DNA of 64,000 nt. It comes from Cryobacterium sp. PAMC25264. Lineage in GTDB: Bacteria; Actinomycetota; Actinomycetes; Actinomycetales; Microbacteriaceae. Positions 1-64,000 of the stretch are shown piece after piece. The position numbers and the translations under genes were made by a program. The stretch is taken from positions 3,472,001 through 3,536,000 of the forward strand of contig NZ_CP080383.1 in the NCBI RefSeq assembly GCF_019443325.1, given 5' to 3'. The notes under the pieces are model-generated. The model had not been told where the DNA came from and did no database searches. It saw nothing but the letters and a program-made list of their open reading frames with translations. Position 1 is the stretch's first letter; every line of letters begins with the position of its first letter.

Positions 1-1012
1 TGGCCGTGGTGACCACCTGCGCCACCGGGGTGGCGGTCTTGGCCAGGGCGGCGGCGACCCCGCTGGCCAGGCCCATAAACGCGATCTCGCCCACCACGAG
101 CCACCAGAACCAGGGGTCGACGGTGCCGGTGACGGTGCGCATCCGGCGGAGTAGGTAGCGGCGCTGCAGAACGCCGAAGCCGCCCAGCACCAGCAGCACG
201 GCGACCTTGGCCAGCACCAGGACGCCGTAGCCGGTGAGCAGTTTGTCCCAGCTGCCCACGCGCAGTTCGGCGCTGACGTATCCGGACGCCGCAACGACGA
301 CGAAGCTCACCAGGGCGAGGGTGGAGTAGCGGCCCATGACTTCGCGCAGGCGCACTGGGCTCAGCTGACGCTGCAGCAGGATGACCGTGAGCAGGCCACC
401 CAGCCAGACGGCGGCGAAGACCAGGTGCAGTCCGAGCGCCGTGATCGCGGCGTCGTGGCCCTCCGCGCCCGCGGAGTGGCCCTGCTGGGCCATCGGCAGC
501 AACGACAGCAACGCCAGCACCGTGACGAAGACCAGGGCGGTCTGGTTGCGCACGGCGAAGCACAGCACGGTCACGGCCGCGGCGATGAGCGTGGTGGTGA
601 GCCAAGCCTGTCCAATGGCGATCTGGCTGAAGAATTGGCCCACCGTGGCGCTGAACCTGTCGTCGAGGCTCACGGTGACGTTGGTCACCTGCAGGAAGGT
701 GAGGAAGCCGGTGAGCGCGGAAGCGATGGTGAGGAACGCGGCCGACGCGGCGGCAAGGTCGATCGCGGTGCCGAACTCCCGTTCCCGCGGGCTCAGGGCG
801 AAACAGGTGAGCACCAGGGCGCCGATGGTGCCGGCCGCGCCGAGGTTGACCAGGAGCTTGGCCACCGGCAGCCCCCAGCGCACGACGGCGCCTGGGTCGG
901 CGAGGAGTTGGGCGTCCGCCCCACCGCCGTAGGCGAGTCCCGCCAGAGTCGCCAGAATGGCGACCAGCAGCAGCGCTGCCGGCCCGATGATACGAACGTA
1001 ACGGGGCACCAC
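1..1012 (-). CDS. CopD-family copper resistance / cytochrome oxidase assembly membrane protein, 3' end missing
   Basis: An open frame runs leftward off the window edge for about 337 codons, so only the N-terminal part is present. It is almost entirely hydrophobic, with roughly eight membrane segments. A CopD-like signature region (a GHSAGAEGHDAA stretch followed by a helix with HLVFAAVWLGGL) lies in the middle; the histidines fit copper handling. The start must be one of two adjacent GTG codons (1012 or 1009), because an in-frame TAA lies at 1021-1019. In related actinobacteria such a CopD half is often fused to a CtaG-like cytochrome c oxidase assembly half; whether that half exists here lies outside the window. 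Copper transport is inferred from family, not shown. Confidence 0.75.
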   Translation of the reverse strand, partial: MVPRYVRIIGPAALLLVAILATLAGLAYGGGADAQLLADPGAVVRWGLPVAKLLVNLGAAGTIGALVLTCFALSPREREFGTAIDLAAASAAFLTIASALTGFLTFLQVTNVTVSLDDRFSATVGQFFSQIAIGQAWLTTTLIAAAVTVLCFAVRNQTALVFVTVLALLSLLPMAQQGHSAGAEGHDAAITALGLHLVFAAVWLGGLLTVILLQRQLSPVRLREVMGRYSTLALVSFVVVAASGYVSAELRVGSWDKLLTGYGVLVLAKVAVLLVLGGFGVLQRRYLLRRMRTVTGTVDPWFWWLVVGEIAFMGLASGVAAALAKTATPVAQVVTTA

Positions 1013-1096
1013 TCCAGCTTAACCGGCGGCGGATGCCTATCGGTCCGGCGGCCCGGCCCTGCCAGGGTTCGGGGAGCAGGAACACCAGGGCACAGA

Positions 1097-1128
1097 CAAT
1101 GGGCGCCGACCGAAGTCGACGCCCATTG
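1097..1128 (-). terminator. Stem-loop downstream of the HU gene
   Basis: A near-perfect inverted repeat (CAATGGGCG against CGCCCATTG, inner CGAC/GTCG, loop CGAA) sits 20 bases past the HU stop codon on the transcribed strand. No T-run follows, so it fits the U-tract-less hairpin terminators common in actinobacteria. Confidence 0.6.
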
Positions 1129-1147
1129 GTACTACGAAGCTTGCAAC

Positions 1148-1435
1148 CTACTTGGCGGCAGCCTTGAGCTTGCTGCCAGCGGTCAGCTTGACGCGGTGGC
1201 CGGCAGCAATGGCGATCTCTTCGCCGGTCTGCGGGTTGCGGCCGGTGCGAGCAGCCGTCGCGGTGCGCTCGACGCCGAGCCATCCCGGGATGGTGACCTT
1301 GCCGTCGTTAGCAACGGTGTCGGCGAGGGTTGCAAAGAAAGCGTTCAGAACGCCGTCGACAGCAGCCTGGCTCTGGCCAGAGTCTGCGGCAACCTTGGCA
1401 ACGAGCTCGGTCTTGTTCAGCGACTTGTCAGCCAT
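1148..1435 (-). CDS. hup: HU-family nucleoid DNA-binding protein
   Basis: 95 residues, the usual length of a bacterial HU subunit without the long basic tail seen in mycobacterial or streptomycete HupB/HupS. The N-terminus (MADKSLNKTELVAKVA) and the DNA-contacting arm region (GRNPQTGEEIAIAAGHRVKLTAGSKLK) match the family. HU binds and bends DNA as a dimer and organises the nucleoid. The start at 1435 follows a strong ribosome site (GAGGAGGAC). A much longer upstream frame exists but is not supported by the ribosome site. A stem-loop follows the stop. The gene is monocistronic, co-directional with the ribosomal protein genes upstream. Confidence 0.95.
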   Translation of the reverse strand: MADKSLNKTELVAKVAADSGQSQAAVDGVLNAFFATLADTVANDGKVTIPGWLGVERTATAARTGRNPQTGEEIAIAAGHRVKLTAGSKLKAAAK

Positions 1436-1757
1436 TGAGTGTCCTCCTCGGACCTTCGTCTGTAAAAAACAGGTATTCACGTGAAGCGGGCGACGTTGTG
1501 ACAACGCCTCCGTTGGTCGGTTCGACCGCGTTGAATCTAGCATTGATCCGCGGAAATCCGCGGATTTACGGCGTTTCGAGCCGCTTTGCCCGGCTAATTG
1601 ACTGCCTTTGCGCTGTGCGCGAACCGATGTGGGGTCCCGGGCCCCCCGATCAGGGTGGAGGGCCGAGCGGCACGCCCGGGTACGCGACAGGGGATGCCCG
1701 ACCGAAGTCGGGCATCCCCTGTGGTGTGCCTGGATCGCTGACGCGATCAGGAGCTGG
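1436..1757. other. Intergenic region between HU and rpsN
   Basis: 322 bases without a convincing gene. It holds the HU ribosome site, a directly repeated ATCCGCGGA pair around 1546-1566, and the rpsN-side stem-loop at 1687-1722. The HU promoter must lie here; I cannot place it confidently. Confidence 0.5.
1687..1722 (-). terminator. Perfect stem-loop downstream of rpsN
   Basis: A 16-bp perfect inverted repeat (left arm ACAGGGGATGCCCGAC, loop CGAA) lies 35 bases past the rpsN stop. There is no T-run on the transcribed strand. The position at the end of the rpmB-rpmG-rpsN operon and the same CGAA loop as the HU stem-loop support a hairpin-only terminator. Confidence 0.75.
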
Positions 1758-2063
1758 TTACCAGCTGGACTTGGTGATGCCGGGCAGCTCGCCGCGGTGC
1801 GCCATGTCGCGGAAACGTACGCGCGAGATGCCGAACTTGGAGAGGTGGCCACGGGGACGACCGTCAACCGCGTCGCGGTTGCGCAGGCGAACCGGCGAGG
1901 CGTTGCGGGGCAGCTTCTGGAGGCCCTTGCGAGCCTCTTCGCGGGACTCGTCGGTGCCGGCCGGGTCGACAAGAGCCTTCTTCAGCTCGAGGCGCTTCGC
2001 GGCGTAACGCTCAACGATGACCTTGCGCTGGTTGTTCTTGGCAATCATGCTCTTCTTCGCCAT
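1758..2063 (-). CDS. rpsN: 30S ribosomal protein S14, zinc-independent form
   Basis: 101 residues, the long S14 type, ending in the conserved [22 protein letters not shown] tail. It contains no cysteine, so it is the C-minus form that does not bind zinc; the short zinc-ribbon type (about 61 residues) carries CxxC pairs. S14 sits in the head of the small subunit. It is the last gene of rpmB-rpmG-rpsN, two bases after rpmG. In many actinobacteria this trio is the zinc-saving paralogue set under Zur control, and a Zur-type regulator is encoded just upstream, but I see no operator in front of the trio. Confidence 0.97.
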
Positions 2064-2065
2064 TT

Positions 2066-2233
2066 TTAGCGCTCCTCACGGAAGTCAACGTGCTTGCGCA
2101 CTACGGGGTCGTACTTCTTGAGCACGAGTCGGTCGGGGTTGTTGCGACGGTTCTTCTTGGTCACGTAGGTGTAACCGGTTCCTGCCGTCGAACGCAGCTT
2201 GATGATCGGACGTACGTCCTGAGCCTTAGCCAT
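2066..2233 (-). CDS. rpmG: 50S ribosomal protein L33, cysteine-free form
   Basis: 55 residues ([20 protein letters not shown] start, VDFREER end), typical of L33. No cysteine is present, so this is the non-zinc form. The ATG overlaps the rpmB stop codon as TAATG, implying translational coupling. It lies between rpmB and rpsN in one operon. Confidence 0.95.
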
Positions 2234-2469
2234 TAGATTTTCTCCCCACGTGCGAGCAGGTCCTTGACAACCGACTCGATGCCGCGAGCATCAATAACCT
2301 TGATGCCCTTTGCCGAGAGGGTCAGCGTGACGTTGCGGCGAAGCGACGGCACGAAGTACTTCTTGGTCTGCACGTTCGGGTCGAAGCGACGCTTGGTGCG
2401 CCGGTGCGAGTGCGAAATGTTGTGTCCAAAGCCGGGAACGGCTCCGGTCACCTGGCAGGTTGCTGCCAT
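2233..2469 (-). CDS. rpmB: 50S ribosomal protein L28
   Basis: 78 residues beginning [20 protein letters not shown], a recognisable L28 N-terminus, ending in the family tail [16 protein letters not shown]. Only one cysteine is present, so it lacks the paired CxxC zinc ribbon. The start at 2469 follows GGAGGAAAACC; a longer frame to 2508 is rejected because the ribosome site lies inside it. First gene of the rpmB-rpmG-rpsN operon. The 176 bases upstream hold no recognisable Zur box. Confidence 0.96.
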
Positions 2470-2645
2470 GGTTTTCCTCCAATACCGAAGGGCGAATGCC
2501 CTTCCCAAGATCTCTTGTCGGCCGGCTCGCGTTGGATTCCGCCCGGAAACGGCCGGCCGAAACGTGAGTTCCGGCGGCTGATTCGATGGGAGGAAAAGAC
2601 ACGAACAAGCAATGCACGCACAGATATGCGCAGCAGCTACCTAGC

Positions 2646-3053
2646 CTACGGGTTCGGGCGCACCGATGCAAGCGCAGTGCAGGCGGCGCAGAGGCCGAAG
2701 ACATCCACGACGTGCGCGGCCTCGGTGAAGCCGTGTTCGGCGGCCACAGCGGTGGCCCAGTTCTCGATGGCGTCCACCTCGATCTCGACCGTGAGCCCGC
2801 AGTTGCGGCAGATCAGGTGGTGGTGGTGCTCGGTGGTGGTGCAGGCCCGGTAGAGGCTCTCGCCGTCGGGGGATTGCAGGGAGTCGGCGTCGCCCTCCAC
2901 GGCGAGGTCGCCCAGGGCGCGGTAGACCGTGGCGAGGCCGATCGGAGATCCGGTGGCGTGCAGGGCGGCGTGTAGACCCTGGGCGCTGACGAAGCCCTCG
3001 GCCCGGCCGAGCTCGGTGCGCACGGCCTCTCGCTGCCAGGTGTTTCGCTTCAT
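2646..3053 (-). CDS. zur: Fur-family metalloregulator, probably Zur
   Basis: 135 residues with a Fur fold: an N-terminal winged helix (TVYRAL recognition segment about 42-47), a histidine-rich metal site TTTEHHHHLICRNCG (72-86), and two CxxC structural-zinc pairs, CRNC (82-85) and CAAC (122-125). Its ATG overlaps the upstream permease stop as ATGA, so it is the last gene of a metal ABC transporter operon. Regulator plus zinc-type transporter plus a Zur-like operator at 6631-6645 argues for Zur, repressing uptake when zinc is replete. Mn- or Fe-responsive Fur relatives cannot be excluded by sequence alone. Confidence 0.85.
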   Translation of the reverse strand: MKRNTWQREAVRTELGRAEGFVSAQGLHAALHATGSPIGLATVYRALGDLAVEGDADSLQSPDGESLYRACTTTEHHHHLICRNCGLTVEIEVDAIENWATAVAAEHGFTEAAHVVDVFGLCAACTALASVRPNP

Positions 3054-3886
3054 GAGTCCAACCGTAGCCCGGCCCGGGCCGGCTGGTGAACTCCGCTGCG
3101 CCGCGTGACCAGTGCGCGGGCCCCCAGGGCAAGGAGGAAGCACGCGGCCGCGGTGAGTGCGATGGCCGGGCCGGCGGCCACGTCCAGGGCCCGGGAGAGC
3201 AGCACTCCGACGATGCCTGAGCCGGCGCCGATGACCGGGGCCAGCAGCGCAATGTGCGCGGCACTGTGCACCAGAAGGCGGGCCGCAGCGGCGGGGGCGG
3301 CGATCAGCGCGATAGCCAGGATGGCGCCGACGGCGGGCATCACCGAGACCACGGTGGCCGCGATCAGCACCAGGGCGAGCGCCTCGATGGCCCATTCCCG
3401 GTACCCGGCCGCCCGGTAGCCGGTGCGGTCGAAGGTCGAGAAGAGGATCTCCTTGCCCAGGAACACCGCCGCGAGAACGGCCACGGCCAGCACGGTTCCG
3501 GCGAGGATCACATCGCCGTCGGTCACGGTGAGGATCGAGCCCACCAGGTAGGACTCCACGTGCACGGGCAGCGACGGATTGAGTGCCTGCAGCAGCACGC
3601 CGAGCGCGAAGCCGGCGGTGAGCATGATCCCGGAGGCCACCTGGCTGCCCTGGCGGCGCACCCGGCCGAGCGCGGTCATGATGCCCACGATGAGGGCGCT
3701 GGCCACCGCGGCACCGAGGGGGATGCTGATGCCCAGCATCGCCGCGGCGACCGCTCCGGGGAAGGTGGCGTGGGTGAGCGCCTGGGCGAAGAACGTGCGT
3801 CGGCGCAGCACCACGAGAGTGCCGACGAGGCCGCTGAGCGCGCCGATGAGCACGGCGGCGAGGAGGGCCTTCTCGAAGTAGCCCAT
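3050..3886 (-). CDS. Metal ABC transporter permease, second subunit
   Basis: 278 residues, about eight membrane helices, ABC-3 (ZnuB/TroD) type: FFAQALTHATFPGAVAAA near residue 35 and the GYRAAGYREWAIEALALVLIA coupling region. The start is taken at 3886, where the upstream permease stop overlaps it as TGATG; the 3' end overlaps zur as ATGA. Two different permease genes side by side recall TroC/TroD-type transporters, where the channel is a heterodimer. Substrate is zinc or manganese; the histidine-rich binding protein and regulator favour zinc. Confidence 0.88.
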   Translation of the reverse strand: MGYFEKALLAAVLIGALSGLVGTLVVLRRRTFFAQALTHATFPGAVAAAMLGISIPLGAAVASALIVGIMTALGRVRRQGSQVASGIMLTAGFALGVLLQALNPSLPVHVESYLVGSILTVTDGDVILAGTVLAVAVLAAVFLGKEILFSTFDRTGYRAAGYREWAIEALALVLIAATVVSVMPAVGAILAIALIAAPAAAARLLVHSAAHIALLAPVIGAGSGIVGVLLSRALDVAAGPAIALTAAACFLLALGARALVTRRSGVHQPARAGLRLDS

Positions 3887-4791
3887 CAGGCGCGCACCGT
3901 CTGGGGCGCTGACTCGGCGGCATCGGCGTCGGCGGGGCGTCGCATCCGGTCGGCCAGGACCCGCACCAGCAGCACCAGCAGGTACCCGGCCACGAGGACC
4001 AGCACGACGGTGGCGCCGCTGGGCAGGTCGATGCCGGCGGCGACCGAGGCTTCGAAGCCGAGCGCCAGGCCCACCCAGGAGCACAGCGCGGCGAAGCCCG
4101 CCGCGAGCGGGAAGAGCAGCCAGAGCCGCACGGTGATCAGCCGGGCCACGGCGCCGGGCACGATGAGCACGGCGAGCACCAGGAGGTTACCGACGGCGCT
4201 GGAGGCGGCCACGACGACCAGGGCGATGGCGACGTTGAGCAGCAGGTCGAGCAGCAGCGGCCGGTAGCCCGCCGCGGCCACGGCGGTGGGGTCGAAGGCG
4301 CGGTAGACCTGCTGCTTGAGGGTGAGGCCCACCAGGAGCAGGGCGAGCGCGCAGATCACCAGAGTCTGCGTGACCTCGGTGGGGGTGACCGTGAGCAGCC
4401 GGCCGAAGAGCAGTTGTTCCAGCTGGCCGGCGTAATTGGTCTGCCGGGAGACCACGAGGATGCCGATGCTGAACATCGCCGTGAACACGATCGCGATGGC
4501 GGCGTCGCCGGAGACCGCGCGCCGGGTGATCAGGGTGAGCACCACGGCCGCGAGGATCGCGGCGATCATGGCCCCGAGGAACAGACCGTCGCGGCCGCCC
4601 CAGACGAAGCCGATCGCGATGCCGGGGAAGATCGAGTGGGTGAGCCCGTCGCTGATGAACTCGAGGCTGCGCAGGTTGACCAGCACCCCCACGATGCCGG
4701 CTACGAGGCTGAGTGCGAGCAGCACCACGAGCGCCCGCGCCATGAACGGGAGCGAGAACGCGGTGAAAAGCGGGCCGAGCAGGTCGATCAT
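3886..4791 (-). CDS. znuB: Metal ABC transporter permease, first subunit
   Basis: 301 residues, roughly eight to nine membrane segments, ABC-3 family: [20 protein letters not shown] (about 42-61) corresponds to the conserved start of the permease domain and the region around [17 protein letters not shown] to the ATPase-coupling loop. It starts directly after the ATPase stop (TGA-ATG with no gap) and overlaps the next permease by one base, so the three are translationally coupled. Imports the metal delivered by the lipoprotein encoded at 5591-6610. Confidence 0.88.
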
Positions 4792-5583
4792 TCAGTGACC
4801 CTCGTGGCCGGGGATGACCAGGGTGTGCTGGTCCATTTCGACGCCCACCTCGTGGAAGGTGCGCTGCACGTTCTCGAGGGTGAGAACGCTCTCGCGCGGT
4901 CCGAACGCCACCTGAGTTCCGTTGAGCAGCAGCACGCGTTCGCAGACCGCACGGGCGAGTTCGAGGTCGTGGGTGGAGACCAGCACTGCCACGCCGTCGG
5001 CCTTGAGCCTCTCGACGGTGCCCACGAGGGCGTCACGGTTGGACTGGTCGAGCCCGTTGAACGGCTCGTCGAGCAGCAACAGCCGGGGGCCGGCGGCCAC
5101 GGCGCGGGCGAGCAGTCCACGCTGCTGCTGACCGCCGGAGAGTTCCCCGAACCGGGTCTTGGCGCGATGGGCCAGCCCCACGGTCTCCAGCGCGGCGGCC
5201 ACGGCTGTGCGGTCTTTCTTTCCCGGTAGCCGCAGCCAGCCGAGTTGGCGGTAGCGGCCCATCATGACGACCTGCTCGAGCGTCACCGGGAACTCCGGGT
5301 CCAGTTCGTCGGTCTGCGGCACGTAGCCGATGCTGCCGGCCGGCGCGGTGTCCTGGCCGAGCACCTCGACGGTGCCGCTGGTGCGGTGGATCAGGCCCAG
5401 GATGCCCTTGAGCAGCGTGGACTTGCCCGACCCGTTCGGGCCGATCAGAGCGATGGCCTCACCGGCAATCAGGTCGAAGTCCAGGCCGGTGAGGGCGGGA
5501 GTATGCGCGTACGCGAACGAGGCCCCGGAGACTCGGAGGGCGAGCGGAGCGGGCATCCGCTGCTGAGAAGGGTTCTCGTTCAC
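4792..5583 (-). CDS. znuC: Metal ABC transporter ATP-binding protein
   Basis: 263 residues with all ABC ATPase motifs: Walker A GPNGSGKST (48-56), Q-loop around YVPQTDEL (87-94), signature LSGGQQQR (148-155), Walker B LLLLDEP (168-174) and H-loop STHD with His205. Energises the two permeases encoded immediately downstream. Lies 7 bases after the binding-protein gene in a five-gene leftward operon (binding protein, ATPase, two permeases, zur), transcribed from the promoter with a Zur-like box near 6631. Confidence 0.92.
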   Translation of the reverse strand: MNENPSQQRMPAPLALRVSGASFAYAHTPALTGLDFDLIAGEAIALIGPNGSGKSTLLKGILGLIHRTSGTVEVLGQDTAPAGSIGYVPQTDELDPEFPVTLEQVVMMGRYRQLGWLRLPGKKDRTAVAAALETVGLAHRAKTRFGELSGGQQQRGLLARAVAAGPRLLLLDEPFNGLDQSNRDALVGTVERLKADGVAVLVSTHDLELARAVCERVLLLNGTQVAFGPRESVLTLENVQRTFHEVGVEMDQHTLVIPGHEGH

Positions 5584-5590
5584 TCGTCAA

Positions 5591-6610
5591 CTATTGCAGG
5601 TCGGCGGGCACGGCGGTGGGCGTCACACCCCAGGATTCGAGGATCAGGCGCACATTGTGCAGCTGAGAGGTGATGTAGGTGGCGCCGTCGCTGTCCGCAG
5701 GGCCGAGGGAGTCACCGTAGAGCGCGTCGTCACCGGAGTAGACCGTGACGCCGGCCTCGCTCGCGATGGTGTCAGCGGCCTTGGGGTTGATGGAGGCCTC
5801 GGAGAAGACGGCCTTGACGCCGGTGGCCTTGATCGCGGCCACCAGGGTGTCGATCTCGGCGGCGCTCGGTTCGGCGTTGTCGTCGAAGCTCGGGATGACA
5901 CTGCCGACGTAGGTGATGCCGTAGGCGGCGGTGAAGTAGCCGAACGCGTCGTGGTTGCTCACGAGCAGGCGCTCGGCGGCGGGCACCGCGTCGATGTTCT
6001 CCCGGATCCAGCCGTCCAGCTCGGCGAGCTGCCCGGTGTAGGCGGTCGCGTTGGTTTCGAACGCGGCGGCGTGGGTGCTGCTGGCGGCAGCGAGACCGTT
6101 GGCGATGGTGCCGGCCATGGCCTCGGCGTTGCTCACGTCGGTCCAAATGTGCGGATTGCCGCCGGCGTGGTCGTGCTCGGCATCGTCGCTGGGAGCCGCG
6201 GTGGACCCCTCGTCCTCGTGGCCGGCCTCGCCGTCGAGGATGCTGATGCCCTCGTCGGAATCGATGGTCACGCCGTCGAAGCCGGACGCGGCAATAGCGT
6301 CATCGAGCCATTCCTCCAGTCCCACTCCGTTGATCACGAGCACGTCGGCAGCGCCGAGGGCCGTGAGGTCGGCGACCGACGGGTCGTAGCTGTGCGCGCT
6401 CTGGTTGGGCTGGATCAGCTGCGTGACCGTGACACCGTCGGTGTCGCCGACGATGTTGCGGGTGAGGTCGGCGATCTGGGTCGTGGTAGCGACGACCTTG
6501 AGGTCGCCGTCCGCCCCGGCGGAGGCTGCGGGGGTCGAGGCGGAGCAGCCGGCCAGCACGAGGACGGCCGAGACGGCCAGGGCGGGGAGGAGGAGTTTGG
6601 GGGTCTTCAC
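5591..6610 (-). CDS. znuA: Metal-binding lipoprotein of the ABC transporter (ZnuA-like)
   Basis: 339 residues from GTG at 6610. A lipobox (VLAGC, Cys22) marks it as an anchored lipoprotein. Cluster-A-I metal ligands are visible: His73 (SAHSYDPS), His154 (NPHIW), His220 (SNHDAFGY) and an acidic residue near 300 (YGDSLG). An Asp/Glu/His-rich loop at about 131-148 (GHEDE...HDHAGG) is typical of zinc-specific members. A longer frame from 6652 would translate the operator itself as MVLTIIIIRR, so the GTG start is preferred; it lies about 8 bases past a -10-like hexamer, suggesting a leaderless mRNA. Confidence 0.9.
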   Translation of the reverse strand: MKTPKLLLPALAVSAVLVLAGCSASTPAASAGADGDLKVVATTTQIADLTRNIVGDTDGVTVTQLIQPNQSAHSYDPSVADLTALGAADVLVINGVGLEEWLDDAIAASGFDGVTIDSDEGISILDGEAGHEDEGSTAAPSDDAEHDHAGGNPHIWTDVSNAEAMAGTIANGLAAASSTHAAAFETNATAYTGQLAELDGWIRENIDAVPAAERLLVSNHDAFGYFTAAYGITYVGSVIPSFDDNAEPSAAEIDTLVAAIKATGVKAVFSEASINPKAADTIASEAGVTVYSGDDALYGDSLGPADSDGATYITSQLHNVRLILESWGVTPTAVPADLQ

Positions 6611-6617
6611 GTGGGAA

Positions 6618-6646
6618 ACGGTACGCCTAATGATAATGATTGTCAA
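6618..6646 (-). promoter_or_regulatory. Promoter with embedded Zur-like operator in front of znuA
   Basis: On the minus strand a perfect -35 TTGACA (6646-6641) is followed after 17 bases by TACCGT (6623-6618). Between them lies TGATAATGATTGTCA (plus strand 6631-6645), a 15-bp near-palindrome with one mismatched pair that matches the general Zur/Fur box pattern. A repressor bound there would block RNA polymerase. The GTG start of znuA begins 8 bases after the -10. Confidence 0.75.
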
Positions 6647-6661
6647 AACCAATAGAGCTGG

Positions 6662-7381
6662 TCAGAGATGCCGCAGATACCGCTCCGGCGCGTCGAGGAA
6701 GCTGGCCCAGTTGCTGACCAGATCGAGGTCCCGCCAGGCCGTCTCGCGCAGCCCCCAGTCGCCCACCTCGAGAATCCGTGCGCCGGGCAAGGCGGCGAGC
6801 AGCGGAGAGTGGGTCGACATGATCACCTGCGATCCGCCCGCCGCGAGCAGGTCCTTCAGGTGCCCGAGCAGGGCGAGGCAGCCCGAGAAGGAGAGGGCGG
6901 ACTCGGGTTCGTCGAGCACCCAGAGGCCACGGCCGCGGAACCTGTCGATGGCCAGCTCGAGGAACGATTCACCGTGAGAGATCTCGTGGAAGCGCGGTTC
7001 CGGCCGGCCGCCCGGATTCTGCTCGAGATAGGTGAAGAAGCCGTGCATCGTCTCGGCGCGCAGGAAGTAGCCGTGTCGGGTGGCGCCGCCGGTGCGCACC
7101 AGGCGCAGGTGGTCGTGCAGGGCAGACTCGCTCGGCCGGGTGGAGTTGCGGGCCCCGGTGGAGCCGCCCTCCGGTGAGAGTCCCCAGGCTAGTGCGATGG
7201 CCTCCACGAGGGTGGACTTGCCGGCGCCGTTCTCGCCCACGAAGACCGTGGCCGCGCCCAAGTCGAGGCCGTCCGCCAGCAGCTGAGTGACGGGCGGCAG
7301 CGTGGCCGGCCACACCGTCCGGTCCAGCGGATGCTGTGGATCCTCCTCGACCCGGCGCAGCGGGGTTGTCTCAAAGGCCAT
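6662..7381 (-). CDS. AAA family ATPase (ABC-like, SMC-type)
   Basis: 239 residues. Walker A GENGAGKST (49-57), Walker B WVLDEPE (154-160) and a switch histidine STHSPLL (His191) are all present. The short linker between the Walker motifs matches the group of small stand-alone AAA/ABC ATPases with no membrane partner, often annotated only as AAA family ATPase. A ribosome site is not obvious. It lies upstream of znuA in the same direction with 51 bases between, but znuA has its own promoter, so a functional link is uncertain. Role unknown. Confidence 0.8.
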   Translation of the reverse strand: MAFETTPLRRVEEDPQHPLDRTVWPATLPPVTQLLADGLDLGAATVFVGENGAGKSTLVEAIALAWGLSPEGGSTGARNSTRPSESALHDHLRLVRTGGATRHGYFLRAETMHGFFTYLEQNPGGRPEPRFHEISHGESFLELAIDRFRGRGLWVLDEPESALSFSGCLALLGHLKDLLAAGGSQVIMSTHSPLLAALPGARILEVGDWGLRETAWRDLDLVSNWASFLDAPERYLRHL

Positions 7382-7490
7382 GCCCCATCCTCCCGCGCCG
7401 GGCGGCGATCCGGGCCGTGAGTTGCCATTTGAGGCCCATTGCCCGCCGCTGAGAGGGCTCCAACAGGCAATTCGCAGTCACACACTGTGC

Positions 7491-7544
7491 CGACTTGCCA
7501 CTTCGAGCCGCTTCGTGCCGCCTGAAGCGGCGCCAACTGGCGAC
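7491..7544. repeat. Dispersed-repeat-like imperfect palindrome in a divergent promoter region
   Basis: An 8-bp perfect stem GCCGCTTC/GAAGCGGC (7507-7514 and 7524-7531) is flanked by imperfectly mirrored arms CGACTTGCCACTT and GCCAACTGGCGACT. A related GAGTTGCCATTT word lies nearby at about 7420. It falls between the divergent ATPase and acetyltransferase genes and could be a REP-like element or regulatory structure. Confidence 0.4.
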
Positions 7545-7669
7545 TCGCGGTGGCCAGGCGCGGGCTCTACTCTGTTGCAATGGGAGTACGGGCCGGGAAG
7601 GCCGGCACCACGTGGGCCGGGTGCCTGCCCACGCCCGCCGGCTCGGGTCTCGCCCGCAAGGCCAGGCAA

Positions 7670-8227
7670 ATGGCGCAAGCCGCTCCGGCGGCGGTGCTGC
7701 GACCGTGGCGCATCGATGACGCCGTCGACCTGCAACGGGCCTTCGTCGTCAGCGGCGACCTCGCCGCGCAACTCGGCGCCGTCGAGCTGTCCACCCTGGC
7801 CCGCTGCCAGAGCTTCATCGCCGACAACCTCGCCACCGGCACGGTGTCCCGGCAGAACTTCGCCATCACCCTCGACGGCATCGCGGTGGGCAATGTCGGG
7901 GTCGGCAGCATGGAGCACCGGCACGGCACCGGCTGGGTCTACTACTGGGTCTCCGCCGAGGCGCGCGGGCGGGGCCTGGCGACCCTCGCGCTGGTGTCCA
8001 TCGCCGACTGGGCCTTCACCGAGCAGGGATTGCACCGGCTCGAGCTGGGCCACCGCACCAACAACCCGGCGTCCTGCCGGGTTGCCACCAAGGCCGGGTT
8101 CGCTACCGAGGGCATCGAGCGGCAGAAGCTGAAATACGGCACCGAACGCTTCGACGTCGAGACCCACGCCAGGCTCCGCACGGATGCGCCCCCACAGCTG
8201 CGCCCGCTGCCCACGTACACGACCTAG
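7670..8227 (+). CDS. GNAT-family N-acetyltransferase
   Basis: 185 residues from ATG 7670. The acetyl-CoA pyrophosphate-binding loop RGRGLA (99-104) with the preceding strand GWVYYWVSAEA, and the later LHRLELGHRTNNPASCRVATKAGF segment, are typical of RimJ/RimL-like GNATs. These acetylate N-terminal or side-chain amines; the substrate cannot be told. An upstream frame extends to 7550 but has no good ribosome site and low-complexity composition, so the shorter start is preferred without strong proof. It is followed 69 bases later by a PrmC-related methyltransferase, similar to the rimI-prmC type pairing elsewhere. Confidence 0.82.
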   Translation: MAQAAPAAVLRPWRIDDAVDLQRAFVVSGDLAAQLGAVELSTLARCQSFIADNLATGTVSRQNFAITLDGIAVGNVGVGSMEHRHGTGWVYYWVSAEARGRGLATLALVSIADWAFTEQGLHRLELGHRTNNPASCRVATKAGFATEGIERQKLKYGTERFDVETHARLRTDAPPQLRPLPTYTT

Positions 8228-8296
8228 GACGGGTCCATGCCGCTCGACTCCCGCGCCGCCCCGGCACGCCGGCCGCACACCCTGGCGGACTGACCG

Positions 8297-9082
8297 ATGG
8301 CGCGACGCGTGGCACCTCCTGCCGACATCGTCGACCGGCTGCGGACGGCCGGCTGCGTGTTCGCCGAGGAGGAGGCCGGGCTCCTCGCGGCGGCGGCCGG
8401 CACGCCCGCCGAACTGGACGCGCTGGTGGCGAGACGGGTGTCGGGCCTGCCACTCGAACAGGTGCTCGGCTGGGCGGAGTTCTCCGGGCTCCGCATCATC
8501 CTGCGCCCCGGGGTGTTCGTGCCGCGGCGTCGAACGGGCCTGCTGGTACGGGAAGCGGCCCGGCTGGCGCGCCCACACGGCCTGGTGCTCGACGTCTGTT
8601 GTGGATCCGGCGCCGTCGGCGCCGCCCTGCTCGCCGGCGAGCCGTCACTGCGGCTGTTCGCGGTCGACATCGACCCGGCCGCCACCGCCTGCGCCCGCCT
8701 GAACGTGACCCCGCGGGGCGGTGAGGTGCTCACCGGCGACCTGTTCGACCCGCTCCCGGCCGAGTTACGCGGCCAAGTCGACCTCGTCGTGGCCAACGCG
8801 CCGTACGTGCCCACCGAGGCCATCGAGCGGATGCCGCCGGAGGCCCGCCTGCACGAGCCGCGGGGCGCGCTGGACGGCGGGGCCGACGGCCTCGAGGTGC
8901 AGGGCCGGATCGCCGCTGCCGCGCCCGACTGGCTGGCACCCGGCGGCCACCTGCTCGTGGAGACCAGTGCCGCCCAGGCGCCGCACACCGCGGCGCTGAT
9001 CAGCCGGCACGGCTTGCGAGCGCGGATCCGCCGGTCGGCGGCGCTGGACGCCACCGTCGTGATCGGCACGACGCCCGCCTGA
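8297..9082 (+). CDS. Putative protein-(glutamine-N5) methyltransferase, PrmC-related
   Basis: 261 residues. SAM-binding motif I is VLDVCCGSGAVG (97-108), motif II VDID (123-126). The catalytic motif reads NAPY (167-170) where true PrmC/HemK has NPPY; NAPYVPTEAI followed by EPRGALDGGADGL is the signature of an actinobacterial PrmC-like subfamily of unknown substrate. It is therefore probably not the release-factor methylase itself. Same direction as the GNAT gene, likely co-transcribed. Confidence 0.85.
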   Translation: MARRVAPPADIVDRLRTAGCVFAEEEAGLLAAAAGTPAELDALVARRVSGLPLEQVLGWAEFSGLRIILRPGVFVPRRRTGLLVREAARLARPHGLVLDVCCGSGAVGAALLAGEPSLRLFAVDIDPAATACARLNVTPRGGEVLTGDLFDPLPAELRGQVDLVVANAPYVPTEAIERMPPEARLHEPRGALDGGADGLEVQGRIAAAAPDWLAPGGHLLVETSAAQAPHTAALISRHGLRARIRRSAALDATVVIGTTPA

Positions 9083-9505
9083 GACCGGCGCGACCGGTGG
9101 GCGCTGGCCCCCAGTCGAGGACCGTACAGTCCAACCCGCGGAACAAACCAGAGTCCTCGACGCCGCGCCGAACCCCGTCAGGGAGCGGGGGTGCGGGCCG
9201 CCACCGTGCTCTGCACCAGGGCCAGGACCGCAGCCTCGCCGACCGGCTCGTAGAGCAACTGGCCGGCCAGCCCCGCGGCGAATACCACTACCGCCCGGGC
9301 CAGGCTCTCGCCGTCGACCCGGGGTGCAGCCCGCCCTCGTGCCGGGCCCGACCGGCCGGTCTCGCGAGGTTGCCGCGCTGGCGTCCACCGGCGGCGCGCA
9401 CTCCACCCGCGACGGTCCCCGCGCATCACTGCACCTCGGATGGCCGGATGCGCCAGCTATAGCTGGTGCACGACGCCATACGAGGGGCATCGAGCGTTCC
9501 GGGGG
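9083..9505. other. Intergenic region between convergent genes; possible gene remnant and palindromic repeat
   Basis: The 423 bases separate the methyltransferase (rightward) from the E2 gene (leftward). A short leftward frame ending at 9178 reads ESLARAVVVFAAGLAGQLLY then an alanine-rich tail; it could be the C-terminus of a lost TetR-type regulator but has no start or DNA-binding domain. The right part holds a 60-bp palindromic repeat (9430-9489). Nothing else seen. Confidence 0.4.
9430..9489. repeat. 60-bp palindromic repeat, copy 1
   Basis: Two 30-base halves mirror each other around GCTA|TAGC: core CCAGCTATAGCTGG (9453-9466), outer arms TGCACCTCG and CGAGGGGCA. The second copy at 14844-14903 has exactly the same length, centre and outer words. 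Both copies sit between convergent genes, so a role as bidirectional terminator or a mobile palindrome is plausible. Confidence 0.65.
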
Positions 9506-10999
<1,494 letters not shown>

Positions 11000-11026
11000 G
11001 GGGTGCCTTTCGCAGCAGGGGGACGG

Positions 11027-12040
11027 TTAGTAGGCGAGGGAGCGGTCGACGGCTTCGAGAACCCGGTCGGGGCTGGGCAGGAAGTGCGTCTCCACCGCGG
11101 CGGGCGGGAACGGGGTGTCGAAGCCGGACACCCGCAACACCGGCGCCTCGAGCGAGTAGAACGCCCGCTCGGTGACGGTGGCGGCGATCTCGGAGCCGAC
11201 GCTGACGAAGCCGGCGGCCTCCTGCGCCACAACGAGGTGGCCGGTCTTGTGCACGGATTCGAGAATCGGCGCGTAGTCGATCGGCGAGATCGAGCGCAGG
11301 TCGATGACCTCGAGGTGGATGCCCTCGACGGCGGCCAGGTCGGCAGCCTGCAGCAGCACGCTCACCATGGCGCCGTGCCCGACGACCGTGACGCTCGTTC
11401 CGGTGCGCACCACCTTGGCGGCGTGCAGCGCTGTGCCGGCGCCGGTGAAGTCCACCTCGCTCTTGGGCCAGTAGCGGCTCTTGGGTTCGAAGAAGATCAC
11501 CGGGTCGTTCGAGGCGATCGCTTCGCGCATCATCCAGTACGCGTCGTGCGAGTTGGACGGGCTCACCACGCGCAGACCCGGGGTGTGCGCGAAGTACGCC
11601 TCGGGACTCTCCTGGTGGTGTTCGATCGAACCGATGTGGCCGCCGTAGGGGATCCGCACGACGACGGGCATGGTGACGCCGCCCTCGTGGCGGTTGCGCA
11701 TCCGGGCCAGCTGGCTGGTGATCTGGTCGAAGCCGGGGAAGACGAAACCGTCGAACTGGATCTCGCAGACCGGCCGGTAGCCGCGCAGGGCCAGGCCGAT
11801 GGCGGTGCCGATGATGCCGGATTCGGCCAGCGGGGTGTCGAGCACCCGCTTCTCGCCGAATTCGGCGTGCAGCCCCTCGGTGACCCGGAAGACGCCGCCG
11901 AGCGGGCCGATGTCCTCACCCATCATGAGCACCTTGGGGTCGTCGAGCATCGCCTGGCGCAGGCCCTGGTTCAGGGCCTTCGCCATCGGCAGGTTCGCGC
12001 TCGTGGGCGCGGCAGTGGTGACAGTGTCCTGCGTGGTCAT
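11027..12040 (-). CDS. 2-oxoacid dehydrogenase E1 component, beta subunit
   Basis: 337 residues: the transketolase pyrimidine-binding domain starts at ALNQGLRQAMLDDPKVLMMGEDIG (with the catalytic-type Glu of GED) and a C-terminal transketolase domain follows (DLRSISPIDYAPILESV...). Pairs with E1alpha in a heterotetramer that decarboxylates 2-oxoacids with thiamine diphosphate. The ATG overlaps the E1alpha stop by one base (TGATG), giving stoichiometric translation. E2 starts 27 bases downstream. Confidence 0.93.
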   Translation of the reverse strand: MTTQDTVTTAAPTSANLPMAKALNQGLRQAMLDDPKVLMMGEDIGPLGGVFRVTEGLHAEFGEKRVLDTPLAESGIIGTAIGLALRGYRPVCEIQFDGFVFPGFDQITSQLARMRNRHEGGVTMPVVVRIPYGGHIGSIEHHQESPEAYFAHTPGLRVVSPSNSHDAYWMMREAIASNDPVIFFEPKSRYWPKSEVDFTGAGTALHAAKVVRTGTSVTVVGHGAMVSVLLQAADLAAVEGIHLEVIDLRSISPIDYAPILESVHKTGHLVVAQEAAGFVSVGSEIAATVTERAFYSLEAPVLRVSGFDTPFPPAAVETHFLPSPDRVLEAVDRSLAY

Positions 12041-13188
12041 CAGGACTCACTCCCGTCGAACGAGGTTTCGTAGGCGTCGAGCCAGGCCTTCTGCTCGACC
12101 ACCAGCGGATGCGGTTCGGCGTAGACATTGTCGAAGATCACCGAGCGGTCGGGAGCGGTGATCTCGAGGGCGCGACGGCGCACATCCGCGGCGTAGTCTG
12201 CGGCTTCTTCGTCGACGGAGTCGAGGAACTCCTGCTCGACGCCGAGGCCCTGCAGGTAGCTGCGGAAGCGCACGATCGGGTCGCGGGCGACCCAGTAGGC
12301 GAGTTCTTCGGGGTCGCGGTACTTGGTGGGGTCGTCGGCCGTGGTGTGCGCGCCGACGCGGTAGGTGAGCGCCTCGATGAGTGACGGGCCGTGGCCGGCG
12401 CGGGCGTCGTCCATGGCTTTGGCGGTGACGGCGTAGCTGGCCAGCACGTCGTTGCCGTCGACCTGCACGCCGGGCATGCCGAAGCCGCCGGCCCGCAGGT
12501 AGAGCGGGGAACGGGACTGGCGGGAGACCGGCACCGAGATGGCCCAGTGGTTGTTCTGCATGAAGAACACCTGCGGGGTCTGGTAGCTCGCCGCGAAGAC
12601 CAGGGCCTCGTTGGCGTCGCCCTGCGAGGAGGCGCCGTCGCCGTAGTACACGATCACGGCCGCATCGGTCTCGGGGTTGCCGGTGGCCGTGGCGCCGTCG
12701 AGCTGCATGCCCATGGCGTAGCCGGTGGCGTGCAGGGTCTGCGAGGCGAGCACGAGCGTATAGAGGTGGAAGTTGCCGTGCTCCTCTGGGGTCCAGCCGC
12801 CGAGCGTCACACCGCGCAGCATCCGCAGAATGTCGACCATGTCGAGACCGCGGATCATGCCCACGACGTGCTCGCGGTAGGAGGGGAACACGTGGTCCTG
12901 CGCGCGGGTGGCGTAGGCGGAGCCGACCTGGGCGGCCTCCTGGCCGTGGCTGGGCACCCACAGGGCCAGCTGGCCCTGACGTTGCAGGTTGGCCGCTTCG
13001 GTGTCGAACTTCCGCACGACGACCATGTCGCGGTAGAACTTCCGGTAGTCGGCCTCGGTCAGCCGCTCGAAGTAGGGCAGGAATTCCGCCGCGGAATCGG
13101 ACGGGGAGAAGGTCCCGTCGGCGGAGAGGAGTTGCACGGTGGGAGACGCAGCGGTGAGTACGGGTGCGTCGTTCGAGGTCACTGGCAC
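12040..13188 (-). CDS. 2-oxoacid dehydrogenase E1 component, alpha subunit
   Basis: 382 residues. The thiamine diphosphate motif GDGASSQGDANEA...NN (183-213) is intact, and the YREHVVG...RGLD segment and phosphorylation-loop-like YRVGAHTTADDPTKYR match E1alpha of branched-chain or pyruvate dehydrogenases. It starts 4 bases after the aminotransferase stop. An operon joining a transaminase with a 2-oxoacid dehydrogenase makes sense if amino acids are deaminated to oxoacids which then become acyl-CoA, as for branched-chain amino acid catabolism. Confidence 0.92.
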   Translation of the reverse strand: MPVTSNDAPVLTAASPTVQLLSADGTFSPSDSAAEFLPYFERLTEADYRKFYRDMVVVRKFDTEAANLQRQGQLALWVPSHGQEAAQVGSAYATRAQDHVFPSYREHVVGMIRGLDMVDILRMLRGVTLGGWTPEEHGNFHLYTLVLASQTLHATGYAMGMQLDGATATGNPETDAAVIVYYGDGASSQGDANEALVFAASYQTPQVFFMQNNHWAISVPVSRQSRSPLYLRAGGFGMPGVQVDGNDVLASYAVTAKAMDDARAGHGPSLIEALTYRVGAHTTADDPTKYRDPEELAYWVARDPIVRFRSYLQGLGVEQEFLDSVDEEAADYAADVRRRALEITAPDRSVIFDNVYAEPHPLVVEQKAWLDAYETSFDGSES

Positions 13189-13192
13189 CGTA

Positions 13193-14299
13193 CTAACCTA
13201 GCCGCCGGGCCGGATGCCCCGTTGGTAGATCCTGCACAATCTCAGCGCTGATCCGTAGGAGTGTCGCCACAGATTCCTCCTCGCCAATCGAGACCCGGAT
13301 GCCCTCCGGGTGGAAGGGCCGGACGACGAGCCCGGCATCGGTGAAACGTTCGGTGGCCGCCGCGGTGGCCTCGCCCAGGGGAAGCCAGACGAAGTTCGCC
13401 TGTGACGACGGGCTGCGCAGACCGGCAACGGCCAGGGCCTGCTGGATGCCGTCGCGACGGGCGGCGATGACGCCCACGCGGGCCAGCAGTTCGGCTTCGG
13501 CGTCGAGCGAGGCCAGCGCCGCAGCGGAGGCCTGACCGGTGACGGAGAGCGGGATGGCGGTGGCGCGGGCCGCGTCGAGGATGCCGACCGGGCCGATGCC
13601 GTAGCCGACCCGGAGTCCGGCCAGGCCGTAGGCCTTGGAGAAGGTGCGCAGCACCACGAGGTTGGGGTAGCGGCCCAGCAGTGTGGTGCCGTCGACGGCG
13701 GTCGGGTCGGTGACGAATTCGGCGTATGCCTCATCGAGAATGACCAGTAGGTCGGCGGGGACCTGGTCCATGAAGGCCGCGAACTCGTCGGCCGTGACGA
13801 CCACCCCGGTGGGGTTGTTCGGGCTGCAGACGAGCACGACGCGGGTGCGCGGGGTGATCATGGCGGCCATCGCGGGCAGGTCGTGGCCGTGGTCGGCGCG
13901 GTTCGGCACCGTCACGCTCGTGGCTCCGGACACCGTGACAAGGCTCGGGTAGGCCTCGAAGGAGCGCCAGGAGTAGAGCACCTCGTCGCCGGGACCGGCG
14001 GCGGCCGTGATCAGCTGGGCCAGCAGGGCGACCGAGCCGGCGCCGATGTGCACCTCGTCGGAGGCCACGCCGTAGCGGGCGGCCAGCCGTTCGCGCAGGG
14101 CGAGGGCGGACGCATCCGGGTACCGGTTGAAGGCGGAGACGGCGTTGACGGCGTCGACGACCCCGGGCAGCGGGTCGAACGGGTTCTCATTGCTCGACAG
14201 CTTGAAGGCAGATGCGTTGGCCGCCTTGCCCTGCCGGTACGCCGGCAGCGCAACGATCTCGGGGCGCAGGCGGACTGATGGCTGGTCAGAAGGGCTCAC
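13193..14299 (-). CDS. HisC-like class I/II aminotransferase (histidinol-phosphate or aromatic type)
   Basis: 368 residues. The HisC signature is clear: [20 protein letters not shown] near the start, [16 protein letters not shown], and the PLP lysine in [19 protein letters not shown]. Actinobacteria carry several HisC-fold enzymes, including the aromatic transaminase Pat; a location with E1/E2 genes rather than his genes argues for the latter, but this is not decidable here. The GTG start at 14299 lies 6 bases after a -10-like TAGACT (14311-14306), suggesting leaderless translation. Confidence 0.85.
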
Positions 14300-14415
14300 T
14301 CCGCGAGTCTACGCCGCGACATATTCGCACTGCCGCATGCTCCATACGACCGGCTTGGCCCGGATCGGCCGGGCCTGACCGCAAAACGCGCCGCTTCGAC
14401 TGTCATAGTGGAGGT

Positions 14416-14811
14416 ATGGGACGCTTCCTGCTCAAGCTCATTGTCAACGCCGTCGCCCTCTGGCTGACCACGCTCATCGTCGCGGGGGTTCGGGTCGATC
14501 CCTATGCGCCTGACACCACGGCCGTGGTGCTCACCTACCTGCTCATCTCGCTGATCTTCGGCTTCGTCAACGGCTTCATCGGCGGTTTCGTGCGCATCGT
14601 CGCCTTCCCGCTCTACGTGCTCACGCTCGGACTGCTCTCGTTCATCGTGAACGGCCTGCTCCTGATGCTGGTGGCCTGGTTCTCCGGACTGCTCGGCTTC
14701 GGCCTGGTTGTCGACTCGTTCTGGTGGGGAGTGCTCGGCGCGTTCGTGCTGGGCATCTTCAGTTGGCTGTTCGGTGTGCTCGTGCGGCCGCTGAACAACT
14801 CAAGCTCCTAG
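14416..14811 (+). CDS. Phage-holin-4 superfamily (YvlD-like) membrane protein
   Basis: 131 residues, about four membrane helices, start MGRFLLKLIVNAVALWLTT, with FGFVNGFIGGFVRIVAFPLYVLTLGLLSFIVNG, the typical pattern of the YvlD group. The ATG at 14416 follows GTGGAGG; a longer frame from 14212 overlaps the divergent aminotransferase promoter and is rejected. Function unknown despite the holin name; these are chromosomal membrane proteins often linked to envelope stress. Confidence 0.82.
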   Translation: MGRFLLKLIVNAVALWLTTLIVAGVRVDPYAPDTTAVVLTYLLISLIFGFVNGFIGGFVRIVAFPLYVLTLGLLSFIVNGLLLMLVAWFSGLLGFGLVVDSFWWGVLGAFVLGIFSWLFGVLVRPLNNSSS

Positions 14812-14843
14812 CCGGAAGCGCCCTAGTGCCGGAGGCGGCCCGG

Positions 14844-14903
14844 TGCACCTCCTATGTGCCACCGCGCCCGCTATAGCGGGCGCGGCCACCGATAAGAGGT
14901 GCA
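14844..14903. repeat. 60-bp palindromic repeat, copy 2
   Basis: The central 24 bases are a perfect palindrome containing CGCCCGCTATAGCGGGCG; outer arms TGCACCTC (14844-14851) and GAGGTGCA (14896-14903) also pair. Same length, GCTA|TAGC centre and end words as the copy at 9430-9489, and likewise located between convergent genes. Confidence 0.7.
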
Positions 14904-14921
14904 GCGAACGACTGACCCGGC

Positions 14922-16640
14922 TCAGCCGACCCGTTCGGCGTGCCAGACGGTCTGCGCGCCCGGCTCGGTGCCCACCAGGTCGGCGAGGGTCTTCCGGAAC
15001 GCCAACAGCCGGGGCTCCTCCGACTCGTCGACGAGCCGGGCGGTGTCCTGGTAGGCCGTCATCTGGTGTGCCGGCAGGGTTGCGTCCGCGGGCACCGGCT
15101 GGTTCGCGAAGAGCTCCCGGCGCACGTACAGCCGCCCGTCGTCGTCGGCCGGGGCGCCACCGGTGGAGGGGATGATGTCGTCGGAGTGCTCGATCGCGAT
15201 CGCCGGAAGGCCCTCGGGCAGCGCGGCCGGCACCGCCGGCGCCCCGAAGGTGACCAGGCCCACCACGTTCGCATCGCCGCGTGCGGCCAGCTCCACCGCG
15301 AGGAGCCCGCCCTGGGAGTGCGCCACGGGCAGCACCGGGTCTGACGGTGCCACGCCCGCCGCCTGCATCGCCTGAAGCACCGCCGCGTAGGAACCGGACT
15401 CCTGGCCGGCCACCGCGGTGACGTTCGAGGTCATGTCCCACGGCTCGGTGGAGCCGGTCGGGCTCCACTCCAGGGTGCCGCCGAGGTAGACGACCCACGA
15501 CGGATGCGCCGCATCGCCGTACCGCTCCACCCGCACCTGGCCGCCGTCGCCCCTGGTGGGGATGCGGTCGGCGAGATCGGCGAACCCCGTGGGCGGCCGA
15601 GGCGCGGCCAGTACGGCACGAGGAACCGCGACCGGCACCGGGCCTGCCGTCGGTGAGCCTGTCGCCGCGGCTCCCCGCAGCGGCACAGCCAGCGGACCCG
15701 CCGGAGGGCCGCCCACCGGGCTCCGCACCTTGCTCGTCCACGGCGCCGAGAACGGGAGCCCGGGCGCACCCGGCCGCCCCGCCCGGCCACCGGCCGCAGC
15801 ACCGGCGCCGGCCACACCCGCCTCCCCGGCCACATCCTTCTCCGGAAACGCCCGGGTCGTCGCAGTGCTCGGTATCCCGGCGCCCGCCGACGCGCCCACC
15901 GGGGTCACCCGCACCGGTGTGTCGCGCAGCATCCCGGCCGCCCGGCCCGCCACGAGCAGCCCCAGGGCCGAGGACGCCGCGCCGAGCAGACCGGCCCCGC
16001 CGTCGCCCAACAGTGCGGCCACCGGGAACGGCACCCCGGCCCGGCCCAGCGCCGCATCGTCGGCCGAGGAGGCCAGGGTGCGCACCAGTGCCACGGTGAG
16101 CGGGCTGGTGAGCAGCTGCGGGTTCGCGCTCATCCAGTCCGTGAGCGCGGGCGGGACCACCGTGGGCGTGCGGCCGGACAGGGTGCTGGTCAGGAGTGAC
16201 CCCAGGGCCAGGTACGCCAGCGGCGTGGCGGCCGACAGGGCGATCAGCGGTCCAAGCGCGCCCAGCGTGTAGCCGAGCCAGGAGCCCGTGATCCGCAGCA
16301 TCCCCGCCAGGCCGCCCTCGAGACGGCCATAGTCCTCGGCGGTCGCGGCCAGCGCGTCGGCGAGGGCGCGGCTGCGCTCGGCGACGTCGTCGATCGCCGC
16401 CAGCGCCCCGAAGACACATGCCCCCAGGTCGTTCGGCCGCCAGCCCGGCGCCGGGCCCACGCCGAGCGCCGACACCCGCCCGAGCCGGGCGTGCCAGCCT
16501 TCGGCGTCATCCTGCACGAGCCGCAGCGCCGCCATCTCGGCGAAAACCACATCCGTGGCCACCAGGGTGCTACCGCCGCCGGAGATGGTGAGGTCACCGG
16601 GCCGGTCGTCCGGGCCGGTCTGGCCGCCCGCACCCGTCAC
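14922..16640 (-). CDS. Alpha/beta-hydrolase-fold protein with WXG100-like partner
   Basis: 572 residues from GTG 16640. The C-terminal third looks like a serine hydrolase: nucleophile elbow AHSQGG (Ser442), acidic residue in EHSDDIIP (about 487-488), histidine in PAHQM (His525). The N-terminal part is helical with a small hydrophobic block, and the middle (about 240-330) is Ala/Pro/Gly-rich low complexity. It overlaps the small upstream gene as GTGA. Small coiled-coil gene plus large enzyme is the layout of type VII secretion substrates and their partners, so it may act at or outside the envelope. No specific substrate recognised. Confidence 0.72.
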   Translation of the reverse strand: MTGAGGQTGPDDRPGDLTISGGGSTLVATDVVFAEMAALRLVQDDAEGWHARLGRVSALGVGPAPGWRPNDLGACVFGALAAIDDVAERSRALADALAATAEDYGRLEGGLAGMLRITGSWLGYTLGALGPLIALSAATPLAYLALGSLLTSTLSGRTPTVVPPALTDWMSANPQLLTSPLTVALVRTLASSADDAALGRAGVPFPVAALLGDGGAGLLGAASSALGLLVAGRAAGMLRDTPVRVTPVGASAGAGIPSTATTRAFPEKDVAGEAGVAGAGAAAGGRAGRPGAPGLPFSAPWTSKVRSPVGGPPAGPLAVPLRGAAATGSPTAGPVPVAVPRAVLAAPRPPTGFADLADRIPTRGDGGQVRVERYGDAAHPSWVVYLGGTLEWSPTGSTEPWDMTSNVTAVAGQESGSYAAVLQAMQAAGVAPSDPVLPVAHSQGGLLAVELAARGDANVVGLVTFGAPAVPAALPEGLPAIAIEHSDDIIPSTGGAPADDDGRLYVRRELFANQPVPADATLPAHQMTAYQDTARLVDESEEPRLLAFRKTLADLVGTEPGAQTVWHAERVG

Positions 16641-16933
16641 AGCGACGCCTTCACCCGGGAGATGGCCTCGTCCACGGCCCACAACGCGTCGTCCAGGGCC
16701 CGCCAGGCGCCTTGCAGCGTTCCGGCCAGCTCGGTCAGGCGGTCCTCGAACGCCCGCTGAGCCGGCGATCGCCAGCCGGAAACGGCCGGCCGGGCCGTCA
16801 ACCGGCGCCCCGTCGCCTCCACGCCGTCACGCACCTGCCGCAGCTGCCAGCGCTGTTCGCGCAACCGGGCCAACGCTTCAGCGGCCGGCTGGCCGTCCAC
16901 GTTCGGCAGGATGCTGCCACCCGCACTATTCAT
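16637..16933 (-). CDS. WXG100-like small helical protein
   Basis: 98 residues, predicted to be a helical hairpin: a long basic helix (LARLREQRWQLRQVRDGVEATGRRL), a turn with GWRSPAQ resembling the WxG hinge, then a second helix (QRAFEDRLTELAGTLQGAWRALDDALWAVDEAI). Start ATG 16933 behind GAGGAGG; the frame continues to 16966 without support. Its stop overlaps the hydrolase start, so the two are made together. By analogy to ESX pairs it could be a secretion chaperone or partner. Confidence 0.65.
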   Translation of the reverse strand: MNSAGGSILPNVDGQPAAEALARLREQRWQLRQVRDGVEATGRRLTARPAVSGWRSPAQRAFEDRLTELAGTLQGAWRALDDALWAVDEAISRVKASL

Positions 16934-17040
16934 CACACCTCCTCGTCGAGCCCCAGACTGTGCCACCCTGAAGGGCGCTGTCGAACGGGAGCGGGAACCG
17001 GGAGAAGTCGCCGAACCGGGCGGGTGTGGAGGAGGGGAAT

Positions 17041-17586
17041 GTGGAACACAATGGACTCATGAATTTCGCCGCGCTCAGTCCAGATGAGGCGACGCCGTTC
17101 CGGATCATCTTCGTCTGCACCGGAAACATCTGCCGGTCTCCCATGGCCGAGGTGATGCTGCGCGACCTGGTGACCCGTTCCGGCCTCGGCCGACTCATCA
17201 CGACCAGTTCGGCGGGCACCGGGGACTGGCATGTGGGCGAGCAGGCCGACACCCGCGCCATCGCCGCCATGGCCAAGCGCGGCTACGACGGCAGCCACCA
17301 CCGGGCCCGGCAGTTCGATGCCGGCTGGTTCGACGACCTCGACCTCGTGGTGGTGCTGGACCGCTCGCAGGAACGCATCCTGCGTAACTGGGCGCCCACC
17401 GAACGTGACCGTAACAAGGTGCGCCTGCTGCTCAGCTTCGACCGGGACCAGGCCGCCCTGCGCGATGTGCCCGACCCGTACTATTCCGACGATGCACTGT
17501 TTGACTCCGTTTTAGGCATGATTGAGAGAGCAAATATCGCGCTGTTCGCGCAGCTCGCACCCGCAATCAGACAGGGAGTCCGATGA
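17041..17586 (+). CDS. Low-molecular-weight protein tyrosine phosphatase
   Basis: 181 residues from GTG 17041, placed 5 bases after AGGAGG; an ATG at 17059 is the alternative. The phosphate loop VCTGNICRS has the CX5R catalytic pattern (Cys26, Arg32), and the general-acid aspartate lies in VPDPYY near residue 144. Arsenate reductases share this fold, but the DPYY loop favours phosphatase. The stop overlaps the purB start (ATGA), so it is co-translated with adenylosuccinate lyase, an arrangement without obvious functional reason. Confidence 0.88.
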   Translation: MEHNGLMNFAALSPDEATPFRIIFVCTGNICRSPMAEVMLRDLVTRSGLGRLITTSSAGTGDWHVGEQADTRAIAAMAKRGYDGSHHRARQFDAGWFDDLDLVVVLDRSQERILRNWAPTERDRNKVRLLLSFDRDQAALRDVPDPYYSDDALFDSVLGMIERANIALFAQLAPAIRQGVR

Positions 17587-18965
17587 GTCCACTACCCCCG
17601 CAGGTCCTCAGTCCACTAGACGGCCGCTACCGCGCCGCCGTCACCGAACTGGGCGAGCACCTGTCTGAGGCCGGACTCAACCGGGCACGGGTCAAGGTCG
17701 AGGTGGAGTGGCTGATCACCCTCACCGATCGCAGCCTGTTCGGCTCCGTCCCGCTCAGCTCCGAGCAGAAGAGCGGACTCCGCGCCCTGGTCACCGACTT
17801 CGGCCAGGCCGAGATCGATGAGCTCGCCACCCTGGAGGCCGTGACCCGGCACGACGTGAAGGCCGTGGAGTACCTCGTACGCCGACGCCTGGTTCCGCTG
17901 GGCCTCGAGTCGATCAGCGAGCTCACCCACTTCGCCGCCACCAGCGAAGACATCAACAACCTCGCCTACGCCCTCACTGTCTCGGAGGCCGTGCGCGAGG
18001 TGTGGCTGCCCAAGCTGCGCGCGCTCATCGGAGTGCTCCGCGGCCTGGCCACCGACTACCGGGCCGACGCCATGCTCGCCCGCACGCACGGTCAGCCGGC
18101 CACGCCCACCACCATGGGCAAGGAGCTGGCGGTCTTCGTCTACCGGCTCGAGCGCATCCAGAAGCAGGTCGAGGCCAACGAGTTCCTCGGTAAGTTCAGC
18201 GGCGCCACCGGCACTTTCGCCGCGCACGTCGCCGCCGACCCCGATGTGGACTGGCCCGCGGTATCGCGCGAGTTCGTCGAGGGTCTCGGTCTGGGCTGGA
18301 ACCCGCTGACCACGCAGATCGAGTCGCACGACTGGCAGGCCGAGCTGTACGGCAAGGTCTCGCACGCCAACCGGGTGCTGCACAACCTCGCCACCGACAT
18401 CTGGACCTACATCTCGATCGGCTACTTCCGCCAGGTTCCGCAGGCCGGCGCCACCGGCTCGTCGACCATGCCGCACAAGATCAACCCGATCCGGTTCGAG
18501 AACGCTGAGGCGAACCTCGAGCTCTCCAGCGCCATCCTGGACTCGCTGGCCGCCACCCTGGTCACCTCTCGGTTGCAGCGCGACCTCACCGACTCCACCA
18601 CCCAGCGCAACATCGGCGTCGGCTTCGGCCACTCGCTTCTCGCGCTGGACAACCTGCTGCGCGGGCTCGGCGAGATCGACCTGGACCGGGACCTTCTCGC
18701 GCACGACCTGGACACCAACTGGGAGATCCTCGGCGAGGCCATCCAGACCGTCATCCGTTCCGAGGTCAGCGCCGGTCGCTCGACGATCGCCGACCCGTAC
18801 GCCCTGCTCAAGGAACTCACCCGCGGCAAGCGCATCAACCGCGCCGACCTGGTGGCGTTCGTGCAGGAGCTCGAGATCGGCGACGCAGCCAAGGAGCGCC
18901 TGCTCGGGCTCACCCCGGCCGGCTATGTCGGTCTGGCCGACCCGCTGGTCGACTACCTGGGCTGA
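17583..18965 (+). CDS. purB: Adenylosuccinate lyase
   Basis: 460 residues. The fumarase/aspartase superfamily signature GSSTMPHKINPIRFENAE lies near residues 291-308; the N-terminal LSPLDGRYRAAVTELGEHLSEAGLNRARVKVEVEWL is typical of the longer E. coli-like PurB branch. Catalyses two steps: SAICAR to AICAR and adenylosuccinate to AMP, releasing fumarate. Overlaps the phosphatase gene by four bases. Confidence 0.96.
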   Translation: MSPLPPQVLSPLDGRYRAAVTELGEHLSEAGLNRARVKVEVEWLITLTDRSLFGSVPLSSEQKSGLRALVTDFGQAEIDELATLEAVTRHDVKAVEYLVRRRLVPLGLESISELTHFAATSEDINNLAYALTVSEAVREVWLPKLRALIGVLRGLATDYRADAMLARTHGQPATPTTMGKELAVFVYRLERIQKQVEANEFLGKFSGATGTFAAHVAADPDVDWPAVSREFVEGLGLGWNPLTTQIESHDWQAELYGKVSHANRVLHNLATDIWTYISIGYFRQVPQAGATGSSTMPHKINPIRFENAEANLELSSAILDSLAATLVTSRLQRDLTDSTTQRNIGVGFGHSLLALDNLLRGLGEIDLDRDLLAHDLDTNWEILGEAIQTVIRSEVSAGRSTIADPYALLKELTRGKRINRADLVAFVQELEIGDAAKERLLGLTPAGYVGLADPLVDYLG

Positions 18966-19052
18966 TCCCGCGCTGCGCCGGTTCGGGCTGAACCGGCGCG
19001 GCACCACCCTGAGTGGGGTGCGCAGCTGCTGCAATACCCACCAAGCGAGGTA

Positions 19053-19089
19053 CCGGACGCCGCACTATCGCGAAAGTATGCCCGTCCGG
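19053..19089. terminator. Stem-loop between convergent purB and membrane-protein genes
   Basis: Outer arms CCGGACG (19053-19059) and CGTCCGG (19083-19089) pair perfectly; the inner part can extend the stem with bulges. No T-run. The position between convergent genes suggests a bidirectional terminator, not proven. Confidence 0.45.
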
Positions 19090-19183
19090 ACGAATTCTGC
19101 AGGAGTTGCGGCCGCCGCAGCCGGGCCGGCCGGCCGCTCGGAGGGGTGCCGTGGCCGACGTCCGGGGTGGGCGACGGTCTGCT

Positions 19184-19453
19184 CTAGTGCCCCGGGCCCT
19201 TGCTGCCCTTGTTCTGCTCGTCCAGGTCGTCTTTCTCGGCCGGGGTGGGCTTCATGCCCAGCGCGAGCATGGCGATGACCACGAGGGCCACGATGAACGT
19301 GATACCCAGCGCGATCGAGGACAGCACCAGGTTGCGAGTGGCCAGCAGGATCGTCAGTCCCACGAAAAGCGCCATGACGGCGGAGATGCCCACGAGCTCG
19401 ACGGGCTTGAGGATCTCGGACCTGGTGGGCTTGTGCGGGGTGTTCTGGGTCAC
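19184..19453 (-). CDS. Small two-helix membrane protein of unknown function
   Basis: 89 residues from GTG 19453, overlapping the upstream gene stop as GTGA. Two membrane helices (about 20-38 and 43-66) are followed by a charged C-terminal tail (EKDDLDEQNKGSKGPGH). The N-terminus TQNTPHKPTRSEILKPVELVG is cytosolic-like. Not recognised beyond being a common hypothetical in Microbacteriaceae; it is co-translated with the membrane protein upstream. Confidence 0.75.
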   Translation of the reverse strand: MTQNTPHKPTRSEILKPVELVGISAVMALFVGLTILLATRNLVLSSIALGITFIVALVVIAMLALGMKPTPAEKDDLDEQNKGSKGPGH

Positions 19454-20049
19454 TGGGTGTCCGAATCTGTGGAGGAGTGGGCCAGGCCGCGCTGCGCATC
19501 CGTGTGCGCCCACGACAGGGAAAGACCCGCGATGACGAGGTAGACGCCGACGATCACCAGGTAGGCGCCGAACAGCCCCACCGAGACAACCGCGTGCGGC
19601 GGGAGAAGCAGGAAGGCCAGCGACAGTACGGCGGTGAACACTCCGACGATCAGCCAGTCCCTCGTGACCGGGCCGCGACCGCGCACCCGGATGCCCGTGT
19701 AAAGCTCCAGGACTCCCGTGACAGCCGCCCAGACAGTGACGAGGTAGAGGAAGAAACCCAGCCCACCGGCGTGCAGGGCCAGGGCGAGGGCTCCGGCGAC
19801 GACGCCCACCGCGCCCTGCACGACGAAGAGCGTGCGGTCGCGGGGGTCGAGTACGGTGCGCCAGCTGAGCAGTGCGGTGACCAGGCCCGTGGCGAGGGCG
19901 AAGGCGCCGAAGACGAGCAGTCCGAATCGGGCGGAGTGGTCGGCGTTGAACGTGATCACGGCCGCCGGCACGAACGCCACCACGGCGCGCGCGATGGGTA
20001 CGGTCCAGTACCGGGTGCCGATGACGGCTGCTGCCGGGGCGTTCGCCAC
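19450..20049 (-). CDS. Multi-pass membrane protein (HdeD/DUF308-like)
   Basis: 199 residues with about six evenly spaced membrane helices separated by short loops containing RTVLDPRDRTLF and ELYTGIRVRGRG, resembling the repeated two-helix units of HdeD/DUF308 proteins. Function unknown. The stop overlaps the start of the small membrane gene downstream. The ATG is taken at 20049; the frame extends further to 20128 without a convincing ribosome site. Confidence 0.72.
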   Translation of the reverse strand: MANAPAAAVIGTRYWTVPIARAVVAFVPAAVITFNADHSARFGLLVFGAFALATGLVTALLSWRTVLDPRDRTLFVVQGAVGVVAGALALALHAGGLGFFLYLVTVWAAVTGVLELYTGIRVRGRGPVTRDWLIVGVFTAVLSLAFLLLPPHAVVSVGLFGAYLVIVGVYLVIAGLSLSWAHTDAQRGLAHSSTDSDTQ

Positions 20050-20191
20050 GCGGGGACCTCTTTCGTCGCAGGGAGTGGGTCCAGTCTACGCGGCGCACCC
20101 GGGCCCGGTCGGTGCCGCCGGCACCCACGGCCCGGCACGGCGTTGCGCCAGGGCGGCGGGGAGACTACGGTCGGCGAAATAGGGGGTCATC

Positions 20192-21004
20192 ATGGGCGAT
20201 CCACGCACACCGGCCAGCGCTGCGGCCAACGCAGCACCGGGCACCGCCGCACGCCCAGACCCGGCCGACCACCTCGCGACGCTGAGCGAGTTGTTCGCCC
20301 GCGACCCGGATGCCGTTCCCGGCTACCTGAACAGCCGGTCCGGACTGCCGGGCCCGCGGGCCAACCTGCCGCTCGCCGACGCCTTCGCCGCAACGGCCCC
20401 CGCCGACCTGATCTGGCGCCTGGCCGATTCGGCCGAGGAGTACCTCGCCTTCTGCGGAACGGAGGGACTCGGCCGGCTGGCCCTCGACCCAGCGGACCGC
20501 CCCGGCGCCCTCGCCGCCCTCCGCCGTGCCGCCGCCGACGAACGCTGGCGGGTGCGGGAAGGTGCGGCCAGGGCCCTGCAGCTGGTCGGTGACGCCGACC
20601 CGGAGGTGATGCACGGGGTCGTCGACGAGTGGTCGAACGCGGCGGATGCCTGGCTCGCGCGCGCCGCCCTGGCCTCGATCTGCGAACCTCGGCTGCTACA
20701 GACCGGCCCGGCCCAGGAACTGGCGCTGCGCACCTGCGACCGTGCCACCGCCCTGCTGCTCGGCAGCGGGCCGATCGTGACCGACCCGACCAGGGCCAGG
20801 GAGGCGTACCGGGTGCTGCGCCAGGCGCTCGGCTACGGCTGGAGCGTGGCCATCGCGGCCAGCCCCGAGGAGGGCCTCGCCGCATTCCGCACGCTGTCCG
20901 TCAGCGAGAACCCGGATGCCCGCTGGATCGTACGCTCCAACCTCACCAAGGCCCGGCTGCGCACGGTGCTCGCCGAACACAACCTCTGGGGCGCCCTGGG
21001 TTGA
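20192..21004 (+). CDS. HEAT-repeat-like alpha-helical protein
   Basis: 270 residues, soluble, strongly helical. Segments such as ADERWRVREGAARALQLVGDADPEVMHGVVDEWSN and a later NPDARWIVRSNLTKARL have the W-x-V-R-x-x-A spacing of HEAT repeats. Such proteins usually mediate protein contacts; no catalytic motif is seen. Monocistronic; it converges on pntB with 24 bases between stops. Confidence 0.72.
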   Translation: MGDPRTPASAAANAAPGTAARPDPADHLATLSELFARDPDAVPGYLNSRSGLPGPRANLPLADAFAATAPADLIWRLADSAEEYLAFCGTEGLGRLALDPADRPGALAALRRAAADERWRVREGAARALQLVGDADPEVMHGVVDEWSNAADAWLARAALASICEPRLLQTGPAQELALRTCDRATALLLGSGPIVTDPTRAREAYRVLRQALGYGWSVAIAASPEEGLAAFRTLSVSENPDARWIVRSNLTKARLRTVLAEHNLWGALG

Positions 21005-21028
21005 GTGCCCTCAGCGTGACGTGCCGGG

Positions 21029-22402
21029 TTAGAGGGCGTTGACGGCGCCGAGCACCTTGGTGAGGGAGTCCTTGGCGTCACCGAAGAGAAGCGTGGTCTT
21101 CGGGTCGAAGAGCAGCTCGTTCTCGATGCCCGCGAACCCGGGGCGCATGGACCGCTTGAGGAAGACGATCTGGCGGGCGTCCTCCACCTCGAGGATCGGC
21201 ATCCCGTAGATGGGCGAACCCGGCGAGGTCTTGGCGGCCGGGTTGACCACGTCGTTGGCACCCACAACGAGCACCACGTCGGTGTTCTTGAACTCGGGGT
21301 TGACCTCGGCCATCTCTTTGAGCGACTCGTAGGGCACATTGGCCTCGGCGAGCAGCACGTTCATGTGCCCGGGCATGCGGCCGGCCACCGGATGGATCGC
21401 GAAGGCCACATCCACACCGCGTGCCTCGAGGGTCGTCGCGAGCTCGGCGATGGTGTGCTGGCCCTGCGCCACGGCCAGGCCGTAGCCGGGCACGATCACG
21501 ACGCGCTGGGCGTAGGCGAGCATCACGGCCACGTCCTCGGCGTTGGAGGAGCGCACCGGCCGGTTGGACTGCACGGTGGAGCCGGCGGTGGAGCCGCCGC
21601 GGAACGCGCCGAACATGATGCCACTCACGCCGCGGCCCATGGCGGAGGCCATAGCGCGGGTGAGGATGGTGCCGCTGGCTCCCACGAGGGTGCCGGCGAC
21701 CACGAGCAGCACGTTGTCCAGCACCACGCCGGAGGCGGCGACCGCGAGGCCGGTGAAGGCGTTGAGCAGGGAGATGACGATGGGCACATCCGCACCGCCC
21801 ACCGGGAGCACCAGCAGCAACCCGACGGCCAGGCCGATCACGAGCAGCAGCAGCGCCCAACCGGTGGACCCGGTGGCCACGACGACCCCGCCGATGACGA
21901 CGGCCGCGACGGCCGCGAGGCTCATGACCCACTTCATGCCGGGGAAGACCACCGGGCGGGTGGTGATGAGTTCCTGCAGCTTGGCCACCGTGATCGCGGA
22001 GCCGGCGAACGACACCGCGCCGACGAGCATGGTGAAGACCACCGCGACGAGCACCCAGGGGCCGTCACTGTGACCCAGTTCGAGCATCGCCACGAGCGCG
22101 GCGGCGCCGCCGCCGACGCCGTTGAACAGCGCCACCAGTTGCGGCATCTGGGTCATCTGCACCCGGCGGGAGATCGGGGCCGCGATCGCCGAGCCCACGG
22201 CGATGGCGAGCAGGATGTACGGGATGTTGTCGAGCTTGGCGGAGAGGAACACCGTGATCACGGCGACCGTGGCACCGGCGGCGCCGATCAGGTTGCCCCG
22301 GCGTGCGGTCTTCGGCGAGCTCAGGCCCTTGAGGGCGAGGATGAAGCAGACGGCGGCGGCCAGGTAGAGCAGAGCGGTCCACTCGGCGGACAGGAGGCTC
22401 AT
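21029..22402 (-). CDS. pntB: NAD(P) transhydrogenase, beta subunit (PntB)
   Basis: 457 residues from ATG 22402. About eight N-terminal membrane helices form the proton channel part; the C-terminal NADP-binding domain III is marked by VIVPGYGLAVAQGQHTIAEL, the conserved FAIHPVAGRMPGHMNVLLAEA and VVLVVGANDVVNPAA. Together with PntAA and PntAB it uses the proton gradient to reduce NADP with NADH. The start overlaps pntAB as ATGA; a frame reaching 22537 is shadow. Confidence 0.95.
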   Translation of the reverse strand: MSLLSAEWTALLYLAAAVCFILALKGLSSPKTARRGNLIGAAGATVAVITVFLSAKLDNIPYILLAIAVGSAIAAPISRRVQMTQMPQLVALFNGVGGGAAALVAMLELGHSDGPWVLVAVVFTMLVGAVSFAGSAITVAKLQELITTRPVVFPGMKWVMSLAAVAAVVIGGVVVATGSTGWALLLLVIGLAVGLLLVLPVGGADVPIVISLLNAFTGLAVAASGVVLDNVLLVVAGTLVGASGTILTRAMASAMGRGVSGIMFGAFRGGSTAGSTVQSNRPVRSSNAEDVAVMLAYAQRVVIVPGYGLAVAQGQHTIAELATTLEARGVDVAFAIHPVAGRMPGHMNVLLAEANVPYESLKEMAEVNPEFKNTDVVLVVGANDVVNPAAKTSPGSPIYGMPILEVEDARQIVFLKRSMRPGFAGIENELLFDPKTTLLFGDAKDSLTKVLGAVNAL

Positions 22403-22707
22403 TTGGTGGTGTCCTTCGTGGTGGCGGCGGGCTTGCGGCCGCGGAACATGCCCAGCATGCGGTCGGTGACGACGAAGCCGCCCACGAGGTTCGCGGTGGC
22501 CAGGGCCACGGCGAGGAGCGCGACGGCCAGTAGCCACGGGTCGTCGAGCTGGCCGGCGACGATGATCGCGCCGATCAGGATGATGCCGTGGATGGCGTTG
22601 GCGCCGCTCATCAGCGGGGTGTGCAGGGTGCTGGACACCTTGGAAACCACCTCGAAGCCGACGAAGACGGTCAACACAATGACCGTCAGGAGGGTGATCG
22701 GATCCAT
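22399..22707 (-). CDS. pntAB: NAD(P) transhydrogenase, small membrane alpha-2 subunit
   Basis: 102 residues, three membrane helices: the LLTVIVLTVFVGFEVVSKV start, SGANAIHGIILIGAIIVA, and ALATANLVGGFVVTDRMLGMF just before a basic tail. This is the split-off C-terminal membrane part of the alpha chain, as in three-subunit transhydrogenases of actinobacteria and alphaproteobacteria. Overlaps both neighbours (TGATG with pntAA, ATGA with pntB). Confidence 0.93.
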   Translation of the reverse strand: MDPITLLTVIVLTVFVGFEVVSKVSSTLHTPLMSGANAIHGIILIGAIIVAGQLDDPWLLAVALLAVALATANLVGGFVVTDRMLGMFRGRKPAATTKDTTK

Positions 22708-23852
22708 CAGTTCTTTCCTTCCAACGCGGCCGCGGTGGGTGCGTGACGCACCTCGCCGCCGGAGGTGAGACAGGCGCCTGCGACGACCTCGTCGGCGAAG
22801 TCGGGAACGACCTGGCCGTCGGTCGTCATGAGCGCGAGCAGGTTGGCGACGTTCTTGGCGTACAGCCGGGATGCGTCGGACGCCATCGCACTGGCGGCGT
22901 CCCGCATTCCCACCAGGGTGACGACCCCGTCGCCGGCACTGGTGGGAACCAGCTGGTCCTCGCCGGGCAGCACGCCCTCGACGTTGCCGCCGGTTTCTGC
23001 GGCCAGGTCGACCACAACGGAGCCGGCCGGCATGGCGGCGACCATCTCCCGGGTGACCAGGAGCGGGGCAGGCCGGCCGGGGATCGCGGCGGTGGTGATG
23101 AGCACATCCGCCTTGGCGACGAAGGGGGCGAGCAGCTCGCGCTGACGCACGGCCCGGTCCTCCGCGAGTTCGGTGGCGTAACCGCCGGCGCCCTCCACGG
23201 CATCCAGGTCGAGGGAGATGAAGGTTCCGCCCATCGAGGTGACCTCGTCGGCCGAGGCCGGGCGCACGTCGTAGGCGGAGACCCGGGCGCCGAGCCGCTT
23301 GGCGGTTCCGATGGCCTGCAGCCCGGCCACGCCGGCGCCGAGCACAAGCACCCGGGCCGGCGGGATGGTGCCGGCCGCCGTCATGTAGAGCGGGAAGAAG
23401 CGGGGGAAGCGGATGGTGGCCTCGAGCACCGCTCGATAGCCGGCGACGAGGGCTTGGGAGGTGAGGGCATCCATCGACTGGGCGCGGGAGATGCGCGGCA
23501 CCAGCTCGAGGGCGAAGGAGGTGACCTGGGCGGCGGCGAGGGCGGCCACGGTGGGCAGCTCGGATGCCGGGGAGGCCAGCCCCACGGTGATGGTGCCGGC
23601 GGGCAGGGTGGCGGCGAGTTCGGGGCTCAGCGGACGCACGTGGCAGAGCACGTCGAACGTGGCGGCATCGAAGACGGGTGCGAGGTGCGCCCCGGCCTTC
23701 TCGTAGGCGGCGTCGGAGTAGCCGGAGGCCAGTCCGGCGCCGGACTCGACGGTGACGTCCACACCCAGCGCGGTGAGTTGGAGCACCGTTTCCGGTGTCG
23801 CTGCGACACGTTTTTCGCCGTCTCGGCGTTCACGCCCAATGCCAACCTTCAC
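22707..23852 (-). CDS. pntAA: NAD(P) transhydrogenase, soluble alpha-1 subunit
   Basis: 381 residues from GTG 23852, which lies 9 bases after AAAGGAG; the ATG ten codons earlier lies upstream of that ribosome site and is disfavoured. The alanine dehydrogenase/PNT N-terminal domain begins VKVGIGRERRDGEKRVAATPE; the NAD-binding fold is VLVLGAGVAGLQAIGTAKRLGA. Carries the NAD site (domain I) of the proton-translocating enzyme. Confidence 0.93.
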   Translation of the reverse strand: MKVGIGRERRDGEKRVAATPETVLQLTALGVDVTVESGAGLASGYSDAAYEKAGAHLAPVFDAATFDVLCHVRPLSPELAATLPAGTITVGLASPASELPTVAALAAAQVTSFALELVPRISRAQSMDALTSQALVAGYRAVLEATIRFPRFFPLYMTAAGTIPPARVLVLGAGVAGLQAIGTAKRLGARVSAYDVRPASADEVTSMGGTFISLDLDAVEGAGGYATELAEDRAVRQRELLAPFVAKADVLITTAAIPGRPAPLLVTREMVAAMPAGSVVVDLAAETGGNVEGVLPGEDQLVPTSAGDGVVTLVGMRDAASAMASDASRLYAKNVANLLALMTTDGQVVPDFADEVVAGACLTSGGEVRHAPTAAALEGKN

Positions 23853-24043
23853 GAGCAACCACTCCTTTGACGCATCTGCCACCGGACGAGCGTAAACGGG
23901 GTCGTTCGCTTGTCCCAGGGCGATCTCACTTCGTAGCGTACCGTCGTCGATTCCCCGCTCACGGCGATTTTCCGGGCCCTAAGACCCTGCCCATGGACCT
24001 GCCCGGTTAGCCAAGGACCGCTCGCACGATCTAAGGTGGAGGG

Positions 24044-26194
24044 TTGGCCGCGCCGTATTCGGCGCCCGCCCCTTCTCGAATCGCACGATCTTCCCGCACT
24101 GCCGCCGGCGCCCCCGCCCGAGCAGCGCTCGGTCCCGGGACGCCCCGACTCGATTGGTTGCCCGTTATCAGTTCCACCGAACCCGACGCCGACGCGCGCA
24201 CTCCCAGCGCGACTCCGGCCCCGTTGATCCCTCCCACTTCAGCCGCTTCGACAACCCGGCGCCGCCGTTTCGGCGTGCATGTGGCCGCGCCGAGAATCTT
24301 CTTTCCCGCGCTGGCCATCATCGTCGCAGTGGTTCTCATCAGCATCCTCTTCCCTGTCCGCACAGGCGCCGTTCTGGCGCAACTGCAGACCCTGGTCGTT
24401 GCGGGCCTCGGCCCGTACTACGTGGTGCTGGTCGCATTCTTCGTCATCTTCGCGGTGTGGATGGGCCTCAGCCGGTTCGGTGACATCAAGCTCGGCCAAG
24501 ACGACGACGCGCCGGAGTTCGGGCTGATGTCCTGGTTCGCGATGCTCTTCGCTGCCGGAATGGGCATCGGCCTGGTCTTCTGGGGCGCCGCCGAGCCGCT
24601 CACCTACTTCTTGGAGCCCAAGCCCGGCGTACACGGCAGCAAGCCGGAGCTGGCGGCGGCGGCCATGTCGCAGACGTTCCTGCACTGGGGCTTCCACGCC
24701 TGGGCGGTCTACGCCGTTGTCGGACTCTCGCTGGCCTACGCGATTCACCGCAAGGGCCGACCGGTGTCGATCCGGTGGGCCCTGGAGCCGTTGCTCGGCG
24801 ACAAGGTCAAGGGTCGTCTCGGCGACGCGATCGACGTCACCGCGATCGTGGGCACCCTGTTCGGTGTGGCCACCTCGCTCGGGCTCGGCGTCAAGCAGAT
24901 TGCCGCGGGGCTGCGCCATCTGGGCGTCGTCGACTCGGTCAGCAACACCCTGCTCGTGGTCCTGATCGTGATCATCACCCTGATCGCCATCGCCAGCGTC
25001 GTCAGCGGCGTGGGCAAGGGCATCAAGTGGCTCTCCAACATCAACCTCGGTGCTGCTGCGCTATTCCTCGTCGCCGTTCTGCTGCTCGGACCCACGATGT
25101 ACCTGCTGCGCGTCTTCGTGCAGTCCCTCGGCGGGTACTTCCAGAACATCGTCGGTCTCACCTTCGATGCGAGCGCCTTCACCGGTTCGGCCGGACTGGA
25201 CTGGCAGGGCAGTTGGACCGTCTTCTACTGGGGCTGGTGGATCTCCTGGGCACCGTTCGTCGGGGTGTTCATCGCCCGTATCTCCCGTGGCCGCACCGTG
25301 CGGGAGTTCGTCGCCGGTGTGCTCCTGGTTCCCACGCTCGTCACCTTCCTCTGGTTCGCCGTCATGGGTGGCAGCGTGATCAAGCAGGTCTGGGAGAACC
25401 CCGCCGCCCTCGTCGACCCCGAGGTGGGGATCGTGCCGGAGAACGTGCTCTTCGATTTCCTGGCCCAGCTTCCCCTCGGCCCGGTCCTGGCGGTGCTGGC
25501 CGTGGCCATCGTGGCGATCTTCTTCATCACCTCGGCGGACTCGGGCTCCCTCGTCATCGACATGCTCGCCTCCGGCGGCGAGACGGATCCGCCCAAGTGG
25601 AGCCGTATTCTGTGGGCGAGCATGGTTGGCGTCGTCGCGATCGCGCTGCTGCTGGCCGGCGGGCTGAGCGCGCTGCAAACCGGTGCCATCCTCACGGCGA
25701 TCCCCGTCAGTGTGGTGATGATCGGTATGTGCATCGCCACCTACCGCGCGTTCCGCGCCGAACACCAGGTGCTGGTCCAGGTGGAACGCCGGGTGCGCCG
25801 GGAAGAGATGGCTCGCCGGATCAGCAAGAGCGTCACCAACCATTTGGAGAGCAACTTCGACGAGCACTTCGGCGACCAGATGGACGGCCGAATCACCGCC
25901 GCGATCACCGATGCAGCCGGCAACGTGTCCCTGCAGACGCGAGAACGGCGCTCCTTCTGGCCGCGCCGGGGGCGCGCAGCCACGCTCCCGGACGATAGCC
26001 CGGACCTGGGCGACCTGACCCCGCAGGATGTGGAGGGCATGCAGGACCTGGGCGACCTGATGCCGCAGGATGCGCCCACCACGGCCCACGCGTCTCCGTC
26101 GGAGGAGCCGCTGGCAGCGGAACCCGCTGAGCCAGCGCATGAGGGTACGTCGAATGCGTCGGACGCAGACGAGGACCCCACGCGCACGCAGTGA
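24044..26194 (+). CDS. BCCT-family betaine/choline/carnitine transporter
   Basis: 716 residues from TTG 24044 after AAGGTGGAGGG (start uncertain). Twelve membrane helices span about 80-590; the family signature with tryptophan-rich helix WTVFYWGWWISWAPFVGVF and the glycine-rich GMGIGLVFWGAAEP are present. Imports compatible solutes such as glycine betaine, driven by Na+ or H+. A long hydrophilic C-terminal tail (about 590-716) carries basic segments (a feature linked to osmosensing in BetP) and a duplicated DLGDLxPQD unit. Upstream 190 bases to pntAA are divergent. Confidence 0.92.
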   Translation: MAAPYSAPAPSRIARSSRTAAGAPARAALGPGTPRLDWLPVISSTEPDADARTPSATPAPLIPPTSAASTTRRRRFGVHVAAPRIFFPALAIIVAVVLISILFPVRTGAVLAQLQTLVVAGLGPYYVVLVAFFVIFAVWMGLSRFGDIKLGQDDDAPEFGLMSWFAMLFAAGMGIGLVFWGAAEPLTYFLEPKPGVHGSKPELAAAAMSQTFLHWGFHAWAVYAVVGLSLAYAIHRKGRPVSIRWALEPLLGDKVKGRLGDAIDVTAIVGTLFGVATSLGLGVKQIAAGLRHLGVVDSVSNTLLVVLIVIITLIAIASVVSGVGKGIKWLSNINLGAAALFLVAVLLLGPTMYLLRVFVQSLGGYFQNIVGLTFDASAFTGSAGLDWQGSWTVFYWGWWISWAPFVGVFIARISRGRTVREFVAGVLLVPTLVTFLWFAVMGGSVIKQVWENPAALVDPEVGIVPENVLFDFLAQLPLGPVLAVLAVAIVAIFFITSADSGSLVIDMLASGGETDPPKWSRILWASMVGVVAIALLLAGGLSALQTGAILTAIPVSVVMIGMCIATYRAFRAEHQVLVQVERRVRREEMARRISKSVTNHLESNFDEHFGDQMDGRITAAITDAAGNVSLQTRERRSFWPRRGRAATLPDDSPDLGDLTPQDVEGMQDLGDLMPQDAPTTAHASPSEEPLAAEPAEPAHEGTSNASDADEDPTRTQ

Positions 26195-26241
26195 TTCGTC
26201 GCCGGCAGCAGGCCGGCCGGGCGGATGCCCCGCGCAACGAG

Positions 26242-26281
26242 AGGGCCTGACGGCCGGGGATGAGCCCCGCTGTCAGGCCCT
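26242..26281. terminator. Stem-loop between convergent BCCT and dnaB genes
   Basis: A 10-bp perfect outer stem (AGGGCCTGAC against GTCAGGCCCT) encloses a second GGGG/CCCC stem. It lies 48 bases past the transporter stop and 39 bases past the dnaB stop on the other strand. No T-run in either direction; probable bidirectional hairpin terminator. Confidence 0.65.
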
Positions 26282-26319
26282 GTGGCGTCCTGGCTGGCGT
26301 CGCGGCTGGCGTCGGGGTA

Positions 26320-27738
26320 TCAGGCCCCCGGCACCATGTCCGCGAAGCGGGAGTAGTGGCCGTGGAAGGCCACCGTCACGGTGCGGGTGGGACCGTTGCG
26401 GTGCTTGGCCACGATCAGGTCGGCCTCGCCGGCGCGCGGGTTGTCCTTTTCGTAGGCGCTCTCACGGTGCAGCAGGATGACCATGTCGGCGTCCTGCTCC
26501 AGCGAACCGGATTCCCGGAGGTCGGAGATGGCCGGCATCTTATCGGCGCGCTGCTCGGGACCACGGTTCAGCTGGGACAGCGCGATCACGGGGACCTGCA
26601 GTTCCTTGGCCAGGAGCTTGAGCGCCCGGGAGAACTCACTGACCTCCTGCTGGCGGGATTCGACCTTCTTACCCGAGGTCATCAGCTGCAGGTAGTCGAT
26701 CACGACGAGCTTGAGACCGACGCGCTGCTTGAGTCGGCGGCACTTTGCACGGATCTCGACCAGCGTCATGTTGGGGCTGTCGTCAATGTAGAGCGGCGCG
26801 TCGTTGATGCGTCCGCGGGTGGCGGCGATGGTGGTCCAGTCGCGGGCCTCGACGTTGCCCTTGCGCATGCTCTGCAGGGGCACGGAGGCCTCGGCGGCGA
26901 GTAGGCGCATGGCGATCTCGCTGCGTCCCATTTCCAAGGAGAAGAAGATGCTGGGCATGTCGTGGTGGATGGACGCGGCGCGGGCGAAGTCGAGCGCGAG
27001 GGTGGACTTACCCAAAGCGGGTCGCGCGGCCACGATGATGAGCTGGCCGCCGTGGAACCCGTTGGTGAGCTCGTCGAGGTCGGCGAAGCCCGTGGGTACA
27101 CCGGTGAACTGACCGTCTTTGAGCTTGGCCGCTTCGATGTCCTCGATGGCCGCCGTCACGGCGTCGGTGAGGGGAACGTAGTCTTCGGTCTCGGTGCTGC
27201 CGGTGATGGAGTAGATCTCGGCCTGCGCCGTGTTGACCAGGTCGAGCACCTCGCCTTCACCCGCGTAGCCCATCTGGGCGATCCGTGTGCCGGCATCCAC
27301 GAGCTTTCGCAGCATGGACCGTTCGGCGACGATGGTGGCGTAAAAACCGGCGTTGGCGGCCGTGGGCACCAGGCTGGTGAGCGTGTGCAGGTAGTCGGCG
27401 CCGCCGGCCCGGGAGATCTCGCCGAGCTTGGTCAGTTCGTCGGTGACCGTGATGACGTCGGTGGGCTCACCCTGCGCGTACAACGAGAGGATGGCGTCGA
27501 AGATGATCTCGTGCTTGGGCACATAGAAGTCGGCAGCGCGCACCGTCTCGACGACGTCGGCGACGGCATCCTTGCTCAGCATCATGCCGCCGAGGGCGCT
27601 CTGCTCGGCCAGCAGGTCATGCGGCGGGGTGCGCTCGGAGTGGCGAGGTTCGGAGGTGCTCCGGTACTCGGAGCCGCGGTCGGATCCGCGCTGATCGGAT
27701 CCGCGCTGGTCTGCGTAACCCAGGTGAGCTATCGACAC
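26320..27738 (-). CDS. dnaB: Replicative DNA helicase DnaB
   Basis: 472 residues from GTG 27738 behind GAGGAGG. The DnaB N-terminal domain starts at RTPPHDLLAEQSALGGMMLS; the RecA-like domain has Walker A ARPALGKST (238-246), FFSLEMGRSEIAMRL and VVIDYLQLM. No intein is inserted at the P-loop. An N-terminal tail of about 35 residues carries a repeated QRGSD motif not conserved in the family. The hexamer unwinds DNA at the fork. Its upstream region contains a cluster of DnaA boxes. Confidence 0.96.
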   Translation of the reverse strand: MSIAHLGYADQRGSDQRGSDRGSEYRSTSEPRHSERTPPHDLLAEQSALGGMMLSKDAVADVVETVRAADFYVPKHEIIFDAILSLYAQGEPTDVITVTDELTKLGEISRAGGADYLHTLTSLVPTAANAGFYATIVAERSMLRKLVDAGTRIAQMGYAGEGEVLDLVNTAQAEIYSITGSTETEDYVPLTDAVTAAIEDIEAAKLKDGQFTGVPTGFADLDELTNGFHGGQLIIVAARPALGKSTLALDFARAASIHHDMPSIFFSLEMGRSEIAMRLLAAEASVPLQSMRKGNVEARDWTTIAATRGRINDAPLYIDDSPNMTLVEIRAKCRRLKQRVGLKLVVIDYLQLMTSGKKVESRQQEVSEFSRALKLLAKELQVPVIALSQLNRGPEQRADKMPAISDLRESGSLEQDADMVILLHRESAYEKDNPRAGEADLIVAKHRNGPTRTVTVAFHGHYSRFADMVPGA

Positions 27739-28129
27739 GCCGGGCCTCCTCTGTTGGTTGGTTCAGGTCTATCAGGAGCCGCTGACACCAGCCGCCCGGC
27801 ACGCAGGCGCATCCGGTGATCGACCCGCTTGCCTACCCTAGAGAGGCTTGCCTCACCAGCCAAACCGCCCTGTGGATAACCCTGTGGGGAATCTGCGTGA
27901 AACGCCGCCACGCTTGTGCACAAGCTGTGCACTCACCTGTGGACAACTCACGAGTATTAAATCAAAAATCGAATTTGATCAGGTATTTATTCTATTCACA
28001 GATGTGTGGAAAAACTTGTTTCAACGGTCCCTTGAATGTTGATGAAATAGGTGGGCGCCTGTGCACAAAGGGGTGGAAAACACGGCCGGAATTGTGCCAC
28101 CAACGGGGGAAGGGTGGCGGCGTTAAAGA
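27739..28129. promoter_or_regulatory. AT-rich region with a cluster of DnaA boxes upstream of dnaB
   Basis: The strip between dnaB and the rplI terminator contains perfect DnaA boxes TTATCCACA (27871-27879, minus) and TTGTCCACA (27938-27946, minus), two TTGTGCACA-type boxes (27914-27922 and 28060-28068) and TTTTCCACA (28005-28013, minus). The stretch 27955-28050 is strikingly AT-rich for this genome. It must include the dnaB promoter. It resembles an origin or DnaA-binding locus, although dnaA is 19 kb away. Confidence 0.75.
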
Positions 28130-28167
28130 GGTGTAGCGGTGGCCCCCGAAGGAACCACCGCTACACC
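28130..28167 (-). terminator. Terminator of the rpsF-ssb-rpsR-rplI operon
   Basis: A perfect 13-bp stem GGTGTAGCGGTGG/CCACCGCTACACC with a 12-base loop lies just beyond the rplI stop; CTCTTTAA follows on the transcribed strand, a weak U-tract. Confidence 0.8.
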
Positions 28168-28178
28168 CGTACAGACGC

Positions 28179-28628
28179 TTACTTAGCGGCTACCACCTGA
28201 AGGGTGATGGTCGCGCTGAGCTCGTCGCGCAGACGAACCGTCGCGGTGTGCTCGCCGGTCGCCTTGATCGGGCTGAGCTCAATCTTGCGCTTGTCGACGG
28301 CACCGAGACCGGCAGCGGCAACCGCTTCGGCCACGTCGGTGGTCTTGACGGAGCCGAAGAGGCGTCCGCCGGCGCCGGCCTTGACGACCAGCTTGACCTT
28401 GGTGCTCTCAAGGGCGACCTTGAGGGCCTGGGCCTCTTCGAGGGTGGCGTGCTCGCGGGCTACGCGGGCGGCCTTGATCTGCTCGATCTGCTTTTCGCCA
28501 CCGCGGGTCCACGCAACAGCGAAGCCCTGGGGGAGAAGGTAGTTGCGAGCGAACCCGTTCTTGACATCAACGATGTCACCGGGGGTGCCGAGGCCGGAGA
28601 CCTCGTGCGTCAGAATCAGTTTCGACAT
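28179..28628 (-). CDS. rplI: 50S ribosomal protein L9
   Basis: 149 residues, normal length. N-terminal RNA-binding part ([37 protein letters not shown]) includes the L9 signature; a long helix follows and a C-terminal domain ([14 protein letters not shown]...). Last gene of the rpsF-ssb-rpsR-rplI operon, with a terminator directly downstream. Confidence 0.97.
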
Positions 28629-28639
28629 GTGAGGGCTCC

Positions 28640-28903
28640 TTACCGGCCTGAGCCGGCGTAGGGCAGCAAGGCCATTTCGCGGGCGTTCTTGACGGCACGC
28701 GCGATCAGGCGCTGCTCCTGGACGGAGACGCCGGTGATGCGGCGGGCGCGGATCTTTCCACGCTCTGAGATGAACTTCCGAAGAGTGGGGACATCTTTGT
28801 AATCGATGACACCAACCCGGATCGACTTCGCGGGGGCGGCGTTCTTGCCACCCTTAGCACCGCGGAGCGGCTTGCGGCGGTCGCCGCTCGACTTTCCAGC
28901 CAT
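28640..28903 (-). CDS. rpsR: 30S ribosomal protein S18
   Basis: 87 residues. Contains [26 protein letters not shown], the conserved S18 core, and no cysteine pairs, so it is the non-zinc form. It partners with S6 on the platform of the small subunit, and sits between ssb and rplI in the standard order. Confidence 0.96.
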
Positions 28904-28955
28904 GATTTCCTTACTTTCTTAAACGTGTGTGCAGCCGTCAACCGTGAGGTTCGGC

Positions 28956-29465
28956 TTAGAAGGGGGTCTCGTCGCTGAAGTTGCCCGGGGTGTTCCAGAC
29001 ATCTCCGCCGCCGGTGTTGGCGGCGGGGGCGCTGGGTGCCCAGGGCTCGTCGTTGCCCTGCTGCTGCGCGACAGGCGCGCCGCCGCGAGGAGCGGACGAG
29101 GACTGCGCACGCGTGAGAGAGGCGGTGGCGTAGCGCAGCGAAGGACCGATTTCGTCGATCTCGAGCTCCATGCTCGTGCGCTTTTCACCTTCCTTGGTCT
29201 CATACGAACGCTGCTTGAGACGCCCGGAAGCGATGACACGGGAACCCTTGGTCAGTGAACCGGCCACGTGTTCGGCGAATTCACGCCAAACGCTCGCGCG
29301 CAGGAACAGTGCCTCGCCATCTTTCCACTCGTTGGCCGCGCGATCGAAATTGCGCGGAGTGGAGGCAATGGTGAAGTTGGCTACCGCCAGCCCGTTCTGC
29401 GTGTAACGCAGTTCCGGATCGCTGGTGAGGTTGCCCACCACGGTGATTACGGTCTCGCCGGCCAT
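28956..29465 (-). CDS. ssb: Single-stranded DNA-binding protein
   Basis: 169 residues. OB fold from [33 protein letters not shown] through [28 protein letters not shown]; a Gly/Ala/Gln-rich linker and the acidic tip NFSDETPF that binds partner proteins. Only 3 bases separate it from rpsF, so it is expressed with ribosomal proteins S6, S18 and L9. Confidence 0.96.
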
Positions 29466-29468
29466 GGG

Positions 29469-29975
29469 CTACTTGTCGCTTGCCTTGTCGGCGTCTGCCT
29501 CGGCAGGAGCGTCCACGGCGACCGGAGCTGCCGGGGCAGCTGCGGGCTTCGCGGAAGCGGCGACCTTGGCAGCGGGAGCTGCGGCAGGAGCGTCGGCCTT
29601 GACCGGAGCAGCAGCAGCCTTCGGGTTGGCAGCCTTGCGGGCGGCCTTCTCGGCGGCAAGCTTGCTTGCGACGGCAACCTGGGCGATGCCCTCTTCGGCG
29701 CGGAGAACCTTGGTGCGCATGACGGCTTCCGACAGCTTCAGCTGGCGGTCGAGCTCGGCAGTTGCTGAAGCGTTCGCGGTGAAGTCGACGACGGCGTAGA
29801 TGCCCTCGGCCTTCTTGTTGATCTCGTATGCGAGACGGCGGCGACCCCAAACGTCAACCTTGTCAATGGTTCCACCATCGTTGCGAACAACGTTGAGGAA
29901 CTTGTCAAGGCTGGGAGCTACGGTGCGCTCATCGATCTCGGGATCGAGGATAACCATCAACTCGTACTGATGCAT
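29469..29975 (-). CDS. rpsF: 30S ribosomal protein S6 with alanine-rich extension
   Basis: 168 residues; the S6 domain takes the first 100 ([25 protein letters not shown]..., [23 protein letters not shown]). The last 65 residues are an Ala/Lys/Pro low-complexity tail rich in [23 protein letters not shown] sequence, longer than in most bacteria. Good ribosome site GAAGGAGG. First gene of its operon. Confidence 0.96.
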
Positions 29976-30186
29976 GACTAACCCACCTCCTTCGGACTAA
30001 AACGGCTGCAGTATTTCTGCAACAGGAGGGTTGTGCATGTGTTGAAGGTGGAGGCCGGGACTCCGGCACACAGACAACCTGCCAAGACTACCCGAACGGC
30101 GAGCCAAGCGCCACCGTTCGGGTTCGGTGCCCTCCACACCGCGATTCCGGCCCATCGCCGGGTGCCCGGCGGCCCGCGGCCGAGCA

Positions 30187-31041
30187 TCAGGGCTCCGGCC
30201 TGAGCCCCGCGCCCTCCAGGACCTCGCGCAACCGGCCCGGGTGCAGGGCATCCGCCCAGCGCCACCGGGCCAGGATGCGCCCGGATGCCTGCAGTCGCGC
30301 CTCGCGCGACCGGTCGCCGGGCCGGTTCACCTCACAGTCGAATTCGCCGAGCAGCGTGCGACGTTTCACGTGGAACCTGGCGTCCCAGCGGAAGTCGATC
30401 TGCTCCTCTCCTTCTGGGTGAGGGCAGGCCGCGCGCAACTCGGGCAGCGGGACCCGGGCGAGGTACATGCTCGCCCGGCTGAGCGATTGCCCCCTCGAAC
30501 CGGACCGCGGGTCGGCGAACCGGGCCGCCAGCCGGGCGCGCGCGGCACCGCGCTCCGCGCCCAGGCCCAGCACGCGCTCGAGTAGGCGGTCGCGGGAGAC
30601 GGCGGGGGCCAGCGTGCCCGGCGGCAGCACGAACCGGGGCTGCAACCCCGCGTCGAGGCTGATCACCGCCGAGCGGAACGGCTGGCTGCGGGCCAGGTCC
30701 ACCATCGTGCGGAGCCGTGTTGTGGCGAGCAGGCCGCCGATCTCGGTGATGTCCGCGTCGGCAAGGTACTCCCGGTGCCAGGTGATGCCCGGCGCGTCGG
30801 CCAAGTCGCGCCGGCCGCCCTGCAGGTGCACGGTCCGCGGCCAGGGTCCGAGGATCGGCAACCCCCAGACCCGCGCCGCGGACAGGTGGGTCAGCACCGG
30901 GCGGGAGCGTCGGCCCAGCGCGGTGGCGTAGATCCGCATCAGGTAGCGCGCATCCCGGTCTGCCCGCAGCCAGACATCGGTAGAGAGGTCCGGGTGGCTG
31001 CCCGGTTCGAGTTCGGTGAGGAGCGCTTGGGTGGTTTCCAT
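30187..31041 (-). CDS. AbiEi-antitoxin-like / DUF559-type protein
   Basis: 284 residues. The middle (LTHLSAARVWGLPI...TVHLQGGRR...GITWHREYL, then TTRLRTMVDLAR) has the layout of AbiEi-like actinobacterial proteins: a winged-helix-associated region followed by a C-terminal nuclease-like domain (QIDFRWDARFHVKRRTLLGEFD...ASGRILARWRW) resembling DUF559/Vsr-fold enzymes. The ATG at 31041 is chosen over a frame running to 31302. No AbiEii toxin partner lies next to it, so a toxin-antitoxin role is doubtful. A near-parS word occurs in the coding sequence at 30363-30376. Confidence 0.65.
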   Translation of the reverse strand: METTQALLTELEPGSHPDLSTDVWLRADRDARYLMRIYATALGRRSRPVLTHLSAARVWGLPILGPWPRTVHLQGGRRDLADAPGITWHREYLADADITEIGGLLATTRLRTMVDLARSQPFRSAVISLDAGLQPRFVLPPGTLAPAVSRDRLLERVLGLGAERGAARARLAARFADPRSGSRGQSLSRASMYLARVPLPELRAACPHPEGEEQIDFRWDARFHVKRRTLLGEFDCEVNRPGDRSREARLQASGRILARWRWADALHPGRLREVLEGAGLRPEP

Positions 31042-31147
31042 GCCCCGACAGTGACCGACTGCGGCGCCGATGCCGCCCGCGCGGGCACGGGTGTGCAGAT
31101 CGGCACCACGGGACGGGGCTGTGGAGGAGGGGCTCAGTCTGGGAGGG

Positions 31148-32578
31148 TCAGGCCTCGCGCGCGGCCCACCAGGCCAGGAGCCGTCGGGTGGCTTCCTCGG
31201 TGCCGAGCGGGCCGTCGTCCAGGCGCTGCTCCAGTAGGTAACGGTAGGCCTCGCCGACCTCGCGTCCGGGCGTGAGAGCGAGCACCGCCATGATCTCCTC
31301 ACCGTCGAGGTCGGGGCGCACCGCTTCCATCTCTTCCTGCGCGGCGAGCTCGCTGATGCGCTGCTCGAGGTCGTCGTAGGCGAAGCCCAGCCGGTCGGCC
31401 TTGCGGCGGTTACGGGTGGTCACGTCGGCGCGCGTGAGGATGTGCAGCCGTTCCAGCTGGTCCCCGGCGTCGCGCACGTACCGGCGCACCGCCGAGTCGG
31501 TCCAGGCGCCCTCGGTGTAGCCGAAGAACCGCAGATGCAGTTCGACCAGCCGGGAGACGGCCGAGATCGTGTCGTTGTCGAAGCGCAGCGCGCGCAGTCG
31601 CTTCTTAGCCAGCTTCGAACCGACCACATCGTGGTGGTAGAAGCTCACCACGCCGCCGGGCTCGAGGCGGCGGGTCGCCGGCTTGCCGATGTCGTGCAGC
31701 AGCGCAGCCAGCCGTACCACGAGGTCTGGCTCGGCAAGGTTCTTGCGCGATCTCTCGTATCCGATGGCCTGGTCGAGCACCGTGAGGGTGTGCTGATAGA
31801 CATCCTTGTGATGGTGATGCTCATCCACCTCGAGGCGCAGGTCGGGGATCTCGGGCAACACGATCGCGGCCAGGCCCGACTCCACGAGCAGCTCGATGCC
31901 GGCCCGCGGATTGTGCGCCCGCAGCAGTTTGCCGAGCTCGTCGCCGACCCGTTCCGCCGAGATGATGTCGATGCTCGACGCCATGGCCGCCATGGCGACG
32001 GCCGTCTCCAGCTCCAGGGTGAAGCCGAGCTGCGCGGTGAACCGCGCGGCCCGCATCATCCGCAGCGGGTCGTCACCGAAGGAGATCTCGGGCGAAGTGG
32101 GCGTGCGCAGCACTGCGTTGAGGAGGTCATCGATCCCGTTGGACGGGTCGACGAGAACCACCTGCGGCAGCCGCAACGCCAGGGCGTTGACCGTGAAGTC
32201 GCGGCGCAACAGGTCGTCTTCGAGGCTGGAGCCGAACACCACGTCGGGGCGACGGGTCTGACCGTCGTAGCTGTCGGCGCGGTAAGTGGTGATCTCCACC
32301 TTCTCGCCGGCGATCTGGGCGCCGATGGTGCCGAAGGCCCGGCCGATGTCCCAGTGCGCCTCGGCGATCGGCTTCACGATCGCGAGGATCTGGTCCGGGG
32401 TGGCGTCAGTGGTGAAGTCGAGGTCGTTGGTGACCCTGTCCAGGAACGCGTCGCGCACGGGGCCGCCGACCAGGGCCAGCTCGAAGCCGGCGTCGGCGAA
32501 CGCATCCGCCAGTCGGGAAATGGTGGGGGAGGCAGCCAGGTCGCCCAGTCTTGCGAGGGCTGCCGCGACGCTCTGCAT
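31148..32578 (-). CDS. cca: CCA tRNA nucleotidyltransferase
   Basis: 476 residues from ATG 32578. The nucleotidyltransferase motif LVGGPVRDAFL with DLDFTTDATPDQ (catalytic Asp pair) and the RRDFTVNALAL segment are followed by RMMRAARFTAQLGF and a C-terminal HD domain (RLAALLHDIGKPATRR). Adds or repairs the 3'-CCA of tRNAs, relevant here because neither tRNA gene in the window encodes CCA. The long upstream extension to 33103 is a shadow of the opposite-strand gene. Confidence 0.95.
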   Translation of the reverse strand: MQSVAAALARLGDLAASPTISRLADAFADAGFELALVGGPVRDAFLDRVTNDLDFTTDATPDQILAIVKPIAEAHWDIGRAFGTIGAQIAGEKVEITTYRADSYDGQTRRPDVVFGSSLEDDLLRRDFTVNALALRLPQVVLVDPSNGIDDLLNAVLRTPTSPEISFGDDPLRMMRAARFTAQLGFTLELETAVAMAAMASSIDIISAERVGDELGKLLRAHNPRAGIELLVESGLAAIVLPEIPDLRLEVDEHHHHKDVYQHTLTVLDQAIGYERSRKNLAEPDLVVRLAALLHDIGKPATRRLEPGGVVSFYHHDVVGSKLAKKRLRALRFDNDTISAVSRLVELHLRFFGYTEGAWTDSAVRRYVRDAGDQLERLHILTRADVTTRNRRKADRLGFAYDDLEQRISELAAQEEMEAVRPDLDGEEIMAVLALTPGREVGEAYRYLLEQRLDDGPLGTEEATRRLLAWWAAREA

Positions 32579-32655
32579 GCCCCCATGGTACTGGCTCGCC
32601 CCGCGCCGCCGCGTGCCGCCCAGCCCACGCGGAGGGTTCTGCGCTGCGTACGCCG

Positions 32656-32668
32656 TAGAATCCCGTAC
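32656..32668 (+). promoter_or_regulatory. -10 element for a probably leaderless transcript
   Basis: TAGAAT (32656-32661) stands 7 bases before the ATG at 32669 with no ribosome site between, so transcription would begin at or next to the start codon. No convincing -35 is visible. Confidence 0.5.
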
Positions 32669-35017
32669 ATGGTGGCCGATCGGAATAACGCGCGTCGGCC
32701 CGCGCTCCCCAGAACACGGCGCCGTCTTCTCGCCCTGCTGCTCTCTGCCCCCCTGGTGTTGTTTCCCGCCCTGGCAGCGGGCCAGTCCGCTGTGGCCGCG
32801 CCGGCTCTGGTCGCCACGGCGGCAACGAATACGGTTCCCCTGGCGACGGAAGACGACTCCGTCACCCTGTCTCTCTCGCCGAGCGCCTCGTCGATCCTGC
32901 ACATCAACGAGGATCTGCGCCTGACCGTCAGCGTCACCAACGATTCGGCCTCCCCGCTGTCCTCCGCAACGGTCGAGGTCTACCTGGCCGAGCGCGCCCT
33001 CACCACACGCACCGCCCTGAACGACTGGCTCGAGCCCGACGACGACCGCGACTCCGGCGAGCTGATGCTGAGCGTGCCGCTGACCGCGCCGGTGCAACCG
33101 CACAGCACAGTCAATCTCGACGTCACCGTGCCCAACGCATCGCTCGGGCTGTTCGAGTGGAGCCCGTGGGGACCACGCGGCATCGCCGCGACGCTGAGCA
33201 CTGACGACACCGTGCGGGCGGCCGGCCAGTCCACCTTCGTCTGGTACCCGGACACGTCGACGACCCAGGTCCCCACGGTCACCCCGGTCAACCTCGCCGT
33301 GGCGATGCCCATCACCACACCGGCCGGAAGCACCGGCATCATCGGTTCGGACGACCTTGCCGCGTACACCGCATCCTCGGGGATCCTCACCCGGCAGCTC
33401 GACGGCGTCCTCAACAAGCCCGTCGCCATAGCCATCGACCCCATGATCATCGCGTCCATCCGCCTGCTGGGCAGCGCCGCGCCGCCCACCGCGGTCGACT
33501 GGCTGTCCCGCCTCGACCAGGCCGAGAACGATATATTCCCGCTCGGGTATGCGGATGCCGACCCGTCACTGGCCGTGCAAGCCGGCGCGTCGGGCGTGCC
33601 GGCGCCGATCTCGCTGGACTTCGCCCTCGACCCGAACCTGTTCGCCGCGACCGATCAGGTGACTCCGCCGGCTGGGCAGTCCGAGACCACGGATCCCGCC
33701 ACCCCCGTGCCGACGGCCACCCCCGAGTCGCCGACGAGCACAGTACCCACCCTGGAGCAGCTGCTCGCCTGGGACTACACCTCCACGACGATCGCCTGGC
33801 CCGCCGACAACGTCGTCGCGCAGGGCGACCTGGCCGCCTTCGCCGCCGCGGGGCTGTCCACCACGATCCTCGCCGCCGGCAACGTCACGCAGTCCGACGA
33901 GGACGCCACGGCAAGCACCACCGCCGCTCTGGGCTCGGACGAGCTCGGCCTGGTCGCCGACGCCGGTATCTCGGCGGCGCTGCGCACCGCAGCGACCGCC
34001 ACGACCGACGACGCCTGGCGCGCCGCGATGGCCGAGGTCTCCTCACAGATCGCCGTGGTCGCCGCCGCCAACCCCACCGCAGCGCGCACCCTCCTCGCCA
34101 CCATGGACCGGGGCTGGCCGCCTACCGCCGCACGCCTCGCGCAGACCATCCAGGCCCTGAACGAGCTGCCCTGGTACACGCCCACCACCCTGACCACGGC
34201 CACCGCCACCCCCGTCTCGACAGGCGTCAGCTTCGCCGCGCAGGCCGAACCCACCGGAACCCTGGACCTGGCCGCCCGCCTCATCGACCGGGAGACCGAA
34301 ATCAACGACTTCTCCACGGCCCTCGCCGACCCCGTCGCCGTCACGGCACCGAACCGGCTCGCTCTGCTCGCCCTCCTGGCGCCCGCCTGGCAGTCCGACA
34401 CCACCGCGTGGCGCACCGCCGTTGGAGACAATCTGGCGGCCTCCCACGAGGTGCTGCGGTCGATCACGGTCACGACCACCGGGCCCATCAACGTCGTCGG
34501 CAGCAAGGTCGACATCCCCATCACCCTCAACAACGCCCTCGGCCAGGCCGTCACTGTGCGCGTGCAGGTGGTGCCGTCGAACGGCCGCCTGGTGGTGGGC
34601 AACGACGTCGAGGCCGTCCTCGACGCCAGCTCCGCCAAGACCGTCTCCATCCCGGTCACGGCCGCGGTCGGGAACGGTGCGGTGTCCCTGCGGGTCTCGC
34701 TCTTCACCCCGTCCGGCGCCGCGATAGACCAGCCGTCGCTGATCTCCGTGAACGTCCGCGCCGACTGGGAAGGCATCGGATCGCGGATCTTCGCCGCACT
34801 CGTGGTGCTGTTCTTCGGCTTCGGCGTCTGGCGCAACATCGTGCACCGTCGCCGCGACCGGGCCCTCACTGCCCGCACCGAGGCCGACCCGGATGCCGAG
34901 TCCGGCGCCGACGCCGCGCCCCTCGCCTCCGCTGAGCCGGCCACCGACTCGGCGCCCGCCGTCGACCCTGAGCCGACCACCGAGCCCGACGACCTGCCGA
35001 CGGCTCCCCGTGGCTAA
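32669..35017 (+). CDS. Secreted/membrane-anchored DUF6049-type protein
   Basis: 782 residues. A signal peptide (RRRLLALLLSAPLVLFPALAAGQSAVAA, about 14-41), a large extracellular part starting with a beta-rich segment, a Thr/Pro/Ser linker near residues 335-365, and one membrane helix near the C-terminus (IFAALVVLFFGFGVWRNIV) followed by an acidic cytosolic tail. This architecture directly upstream of murJ is the hallmark of the actinobacterial DUF6049 family, suspected to act in cell-envelope synthesis. The stop overlaps the murJ start by 8 bases. Confidence 0.85.
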   Translation: MVADRNNARRPALPRTRRRLLALLLSAPLVLFPALAAGQSAVAAPALVATAATNTVPLATEDDSVTLSLSPSASSILHINEDLRLTVSVTNDSASPLSSATVEVYLAERALTTRTALNDWLEPDDDRDSGELMLSVPLTAPVQPHSTVNLDVTVPNASLGLFEWSPWGPRGIAATLSTDDTVRAAGQSTFVWYPDTSTTQVPTVTPVNLAVAMPITTPAGSTGIIGSDDLAAYTASSGILTRQLDGVLNKPVAIAIDPMIIASIRLLGSAAPPTAVDWLSRLDQAENDIFPLGYADADPSLAVQAGASGVPAPISLDFALDPNLFAATDQVTPPAGQSETTDPATPVPTATPESPTSTVPTLEQLLAWDYTSTTIAWPADNVVAQGDLAAFAAAGLSTTILAAGNVTQSDEDATASTTAALGSDELGLVADAGISAALRTAATATTDDAWRAAMAEVSSQIAVVAAANPTAARTLLATMDRGWPPTAARLAQTIQALNELPWYTPTTLTTATATPVSTGVSFAAQAEPTGTLDLAARLIDRETEINDFSTALADPVAVTAPNRLALLALLAPAWQSDTTAWRTAVGDNLAASHEVLRSITVTTTGPINVVGSKVDIPITLNNALGQAVTVRVQVVPSNGRLVVGNDVEAVLDASSAKTVSIPVTAAVGNGAVSLRVSLFTPSGAAIDQPSLISVNVRADWEGIGSRIFAALVVLFFGFGVWRNIVHRRRDRALTARTEADPDAESGADAAPLASAEPATDSAPAVDPEPTTEPDDLPTAPRG

Positions 35018-36629
35018 TACGGGCGGCATTGGCCGCGCCAGCGCGATCCTGGCCTCCGGCACCATGGTCTCCCGGCTCCTCGGGTTCCTCAAGGTGATCG
35101 TGTTCGCCCGCGTGATCGGGCAGTTCGGCCAGAGCGCCGACGCCTTCGCCCTGGCCAACCAGCTGCCCAACACGGTCTACACGATCGTGGCCGGTGGCGT
35201 GCTCACCGCGGTGCTCGTTCCGCAGATCGTGCGCGCCAGCCTGCACGACGACGGCGGCACGGCCTATATCAACAAGCTCGTCACCCTCGCCCTGGGCATC
35301 CTGGCCATCACGACCCTGGTCGCCAGTCTGCTGGCGCCCGTCATCACCCGCTTCATCGGGCCGGGCTACTCCCCAGAACAGCTGTCCCTGGCCATCGCTT
35401 TCGCCTACTGGTGCCTGCCACAGATCTTCTTCTACGGCCTGTACACGGTGCTGGGCGAGGTGCTCAACGCCCGCAAGTCCTTCGGCCCGTTCACCTGGGT
35501 CCCGGTTCTCAACAACATCATCGCAATCGCCGGATTGCTCGTCTTCATGGCCCTGTTCGGCGCCGACCCGCTGGGCCAGCGACTGGCCACCGACTTCAGC
35601 CCCGGCATGATCGCCCTGCTGGCCGGCAGCGCCACGCTGGGCGTCGTGTTGCAGGCCGTGGTGCTCTACTACTTCTGGCACCGCATCGGCTTGCGTTACC
35701 GGCCCGACTTCACGTTCCGTGGCGTCGGCCTCGGCGCGGCCGGCAAGATGGCCAGTTGGACCTTCGGCATGCTGTTGCTCACCACCGCAGCCGGAATCGT
35801 CGAGACCCAGGTCGTGTCCGGCGCCTCCGGTGAGGACGCCTCGACGGCCGTGCTCAGCACCGCCTGGCTGATCTTCATGCTGCCGCACTCGATCATCACG
35901 GTCTCGGTCGCCACCGCATACTTCACCCGGATGAGCGAGCACGCCTCCCGCGGCGACACCGCCCGGCTCCGAACGGATGCGTCCTCCGCCATCCGCGGCA
36001 CCACCCTGCTGATCGTGCTCGCCAGCGCCGTCATCATGGTGTGCGCGTACCCGTTCGCGGCCGTGTTCGTGCACCAGAGCTTCAGCCAGACCCAGGCCAT
36101 CGGCAACGTCATCATCGCCTACCTGCTTGGCCTGGTGGCCTTCTGCGTGCTCTTCGTCGTGCAGCGCACCTTCTACGCCCTCGGCGACACCCGCACGCCG
36201 TTCTTCTTCACGCTCTTCCAGGTCGTCCTCGTCGTGGTCGGCGTGCTCGGCTGCCTTCTGCTCCCCCGGGAATGGACCGCGTTCGGGATCGCCCTCGTCG
36301 TGACGGTGTCCGGTACGCTGCAGGCCCTCCTGGCCGCCTGGCTGCTGCGTAAACGCCTCGGCGGTATCGACGGTCGCCGGATTCTCCGCAGCCTGGTGAC
36401 GTACCTCGTCGCGGCCGTCGTGCCCGTGGCCGCGGGGCTTGCCCTCCTCGTGACGCTCGGCGGCACCCGCGCCGACGGTTTCGCCGTGTCGGGCATCGCC
36501 CCGGCGATCATCAGCATGGTCATCATCGGAATGGTCATGTCCGGTCTCTACTTCGGGCTGCTGCTGCTCATGCGCAGCAGCGAGCTGCATGGTTTCGTGG
36601 CCCCGTTGAAGGCCCGTTTCCGCCGCTGA
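35010..36629 (+). CDS. murJ: Lipid II flippase MurJ
   Basis: 539 residues from GTG 35010, overlapping the previous gene by 8 bases. Around fourteen membrane helices; the MviN/MurJ signature RASAILASGTMVSRLLGFLKVIVFARVIG opens the protein, with charged residues inside the early helices as needed for the lipid II cavity. Moves the peptidoglycan precursor across the membrane. In many actinobacteria MurJ has a long pseudokinase extension; this one ends after the membrane domain. Confidence 0.94.
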   Translation: MANTGGIGRASAILASGTMVSRLLGFLKVIVFARVIGQFGQSADAFALANQLPNTVYTIVAGGVLTAVLVPQIVRASLHDDGGTAYINKLVTLALGILAITTLVASLLAPVITRFIGPGYSPEQLSLAIAFAYWCLPQIFFYGLYTVLGEVLNARKSFGPFTWVPVLNNIIAIAGLLVFMALFGADPLGQRLATDFSPGMIALLAGSATLGVVLQAVVLYYFWHRIGLRYRPDFTFRGVGLGAAGKMASWTFGMLLLTTAAGIVETQVVSGASGEDASTAVLSTAWLIFMLPHSIITVSVATAYFTRMSEHASRGDTARLRTDASSAIRGTTLLIVLASAVIMVCAYPFAAVFVHQSFSQTQAIGNVIIAYLLGLVAFCVLFVVQRTFYALGDTRTPFFFTLFQVVLVVVGVLGCLLLPREWTAFGIALVVTVSGTLQALLAAWLLRKRLGGIDGRRILRSLVTYLVAAVVPVAAGLALLVTLGGTRADGFAVSGIAPAIISMVIIGMVMSGLYFGLLLLMRSSELHGFVAPLKARFRR

Positions 36630-36687
36630 TGCGGTGACCGGTTTACTGAGCGCCTGCTGTGCGCTGGGGCTCCAGGCCGGACGGCGC

Positions 36688-36714
36688 GGAATAGCATCCG
36701 ATTAGGATGTGTTG
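36688..36714 (+). promoter_or_regulatory. SigR-type oxidative-stress promoter in front of trxB
   Basis: GGAAT (36688-36692), an 18-base spacer, then GTTG (36711-36714) match the consensus GGAAT-N18-GTT of promoters read by the SigR/SigH family. It lies 57 bases before the trxB start. In Streptomyces and mycobacteria trxB-trxA are classic targets of these thiol-stress sigma factors. Confidence 0.75.
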
Positions 36715-36771
36715 TACCCGAAAGTGAGGCGCCGAAGGGCGTCTCTCCCACTGATTTCAAGGAGTCTACGC

Positions 36772-37746
36772 GTGCGTCAGATCATCATCATCGGTTCGGG
36801 CCCTGCCGGGTTCACGGCCGCCATTTACGCTGCGCGGGCGAACATGAAGCCGCTCCTGATCGCTAGCTCAGTCGAGGCCGGCGGTGAACTGATGAACACC
36901 ACCGACGTGGAGAACTTCCCCGGCTTCGCCGACGGCATCCAGGGTCCCGAGCTGATGGCCAAGATGCAGGAGCAGGCCGAGAAGTTCGGCACCGAGGTCA
37001 TCTACGACGACGTCACCAAGCTGGAATTCGGCGACACCGTGAAGTCGGTGACCCTGGGCAACGGCGAGACGCACGAGGCCCTCTCGGTGATCTTCGCCAC
37101 CGGCTCCGCCTACCGCAAGTTGGGCATCCACGATGAAGAGCGTCTGAGCGGCCGGGGTGTCTCCTGGTGCGCCACCTGCGACGGGTTCTTCTTCAAGGAG
37201 AAGGTCATCGCCGTCGTCGGCGGCGGCGACTCCGCCATGGAGGAGGCCACCTTCCTCACCCGCTTCGCCAGCAAGGTCTACATCATCCACCGCAAGGACA
37301 CCCTGCGGGCGTCCAAGATCATGCAGGAGCGCGCCAAGTCGCACCCGAAGATCGAGTTCGTCTGGAACACCGAGGTCGTCGGCATCGATGGTGAAGACGC
37401 CGTGGAGGGCCTGCGCCTGCGCGACACCGTCACGGGCGCCGAAAGCAACCTCCCGATCGGCGGCCTGTTCGTGGCGATCGGCAACGACCCGCGTACCCAC
37501 CTCGTGCACAACCTGCTCGACCTCACCAGCGACGGCACCATCGCGGTCGCCGGACGGTCCTCCAAGACCAGCCAGGCGGGCGTGTTCGCCGCGGGAGACG
37601 TCATTGACCCCACGTACCGCCAGGCCGTCACCGCGGCCGCCAGCGGCACCGTGGCGGCTCTGGACGCCGAACACTACCTGGCTACCCTTCCCGAGGATCT
37701 GCTGGCTCAGGCCGGCGACCCCGAATTTGCAAGCGTCACCAACTAA
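36772..37746 (+). CDS. trxB: Thioredoxin-disulfide reductase
   Basis: 324 residues from GTG 36772, 7 bases after AAGGAG. FAD-binding IIIIGSGPAGFTAAIYAARA, redox-active CATC (in SWCATCDGFFF), NADPH-binding VVGGGDSAMEEA and C-terminal FAAGDVIDPTYRQ are all present. Reduces thioredoxin with NADPH. Ten bases separate it from trxA. Confidence 0.97.
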   Translation: MRQIIIIGSGPAGFTAAIYAARANMKPLLIASSVEAGGELMNTTDVENFPGFADGIQGPELMAKMQEQAEKFGTEVIYDDVTKLEFGDTVKSVTLGNGETHEALSVIFATGSAYRKLGIHDEERLSGRGVSWCATCDGFFFKEKVIAVVGGGDSAMEEATFLTRFASKVYIIHRKDTLRASKIMQERAKSHPKIEFVWNTEVVGIDGEDAVEGLRLRDTVTGAESNLPIGGLFVAIGNDPRTHLVHNLLDLTSDGTIAVAGRSSKTSQAGVFAAGDVIDPTYRQAVTAAASGTVAALDAEHYLATLPEDLLAQAGDPEFASVTN

Positions 37747-37756
37747 GGAGCACCAC

Positions 37757-38080
37757 ATGTCAGCACGCGCCGTTACCGACGCCACCTTCGAGTCGGAAGT
37801 CATCAACAACGAGAAGACCGTCCTGGTGGACTTCTGGGCCGAGTGGTGTGGCCCGTGTCGCGCCGTCAGCCCGATCCTCGACCAGATCGCCGCTGAGAAC
37901 TCCGACAAGATCGACATCGTCAAGCTGAACGTCGACGACCACCCAGCCCTCGCCGCGAAGTACATGATCACCTCCATCCCCGCGATGAAGGTCTTCCAGA
38001 AGGGCGAGGTCGTCAAGACCGTCATCGGCGCCAAGCCGAAGCCCGCCCTCGAAGCCGACCTGGCCGCCTACCTCAAGTAG
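37757..38080 (+). CDS. trxA: Thioredoxin
   Basis: 107 residues with the active site WCGPC (WAEWCGPCRAVSPIL) and cis-proline region ITSIPAMKVF. Disulfide reductase partner of TrxB. Good ribosome site (AAGGAG). A strong intrinsic terminator follows, so trxB-trxA form a closed two-gene unit. Confidence 0.97.
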   Translation: MSARAVTDATFESEVINNEKTVLVDFWAEWCGPCRAVSPILDQIAAENSDKIDIVKLNVDDHPALAAKYMITSIPAMKVFQKGEVVKTVIGAKPKPALEADLAAYLK

Positions 38081-38108
38081 CCGCCGGACGGTTCCTCGCG
38101 AACCCCAC

Positions 38109-38141
38109 CACCCGCCCGGCACACGCCGGGCGGGTGTTTTT
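38109..38141 (+). terminator. Intrinsic terminator of trxB-trxA
   Basis: A 12-bp perfect stem CACCCGCCCGGC/GCCGGGCGGGTG, loop ACAC, followed by five T. One of only two classical U-tract terminators seen in the window. Confidence 0.93.
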
Positions 38142-38172
38142 GCGTATTCACGCGGGCATCCGTCGGCTTATG

Positions 38173-38201
38173 CGGACACCGCGCGTGGCACCCCATACGA
38201 T
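38173..38201 (+). promoter_or_regulatory. Possible promoter for the aminotransferase gene
   Basis: CGGACA (38173-38178), 17 bases, TACGAT (38196-38201). The gene starts 26 bases downstream, and the upstream unit is closed by a terminator. Confidence 0.4.
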
Positions 38202-38227
38202 TAAGGCCTCACCAGAACGGACATGAC

Positions 38228-39547
38228 GTGACAGCGATAGGCACCCCCCAGGCCGGCAACAACCTCGACCCGTGGTACCACCACTACGCCGAGCGAGCCG
38301 CCGCCCTGCGCGCCTCCGAGGTGCGCGCCCTGTTCGCCGTCGCGTCCCGCCCCGAGGTCGTCTCCCTGGCCGGCGGCATGCCCTACGTTGCCGCACTGCC
38401 GCACGACCTCGTCATGAGCGCGCTCGAGAACGTTATGCGCAAACAAGGTCCCGTGGCCCTGCAATATGGCTCTGGTCAGGGATTTCCCTTGTTCCGTGAG
38501 CAGATTCTCGAGGTGATGGCCCTCGAGGGAATCCGGGCGAATGCCGACGATGTCGTGGTCACCACGGGGTCGCAGCACGCCCTCGAACTGGTCAGCAAGC
38601 TCTTCCTCGACCCGGGTGACGTCGTCATCTCGGAGGGGCCGAGCTACGTCACCGCGATGGTGATCTTCAAGTCATACCAGGCGGACGTGGACCACGTTCC
38701 GATGGACGACCAGGGCATGATCCCTGAGGCCCTGCGCGAGCACATCGCCCGACTGAAGGCCGCCGGCCGCACCATCAAGTTCCTCTACACGATTCCCAGC
38801 TTTCACAATCCTGCTGGTGTCACGCTCAGCTGGGCGCGTCGCCTGGAGATCCTCGAGATCGCCAGGGAGAACCAGATCCTGGTTCTCGAGGACAACCCCT
38901 ACGGGCTGCTCTACTTCGACCAGAAGGCACCGGATGCGATGCGTTCGGTCGAACGGGACGGCGTCATCTATCTTGGCACCTTCTCCAAGACCCTGGCACC
39001 CGGGTTCCGGGTGGGCTGGGCCCTGGCGCCGCACGCCATCCGCGAGAAGCTGGTGCTGGCCAATGAAGCCGCCGTGCTCTCCCCCAGCTCGTTCAGCCAG
39101 CTCGTCATCTCCGAGTACCTGGCCACGGCAGACTGGAAAGGCCAGATCAACACCTTCCGCGGGGTCTACCGGGAACGCAAGAACGCCATGCTCTCCGCCC
39201 TCGCTGAATACCTGCCGGAGCTCACCTGGACCAACCCCAACGGTGGCTTCTACGTGTGGCTGAACCTGCCCGAGACCCTGGACTCCAAGGCAATGCTGCC
39301 CCGTGCGGTGAAGGAGCTGGTGGCTTACACCCCCGGCACCGCGTTCTTCGCCGACGGCCAGGGCCGCCAGAACATCCGGTTGTCGTTCTGCTATCCGACA
39401 CCCGAACACATCCGTCTCGGCATCCGCCGCTTGGCCACCGTCGTGCGCGACGAACTGGAGCTGCTCGACACCTTCGCCGGCACCGGCTCTCTGTCGCCCG
39501 CCCACGACGGTCGCCGTTTCGGCGCCCCGCCGCCCGACATCAACTGA
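38228..39547 (+). CDS. PLP-dependent class I/II aminotransferase (2-aminoadipate/LysN-like)
   Basis: 439 residues from GTG 38228. The fold matches the aminotransferase part of MocR-type proteins: SLAGGMPYVAALP, LQYGSGQGFPLFREQI, TTGSQHALELVSKLFLDPGD, the PLP lysine in GTFSKTLAPGFRVGW and FHNPAGVTLS. No DNA-binding domain is attached, so it is an enzyme rather than a regulator. Likely substrates are 2-aminoadipate, branched-chain or aromatic amino acids. Lies between trxA and ddl, 97 bases before the latter. Confidence 0.87.
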   Translation: MTAIGTPQAGNNLDPWYHHYAERAAALRASEVRALFAVASRPEVVSLAGGMPYVAALPHDLVMSALENVMRKQGPVALQYGSGQGFPLFREQILEVMALEGIRANADDVVVTTGSQHALELVSKLFLDPGDVVISEGPSYVTAMVIFKSYQADVDHVPMDDQGMIPEALREHIARLKAAGRTIKFLYTIPSFHNPAGVTLSWARRLEILEIARENQILVLEDNPYGLLYFDQKAPDAMRSVERDGVIYLGTFSKTLAPGFRVGWALAPHAIREKLVLANEAAVLSPSSFSQLVISEYLATADWKGQINTFRGVYRERKNAMLSALAEYLPELTWTNPNGGFYVWLNLPETLDSKAMLPRAVKELVAYTPGTAFFADGQGRQNIRLSFCYPTPEHIRLGIRRLATVVRDELELLDTFAGTGSLSPAHDGRRFGAPPPDIN

Positions 39548-39572
39548 CGCGACACACCTGACCCGCTGTCAC

Positions 39573-39600
39573 CCAACCACAGTGATACCAACCACAGTGA
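39573..39600 (+). repeat. 13-bp direct repeat upstream of ddl
   Basis: CCAACCACAGTGA occurs at 39573-39585 and 39588-39600 with a 15-base period, in the short spacer between the aminotransferase and ddl. Could be an operator or a polymerase-slippage relic. Confidence 0.45.
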
Positions 39601-39644
39601 CATCACCCGCAGAGACCGGCCCAACAAAAGGAAAAACCCAGATC

Positions 39645-40604
39645 ATGAGCGAATCCGAGTTCCTTGACGTAGTGGTTCTCGCGGGCGGCATCTCGCACGA
39701 GCGTGACGTCTCCATCCGCAGTGGCCGACGCGTCGCCGACGAGTTGACCAATCTGGGCCACCGGGTCACCCTGCTCGACCCGCAAGCCGGACTGCTCACC
39801 GAACTCGCCGAGCGCCGGCCGGACGTCATTTGGCCAGTGCTCCACGGTGCCACCGGCGAAGACGGCGCCCTGCTGTCTCTGCTGGAGACCACCGGGATCC
39901 CGCACGTGGGACCTCGGGGAACCGCGGCCGGCCTGGCCTGGTCCAAGCCCACCGCTAAGGAACTCGTGCGCCGGGCCGGGTACTCCACTCCGGCCTGGAT
40001 CGCCCTCTCCCGCGAGACCTTCCGCGACCTGGGTGCGGCCAGCGTACTCGAACACCTCGTCACCGCGCTCGGCACCCCGCTGGTGGTCAAGCCGGCCCAG
40101 GGCGGCTCGGCCCAGGGTGTCACCATAGTCGAGACCGCCGCAGGTCTTCCCCGCGCCATGGTGGATGCCTACACGTACGCCGACACCGCGCTCGTGGAGG
40201 CCAAGATCGAAGGAACCGAGCTCGCGGTGACCGTCATCGATACCGGCGACGGCCCCCAGGCCCTTCCGGCGGTGGAGATCGTGCCCGTCAGCGGTGTTTT
40301 CAGCTTCGAGGCACGCTATAACGCCGGTGAGACGCTGTTTTTCACTCCCGCACGCATCGCGCCGGAGGTTGCCGCCACGGTCGCGGACACCGCGGTGGCG
40401 ATCCACCGTCTGCTCGGCCTGGCCCAGCTGTCCCGTATCGACCTGATGGTGGATGCCGATGGTGTCGCTTGGTTCCTGGAAGCGAATGTTCTCCCCGGCC
40501 TCACCGAGACGTCGCTCGCACCCCAGTCGATCGAGGCATCCGGCGAGACACTCGGAGCCGTGTACGCCGCCCTGGCCCGAGCCGCCTCGGTCAGCCTGCG
40601 CTGA
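39645..40604 (+). CDS. ddl: D-alanine--D-alanine ligase
   Basis: 319 residues from ATG 39645, preceded by AAAAGGAAAAA. ATP-grasp enzyme: VVVLAGGISHERDVSIRSG, VLHGATGEDGALLSLLE, VVKPAQGGSAQGV and EANVLPGLTETSLAPQSIEASG with the metal ligands. It joins two D-alanines for peptidoglycan. Somewhat shorter than the 360-residue Ddl common in actinobacteria, matching the DdlB-like type; a second ligase elsewhere is possible. Sits at the edge of the parS array. Confidence 0.93.
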   Translation: MSESEFLDVVVLAGGISHERDVSIRSGRRVADELTNLGHRVTLLDPQAGLLTELAERRPDVIWPVLHGATGEDGALLSLLETTGIPHVGPRGTAAGLAWSKPTAKELVRRAGYSTPAWIALSRETFRDLGAASVLEHLVTALGTPLVVKPAQGGSAQGVTIVETAAGLPRAMVDAYTYADTALVEAKIEGTELAVTVIDTGDGPQALPAVEIVPVSGVFSFEARYNAGETLFFTPARIAPEVAATVADTAVAIHRLLGLAQLSRIDLMVDADGVAWFLEANVLPGLTETSLAPQSIEASGETLGAVYAALARAASVSLR

Positions 40605-40613
40605 ATGCATCCG

Positions 40614-40629
40614 TGTTTCACGTGAAACA
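40614..40629 (+). promoter_or_regulatory. parS site 1
   Basis: TGTTTCACGTGAAACA, a perfect 16-bp palindrome identical to the bacterial parS consensus, ten bases after the ddl stop. Confidence 0.95.
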
Positions 40630-40794
40630 CTGAACCTGGCGTACGGACCGACCCCTCCCCCGCTCCTGAAGACCACGCCGGCCGTCGGGGTCGCCGGCCG
40701 CTGGCAGCTCTGGTCGATCCCAAGCCAGCACGCTCGTCAGCCCTTCAGAGATTGGTTGCGAGCGAAAAGATGATCACCCACCCGGACCTCGGAC

Positions 40795-40810
40795 CGTTTC
40801 ACGTGAAACA
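40795..40810 (+). promoter_or_regulatory. parS site 2
   Basis: CGTTTCACGTGAAACA: perfect 14-bp core GTTTCACGTGAAAC, one outer base off consensus. Confidence 0.92.
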
Positions 40811-40855
40811 TTGACCTCGGCGCGCTGGGCTGGTGCACGTCGTCTCGATCGGACG

Positions 40856-40879
40856 CTGGTTGAGCCTGTCGAAACCAGG
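40856..40879 (-). repeat. Isolated inverted copy of the GACAGGCTC repeat
   Basis: CTGGTTGAGCCTGTCGAAAC reads on the minus strand as GTTTCGACAGGCTCAACCAG, related to the tandem units at 41447-41530; opposite orientation. Confidence 0.55.
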
Positions 40880-40986
40880 CTCGTGCACATTCCCACGGTT
40901 AGACCTTAGGTGGAGTGAGACCTGGCTCGAGGTCACGGGCGATGCTTGCACCGCAAGTACCAGCTCCACTCAGATCACGTTCGACA

Positions 40987-41002
40987 GTTTCACGTGAAAC
41001 AT
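40987..41002 (+). promoter_or_regulatory. parS site 3
   Basis: AGTTTCACGTGAAACA: perfect 14-bp parS core. Confidence 0.92.
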
Positions 41003-41091
41003 CGACGAACAACGCCAATCTCAGCTCCTCATCTGTGCCAGCGGCGAGGTCAACCCAACCGCATCGGCGGACTCAAGCGAAATGATCCACA

Positions 41092-41107
41092 TGTTTCACG
41101 TGAAACG
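41092..41107 (+). promoter_or_regulatory. parS site 4
   Basis: TGTTTCACGTGAAACG: perfect 14-bp parS core. Confidence 0.92.
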
Positions 41108-41359
41108 GTCAATTTCGACGCAGCGAGAGGCATTCTACGCTCGCGTTTTCGACAGGGTTCCGCTGCCGATCCGGCTATTTCGGTGCAGAGGCACGCCCAG
41201 AGCGTCCGAATTTCGACGAAGACAGTGGTCCATATGAGGATTTGGTTCGGAATTCGAGCGCGCCCTTGGTCCCGACGAGCTCGATCACCGGGTGAATACG
41301 TGTCTTGGCCGTCACGCGACGCGAGCAGTAGGTCAGAAAAGTCGTCATAATATCTGGCC

Positions 41360-41375
41360 CGTTTCACGTGAAACA
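41360..41375 (+). promoter_or_regulatory. parS site 5
   Basis: CGTTTCACGTGAAACA: perfect 14-bp parS core. Confidence 0.92.
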
Positions 41376-41446
41376 CACCTATATGCACGGGCGGGGTCTC
41401 TTCGGTGTCGAGTACTTCGACGAGTACGCAGGTGTTTGGCCGAAGT

Positions 41447-41530
41447 GGTCTCGACAGGCTCGACCAACGGATCTGGTTTTGACAGACTCGACCGACGGAT
41501 CTGGTTTCGACGGGCTCGACCACCGTGTTG
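41447..41530 (+). repeat. Three tandem 28-bp repeats inside the parS array
   Basis: Units at 41447-41474, 41475-41502 and 41503-41530 share the pattern GGTYTYGACRGRCTCGACC followed by RACGGATCT-like bases; the third diverges at its end. The core is related to a GACAGGCTCAACCA-type sequence, with one inverted copy at 40856-40879. Confidence 0.75.
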
Positions 41531-41608
41531 TTGCGGGTCTCCACTCGTCACGATCTGCACGGGATTTGCATGGAGGTGGCGCGCCTCGTCAGCCTGACCG
41601 AACGAGAA

Positions 41609-41624
41609 CGTTTCACGTGAAACA
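41609..41624 (+). promoter_or_regulatory. parS site 6
   Basis: CGTTTCACGTGAAACA: perfect 14-bp parS core. Confidence 0.92.
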
Positions 41625-41704
41625 TTCACATTGCAACAGAATCCGAGCAGCTCGATAGGCTTTGACAGCAGGATTCAACTCGGCAGATGCGCTTGAAGCG
41701 CGGA

Positions 41705-41720
41705 TGTTTCACGTGAAACG
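41705..41720 (+). promoter_or_regulatory. parS site 7
   Basis: TGTTTCACGTGAAACG: perfect 14-bp core, nine bases past the parB stop codon on the transcribed strand. Confidence 0.92.
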
Positions 41721-41728
41721 TCTGAAAA

Positions 41729-42781
41729 TCAATTCGATCCGAAGCCGGGTTCACCGAGGACACCGAGGATGCGGTTCAGGTCACCAATTGTCGCAAAATC
41801 TACTGTGATCTGGCCTTTTCTTGCTCCCAGGCTGATCTTCACGCGGGTATCCAGGCGATCACCGAGGTGTTCGGCGATCTCATTGAGGTGTCCCTGGCGC
41901 TTTCCGGACGACGGCTTCACGACCACGGGCTTCGGACCCGCCGCCGCCGCGGCCTCAGCCGCTCGCACTGACAGGTCCTCGTTCACGATCTTGTCAGCCA
42001 AGCGCAGCATGCCGTCGTGGTCCCCCACCGACAGCACAGCACGTGCGTGACCGGCCGACAGAACGCCGGCCGCCACGCGCAGCTGAACCGCTTCGGGTAG
42101 CTTGAGCAGCCGGAGGGTGTTCGTGATCTGGGGGCGTGACCGTCCGATTCGGCTGGCCAGTTCTTCCTGAGTGATCTCGAAATCGGACAGCAGTTGCTGG
42201 TACGCCGACGCCTCTTCCAACGGGTTAAGCTGGGCTCGGTGCAGGTTCTCCAGCAGTGCATCGCGGAGCATGTCGATGTCGGCGGTGTCGCGCACGATGG
42301 CCGGAATACTGTCGAGACCGACCTCTTTGGTGGCACGCAGGCGGCGCTCACCCATGACGAGCTCGTATTTGCCGGGCTGTTCGGCCAGCGGACGCACCAC
42401 GATCGGCTGAAGTACGCCGACCTCACGGATGCTGTGCACCAGCTCGGCCAGGTCATCTTCATCGAAGACGCTGCGTGGCTGCACCGCGTTCGGCACGATA
42501 TCAGCCGGGTTGAGGTGCGCGAGGCGGGCACCGGGTACCGGGAGCAAATCGTTGTCCGAGTCATTCCCTGCTTCGACGCTCTCACTGGGCGACGTTGCGA
42601 TGGCCACATCCACGGCCAGAGCCTGCGTAGATACGGTCACGGGGGAGGCACCGGCGGTTCCCTCGGCATGGGGATTCTCGTTGTACGGGAAGAAGACGTC
42701 GACCGGACGCACCTGGGACGGGTTGTCCTGTACGGGAATCAACGAACCGATGCCACGACCAAGCCCTGTGCGTTTTGCCAT
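41729..42781 (-). CDS. parB: Chromosome partitioning protein ParB
   Basis: 350 residues. Starts [16 protein letters not shown], the ParA-stimulating N-terminus; a variable linker (about 20-85); the CTPase domain with GERRLRA (144-150) and ENLHR (178-182); a helix-turn-helix at 203-227 ([21 protein letters not shown]) for parS recognition; and a C-terminal dimerisation domain. Loads at parS as a CTP-dependent sliding clamp. ATG overlaps the parA stop (TAATG). Seven parS sites lie just beyond its 3' end. Confidence 0.97.
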
Positions 42782-43719
42782 TACTGCTCATCTCCTGATG
42801 TTGGAACGCCCCGACGGGCCATTTCTGCCGCTGCTTCGAGGTAGGAGAGCGATCCTGCGGAGTTCAGATCGTAACTGATGACGCTCTGACCGTAGCTGGG
42901 CGCCTCAGAAACGCGCACAGAGCGCGGAATCAGGGTATCCAGCACCTGTTTCGGGAAATGATCGCGCACATCCTGGGCCACCTGATTGGCCAGATTGGTG
43001 CGGCTGTCGTACATCGTGAGCAGGATCGTGGACACAACGAGCTGCGGGTTGAGGTGCTTCTCAATCAGCTCGATGTTCTTGAGCAACTGACTCAACCCTT
43101 CGAGCGCGTAGTACTCGCACTGGATGGGGATGAGAACCTCGCGCGCGGCGACGAACGCGTTGATCGTGAGCAGACCGAGCGACGGGGGACAGTCGATGAA
43201 GACGTAATCGTACGGGTCCGTCATCTCCCTGATGTGCAGGTCGAGGGCGCGGCGAAGACGCTGCTCCCGAGCGACGAGCGAAACCAGTTCGATCTCGGCC
43301 CCGGCCAGGTGGATGGTGGCGGGAACACAGTAGAGAGCCCCGAACTCCGGACTCTTCTGCACGACGTCCACCATAGGCAGGTCGTTGATGATGACGTCGT
43401 AGACGCTGGGGGTCTCCGCGCGGTGTTCCACACCAAGAGCGGTCGACGCGTTACCCTGCGGATCCAGGTCGATCACGAGCACGCGGGCGCCTTGCCTGGC
43501 CAGTGCCGCGGCCAGGTTCACGGCCGTCGTGGTCTTCCCGACCCCACCCTTCTGGTTGGAGATCGTGATCACACGGGTGCTGGCCGGCTTCGGCAGCCGT
43601 TCGGCCGCGATCACCTGCCGCCGACGGGTCAGGTCCGAAATCTCCCGGGCCAAGGGGGTGCTGTTGTCGAGGCCGGGGCCGGGGGAGCCGGCCTGCTGGT
43701 CTTCGCCAGGATGTTTCAC
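42781..43719 (-). CDS. parA: Chromosome partitioning ATPase ParA
   Basis: 312 residues with deviant Walker A KGGVGKTT (57-64), the switch [12 protein letters not shown] and Walker B-like [13 protein letters not shown]. Moves ParB-parS complexes by nucleotide-dependent binding to DNA. An N-terminal extension of about 45 residues precedes the ATPase. The GTG start (43719) lies inside a parS site (43712-43727), so ParB bound there could influence expression of its own operon. Confidence 0.96.
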
Positions 43720-43727
43720 GTGAAACC
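43712..43727 (+). promoter_or_regulatory. parS site 8, overlapping the parA start codon
   Basis: TGTTTCACGTGAAACC with a perfect 14-bp core; the GTG in its middle, read on the minus strand, is the parA start. Confidence 0.92.
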
Positions 43728-43806
43728 TTTGCGTTCGACGGTTGATGAGCCACCCGAGAGTGAGCCACAGCGGATGCCCGTTCGCAAAGAACGGGCGCTG
43801 CCGGGA

Positions 43807-44436
43807 CTAGTCCACTGTAGCCCTTATGACCCGGGTGACGTCCGGCAGCACGCCCTCACCGAGGGTGAGGACTTCGACATTTCGCAACCGGAAGCGGGCG
43901 ATGACCTTGGCCGCGTTGGCGATCTCGCCCGCAGCACCGGCGCCCTTCATGACGACGAGCTCCCCGCCCGGTCGCAGCAGCGGCGCGGTCAGGGGAATCA
44001 ACGTTTTCAGGGCACTCACGGCCCGTGCGGTGACCTGATCGAGCGGGGCATCCAGGCGGATGTCTTCTGCCCGGGCACGCAACACTGTCGCGTTGGTCAG
44101 GCCCAGTTCCTCGATCTGCCCGGTCAACCAGGCCACGCGACGTTCCATGGGCTCGATGAGCACGAAGGACACGTCGGGACGGGCGATCGCGAGCACCAGG
44201 CCGGGCAGTCCGGCGCCGGAGCCGACATCGCCGACCAGACCCGGACGCAGCAACGGAGCCACCAGGACACAGTTCACGATGTGTCGACTCCACAATCGGG
44301 GGAGTTCAAGCGGCCCGATCAGGCCGAGTTCCTCACCCTGCTCGGCAAGGTGGCGGGTGAAATCGCGCGCCACGTCGATGGGGTCGCCGAAAAGCTCGGC
44401 GGCAACGGCCGGCTCGGCCTCGAGATTAAGGGTCAC
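43807..44436 (-). CDS. rsmG: 16S rRNA (guanine527-N7)-methyltransferase RsmG
   Basis: 209 residues from GTG 44436. SAM motif VGDVGSGAGLPGLVLAIARP and IEPMERRVAWL follow the GidB pattern; LIGPLELPRLWSRHIVNC precedes. Methylates G527 of 16S rRNA. The start codon directly abuts parS site 9. Downstream lies parA, 87 bases away. Loss-of-function in this gene gives low-level streptomycin resistance in many bacteria; the frame here is intact. Confidence 0.95.
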   Translation of the reverse strand: MTLNLEAEPAVAAELFGDPIDVARDFTRHLAEQGEELGLIGPLELPRLWSRHIVNCVLVAPLLRPGLVGDVGSGAGLPGLVLAIARPDVSFVLIEPMERRVAWLTGQIEELGLTNATVLRARAEDIRLDAPLDQVTARAVSALKTLIPLTAPLLRPGGELVVMKGAGAAGEIANAAKVIARFRLRNVEVLTLGEGVLPDVTRVIRATVD

Positions 44437-44452
44437 TGTTTCACGTGAAACT
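44437..44452 (+). promoter_or_regulatory. parS site 9, between rsmG and jag
   Basis: TGTTTCACGTGAAACT, perfect 14-bp core, fills almost the whole 14-base gap: it touches the rsmG start codon and overlaps the jag stop by two bases. Confidence 0.93.
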
Positions 44453-44987
44453 ACGCGGCGGTGATGACCGTGTGACGGTCACGGCCTTCGCCCAGCGACT
44501 CGGACACGAAGCCACGCTCCGACACGATGTCGTGCACGAGCTTGCGTTCGTACGACGACATTGGGGGGAGGGAAGCCTCCGTTGCGCCGCCCTCGATACG
44601 TTCGATCGCCCGGCCGACGAGGTCGGTGAGCTCAGCCTGGCGCGCCTCACGCGAACCGCCGACGTCCAGGATCAGACGCGAGAACGAGCCGGTCTTGTTC
44701 TGCACGGCCAAGCGGGTGAGCTCCTGCAGAGCGTTCACGGTGTCGGGCTTGGACAGCAGACGCAGGTTGGTCGCGTCCGACGAGTTCACCGAGAGGTAGG
44801 CACGTCCGTTGCGGGCATCGATATCGATGTCGCCGTCAAGGTCGCAGATATCCAGGAATTCCTCGATGTAGTCGGCGGCGATGTCGCCTTCCTGTTCCAA
44901 CTGGCCGATGGTCGGCAGCGCGTCGGGAGCGTCGGCAGCAGCATCCGCGTTGATCACGTCGGTGTTCTCAGTCACGTTGTTGTCCAT
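44451..44987 (-). CDS. jag: R3H-domain RNA-binding protein (Jag/KhpB-like)
   Basis: 178 residues. Acidic N-terminus, a KH-like segment (DYIEEFLDICDLDGDIDIDARNGRAYLSVNSSDATNLR) and a C-terminal R3H domain (PPMSSYERKLVHDIVSERGFVSESLGEGRDRHTVI; R-x-x-x-H spacing). The Jag N-terminal domain of Firmicutes is absent, as usual in actinobacteria. Binds RNA or single-stranded nucleic acid; always next to yidC near the origin. Five bases separate it from yidC. Confidence 0.9.
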   Translation of the reverse strand: MDNNVTENTDVINADAAADAPDALPTIGQLEQEGDIAADYIEEFLDICDLDGDIDIDARNGRAYLSVNSSDATNLRLLSKPDTVNALQELTRLAVQNKTGSFSRLILDVGGSREARQAELTDLVGRAIERIEGGATEASLPPMSSYERKLVHDIVSERGFVSESLGEGRDRHTVITAA

Positions 44988-44992
44988 CCCTG

Positions 44993-45967
44993 TTACTTCT
45001 TGGGGCCGGTCTGCTTCTTGGCCCGGTTCTTGCCAACGGGCTGCTGACGCTGGGCCGGCTTCTTGGCCTCTTCTACGACGATGATGTCGCCGTCGGTGGC
45101 GATGAGCTTGCCCTTGCGGGCCATGCGCTCTTCGCGCGCCTTGGCGGCTTCACTGCCGGGGGTGGGCATGTTGCGGATGACCAGGAACTGCTGGGCCATG
45201 GTCCAGATGTTCGAGGTGAGCCAGTAGAACATGACGCCGAGCGGGAAGGCCACACCAGAGAAGGCGAACACCAGCGGCAGCAGGTACAACATGATCTTCT
45301 GCTGGCGGAACATCGGGCTCGCCTTGGTCTCCGGCGACATGTTCTTGGAGACGATCTGCAGCTGGGTGATGAACTGCGAGGCGGTCATGAGGATCACCAT
45401 GGTGGCCGCGATGATCATGACGGAGAGGTTGAAGTCCGCGCCGCCGGTCATCAGGGTCCATTGCTGCGCGAACGTGTCGTGCAGCGGGGCCCGGCCGAAG
45501 AGGGTGGCGTTACCGAAGCTCGTCGCAAGCTCCTGGTTGAGCGGGCCGACCCCGGCGTTGGACTTCTGGGCGTCATTGAGCACCGAGAAGAGGGCGAAGA
45601 AGATCGGCATCTGCAGCAGCAGTGGCAGGCAGGAGGCCAGCGGGTTGGTGCCCGTGCGCTTGTACAGCTCCATGGTCTCGCGGGACATGGCCTCGCGGGA
45701 GAACTGGTCCTTCTTGCCCTTGTACTTGTCCTGGATCTTCTTGAGCTGCGGGGCAACCTCGAGCATCTTGCGCTGGCTCTTGATCTGCCGCACGAAGATG
45801 GGGATCAGTGCCGCACGCACCACGAGCACGAGGCCCACGATGGAGAGCACCCAGGTGAGGCCGTCGTTCGGGTCGAGCCCCACATTGGAGAACACCCAGT
45901 GCCAGGCGACGAGCAGAAGCTCAACGGCCCATTTCAGCGGCCAGAGAATAGTACCTAAGAGGTCCAT
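44993..45967 (-). CDS. yidC: Membrane protein insertase YidC
   Basis: 324 residues. N-terminal helix (TILWPLKWAVELLLVAWHWVF), then the conserved insertase core: LVVRAALIPIFVRQIKSQRKMLEVAPQLKKIQDKYKGKKDQFSREAMSRE and PLLLQMPIFFALFSVL, including the membrane arginine. Basic C-terminal tail (KKPAQRQQPVGKNRAKKQTGPKK) contacts ribosomes. Single-domain type lacking the large periplasmic domain. Start overlaps yidD by 13 bases. Confidence 0.96.
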   Translation of the reverse strand: MDLLGTILWPLKWAVELLLVAWHWVFSNVGLDPNDGLTWVLSIVGLVLVVRAALIPIFVRQIKSQRKMLEVAPQLKKIQDKYKGKKDQFSREAMSRETMELYKRTGTNPLASCLPLLLQMPIFFALFSVLNDAQKSNAGVGPLNQELATSFGNATLFGRAPLHDTFAQQWTLMTGGADFNLSVMIIAATMVILMTASQFITQLQIVSKNMSPETKASPMFRQQKIMLYLLPLVFAFSGVAFPLGVMFYWLTSNIWTMAQQFLVIRNMPTPGSEAAKAREERMARKGKLIATDGDIIVVEEAKKPAQRQQPVGKNRAKKQTGPKK

Positions 45968-46287
45968 GCGTGCGAGTCAGCCCTTTCCGTGGCTAAAGGA
46001 ACTACAAATCCAAACGACGTCACGGTGTAGCGACGGTGTCGTTTCAGGGGAACATCATCGATTCCGCCCTCAGCCCAAGGATGACAACGCAAGACCCGGC
46101 GTGCGGCGAAGAAAGCGCCGACGATCAGGCCATATTCCTGAACGGCGCCAAGGGCATACGCCGAGCACGAGGGGTAATACCGGCAAACATCGCCGTACAA
46201 CGGTGAGATTACCGCGCGATAGACACGCAGGAGCACCACCCCGACATTGCGGGGGAGCAGCACCAGCGTGAGGATCGCCCTGTTCAT
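45955..46287 (-). CDS. yidD: Membrane protein insertion efficiency factor YidD
   Basis: 110 residues. Contains the family block YRAVISPLYGDVCRYYPSCSAYALGAVQEYG...GAFFAARRVLRCHPWAEGGIDDVP with its three conserved cysteines. Overlaps rnpA upstream (ATGA) and yidC downstream, so the three are tightly coupled. Confidence 0.94.
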   Translation of the reverse strand: MNRAILTLVLLPRNVGVVLLRVYRAVISPLYGDVCRYYPSCSAYALGAVQEYGLIVGAFFAARRVLRCHPWAEGGIDDVPLKRHRRYTVTSFGFVVPLATERADSHAWTS

Positions 46288-46625
46288 CGTCCGCGCTGGC
46301 CCTTGACCAAGGCGGTCGACAGCTCGGCCACGAGTTCGGGCCAGCTGGCGTCCACTGATGTGGGTAGTGCGCGAAAAACGACCTCCGTCCCGGCGGGAAC
46401 GCCAGGAAGGAGATCGAAACTTACGGCCTTCATGCGACGACGGATGCGGTTACGCACCACCGCACCGCCAACGTTCTTGGCCACGATGAACCCGAACCGC
46501 ACCGGAGTGGGTTCGGGGGTACGGCGAAGATACGTCACGGTGTGCGGGCCAACGACCCGCATACCTCGTCGAACGACAGCTTTGTAGTCGCTCCCGCTCG
46601 TAATGCGATTGGCGTGAGCGAGCAC
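46284..46625 (-). CDS. rnpA: Ribonuclease P protein component
   Basis: 113 residues from GTG 46625 (VLAHANRITSGSDYKAVVRRGMRV), matching the usual start of actinobacterial RnpA. The RNR motif VVRNRIRRRMKA is intact. Partners with RNase P RNA to mature tRNA 5' ends. The frame extends upstream to 46922 over rpmH in another frame; that is rejected. Eight bases after rpmH. Confidence 0.93.
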   Translation of the reverse strand: MLAHANRITSGSDYKAVVRRGMRVVGPHTVTYLRRTPEPTPVRFGFIVAKNVGGAVVRNRIRRRMKAVSFDLLPGVPAGTEVVFRALPTSVDASWPELVAELSTALVKGQRGR

Positions 46626-46633
46626 GGGATCGC

Positions 46634-46771
46634 TTACGCGGAGAGTTCGGTGCGACCCTTGCGACGACGAGCACCGAGGATGGCGCGTCCGGCGCGGGTG
46701 CGCATACGAAGACGGAAACCGTGCACCTTGGCGCGACGACGGTTGTTCGGCTGGAACGTTCTCTTGCTCAT
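46634..46771 (-). CDS. rpmH: 50S ribosomal protein L34
   Basis: 45 residues: [20 protein letters not shown] start and [18 protein letters not shown] end, a textbook L34. First gene of the leftward operon rpmH-rnpA-yidD-yidC-jag-rsmG. Its promoter lies in the origin region shared with dnaA. Confidence 0.97.
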
Positions 46772-47167
46772 TGTTCAATCTCCACGTATTGGATCTCCGC
46801 AGGCCTAAACGAGCGGCCGGGAAAGAGTGAGGTAGCCCACGGGCTGGGGTCAACTGATTAAAACTACGGCTTCGCTCGCCCGCGGTCAAACTGACGAGGC
46901 CCAAACGTACGATTCTGCCCATTGATTTCCCATTTCTGGTACAGACACGCTGAGGTTCTTCGAGCTAATTTGGCCTGACCGCCGGTCATTGACTACCGTG
47001 AGGACAAGTTATCCACAGGTTGTGGGTAAAGCCTGAGAATCCAGTCGTTGTTTACCCACAGGCGGTGGATAACGTTGTGGATGAATCGTCCGATGAGACA
47101 TTCTGTGTCGACTGACGGATGCCCGCCACGCGGCGGCTGAGCGTAAAGATCAAGATTGTGGGGAACC
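46772..47167. promoter_or_regulatory. rpmH-dnaA intergenic region with DnaA boxes (left part of oriC)
   Basis: Divergent promoters of rpmH and dnaA must lie here. A cluster of DnaA boxes occupies 47009-47084: TTATCCACA (47009-47017), TTACCCACA-type in opposite orientations (47021-47029 and 47052-47060), a one-mismatch box (47064-47072) and TCATCCACA (47076-47084). About 120 bases before the dnaA start, they suit both origin function and autoregulation. Confidence 0.8.
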
Positions 47168-48588
47168 ATGCCAGACGGGGAACAGCCCATCAGCGAAACA
47201 TGGCGGTCGGTTCTGACCATTCTGGAGTCGGATGAGTCCATCACGCCGATGCTGTACGGCTTTCTGAATCTGGTCGAACCCAAGGGCATCGCCGCCGGCA
47301 CCTTCTACCTCGAGGTGCCCAACGAGTTCACCGCGAGCATGCTCAACCAGCGCATGCGGGTGCCACTGCTCACCGCGATGGGACAGCTGAGTGAATCCGT
47401 CGCCGTCACGACCTTCTATGTGGTGGTCAACCCGGAACTGGAGCAGGAGTCCCTGCGCCCGGTGCAGGAGCCGATCGTGCACCAACCCGACATCGAAACT
47501 CCCGCGACACCGCAGTCGGTGTTCGAGAACACCTCGCCCGAACGGCCCCACGACACCCGGCTGAACTCCAAGTACAGCTTCGACAACTTCGTGATCGGCC
47601 AGTCCAACCGGTTCGCGCACGCCGCCGCCGTTGCCGTGGCCGAGGCGCCGGCCAAGGCCTACAACCCCCTCTTCATCTACGGTTCCTCCGGACTGGGCAA
47701 GACGCACCTCCTGCACGCCATCGGTCACTACGCGATGAGCCTGTATCCCGGCATCCGAGTTCGCTATGTGAGTTCGGAAGAGTTCACCAACGACTTCATC
47801 AACTCGATCGCGAACAACCGCGGCTCGGCGTTCCAGAACCGTTACCGCAACATCGACATCCTGATGATCGACGACATCCAGTTTCTGCAGGGCAAGGCGG
47901 AAACCCAGGAAGCGTTCTTCCACACCTTCAACACCCTGCACGACCACAACAAGCAGGTCGTGATCACCAGCGACCTGCCGCCCAAGGCCCTGACCGGCTT
48001 CGAAGACCGGATGCGCTCCCGGTTCGAGTGGGGCCTGATCACCGATGTGCAGGCCCCGACCTCGAAACCCGCATCGCGATCCTCCGCAAGAAGGCGCAGA
48101 GCGAAAAACTCCAGGTACCGCACGACATCCTCGAGTTCATGGCGTCGAAGGTGTCCTCCAACATCCGTGAACTCGAGGGCACCCTGATCCGGGTCACGGC
48201 GTTCGCGAGCCTGAACCGCACCCCGGTCGACATGAACCTGGTCCAGACCGTGCTCAAGGACGTCATCACCCTTGATGAGGACAACGTCATCGCGCCGGTG
48301 GACATCATCACCAACACCGCCGACTACTTCAAACTCACCGTCGACGATCTGTACGGATCTTCTCGCTCGCAGGCCGTCGCCACAGCGCGGCAGATCGCGA
48401 TGTACCTGTGCCGGGAACTGACGAATCTGTCGCTTCCCAAGATCGGCCAGCTGTTCGGCAACCGCGACCACACCACGGTGATGTATGCGAACAAGAAGAT
48501 CAGCGAACTCATGAAGGAGCGGCGGTCCATCTACAACCAGGTCACCGAGCTCACCAACCGCATCAAGCAGGATCACCGCTACAAGTAA
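47168..48588 (+). CDS. dnaA: Chromosomal replication initiator DnaA, with an apparent frameshift
   Basis: All four DnaA domains are recognisable: N-terminal [20 protein letters not shown], linker, AAA+ domain with Walker [10 protein letters not shown] (172-180) and [10 protein letters not shown], and C-terminal DNA-binding domain with [11 protein letters not shown]. But the frame breaks: after [12 protein letters not shown] the reading shifts, and the continuation [16 protein letters not shown] is in another frame. One C missing from the run at 48054-48057 explains it; adding it gives 473 continuous residues. A sequencing or assembly error is most likely because dnaA is essential. ATG 47168; an upstream TTG at 47156 is also possible. 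Confidence 0.93.
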
Positions 48589-48951
48589 AGAAAATTTTTT
48601 GTGTTTCATACCTGTGGATAACCCTGTGGAAACTGCCGGGACAACCGGGCACAACCTGTAGAAACGCATCGTCCGCTTGTGAAAACTGTGAATTACACAA
48701 AGTGATTCGTGTCATTCATTGGGCTTAACGCTCACAGGCGCTCCACAAGTTACAAGTTTGTAGTTCCCTGTCGTTCAGCACTATCCACCGAGTTATCCAC
48801 AGTTTCCACAACGGTTAAGAAGATTAACGTTTAACTTCATTAGCTCCAGGTCCAACAACCTTTACTCGCCACGGCTCACAAGAAATGGGCCGTCGAGAAA
48901 CCCGACTAGCATTGAGGCCGTATCCAGGTCTCCATCGACAGGAGTGACTTC
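48589..48951. other. oriC: Origin of replication region, dnaA-dnaN intergenic
   Basis: The 363 bases hold perfect DnaA boxes TTATCCACA at 48613-48621 (minus) and 48793-48801 (plus), with GTTTCCACA-type boxes at 48625-48633 (minus) and 48802-48810 (plus), and weaker ones such as 48781-48789. AT-rich strips at 48587-48609 and 48811-48843 (TTAAGAAGATTAACG) are candidates for the unwinding element. Position between dnaA and dnaN is standard for actinobacteria. Confidence 0.88.
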
Positions 48952-50100
48952 GTGAGATTTCAGGCCAACCGGGACGTCTTCAGCGAAGCCGTATCTTTCG
49001 CTGTAAAACTCCTTCCCCAGCGCACCACCCTGCCCATCTTGAGCGGTGTGTTGATTGAGGCGACCGAAACCGGCCTGATCCTGTCGTCGTTCGACTACGA
49101 GGTGTCCGCCCAGACCGAAATCGCCGCCGATGTCGAAGAGACCGGCCGGGTTCTCGTCTCCGGTCGCCTCCTGGCCGAGATCGCGAGCCGGATGCCCAAC
49201 GCACCCGTGCGCTTCTCCACCAACGAGTCCCGCATCAGTGTCAGCTGTGGGAGCGCTAACTTCACCCTGCTGTCTATGCCGGTAGAGGAATATCCAAGCA
49301 TTCCCCAGGTCAGCGCCCAATCCGGGCTCGTACCTGCCGAAGAATTCGCCGCAGCCGTATCCCAGGTAGCCGTCGCCGCCTCGCGGGACGACGTCACCCC
49401 GGTGATCACCGGCGTGCAGCTGCAGATCACCGAGAACAGCATCAGCCTGGTCGCCACCGACCGCTACCGGGTCGCCGTACGCGAGATCGACTGGGACCCG
49501 GGGGCCAACCAGGCCCAGGAACCAATCACCGCCCTCGTACCCGCCCGCACCCTGCAGGAGGTCGGCAAGACCTTCGGCCACAGCGGGACCATCTCGGTGG
49601 CCATCACCAACACCGACGACCGGGAGCTCATCGCTTTCACGGCCGACAAGAAGACCGTCACATCGCTGCTGATCAAGGGCAACTACCCGCCCGTGCGCCG
49701 GCTCTTCCCCGACAACGTCGACAACTACGCCGTGATGAACACCGCCGAGCTCATCGAGGCCACCCGCCGGGTGCAGCTGGTACTCGAACGCGAAGCGGCC
49801 CTCCGGTTCAGCTTCACGGCCGACGGGCTCACCCTCGAGGCCATCGGCTCCGAGCAGGCCCAGGCCTCCGAGACCATCGATGCGATCCTCTCCGGCGGCG
49901 ACACAGTGGTCTCGCTCAAGCCGCAGTTCCTGCTCGACGGTCTGGGCGCCGTGCACTCGGAGTTCGTGCGCATCTCGTTCACCAAGACCGAGAACCCCAA
50001 CAAGCCCGGCCCGGTGCTGATCACCAGCCAGACGTCGCGGGAGCAGGCCGGAGCCGACAGCTACCGGTACCTGCTGCAGCCCAACCTGCTGCTCCGCTGA
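48952..50100 (+). CDS. dnaN: DNA polymerase III sliding clamp (beta subunit)
   Basis: 382 residues from GTG 48952 with AGGAG 9 bases upstream. Starts RFQANRDVFSEAVSFAVKLLPQRTTLPILSGVLIEA and shows the three-fold clamp repeats; the C-terminus DSYRYLLQPNLLLR is slightly longer than the usual YLLMPVRL end. Ring-shaped processivity factor. First of the gnd-recF-dciA-gyrB-gyrA series. Confidence 0.96.
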   Translation: MRFQANRDVFSEAVSFAVKLLPQRTTLPILSGVLIEATETGLILSSFDYEVSAQTEIAADVEETGRVLVSGRLLAEIASRMPNAPVRFSTNESRISVSCGSANFTLLSMPVEEYPSIPQVSAQSGLVPAEEFAAAVSQVAVAASRDDVTPVITGVQLQITENSISLVATDRYRVAVREIDWDPGANQAQEPITALVPARTLQEVGKTFGHSGTISVAITNTDDRELIAFTADKKTVTSLLIKGNYPPVRRLFPDNVDNYAVMNTAELIEATRRVQLVLEREAALRFSFTADGLTLEAIGSEQAQASETIDAILSGGDTVVSLKPQFLLDGLGAVHSEFVRISFTKTENPNKPGPVLITSQTSREQAGADSYRYLLQPNLLLR

Positions 50101-50150
50101 CGAACGCCCCACCCGCACGACAAGAATCACCAGAACCACGAAGGACAGCC

Positions 50151-51038
50151 ATGCACATCGGAATCGTCGGCCTCGGAAAAATGGGCGCGAATATGCGCGA
50201 CAGGCTTCGCGCGGCGGACCTCACGGTCACCGGGTACGACCGTAACCCCGACGTCTCAGACGTGGCGTCGACCGCCGATTTGATCGCGGCTCTACCCACT
50301 CCCCGCCTGGTCTGGGTCATGGTTCCGGCCGGCGCCATCACCACCTCGGTGATCGCCGACCTCGCCACCAAGCTCTCCCCTGGCGACCTGGTCATCGACG
50401 GCGGCAACTCCCGGTTCACCGATGACTTCACCCACGCGGCCCTCCTGGCCGAGCAGGGCGTGCACTACGTCGATGCCGGCGTCTCCGGCGGCGTGTGGGG
50501 ACTCCAGAACGGCTTCGGCCTGATGGTCGGCGGCGATGCGGCCGACATCGAGCGGGCCATGCCGGTCTTCGACGCGCTGCGCCCGGCCGGCCCCCGCGAA
50601 GAGGGCTTCGTGCACGCCGGCAAGGTCGGCGCGGGCCACTACGCCAAGATGGTGCACAACGGCATCGAATACGCGCTCATGCAGGCCTACGCCGAGGGTT
50701 TCGAATTGCTCGAGAAGCGCGACGACCTGGTGCACGACGTGCCCGGGATCTTCACCGCCTGGCAGCGCGGCACCGTCGTGCGCTCCTGGCTGCTCGAACT
50801 GCTGGTGCTCGCGCTCAAGGACGACCCGAAGCTGGCCGACATCGAAGGCTACGTCGAAGACTCCGGTGAAGGCCGCTGGACCATCGAAGAGGCCATCAAC
50901 AACGCCGTGCCGGTGCCCGCGATCAGCGCGTCGATCTTCGCCCGGTTCACCTCCCGCCAGGAAGACTCACCGGCCATGAAGGCCGTCGCCGCGCTGCGCA
51001 ACCAGTTCGGTGGCCATGCCATAAAGAAGGCAGACTGA
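50151..51038 (+). CDS. gnd: 6-phosphogluconate dehydrogenase, decarboxylating (short type)
   Basis: 295 residues, the short NAD-type Gnd rather than the 470-residue form. Rossmann motif IGIVGLGKMGANM, substrate motifs VIDGGNSRFTDD, VDAGVSGGVWGLQNGFGLMVGG and the catalytic KMVHNGIEYALMQAYAEGF. Oxidises 6-phosphogluconate to ribulose-5-phosphate. Its place between dnaN and recF is a conserved actinobacterial oddity. Six bases from its stop to recF. Confidence 0.94.
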   Translation: MHIGIVGLGKMGANMRDRLRAADLTVTGYDRNPDVSDVASTADLIAALPTPRLVWVMVPAGAITTSVIADLATKLSPGDLVIDGGNSRFTDDFTHAALLAEQGVHYVDAGVSGGVWGLQNGFGLMVGGDAADIERAMPVFDALRPAGPREEGFVHAGKVGAGHYAKMVHNGIEYALMQAYAEGFELLEKRDDLVHDVPGIFTAWQRGTVVRSWLLELLVLALKDDPKLADIEGYVEDSGEGRWTIEEAINNAVPVPAISASIFARFTSRQEDSPAMKAVAALRNQFGGHAIKKAD

Positions 51039-51044
51039 TCCGCT

Positions 51045-52229
51045 GTGCGGGTCACCCACCTTTCCCTGACCGACTTCCGCAATTATGCAGAAGCCGAGGT
51101 TCCGTTTCGGGCAGGCGCCAACCTCATCGTGGGGCGCAACGGCCAGGGTAAGACCAACCTGGTCGAAGCCCTCGGCTTCCTCAGCACACTGAGCTCGCAC
51201 CGGGTCTCCCAGACCGGAGCCATGGTGCGCTCCGGCCAGGACGCCGCGATCATCCGGGCCCGGCTCGAGCACAACGGCCGGGACATCCTCGCCGAGGTGC
51301 AGATCAACCGGTCCGGGCTCAACCGGGCGCAGATCAACCGGTCGGTCATCAAGACCCGAGACCTGCCACGATATTTCTCCAGCGTGCTCTTCGCCCCCGA
51401 AGACCTGGCCCTCGTGCGCGGCGATCCGTCCGGTCGCCGCCGGTTCCTCGACCAGCTGCTGGTTCTCCGGAGCCCCCGGATGTCCGGGGTGCTCACCGAC
51501 TACGACCGGGTGCTCAAGCAGCGCAACACCCTGCTCAAGTCCGCACGGGCCTCCGGGTTGAAGACCACCCAACTGGGCACCCTCGACATCTGGGACGAAC
51601 GACTCGTCGCCCTCGGGTCCGAGATCATCGACGCGCGCGCCGATCTGGTGGCCGAATTGCTGCCGCCGCTGCACGACGCCTATAAAGCGGTGGCCGGCGC
51701 CGACCACGGCCCCACCCTTGTCGCGTCGCTGAGCATCCTCGGCGCCGACGAAGAGTCCGACGAGGCGGCCTCCCCCGCCGCCCAGGCCGGCACCGGGTCG
51801 GAGACCGCCGACACCTTCCGCACCGCCCTGGCCGGGCTCCGGCGCAAGGAACTGGACCGCGGGATGACCCTGGCCGGCCCACACCGGGATGACCTGGTCT
51901 TCGAACTCAACGCCCTGCCGGCCAAGGGGTACGCCAGCCACGGCGAATCCTGGTCGTTCGCGCTCGCCCTCAAGCTGGCCTCCGCGGAGTTGCTGCGCCG
52001 GGAATCCTCCAGTGGCGATCCGGTGCTGATCCTCGACGATGTGTTCGCCGAGCTGGACCAGTCCCGGCGCCGGCGCCTGGCCGAAGCGGTGACCGGGTTC
52101 GAGCAGGTGCTGATCACCGCCGCCGTGTACGAGGATGTGCCCGCCGTCCTCGCCGCGCACACCATCCACATCACCGCCGGAGCCGTCGTGGACGGGCCCA
52201 CCGGACCGGACGGCGCCTCCGATGGCTGA
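51045..52229 (+). CDS. recF: DNA replication and repair protein RecF
   Basis: 394 residues from GTG 51045. Walker A GRNGQGKTN (30-38), the RecF signature LSLTDFRNYAEAEVPF, and the C-terminal ABC motifs MTLAGPHRDDLVF and VLILDDVFAELDQSRR. Loads RecA at single-strand gaps together with RecO and RecR. The stop overlaps the dciA start by 8 bases. Confidence 0.95.
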   Translation: MRVTHLSLTDFRNYAEAEVPFRAGANLIVGRNGQGKTNLVEALGFLSTLSSHRVSQTGAMVRSGQDAAIIRARLEHNGRDILAEVQINRSGLNRAQINRSVIKTRDLPRYFSSVLFAPEDLALVRGDPSGRRRFLDQLLVLRSPRMSGVLTDYDRVLKQRNTLLKSARASGLKTTQLGTLDIWDERLVALGSEIIDARADLVAELLPPLHDAYKAVAGADHGPTLVASLSILGADEESDEAASPAAQAGTGSETADTFRTALAGLRRKELDRGMTLAGPHRDDLVFELNALPAKGYASHGESWSFALALKLASAELLRRESSSGDPVLILDDVFAELDQSRRRRLAEAVTGFEQVLITAAVYEDVPAVLAAHTIHITAGAVVDGPTGPDGASDG

Positions 52230-52709
52230 GCAGAGCGAGGCCGCCAAGGTCTACCTGCGCTTCAAGGACGTCTTCGGCGACCCGAACGCCAAACGGATGC
52301 GCGCCCGCCGCAAGCCCAGCGCCCAGATCGGGTCCAGTGTTCCGTTCGGCGCCGGCCGGGACCCCAAGGGACTGGGCGAGACCATCAACTCCCTCACCGC
52401 CCAGCTGGGTGGAACTCGCCGATGGCCCAGTCCGACCTACTCGCCTCGTGGATCGAACTAGCCGGTGAGGAGACCGCCAAACACTCCACCCCGGCCGGGA
52501 TCGACGAGGGCATTCTGACCGTGCATTGCGAGTCCACCGCCTGGGCGACGCAGCTGCGAATGATGCGCGTGGAAATCATGACTCAGATCATGCAGAAGTT
52601 CCCCGACGCCGGTATCGCCGCAATTCGTTTTCAAGGGCCCAACGCGCCCTCCTGGAAAAAGGGTCCCAGATCAATCCCAGGGCGGGGTCCACGCGATACC
52701 TATGGCTAG
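52222..52709 (+). CDS. DciA-type DUF721 helicase-loading protein, with an apparent frameshift
   Basis: The first part (MAEQSEAAKVYLRFKDVFGD...RDPKGLGETINSLTAQLG) and the second (MAQSDLLASWIELAGEETAKHSTP...TVHCESTAWATQLRMM) lie in different frames; together they form one DUF721 protein. Adding one base to the GGG at 52407-52409 gives 162 continuous residues (LGWNSPMAQSDLL). The tryptophan-rich DUF721 core is otherwise intact. DciA is the ancestral bacterial factor for loading DnaB, so a real knockout is unlikely unless another loader exists. Starts inside the recF 3' end. Confidence 0.85.
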
Positions 52710-52788
52710 GTAGCCAAAACAGGTCAACCATGCGAAATAAACGCGTCAAACGGCCGATTTGGCCTCTGGGGTGCGGGGTGTTTGGTAG

Positions 52789-57386
<4,598 letters not shown>

Positions 57387-57394
<8 letters not shown>

Positions 57395-57794
57395 TGTTGC
57401 CGAGAAACTGGCCAAGAAGTCGAGTCGAGGTGCAATGTCGTCCAAGCAGGTACGTCTGAAGCTCGTCTACATCGATTTCTGGTCCAGCGTGAAGCTGTCT
57501 TTCCTGATCGCTGTGTGCCTGGCCGTCGTGACCATTGTCGCGACGTTCCTGACCTTCACTGTGCTCAACGGCACGGGCATCTTCACCGAGATCGACGCGC
57601 TGTACACGGATATCGCCGGGAGCGCGTCTGAGCTCACGACCATCCTGTCGATCGGTAACGTCATGGGCTTCGCCGTGGTTGTGGCCGTCATCAACACCGT
57701 CGTGATCACCGCCCTGGGCGCGATCTTCGCGGTTCTGTACAACCTGAGCGTCAAGGTCACCGGTGGCCTGCTCGTCGGATTCACCAACAACTGA
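57387..57794 (+). CDS. DUF3566 transmembrane protein
   Basis: 135 residues. Short basic N-terminus, then two membrane helices (about 35-60 and 90-120) with the family pattern [22 protein letters not shown] start and [30 protein letters not shown] end. Always follows gyrA in actinobacteria, before tRNA-Ile and tRNA-Ala; M. tuberculosis has the CwsA-type neighbour further along. Suspected link to division or envelope, unproven. Starts within the gyrA end. Confidence 0.88.
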
Positions 57795-57877
57795 CCGTCG
57801 GATGCCCGATCGGGGCCGGTAACGGCCTCGATTGGGACTTTTCGCCGGTTTCCGGTAGTCTCAAATCTGCCCAATAG

Positions 57878-57951
57878 GGGGATATAGCTCAGTTGGTTAG
57901 AGCGCTTCGCTGATAACGAAGAGGTCCCAGGTTCAAATCCCGGTATCCCCA
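57878..57951 (+). tRNA. tRNA-Ile (anticodon GAT)
   Basis: 74 bases with a full cloverleaf: acceptor GGGGATA/TATCCCC, D-arm GCTC...GAGC, anticodon stem CTTCG/CGAAG with loop CTGATAA, T-arm CCAGG TTCAAAT CCCGG (one imperfect pair). No encoded CCA. Confidence 0.98.
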
Positions 57952-58009
57952 CGTAGTACTCACGTAGCCTTACATCTCCGCCAGTTCCCTCCTCGTGAGG
58001 AACCGGTTC

Positions 58010-58082
58010 GGGGCCATAGCTCAATTGGTAGAGCGCCTGCTTTGCAAGCAGGAGGTCCGGGGTTCGATTCCCCGTGGCTCCA
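58010..58082 (+). tRNA. tRNA-Ala (anticodon TGC)
   Basis: 73 bases: acceptor GGGGCCA/TGGCTCC, D-arm GCTC...GAGC, anticodon stem CCTGC/GCAGG with loop TTTGCAA, T-arm CGGGG TTCGATT CCCCG. No encoded CCA. Its 3' end borders the accessory region, a frequent integration point. Confidence 0.98.
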
Positions 58083-58147
58083 CAGTTCGATCTCCACTCG
58101 GAATTCGGTGGGTTGCTCACCACATATCGGGATCTACCCTGATCAAG

Positions 58148-58178
58148 AGCCATTTCCTGAACAGGAGATGGCTTTTTT
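58148..58178 (+). terminator. Intrinsic terminator after the tRNA genes
   Basis: A 12-bp stem AGCCATTTCCTG/CAGGAGATGGCT with one wobble pair and a tiny loop, followed by T5. Confidence 0.88.
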
Positions 58179-58894
58179 GCTTGGCTAGAGCTTGTCAGAG
58201 GCAACACGCTCACTGGTAGCACTTCGGTGATTCTGGGTAGCAATGCGTGTGTTGTCGCGTGCGCCTCGTGTGCCCCGCAATCTCGCGGGACTCAATCGCC
58301 CAATTCTGCCGGTGCGCCCTGAGTGCGCCCCGTGGTGACTTTGGGCTCGGGCGCTGGTGGCGGTTGCACTCAAGTCCCGCTCAGCGTTGCTATAAGTGCC
58401 AGGAATATATGAAAACCTCCGCGCCGGCCCTGGGAGCGGTGAATTGAGTATTTGGGAGGGCCCAGGCGAAGGGGAGTCTTACGCTTTGCGCCGAGGTGCT
58501 CATCACTGATGGATTGCCGCGTCTGTCAGGTTAGAGATTGCTTCGGCCCTGCCATGGAGAGCCGCAGGTTCGCGGGGTCGGATGTCGCTGGGGTGGGGGT
58601 CCCAAATTATGGGTGTCCGACCCTGGGAATAGTCCACCATCACTCGTAGCCTTTCACTAGCGTTCGTAGCCAAACGGATCAACCACGGTGTGCACGCAGT
58701 GCCTGGCACACACGAACGACATTCTGAATCCGCCCTCGCCTCAGGAATGCAATCATGCGCGCACTCGGCGCCTGTCCTATCCTCGCCCTCGGGTCACCGA
58801 GCGTGATCTCGACGTTGTCGGGGATTGCTATGTGGCCGTCATGATCAGGAGAGGAGTTGCCGACGCAGGTCACGTCCCGATCTCCGCCAGTTTG
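58179..58894. other. Gene-free stretch at the start of the accessory region
   Basis: Over 700 bases with no frame I can support; short frames have no recognisable sequence and no ribosome site. Probably decayed DNA left of the resolvase remnant. Confidence 0.5.
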
Positions 58895-59323
58895 ACGTAG
58901 CTTCCAAAACCGCTCAGCGCCGCGTAGAGCGTCTGAAGGGACGCCCCGATCCTTGCGGGCCACTTTGGCCTTCGAGACCTCTACAGCAACCCTCTGGCTC
59001 GCCTCTGAGGCTTGGTCTGCCGTGAGCTCAGGCGTCCGGTCGTAGACGCCCTTGATTTTGGAGATGGCAATATCCTCGGCCTGACACCCCCGGATCGTCT
59101 TTCGTTCGAGCTCGGCAATCGCGACGATGACGGTCATCATGAACTCTCCCTGAGGCGTTTCGGTATTCCGGGCCGGGTTGTTGACGAACTCCAGCGTGAC
59201 GCCCTTGACATGAGCGTCGCGACTAGTGCAAACAGATCTGTGTTCGATCGGGCGAGTCGGTCGAGGGGACTGCACGCGCACAGTGTCGCCATCGTGAACT
59301 GAGCATTTCGTGGAGCTAAGCAC
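58895..59323 (-). pseudogene. Decayed serine recombinase (resolvase/invertase)
   Basis: One leftward frame retains the resolvase core NTETPQGEFMMTVIVAIAELERKTIRGCQAEDIAISKIKGVYDRTPELTADQA and part of the C-terminal helix-turn-helix (KAKVARKDRGVPSDALRGAER). Just upstream the expected LDRLARSNTDLFALVATL appears in another frame, and before it HEML follows an in-frame stop, so at least three lesions are present. The catalytic-serine N-terminus is missing. Family residues such as ER in the ELERE motif are altered. A dead transposon or phage resolvase. Confidence 0.75.
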
Positions 59324-59640
59324 GATTGAGGGAACTCTTACCCAAGATCTTCACCGAGAGGAGGCAATCCACGTCGCCGAGGGCGATGAGTTGCCGGACT
59401 TCATTCTGTTCGTCGGCACTTTCACGGCGTAACCTGTGGAGTTTGGCGCAACCCGGCGGTGTTCTTTCATCGCTTTGTGTCGCTGGTTGCCGATGGCGAT
59501 GACGCTGGCGCCCGCTTCGATGACGTAATAGAAGCCGGCCTGGTTCACGCGTCTAGGACCGAAGGATTCGTAGTGGTTCGAGATCCGACGAGTTACCCCC
59601 GTTACTTTCTTCGTAGCCCTTGATCGTGTAGTTATGTGAG
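59324..59640. other. Unassigned stretch between resolvase remnant and IS110 element
   Basis: A leftward frame without a good start reads FYYVIEAGASVIAIGNQRHK, then another frame continues RRESADEQNEVRQLIALGDV. This looks like a protein broken by a frameshift, but I do not recognise it. Confidence 0.35.
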
Positions 59641-59644
59641 GGTG

Positions 59645-59840
59645 TTGGCCTGTCAGGCCCGGCATGGTTCTTGCCCCCAGTCGCCCATGATCCGGGGGGT
59701 GTTGTCACCGGGCCTGACTGGTATCAGGTGATCGCTGATAGGGGCTGGACCGGGACATGTCCCAGGCCGTTCGTAACGTGGATGCCGAGACTTGATGCCG
59801 CGATTCAGGCCAACTTTGTCGAACCTGAGACGGAGGATTC
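59645..59840 (+). ncRNA. Candidate bridge RNA of the IS110 element
   Basis: The non-coding leader can fold strongly: an 11-bp perfect stem GTCAGGCCCGG (59652-59662) with CCGGGCCTGAC (59708-59718) enclosing a C5/G5 stem; then TATCAG/CTGATA (59722-59740) and GGGACATGTCCC (59752-59763). IS110 elements are known to make a structured bridge RNA from this position that pairs with target and donor DNA. Boundaries and guide loops cannot be fixed without element copies or target sites. Confidence 0.55.
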
Positions 59841-61040
59841 ATGATCGAGAACTACGACAGCGTCGACGTCTTCATCGGCGTGGACGTCGGCAAGGGAGAA
59901 CACCACGCGGTCGCCCTCGACCGGGCCGGCCAGCAACTTTTCGACAAGGCGCTGCCCAACGATGAGACCAAGCTGCGCGAGCTGATCGGGCAGCTGAAAC
60001 GACACGGCCAAGTCTTGTTCGTCGTCGATCAGCCCGCGACCATCGGCGCCTTACCGATCGCCGTCGCCCAGGCCGAAGACGTGCTCGTGGGCTACCTACC
60101 TGGCCTGGCCATGCGACGCATCGCGGACCTGCACGCCGGCGAAGCCAAGACCGACGCCCGCGATGCCGCGATCATCGCCCAGGCCGCCCGGAGCCTCCCG
60201 CACGCGCTCCGGTCGCTGCAGCTCGCCGACGAGCAGGTCGCGGAGCTCTCGATGCTCTGCGGCTTTGACGACGATGTAGTTGGCCAGATCACCGCCACGA
60301 GCAACCGCATCCGCGGTCTCCTCACCCAGATCCACCCAGCGTTGGAGCGGGTTCTCGGCCCGCACTTGGATCACCCAGCGGTTCTGGATCTGTTGCAGCG
60401 CTACCCGACGCCAGCGGCGATGAAAACGGCCGGCACGGCCCGCCTCGGCAACCGGCTAGTGAAGCTGGCGCCACGCATGGGCCGCCGCCTCGCAGACGAA
60501 ATCACCCGGGCGCTCAGCGAGCAGACCGTCGTGGTCACTGGCACGAACGCCAGCAGCATCGTGCTGCCCAGACTCGCCGAACAGCTCGCAGCGCTCCGCC
60601 GGCAACGGGACGAGATCGCGGTCGAAGTAGAACGGCTCGTGGAGGCTCACCCTCTTCACCCCGTCCTGATCAGCATGCCCGGAGTCGGGATCAGGACCGC
60701 CGCCAGACTCCTCACCGAAGTCTCGGGCAAGGACTTCGCCACCGCCGGCCACCTCGCCGCCTACGCCGGCCTCGCACCGGTCACCCGCCGCTCCGGCAGC
60801 TCCATCCGCGGCGAGCACCCCTCCCGACGCGGGAACAAGATCCTCAAACGAGCCCTGTTCCTCTCCGCCTTCGCCGCGCTTCGCGACCCGCTCTCACGCG
60901 CCTACTACGACCGCAAAATCGCCCAAGGCAAACGCCACAACCAAGCCCTCATCGCCCTCGCCCGCAGACGCTGCGACGTTCTCTACGCCATGCTCCGAGA
61001 CGGCACCCTCTACCAAGCCGACCATCAACTCGCCGCTTGA
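59841..61040 (+). CDS. IS110-family transposase (RNA-guided DEDD recombinase)
   Basis: 399 residues. N-terminal RuvC-like DEDD domain: Asp15 (IGVDVGK), Asp63 (VVDQPA), Asp105 and Asp108 (KTDARDA). A coiled-coil linker around 235-265, then the C-terminal transposase domain with SMPGVGIRTAARLLTEV, YAGLAPVTRRSGSS (candidate catalytic serines) and RRGNKILKRALFLSAFAAL. Complete with no frame disruption, so potentially active. The second acidic residue is Asp rather than the usual Glu. ATG 59841 follows GGAGG. Confidence 0.92.
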   Translation: MIENYDSVDVFIGVDVGKGEHHAVALDRAGQQLFDKALPNDETKLRELIGQLKRHGQVLFVVDQPATIGALPIAVAQAEDVLVGYLPGLAMRRIADLHAGEAKTDARDAAIIAQAARSLPHALRSLQLADEQVAELSMLCGFDDDVVGQITATSNRIRGLLTQIHPALERVLGPHLDHPAVLDLLQRYPTPAAMKTAGTARLGNRLVKLAPRMGRRLADEITRALSEQTVVVTGTNASSIVLPRLAEQLAALRRQRDEIAVEVERLVEAHPLHPVLISMPGVGIRTAARLLTEVSGKDFATAGHLAAYAGLAPVTRRSGSSIRGEHPSRRGNKILKRALFLSAFAALRDPLSRAYYDRKIAQGKRHNQALIALARRRCDVLYAMLRDGTLYQADHQLAA

Positions 61041-61090
61041 CAAAAACATAGGGGCACCCCCCCGCCCGGGCGAAGACCCGCCCACCACGC

Positions 61091-61453
61091 ATTACCTCAT
61101 CGGTCCGGAGCTATTTGTCCACGCTGTTTCGGCATGCGCCAATGGATCGCCGAGGACGCCGAGGCCGACGTACCACGGCTGGCCGAATTCCGCAGTCCTC
61201 AAAAGGCCGACGTGCGCGTGCCAATGGGCATCCATAGGTTTTAAACCGCACGGAAAAGGGCGCTGGCGAGATAGAGGGATTGCGATCGCAGCATTCTGCG
61301 TACACGCCATGATCGTCTGTCCCGAGTCGTCGCCAGACTATCTGGGGCTGGTTCCGGGGGTGACCTTTTGGGGGCGCACGCCCACTGAGTACGTGGCTTC
61401 CGACGGTAAATATGCAATCGGATGAGTGAAAGATTCTGAATTGGGGGATTCGA
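61091..61453. other. Intergenic stretch between IS110 and the secreted protein gene
   Basis: About 360 bases of mixed composition with no supported gene. GC falls from the IS toward the next gene, marking the boundary of DNA with different base use. The secreted protein promoter is not identified. Confidence 0.45.
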
Positions 61454-62760
61454 ATGATGAAAAAAGCGATAAGCGCATTCTCGATTGGTGCATGCGTGAC
61501 CGTTGTACTCGGGGTGGTGTTTTGACTGCCCCAGCGTACGGAGCAGAGCCCCGCGGTAGTGATATTCCAGACGCGACATCGGCTCTAGACGGCACGTTTC
61601 AGACCCAGGATGGTGCTGCGGTCGAGATCGTGTCAGACGACCTGGACCAAGGCGAACGCGTTGTCCAGGGGCTAACAAGCAACGGCGTTGCAGTGCGCTT
61701 CCTGGTCCAATCGACAAGCGTTTCAGATGCCGATCGAGACGCTATCAAACAAGACCTGGCCGGTCCAACGGACCCTCAAACAGCTACTGACTTTGGCGAA
61801 ACGACCAAGGGTGTCGAAACGTTCAATGTCACCGCGGAGCCACTGTCGCCGGACTTGATATGGGAACCAGTTAGCGTGATCGCCAGTACGCCATCGGCTG
61901 CGTCAATCGCATGGACAGCAGGCGAATTCACCGCCAAGGTGCCAGAAGTCGGCAGCGAGCAGAGCCGCGGGGGCGAAGTAATTCTGGAGGAGCTTGAGCC
62001 CGGAAGCCCCTACTCGGCGGAGCTCGAGTCATCGGAGACCGAGCTCGTCGACGAGCAACTTGCGACACGAACTCGCACTGTCGAGTTCCAGACTCTGCCA
62101 GAACAAGCCACACGCGACGACATGTCTCTATTCACATATCAAAACTGGACAACGGCGTACATCCACAAGACGTTTATTCCGGACGCCACAGTCGATGCGA
62201 TTTATTGTGGACAACCTTCTAATACCTTCGGCGGCGACAATCGCTCTTACAGAACCCCCTCCTTTGATGCCCCGAACGAAGATCCGGACTATCGAACGAT
62301 GATGTTTGGGAATGTTAACTGGGACAACCCAGCTCCCTACGACTTCATCTGGACACGTGGAATCGGCGCGTCGAAGATCTACAATTCCGGCGGTGGGCTA
62401 GTAACCACACTCTATGCAGGCGCAGATGACATGGTGGTGAAGGAAATTTCGGTGGGTTCTTCGTATGCCAAGGCCTACTTTGATCACTCGTCTTCAAACC
62501 CTCACTGCTCGTTTTTCGACGTGAACTACGGTGGAGTTATTCGCTACGCCGAGTGGGTAGAGTTCTACCGAAGCGGGACTGTTGCCGTAGACGGGTACCG
62601 GTTTAAAGCTCCGGCTCACGAAATGTACGCTCGATTCAATACAGCTTCCGGTTCTGATGTCTGGCGTACCATTTCTCACCGTCCGAACGAAGGCTTCCAG
62701 TGCTTGCTTGGCAATGGCGCTTGCGGGATGGATTTCTACCAAGCGAGCGCATCCTATTAA
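61454..62760 (+). CDS. Secreted protein of unknown function, with an apparent frameshift
   Basis: A signal peptide MMKKAISAFSIGACVTVVLGVV starts at 61454 behind GGGGGATTCGA, but ends in a stop; the mature part LTAPAYGAEPRGSDIPD continues one frame over. One T missing from the run at 61520-61523 explains this; repaired length 435 residues. The middle (VSVIASTPSAASIAWTAGE...EVILEELEPGSPYSAELE) looks like a fibronectin-III-type domain. The C-terminal 230 residues, rich in Trp/Tyr/Asp with a few Cys (CGQPSNTFGGDNRSYRTPSF, NPHCSFF, CLLGNGACG), are not recognised. Lower GC than the core genome suggests acquisition. Confidence 0.7.
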
Positions 62761-62764
62761 CGAT

Positions 62765-63252
62765 TTGACTGCATCTTCTCCTCGATATGCCAGCGTCGTC
62801 TCGGCGGCGCTGGCATTTCACTTCGGCGCGTTCCTGATTTTCCTCATCTGGATTCCCGCAGTCGGGGTGGGAGCCGTGTACCGGACGATTACTTCTACAC
62901 CGACTCTGCACATGCGCTTGCGTTTCTCGCGTTTGGAGCGGTCTGCAGAATCCTGAGCAGCTCGGTTCTTCGTACCCGCACTTCGGCCTCCCGAGTCGTC
63001 CTCGGCGACCTCTGCGTCCTGCTGCTCGCCGTCGTGGTAATCGCCGCAATTGTCCTTCCCCTCGATAGTGCCAAGGTTGGGGTATTTGCAATCATGGTAA
63101 TTCTCCTGTGGGGCATCCCCTTCACAGCCATAGTCAGTGGACTATCGCTCCTCGTCGAGCAGTATGCCTGGGTGCGGATTGTACTTATCGTTGTGTTAGT
63201 CGTGCACGTCGCTTCGTATGTCGTGGGACTGGCTTTCAAGATGACGAGTTGA
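62765..63252 (+). CDS. Four-helix membrane protein, with an apparent frameshift
   Basis: Two frames together make one protein: TASSPRYASVVSAALAFHFGAFLIFLIWIPAVGVG, then shifted VPDDYFYTDSAHALAFLAFGAVCRIL and three further helices ending VVGLAFKMTS. One G missing in GGG at 62869-62871 would join them into 162 residues (TTG start at 62765 is tentative). Five bases after the secreted protein gene, hence probably one transcription unit. Function unknown. Confidence 0.55.
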
Positions 63253-63333
63253 GTGAATTCCTCAACTGACACGCTGAACGGCGGGCATACCGATGGAGCC
63301 CTGTCTGCGATTTTCTCTGCCCTGTACGTCTAT

Positions 63334-63378
63334 TTGGGGTTCACCCCAATTGACACAGGACAATCAACGTTCTATTCG
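63334..63378 (+). promoter_or_regulatory. Promoter with an inverted-repeat operator for the DUF3800 gene
   Basis: TTGACA (63350-63355), 17 bases, TATTCG (63373-63378). Immediately upstream and touching the -35 is TTGGGG-TTCA-CCCCAA (63334-63349), a perfect 6-bp inverted repeat that may be an activator or repressor site. Confidence 0.6.
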
Positions 63379-63432
63379 TGATCGAACGCAAAACTCTCGA
63401 TCCATCGGACGAATACCCTGCAAGTATGGAAC

Positions 63433-64000
63433 GTGCTGATCGCCTACCTCGACGAGTCCTACAACAAGGACTTCTACTACATTGCCGCTGCGGTCGCTCC
63501 CGTCGAGGCTTGGGAAGAGCTTGAAATATCCTTCGCTGAGATCAAGCGGAAGACATCGGACGCTCATGGCACTCCGATTGATGCCGAGCTTCACGGTCAC
63601 GAAATTATGGGTGGCGAAGGCGAGTGGGCCCCTCTCCGGGGGAAGCATCGTGAAGCAGCCGGCATTTATATAGCCGCTCTGCGCCAAGCACGCGCGGCTG
63701 GCATTTCTTACCTCTTCAGAGGTGTGGACATCAACAGGCTCAATGCTCGCTACAAGTATCCAGAGCAGCCACACAGCGTCGTACTTGGACACCTGCTGGA
63801 ACGAATTGACGACCATGCGCACAAGTGTAGGGAAACCGATCAAGTGATCGTCGTCGCGGACCAAGTTGCAACACAGGACGTCCACAAGAAGCAATTTGAG
63901 GGCTATCAGCTGACGGGGACGCCCGGCTATCGTTCGAACAAGCTTGCTCGCATATCGACGCCGATCAACTTTGCATCTTCACGTCATAGCGCCGGCCTAC
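63433..64000 (+). CDS. DUF3800 domain protein, cut by the right edge
   Basis: At least 189 residues from GTG 63433, open to the window end. Opens with VLIAYLDESYNKDFYYIAAAVAP; the YLDES motif at the start, HGHEIMGG and the later VIVVADQ strand are typical of DUF3800, an RNase H-like fold with acidic residues in each of these strands. DUF3800 proteins are frequent in mobile and defence-associated regions; no biochemical role is established. An ATG at 63426 is out of frame. C-terminus missing. Confidence 0.8.
   Translation, partial: MLIAYLDESYNKDFYYIAAAVAPVEAWEELEISFAEIKRKTSDAHGTPIDAELHGHEIMGGEGEWAPLRGKHREAAGIYIAALRQARAAGISYLFRGVDINRLNARYKYPEQPHSVVLGHLLERIDDHAHKCRETDQVIVVADQVATQDVHKKQFEGYQLTGTPGYRSNKLARISTPINFASSRHSAGL

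Follow-up and report, generated by a model that had tools for sequence, protein, structure and literature searches.

Upstream of dnaB in Cryobacterium sp. PAMC25264 lies a dense group of DnaA boxes, and the question that it raises is why such boxes should stand beside the gene for the replicative helicase, at a distance from dnaA. The first-pass annotation had proposed that they could regulate dnaB by DnaA, titrate DnaA like datA, reactivate it like DARS or form a second initiation site. To our knowledge, the matching of helicase supply to initiation has been little studied outside a few models. The window, meaning the whole stretch of 64,000 nucleotides that was analysed, corresponds to C1:3472001-3536000 of the 4.06 Mb genome, and the DnaB that it encodes is 98% identical over the best segment to that of Cryobacterium adonitolivorans.

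Genes and DnaA boxes of the rplI-dnaB region

The following features were assigned, with conservation values taken from the 48-sequence alignment described below.

26320..27738, minus strand: dnaB, replicative helicase, 472 aa (TIGR00665, 521 bits)
27835..27840, minus strand: predicted -10 of dnaB, TAGGGT, 17-bp spacer (TA and final T approximately 0.9 conserved)
27858..27863, minus strand: predicted -35 of dnaB, TTGGCT (TTG columns 1.0 after rounding)
27871..27879, minus strand: DnaA box G, TTATCCACA, perfect, ending 7 bases before the -35 (mean column identity 0.96)
27883..27891, minus strand: DnaA-like box F, TTCCCCACA, 7 of 9 positions, 3 bp from G (mean identity 0.77)
27914..27923, unstranded: box E, palindrome TTGTGCACAA with one box per strand, containing TTGTGCACA (minus-strand copy, mean identity 0.75)
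27938..27946, minus strand: DnaA box C, TTGTCCACA, perfect (mean identity 0.68)
27947..28030, unstranded: AT-rich segment between boxes C and A, including box B (counterpart averages 45% GC, range 32-52%, in 48 sequences)
27992..28000, plus strand: one-mismatch box CTATTCACA inside the AT-rich segment
28005..28013, minus strand: DnaA-like box B, TTTTCCACA, one mismatch (mean identity 0.68)
28060..28068, minus strand: DnaA box A, TTGTGCACA, 189 bp from G and marking the outer limit of the array (mean identity 0.85)
28129..28168, minus strand: hairpin 3' of rplI, probable terminator with a weak T tract (86-nt fold, -40.5 kcal/mol, z -4.2)
28179..28628, minus strand: rplI (L9), last of the rpsF-ssb-rpsR-rplI group (gene assignments of all four)

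The rplI-dnaB intergenic region measures 440 bp and has a GC content of 56%, against 66.5% for the whole window. The hairpin sits between rplI and the DnaA-box array and probably ends the rpsF-ssb-rpsR-rplI transcript, so that dnaB would need a promoter of its own. It was not reported by a consensus terminator scan, and a search of positions 26000-30000 against Rfam gave no match at E values up to 1. A 19-codon ORF overlapping the start of dnaB (27729-27788), with the motif GTGTCAGCGG, was considered as a leader peptide and rejected, since the motif in the form GTGTCNGNGG or ATGTCNGNGG was present in just 22 of the 80 dnaB-upstream regions described below and the frame was not kept.

Every word named in the first-pass annotation was found at its position, and the boxes are located 133-330 bp upstream of the start of dnaB and, as it had described, approximately 19 kb from dnaA, measured here to the dnaA start. 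Its AT-rich segment is likewise present, with blocks 27939-27978 and 27979-28018 each at 33% GC compared to 66.5% for the window. Beyond that annotation, a double box (TTCCCCACA-GGG-TTATCCACA), an adjoining promoter pattern and conservation were detected. Five TTRTNCACA boxes, representing four sites of which one is palindromic, fall within 198 bp (27871-28068), and this is the densest TTRTNCACA cluster of the 4.06 Mb genome. The genome holds 24 perfect TTRTCCACA and 67 TTRTNCACA in total, the latter giving the rate for a Poisson estimate of approximately 2e-5 for at least four independent sites within 198 bp anywhere in the genome. In a weighted scan by 300-bp segments the dnaB site reached 18, whereas the dnaA promoter cluster reached 8 and the dnaA-dnaN region 7; elsewhere, the maximum was 6 in 14 sampled stretches (270 kb), with scores of 3 to 9 in six stretches chosen for having boxes. 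Helical phasing of all boxes was also considered and dropped, as the spacings (12, 44, 57, 67, 133 and 189) do not all fall into one phase. It should also be noted that an inverted repeat, TTCAA-N7-TTGAA (28020-28036), lies beside box B and is partly conserved.

Conservation of the array upstream of dnaB

Conservation in relatives, which had been put forward as a check in the first-pass annotation, was examined using the window and 79 of 80 fetched DnaB loci, chiefly of Microbacteriaceae, with up to 600 bp upstream being scored. One locus (L071) was omitted as it offered 2 bp of upstream DNA. At least one box was present upstream of dnaB in all 80 regions, with 207 boxes altogether, 186 on the dnaB sense strand and 21 on the opposite strand. 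The spacings between same-strand pairs (175 pairs, 38 values) were concentrated at 44 bp (n=23), 57 bp (n=18) and 189-191 bp (n=33). An outer same-strand pair was found in 42 regions, being 185-191 bp apart in 40 of them and 180 bp apart in two, while the canonical outer pair was absent in the remaining 38. Across the 42 regions the standard deviation of the distance within this pair is 2.4 bp, whereas that of the interval between the inner box (G) and dnaB is 52 bp. The double box formed by F and G, with its spacing of 3 bp in the window, was present in 62 of the 80 regions and absent in 18.

An alignment was built from 48 of 62 parsed regions, with 14 more distant ones omitted. Boxes A, C, E and G showed a mean identity of 0.81 in this alignment versus 0.49 for the other columns, a value equalled by 9 of 20,000 random placements. 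The loci share ancestry, however, so that tests of this kind are not independent and shuffles overstate significance. At two loci (L034 and L064) rplI is more than 2.5 kb away from dnaB, and it is dnaB that the boxes still adjoin. At a further 19 loci no rplI was detected within the stretch fetched, some of these stretches being short, and boxes were present within the 600 bp before dnaB in all 18 that could be scored. Judged by its position at these loci, the array follows dnaB and not rplI.

A wider sample was taken from the loci of the best 30 DnaB matches among 148 genomes of the class, six of them being from the same genome or family. Boxes were present upstream of dnaB at 26 of these 30 loci (58 boxes, where shuffles predict 0.3 and a coding control had 0), and outside the family at 20 of 24 sampled loci, with none at the other four. 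Predicted boxes upstream of dnaB are thus widespread in the class sample.

A predicted dnaB promoter docked to the array

Downstream of box G, the conserved columns of the alignment spell TTG-N3-17-TA-N3-T, a sigma-70-like arrangement. A promoter pattern of TTG-N3-(16 to 18)-TA-N3-T, written after the alignment had been viewed, followed a DnaA box in 68 of the 80 regions and was absent in 12. In 57 of those 68 the start of the -35 is offset from the last box by 7 or 8 bases, as against 4.1% of base-shuffled segments. The other 11 have offsets of 18, 19 or 28 bases, and in two of them (L016 and L017) a degenerate box lies between the box and the pattern. The dnaB promoter was not reported by a consensus promoter scan, and its prediction rests on conservation.

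Outside the family, the pattern was seen in only six of the 20 loci with boxes, so that this exact geometry of array and promoter is specific to the family and not class-wide. Five of these six belong to one genus of another family, and in them the box is inverted and lies 5 bases upstream of the -35.

Relationship of the array to oriC

Two further box-bearing regions lie beside dnaA in the window.

46999..47084, unstranded: box cluster upstream of dnaA (box search, weighted scan)
48589..48951, unstranded: dnaA-dnaN intergenic region, likely the true oriC, in which the double box of the array recurs at approximately 48613-48631 (dnaN, TIGR00663)

The dnaA-dnaN site is taken by us to be the known actinobacterial oriC. 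The double box of the array and that of oriC are identical over 19 bp, and this 19-mer (CCACAGGGTTATCCACAGG) occurs exactly twice in the genome, once in the dnaB array and once in the dnaA-dnaN intergenic region; unlike oriC, the dnaB array lies beside neither dnaA nor dnaN. Among 60 genomes, the present one included, the 19-mer gave 29 matches in 23 genomes, all of the genus, while a reversed control gave no match. By location, 23 of these matches lie beside dnaA, five beside dnaB and one in a phage-like locus, so that the exact 19-mer stands beside dnaB in only five genomes. The assignments beside dnaA rest on an N-terminal dnaA query, which matched at 23 of the 23 oriC loci. At all 23 the double box starts after the C-terminal region of dnaA, and in the 22 that come from relatives, where the dnaA frame is uninterrupted, it begins 22-141 bases beyond the stop of that frame. 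A looser form, CCACA-N2/3-TTATCCACA, was present in all 41 searched genomes of the genus, with one control match overall.

In the window itself, the dnaA frame (47156-48588) is interrupted near 48050, with a 343-aa frame followed by the C-terminal part in another frame up to 48588. The frame is uninterrupted at the loci of the 22 relatives, and the interruption is perhaps an assembly error. A frame at 48408-48728, which overlaps the end of dnaA, proved to be spurious.

The phage-like locus (L102:1431-1517, in genome G015 of the same genus) has a tandem of three perfect DnaA boxes spaced by 3 bp, with a fourth approximately 50 bp before them. RusA/HNH genes flank them on one side and a phage replication-initiation gene (PHROG 3171) on the other, and the locus is probably a prophage origin using the DnaA of the host. 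Two other clusters were observed on the chromosome of the present genome. One, at C1:3413534-3413620, approximately 107 kb left of oriC, is intergenic and contains two perfect and three one-mismatch boxes. The other, at C1:3552635-3552665, approximately 32 kb right of oriC, has two perfect boxes flanked by crgA and a rhomboid gene, the next gene being one for a cyclophilin, and from this gene order it is presumed to be the likely counterpart of the mycobacterial Rv0010c-Rv0011c site.

Proposed role of the array

It is likely that this stretch is a DnaA-responsive control region of dnaB, at which an oligomer of DnaA would bind and activate the promoter. The sites, their conservation and the geometry of the predicted promoter are established by the sequence: an array of approximately 200 bp, made of mostly same-strand boxes (A, B, C, E, F and G), ends in the F-G double box at the promoter pattern. 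For this species we infer from sequence the binding itself, the growth of the oligomer, the activity of the promoter and the sign of control. ATP-DnaA would bind the F-G double box first and could then spread from it along the weaker boxes. The array-bound DnaA may touch RNA polymerase at the promoter, the centre of box G being approximately 47 bp before the inferred start, and transcription of dnaB would rise when active DnaA rises before initiation, in which case the supply of helicase would follow that of the initiator. Activation is favoured over repression since the boxes adjoin the promoter without covering it. The control of dnaB by DnaA put forward in the first-pass annotation is well supported, with boxes conserved in every region scored, an array that tracks dnaB and an end mostly 7-8 bases from the promoter pattern; of that reading as a whole, this part stood and the DARS-like part did not, on the orientation of its core. 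Helicase supply in this bacterium is probably tied to DnaA, the starter of replication, and a conserved DnaA array docked to a dnaB promoter would offer a clear and testable design in bacteria of soil and ice.

Repression of dnaB from the array, keeping helicase low when DnaA is plentiful, would have a parallel in the several promoters, including that of dnaA, that DnaA represses according to the sections available of one account (PMC11317965). It is very unlikely here, however, as box G stops short of the -35 and overlaps neither hexamer, and in M. tuberculosis less binding accompanies less dnaB expression, a DnaA variant with weaker binding upstream of dnaB also under-expressing dnaB in the part of the study consulted (PMC7738170). 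A cluster that titrates or inactivates DnaA near oriC, datA-like or of the Bacillus/Streptomyces kind, would soak up DnaA just after duplication of the locus and hold back re-initiation, with dnaB a mere neighbour. The array is the densest box cluster of the genome, lies approximately 20 kb from oriC as a datA-type cluster would, and exceeds in length what a promoter requires; the oriC-proximal clusters of B. subtilis and S. coelicolor act to repress untimely initiation, as given in a partly available source (PMC4585315). A pure sink needs neither to stay with dnaB and not rplI nor to have its end mostly docked to a promoter pattern, and titration as the main role is considered rather unlikely. 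Under DnaA control of dnaB, some titration would still be expected as a side effect, since the array would hold several DnaA molecules near oriC.

A DARS-like element, at which the array would assemble ADP-DnaA and promote its exchange to ATP-DnaA, might be read from the ordered boxes and their conserved spacing. In the DARS core two boxes point one way and the third the other, as described in the portion seen of its source (PMC5742627), whereas boxes A, C, E and G share one strand, as do 186 of the 207 boxes in the 80 regions. The comparison was of orientation alone, and in the window the palindromic box E gives one opposite box; with nothing else to support it this role has a very slim chance. 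As for a second or ancestral origin, in which the boxes and AT-rich segment would unwind and load helicase beside its own gene, the box cluster does stand with a conserved AT-rich segment (45% GC), and its double box matches that of the dnaA-dnaN region exactly over 19 bp. Skew in the window amounts to +0.035 on the left of 27.85 kb and to -0.032 in 28.08-46.9 kb, placing the sign change nearer the dnaB site, though this skew is weak and tracks gene orientation; for the genes that separate the two sites (5 plus, 6 minus), the fourfold-site skew means are ordered as for a left-hand origin, and are noisy. Against this, the difference between leading and lagging genes is slight (-0.192 vs -0.134, sd about 0.15, p 0.01), so that single regions are unreadable by skew, and all of the skew tests (window profile, sampled stretches and fourfold sites) were noisy and followed gene orientation, with a weak lean to the dnaB side. 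The site is also 19 kb from the dnaA-dnaN intergenic region, which has boxes of its own, and the conserved promoter explains the boxes more simply. A second origin at the dnaB site is very unlikely.

Returning to DnaA as the activator of dnaB, a simple activator would need only F and G, and the 190-bp array with its AT-rich middle exceeds that. A bolder reading, which is unlikely and offered as speculation, is that the array could be a second orisome-like platform, with an oriC-type double box and an AT-rich segment of its own, on which DnaA filaments would once per cycle fire dnaB and set the level or nucleotide state of DnaA, making it both the helicase switch and the initiation timer of the Microbacteriaceae.

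Comparison with known systems

DnaA control of dnaB is already known in kind, and the array with its promoter geometry is apparently new. In the literature searched, no description was found of a fixed dnaB array or of its promoter geometry, nor any paper joining Microbacteriaceae with the DnaA box. In Caulobacter, dnaB has predicted DnaA boxes and belongs to the DnaA regulon (Hottes 2005, as cited in the part available of PMC8203912), as proposed here, although that lineage is distant. E. coli DnaA needs pairs of boxes 2-3 bp apart at almost all of its targets, and a double box such as that of purH resembles F-G in having a weak box (7 of 9), 3 bp and a perfect box; the E. coli double box is a single pair, whereas the Cryobacterium pair ends a longer array (PMC11317965, sections available). 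The clusters of B. subtilis and S. coelicolor are alike in being oriC-proximal, with the role reported there being to repress untimely initiation (PMC4585315, portion available).

The closest likeness is to the mycobacteria. In the part of the account compared (PMC7738170), M. tuberculosis DnaA binds five regions in vitro, one of these, at Rv0057, being upstream of dnaB; in M. smegmatis, ChIP-seq placed DnaA at the homologues of the same five regions in vivo. A DnaA site upstream of dnaB, at the same gene and in the same class, is one of these five strong sites (PMC7738170). Three of the other four are likely matched here by oriC, the cluster upstream of dnaA and, by gene order, the rhomboid-crgA cluster. 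The M. tuberculosis peak is assigned to Rv0057, in contrast to the Cryobacterium boxes in the rplI-dnaB intergenic region, and a fixed array docked to a promoter is not described in the portion of that account compared (PMC7738170), nor is such a geometry given in the available parts of the published-map accounts. The first-pass annotation had named a lack of DnaA binding together with a lack of conservation as what would speak against it; the array is conserved, and the equivalent mycobacterial locus is bound by DnaA in the data available from that account (PMC7738170). With boxes present at 20 of the 24 loci sampled from beyond the family, the DnaA site that mycobacteria have upstream of dnaB would seem to be an old actinobacterial feature.
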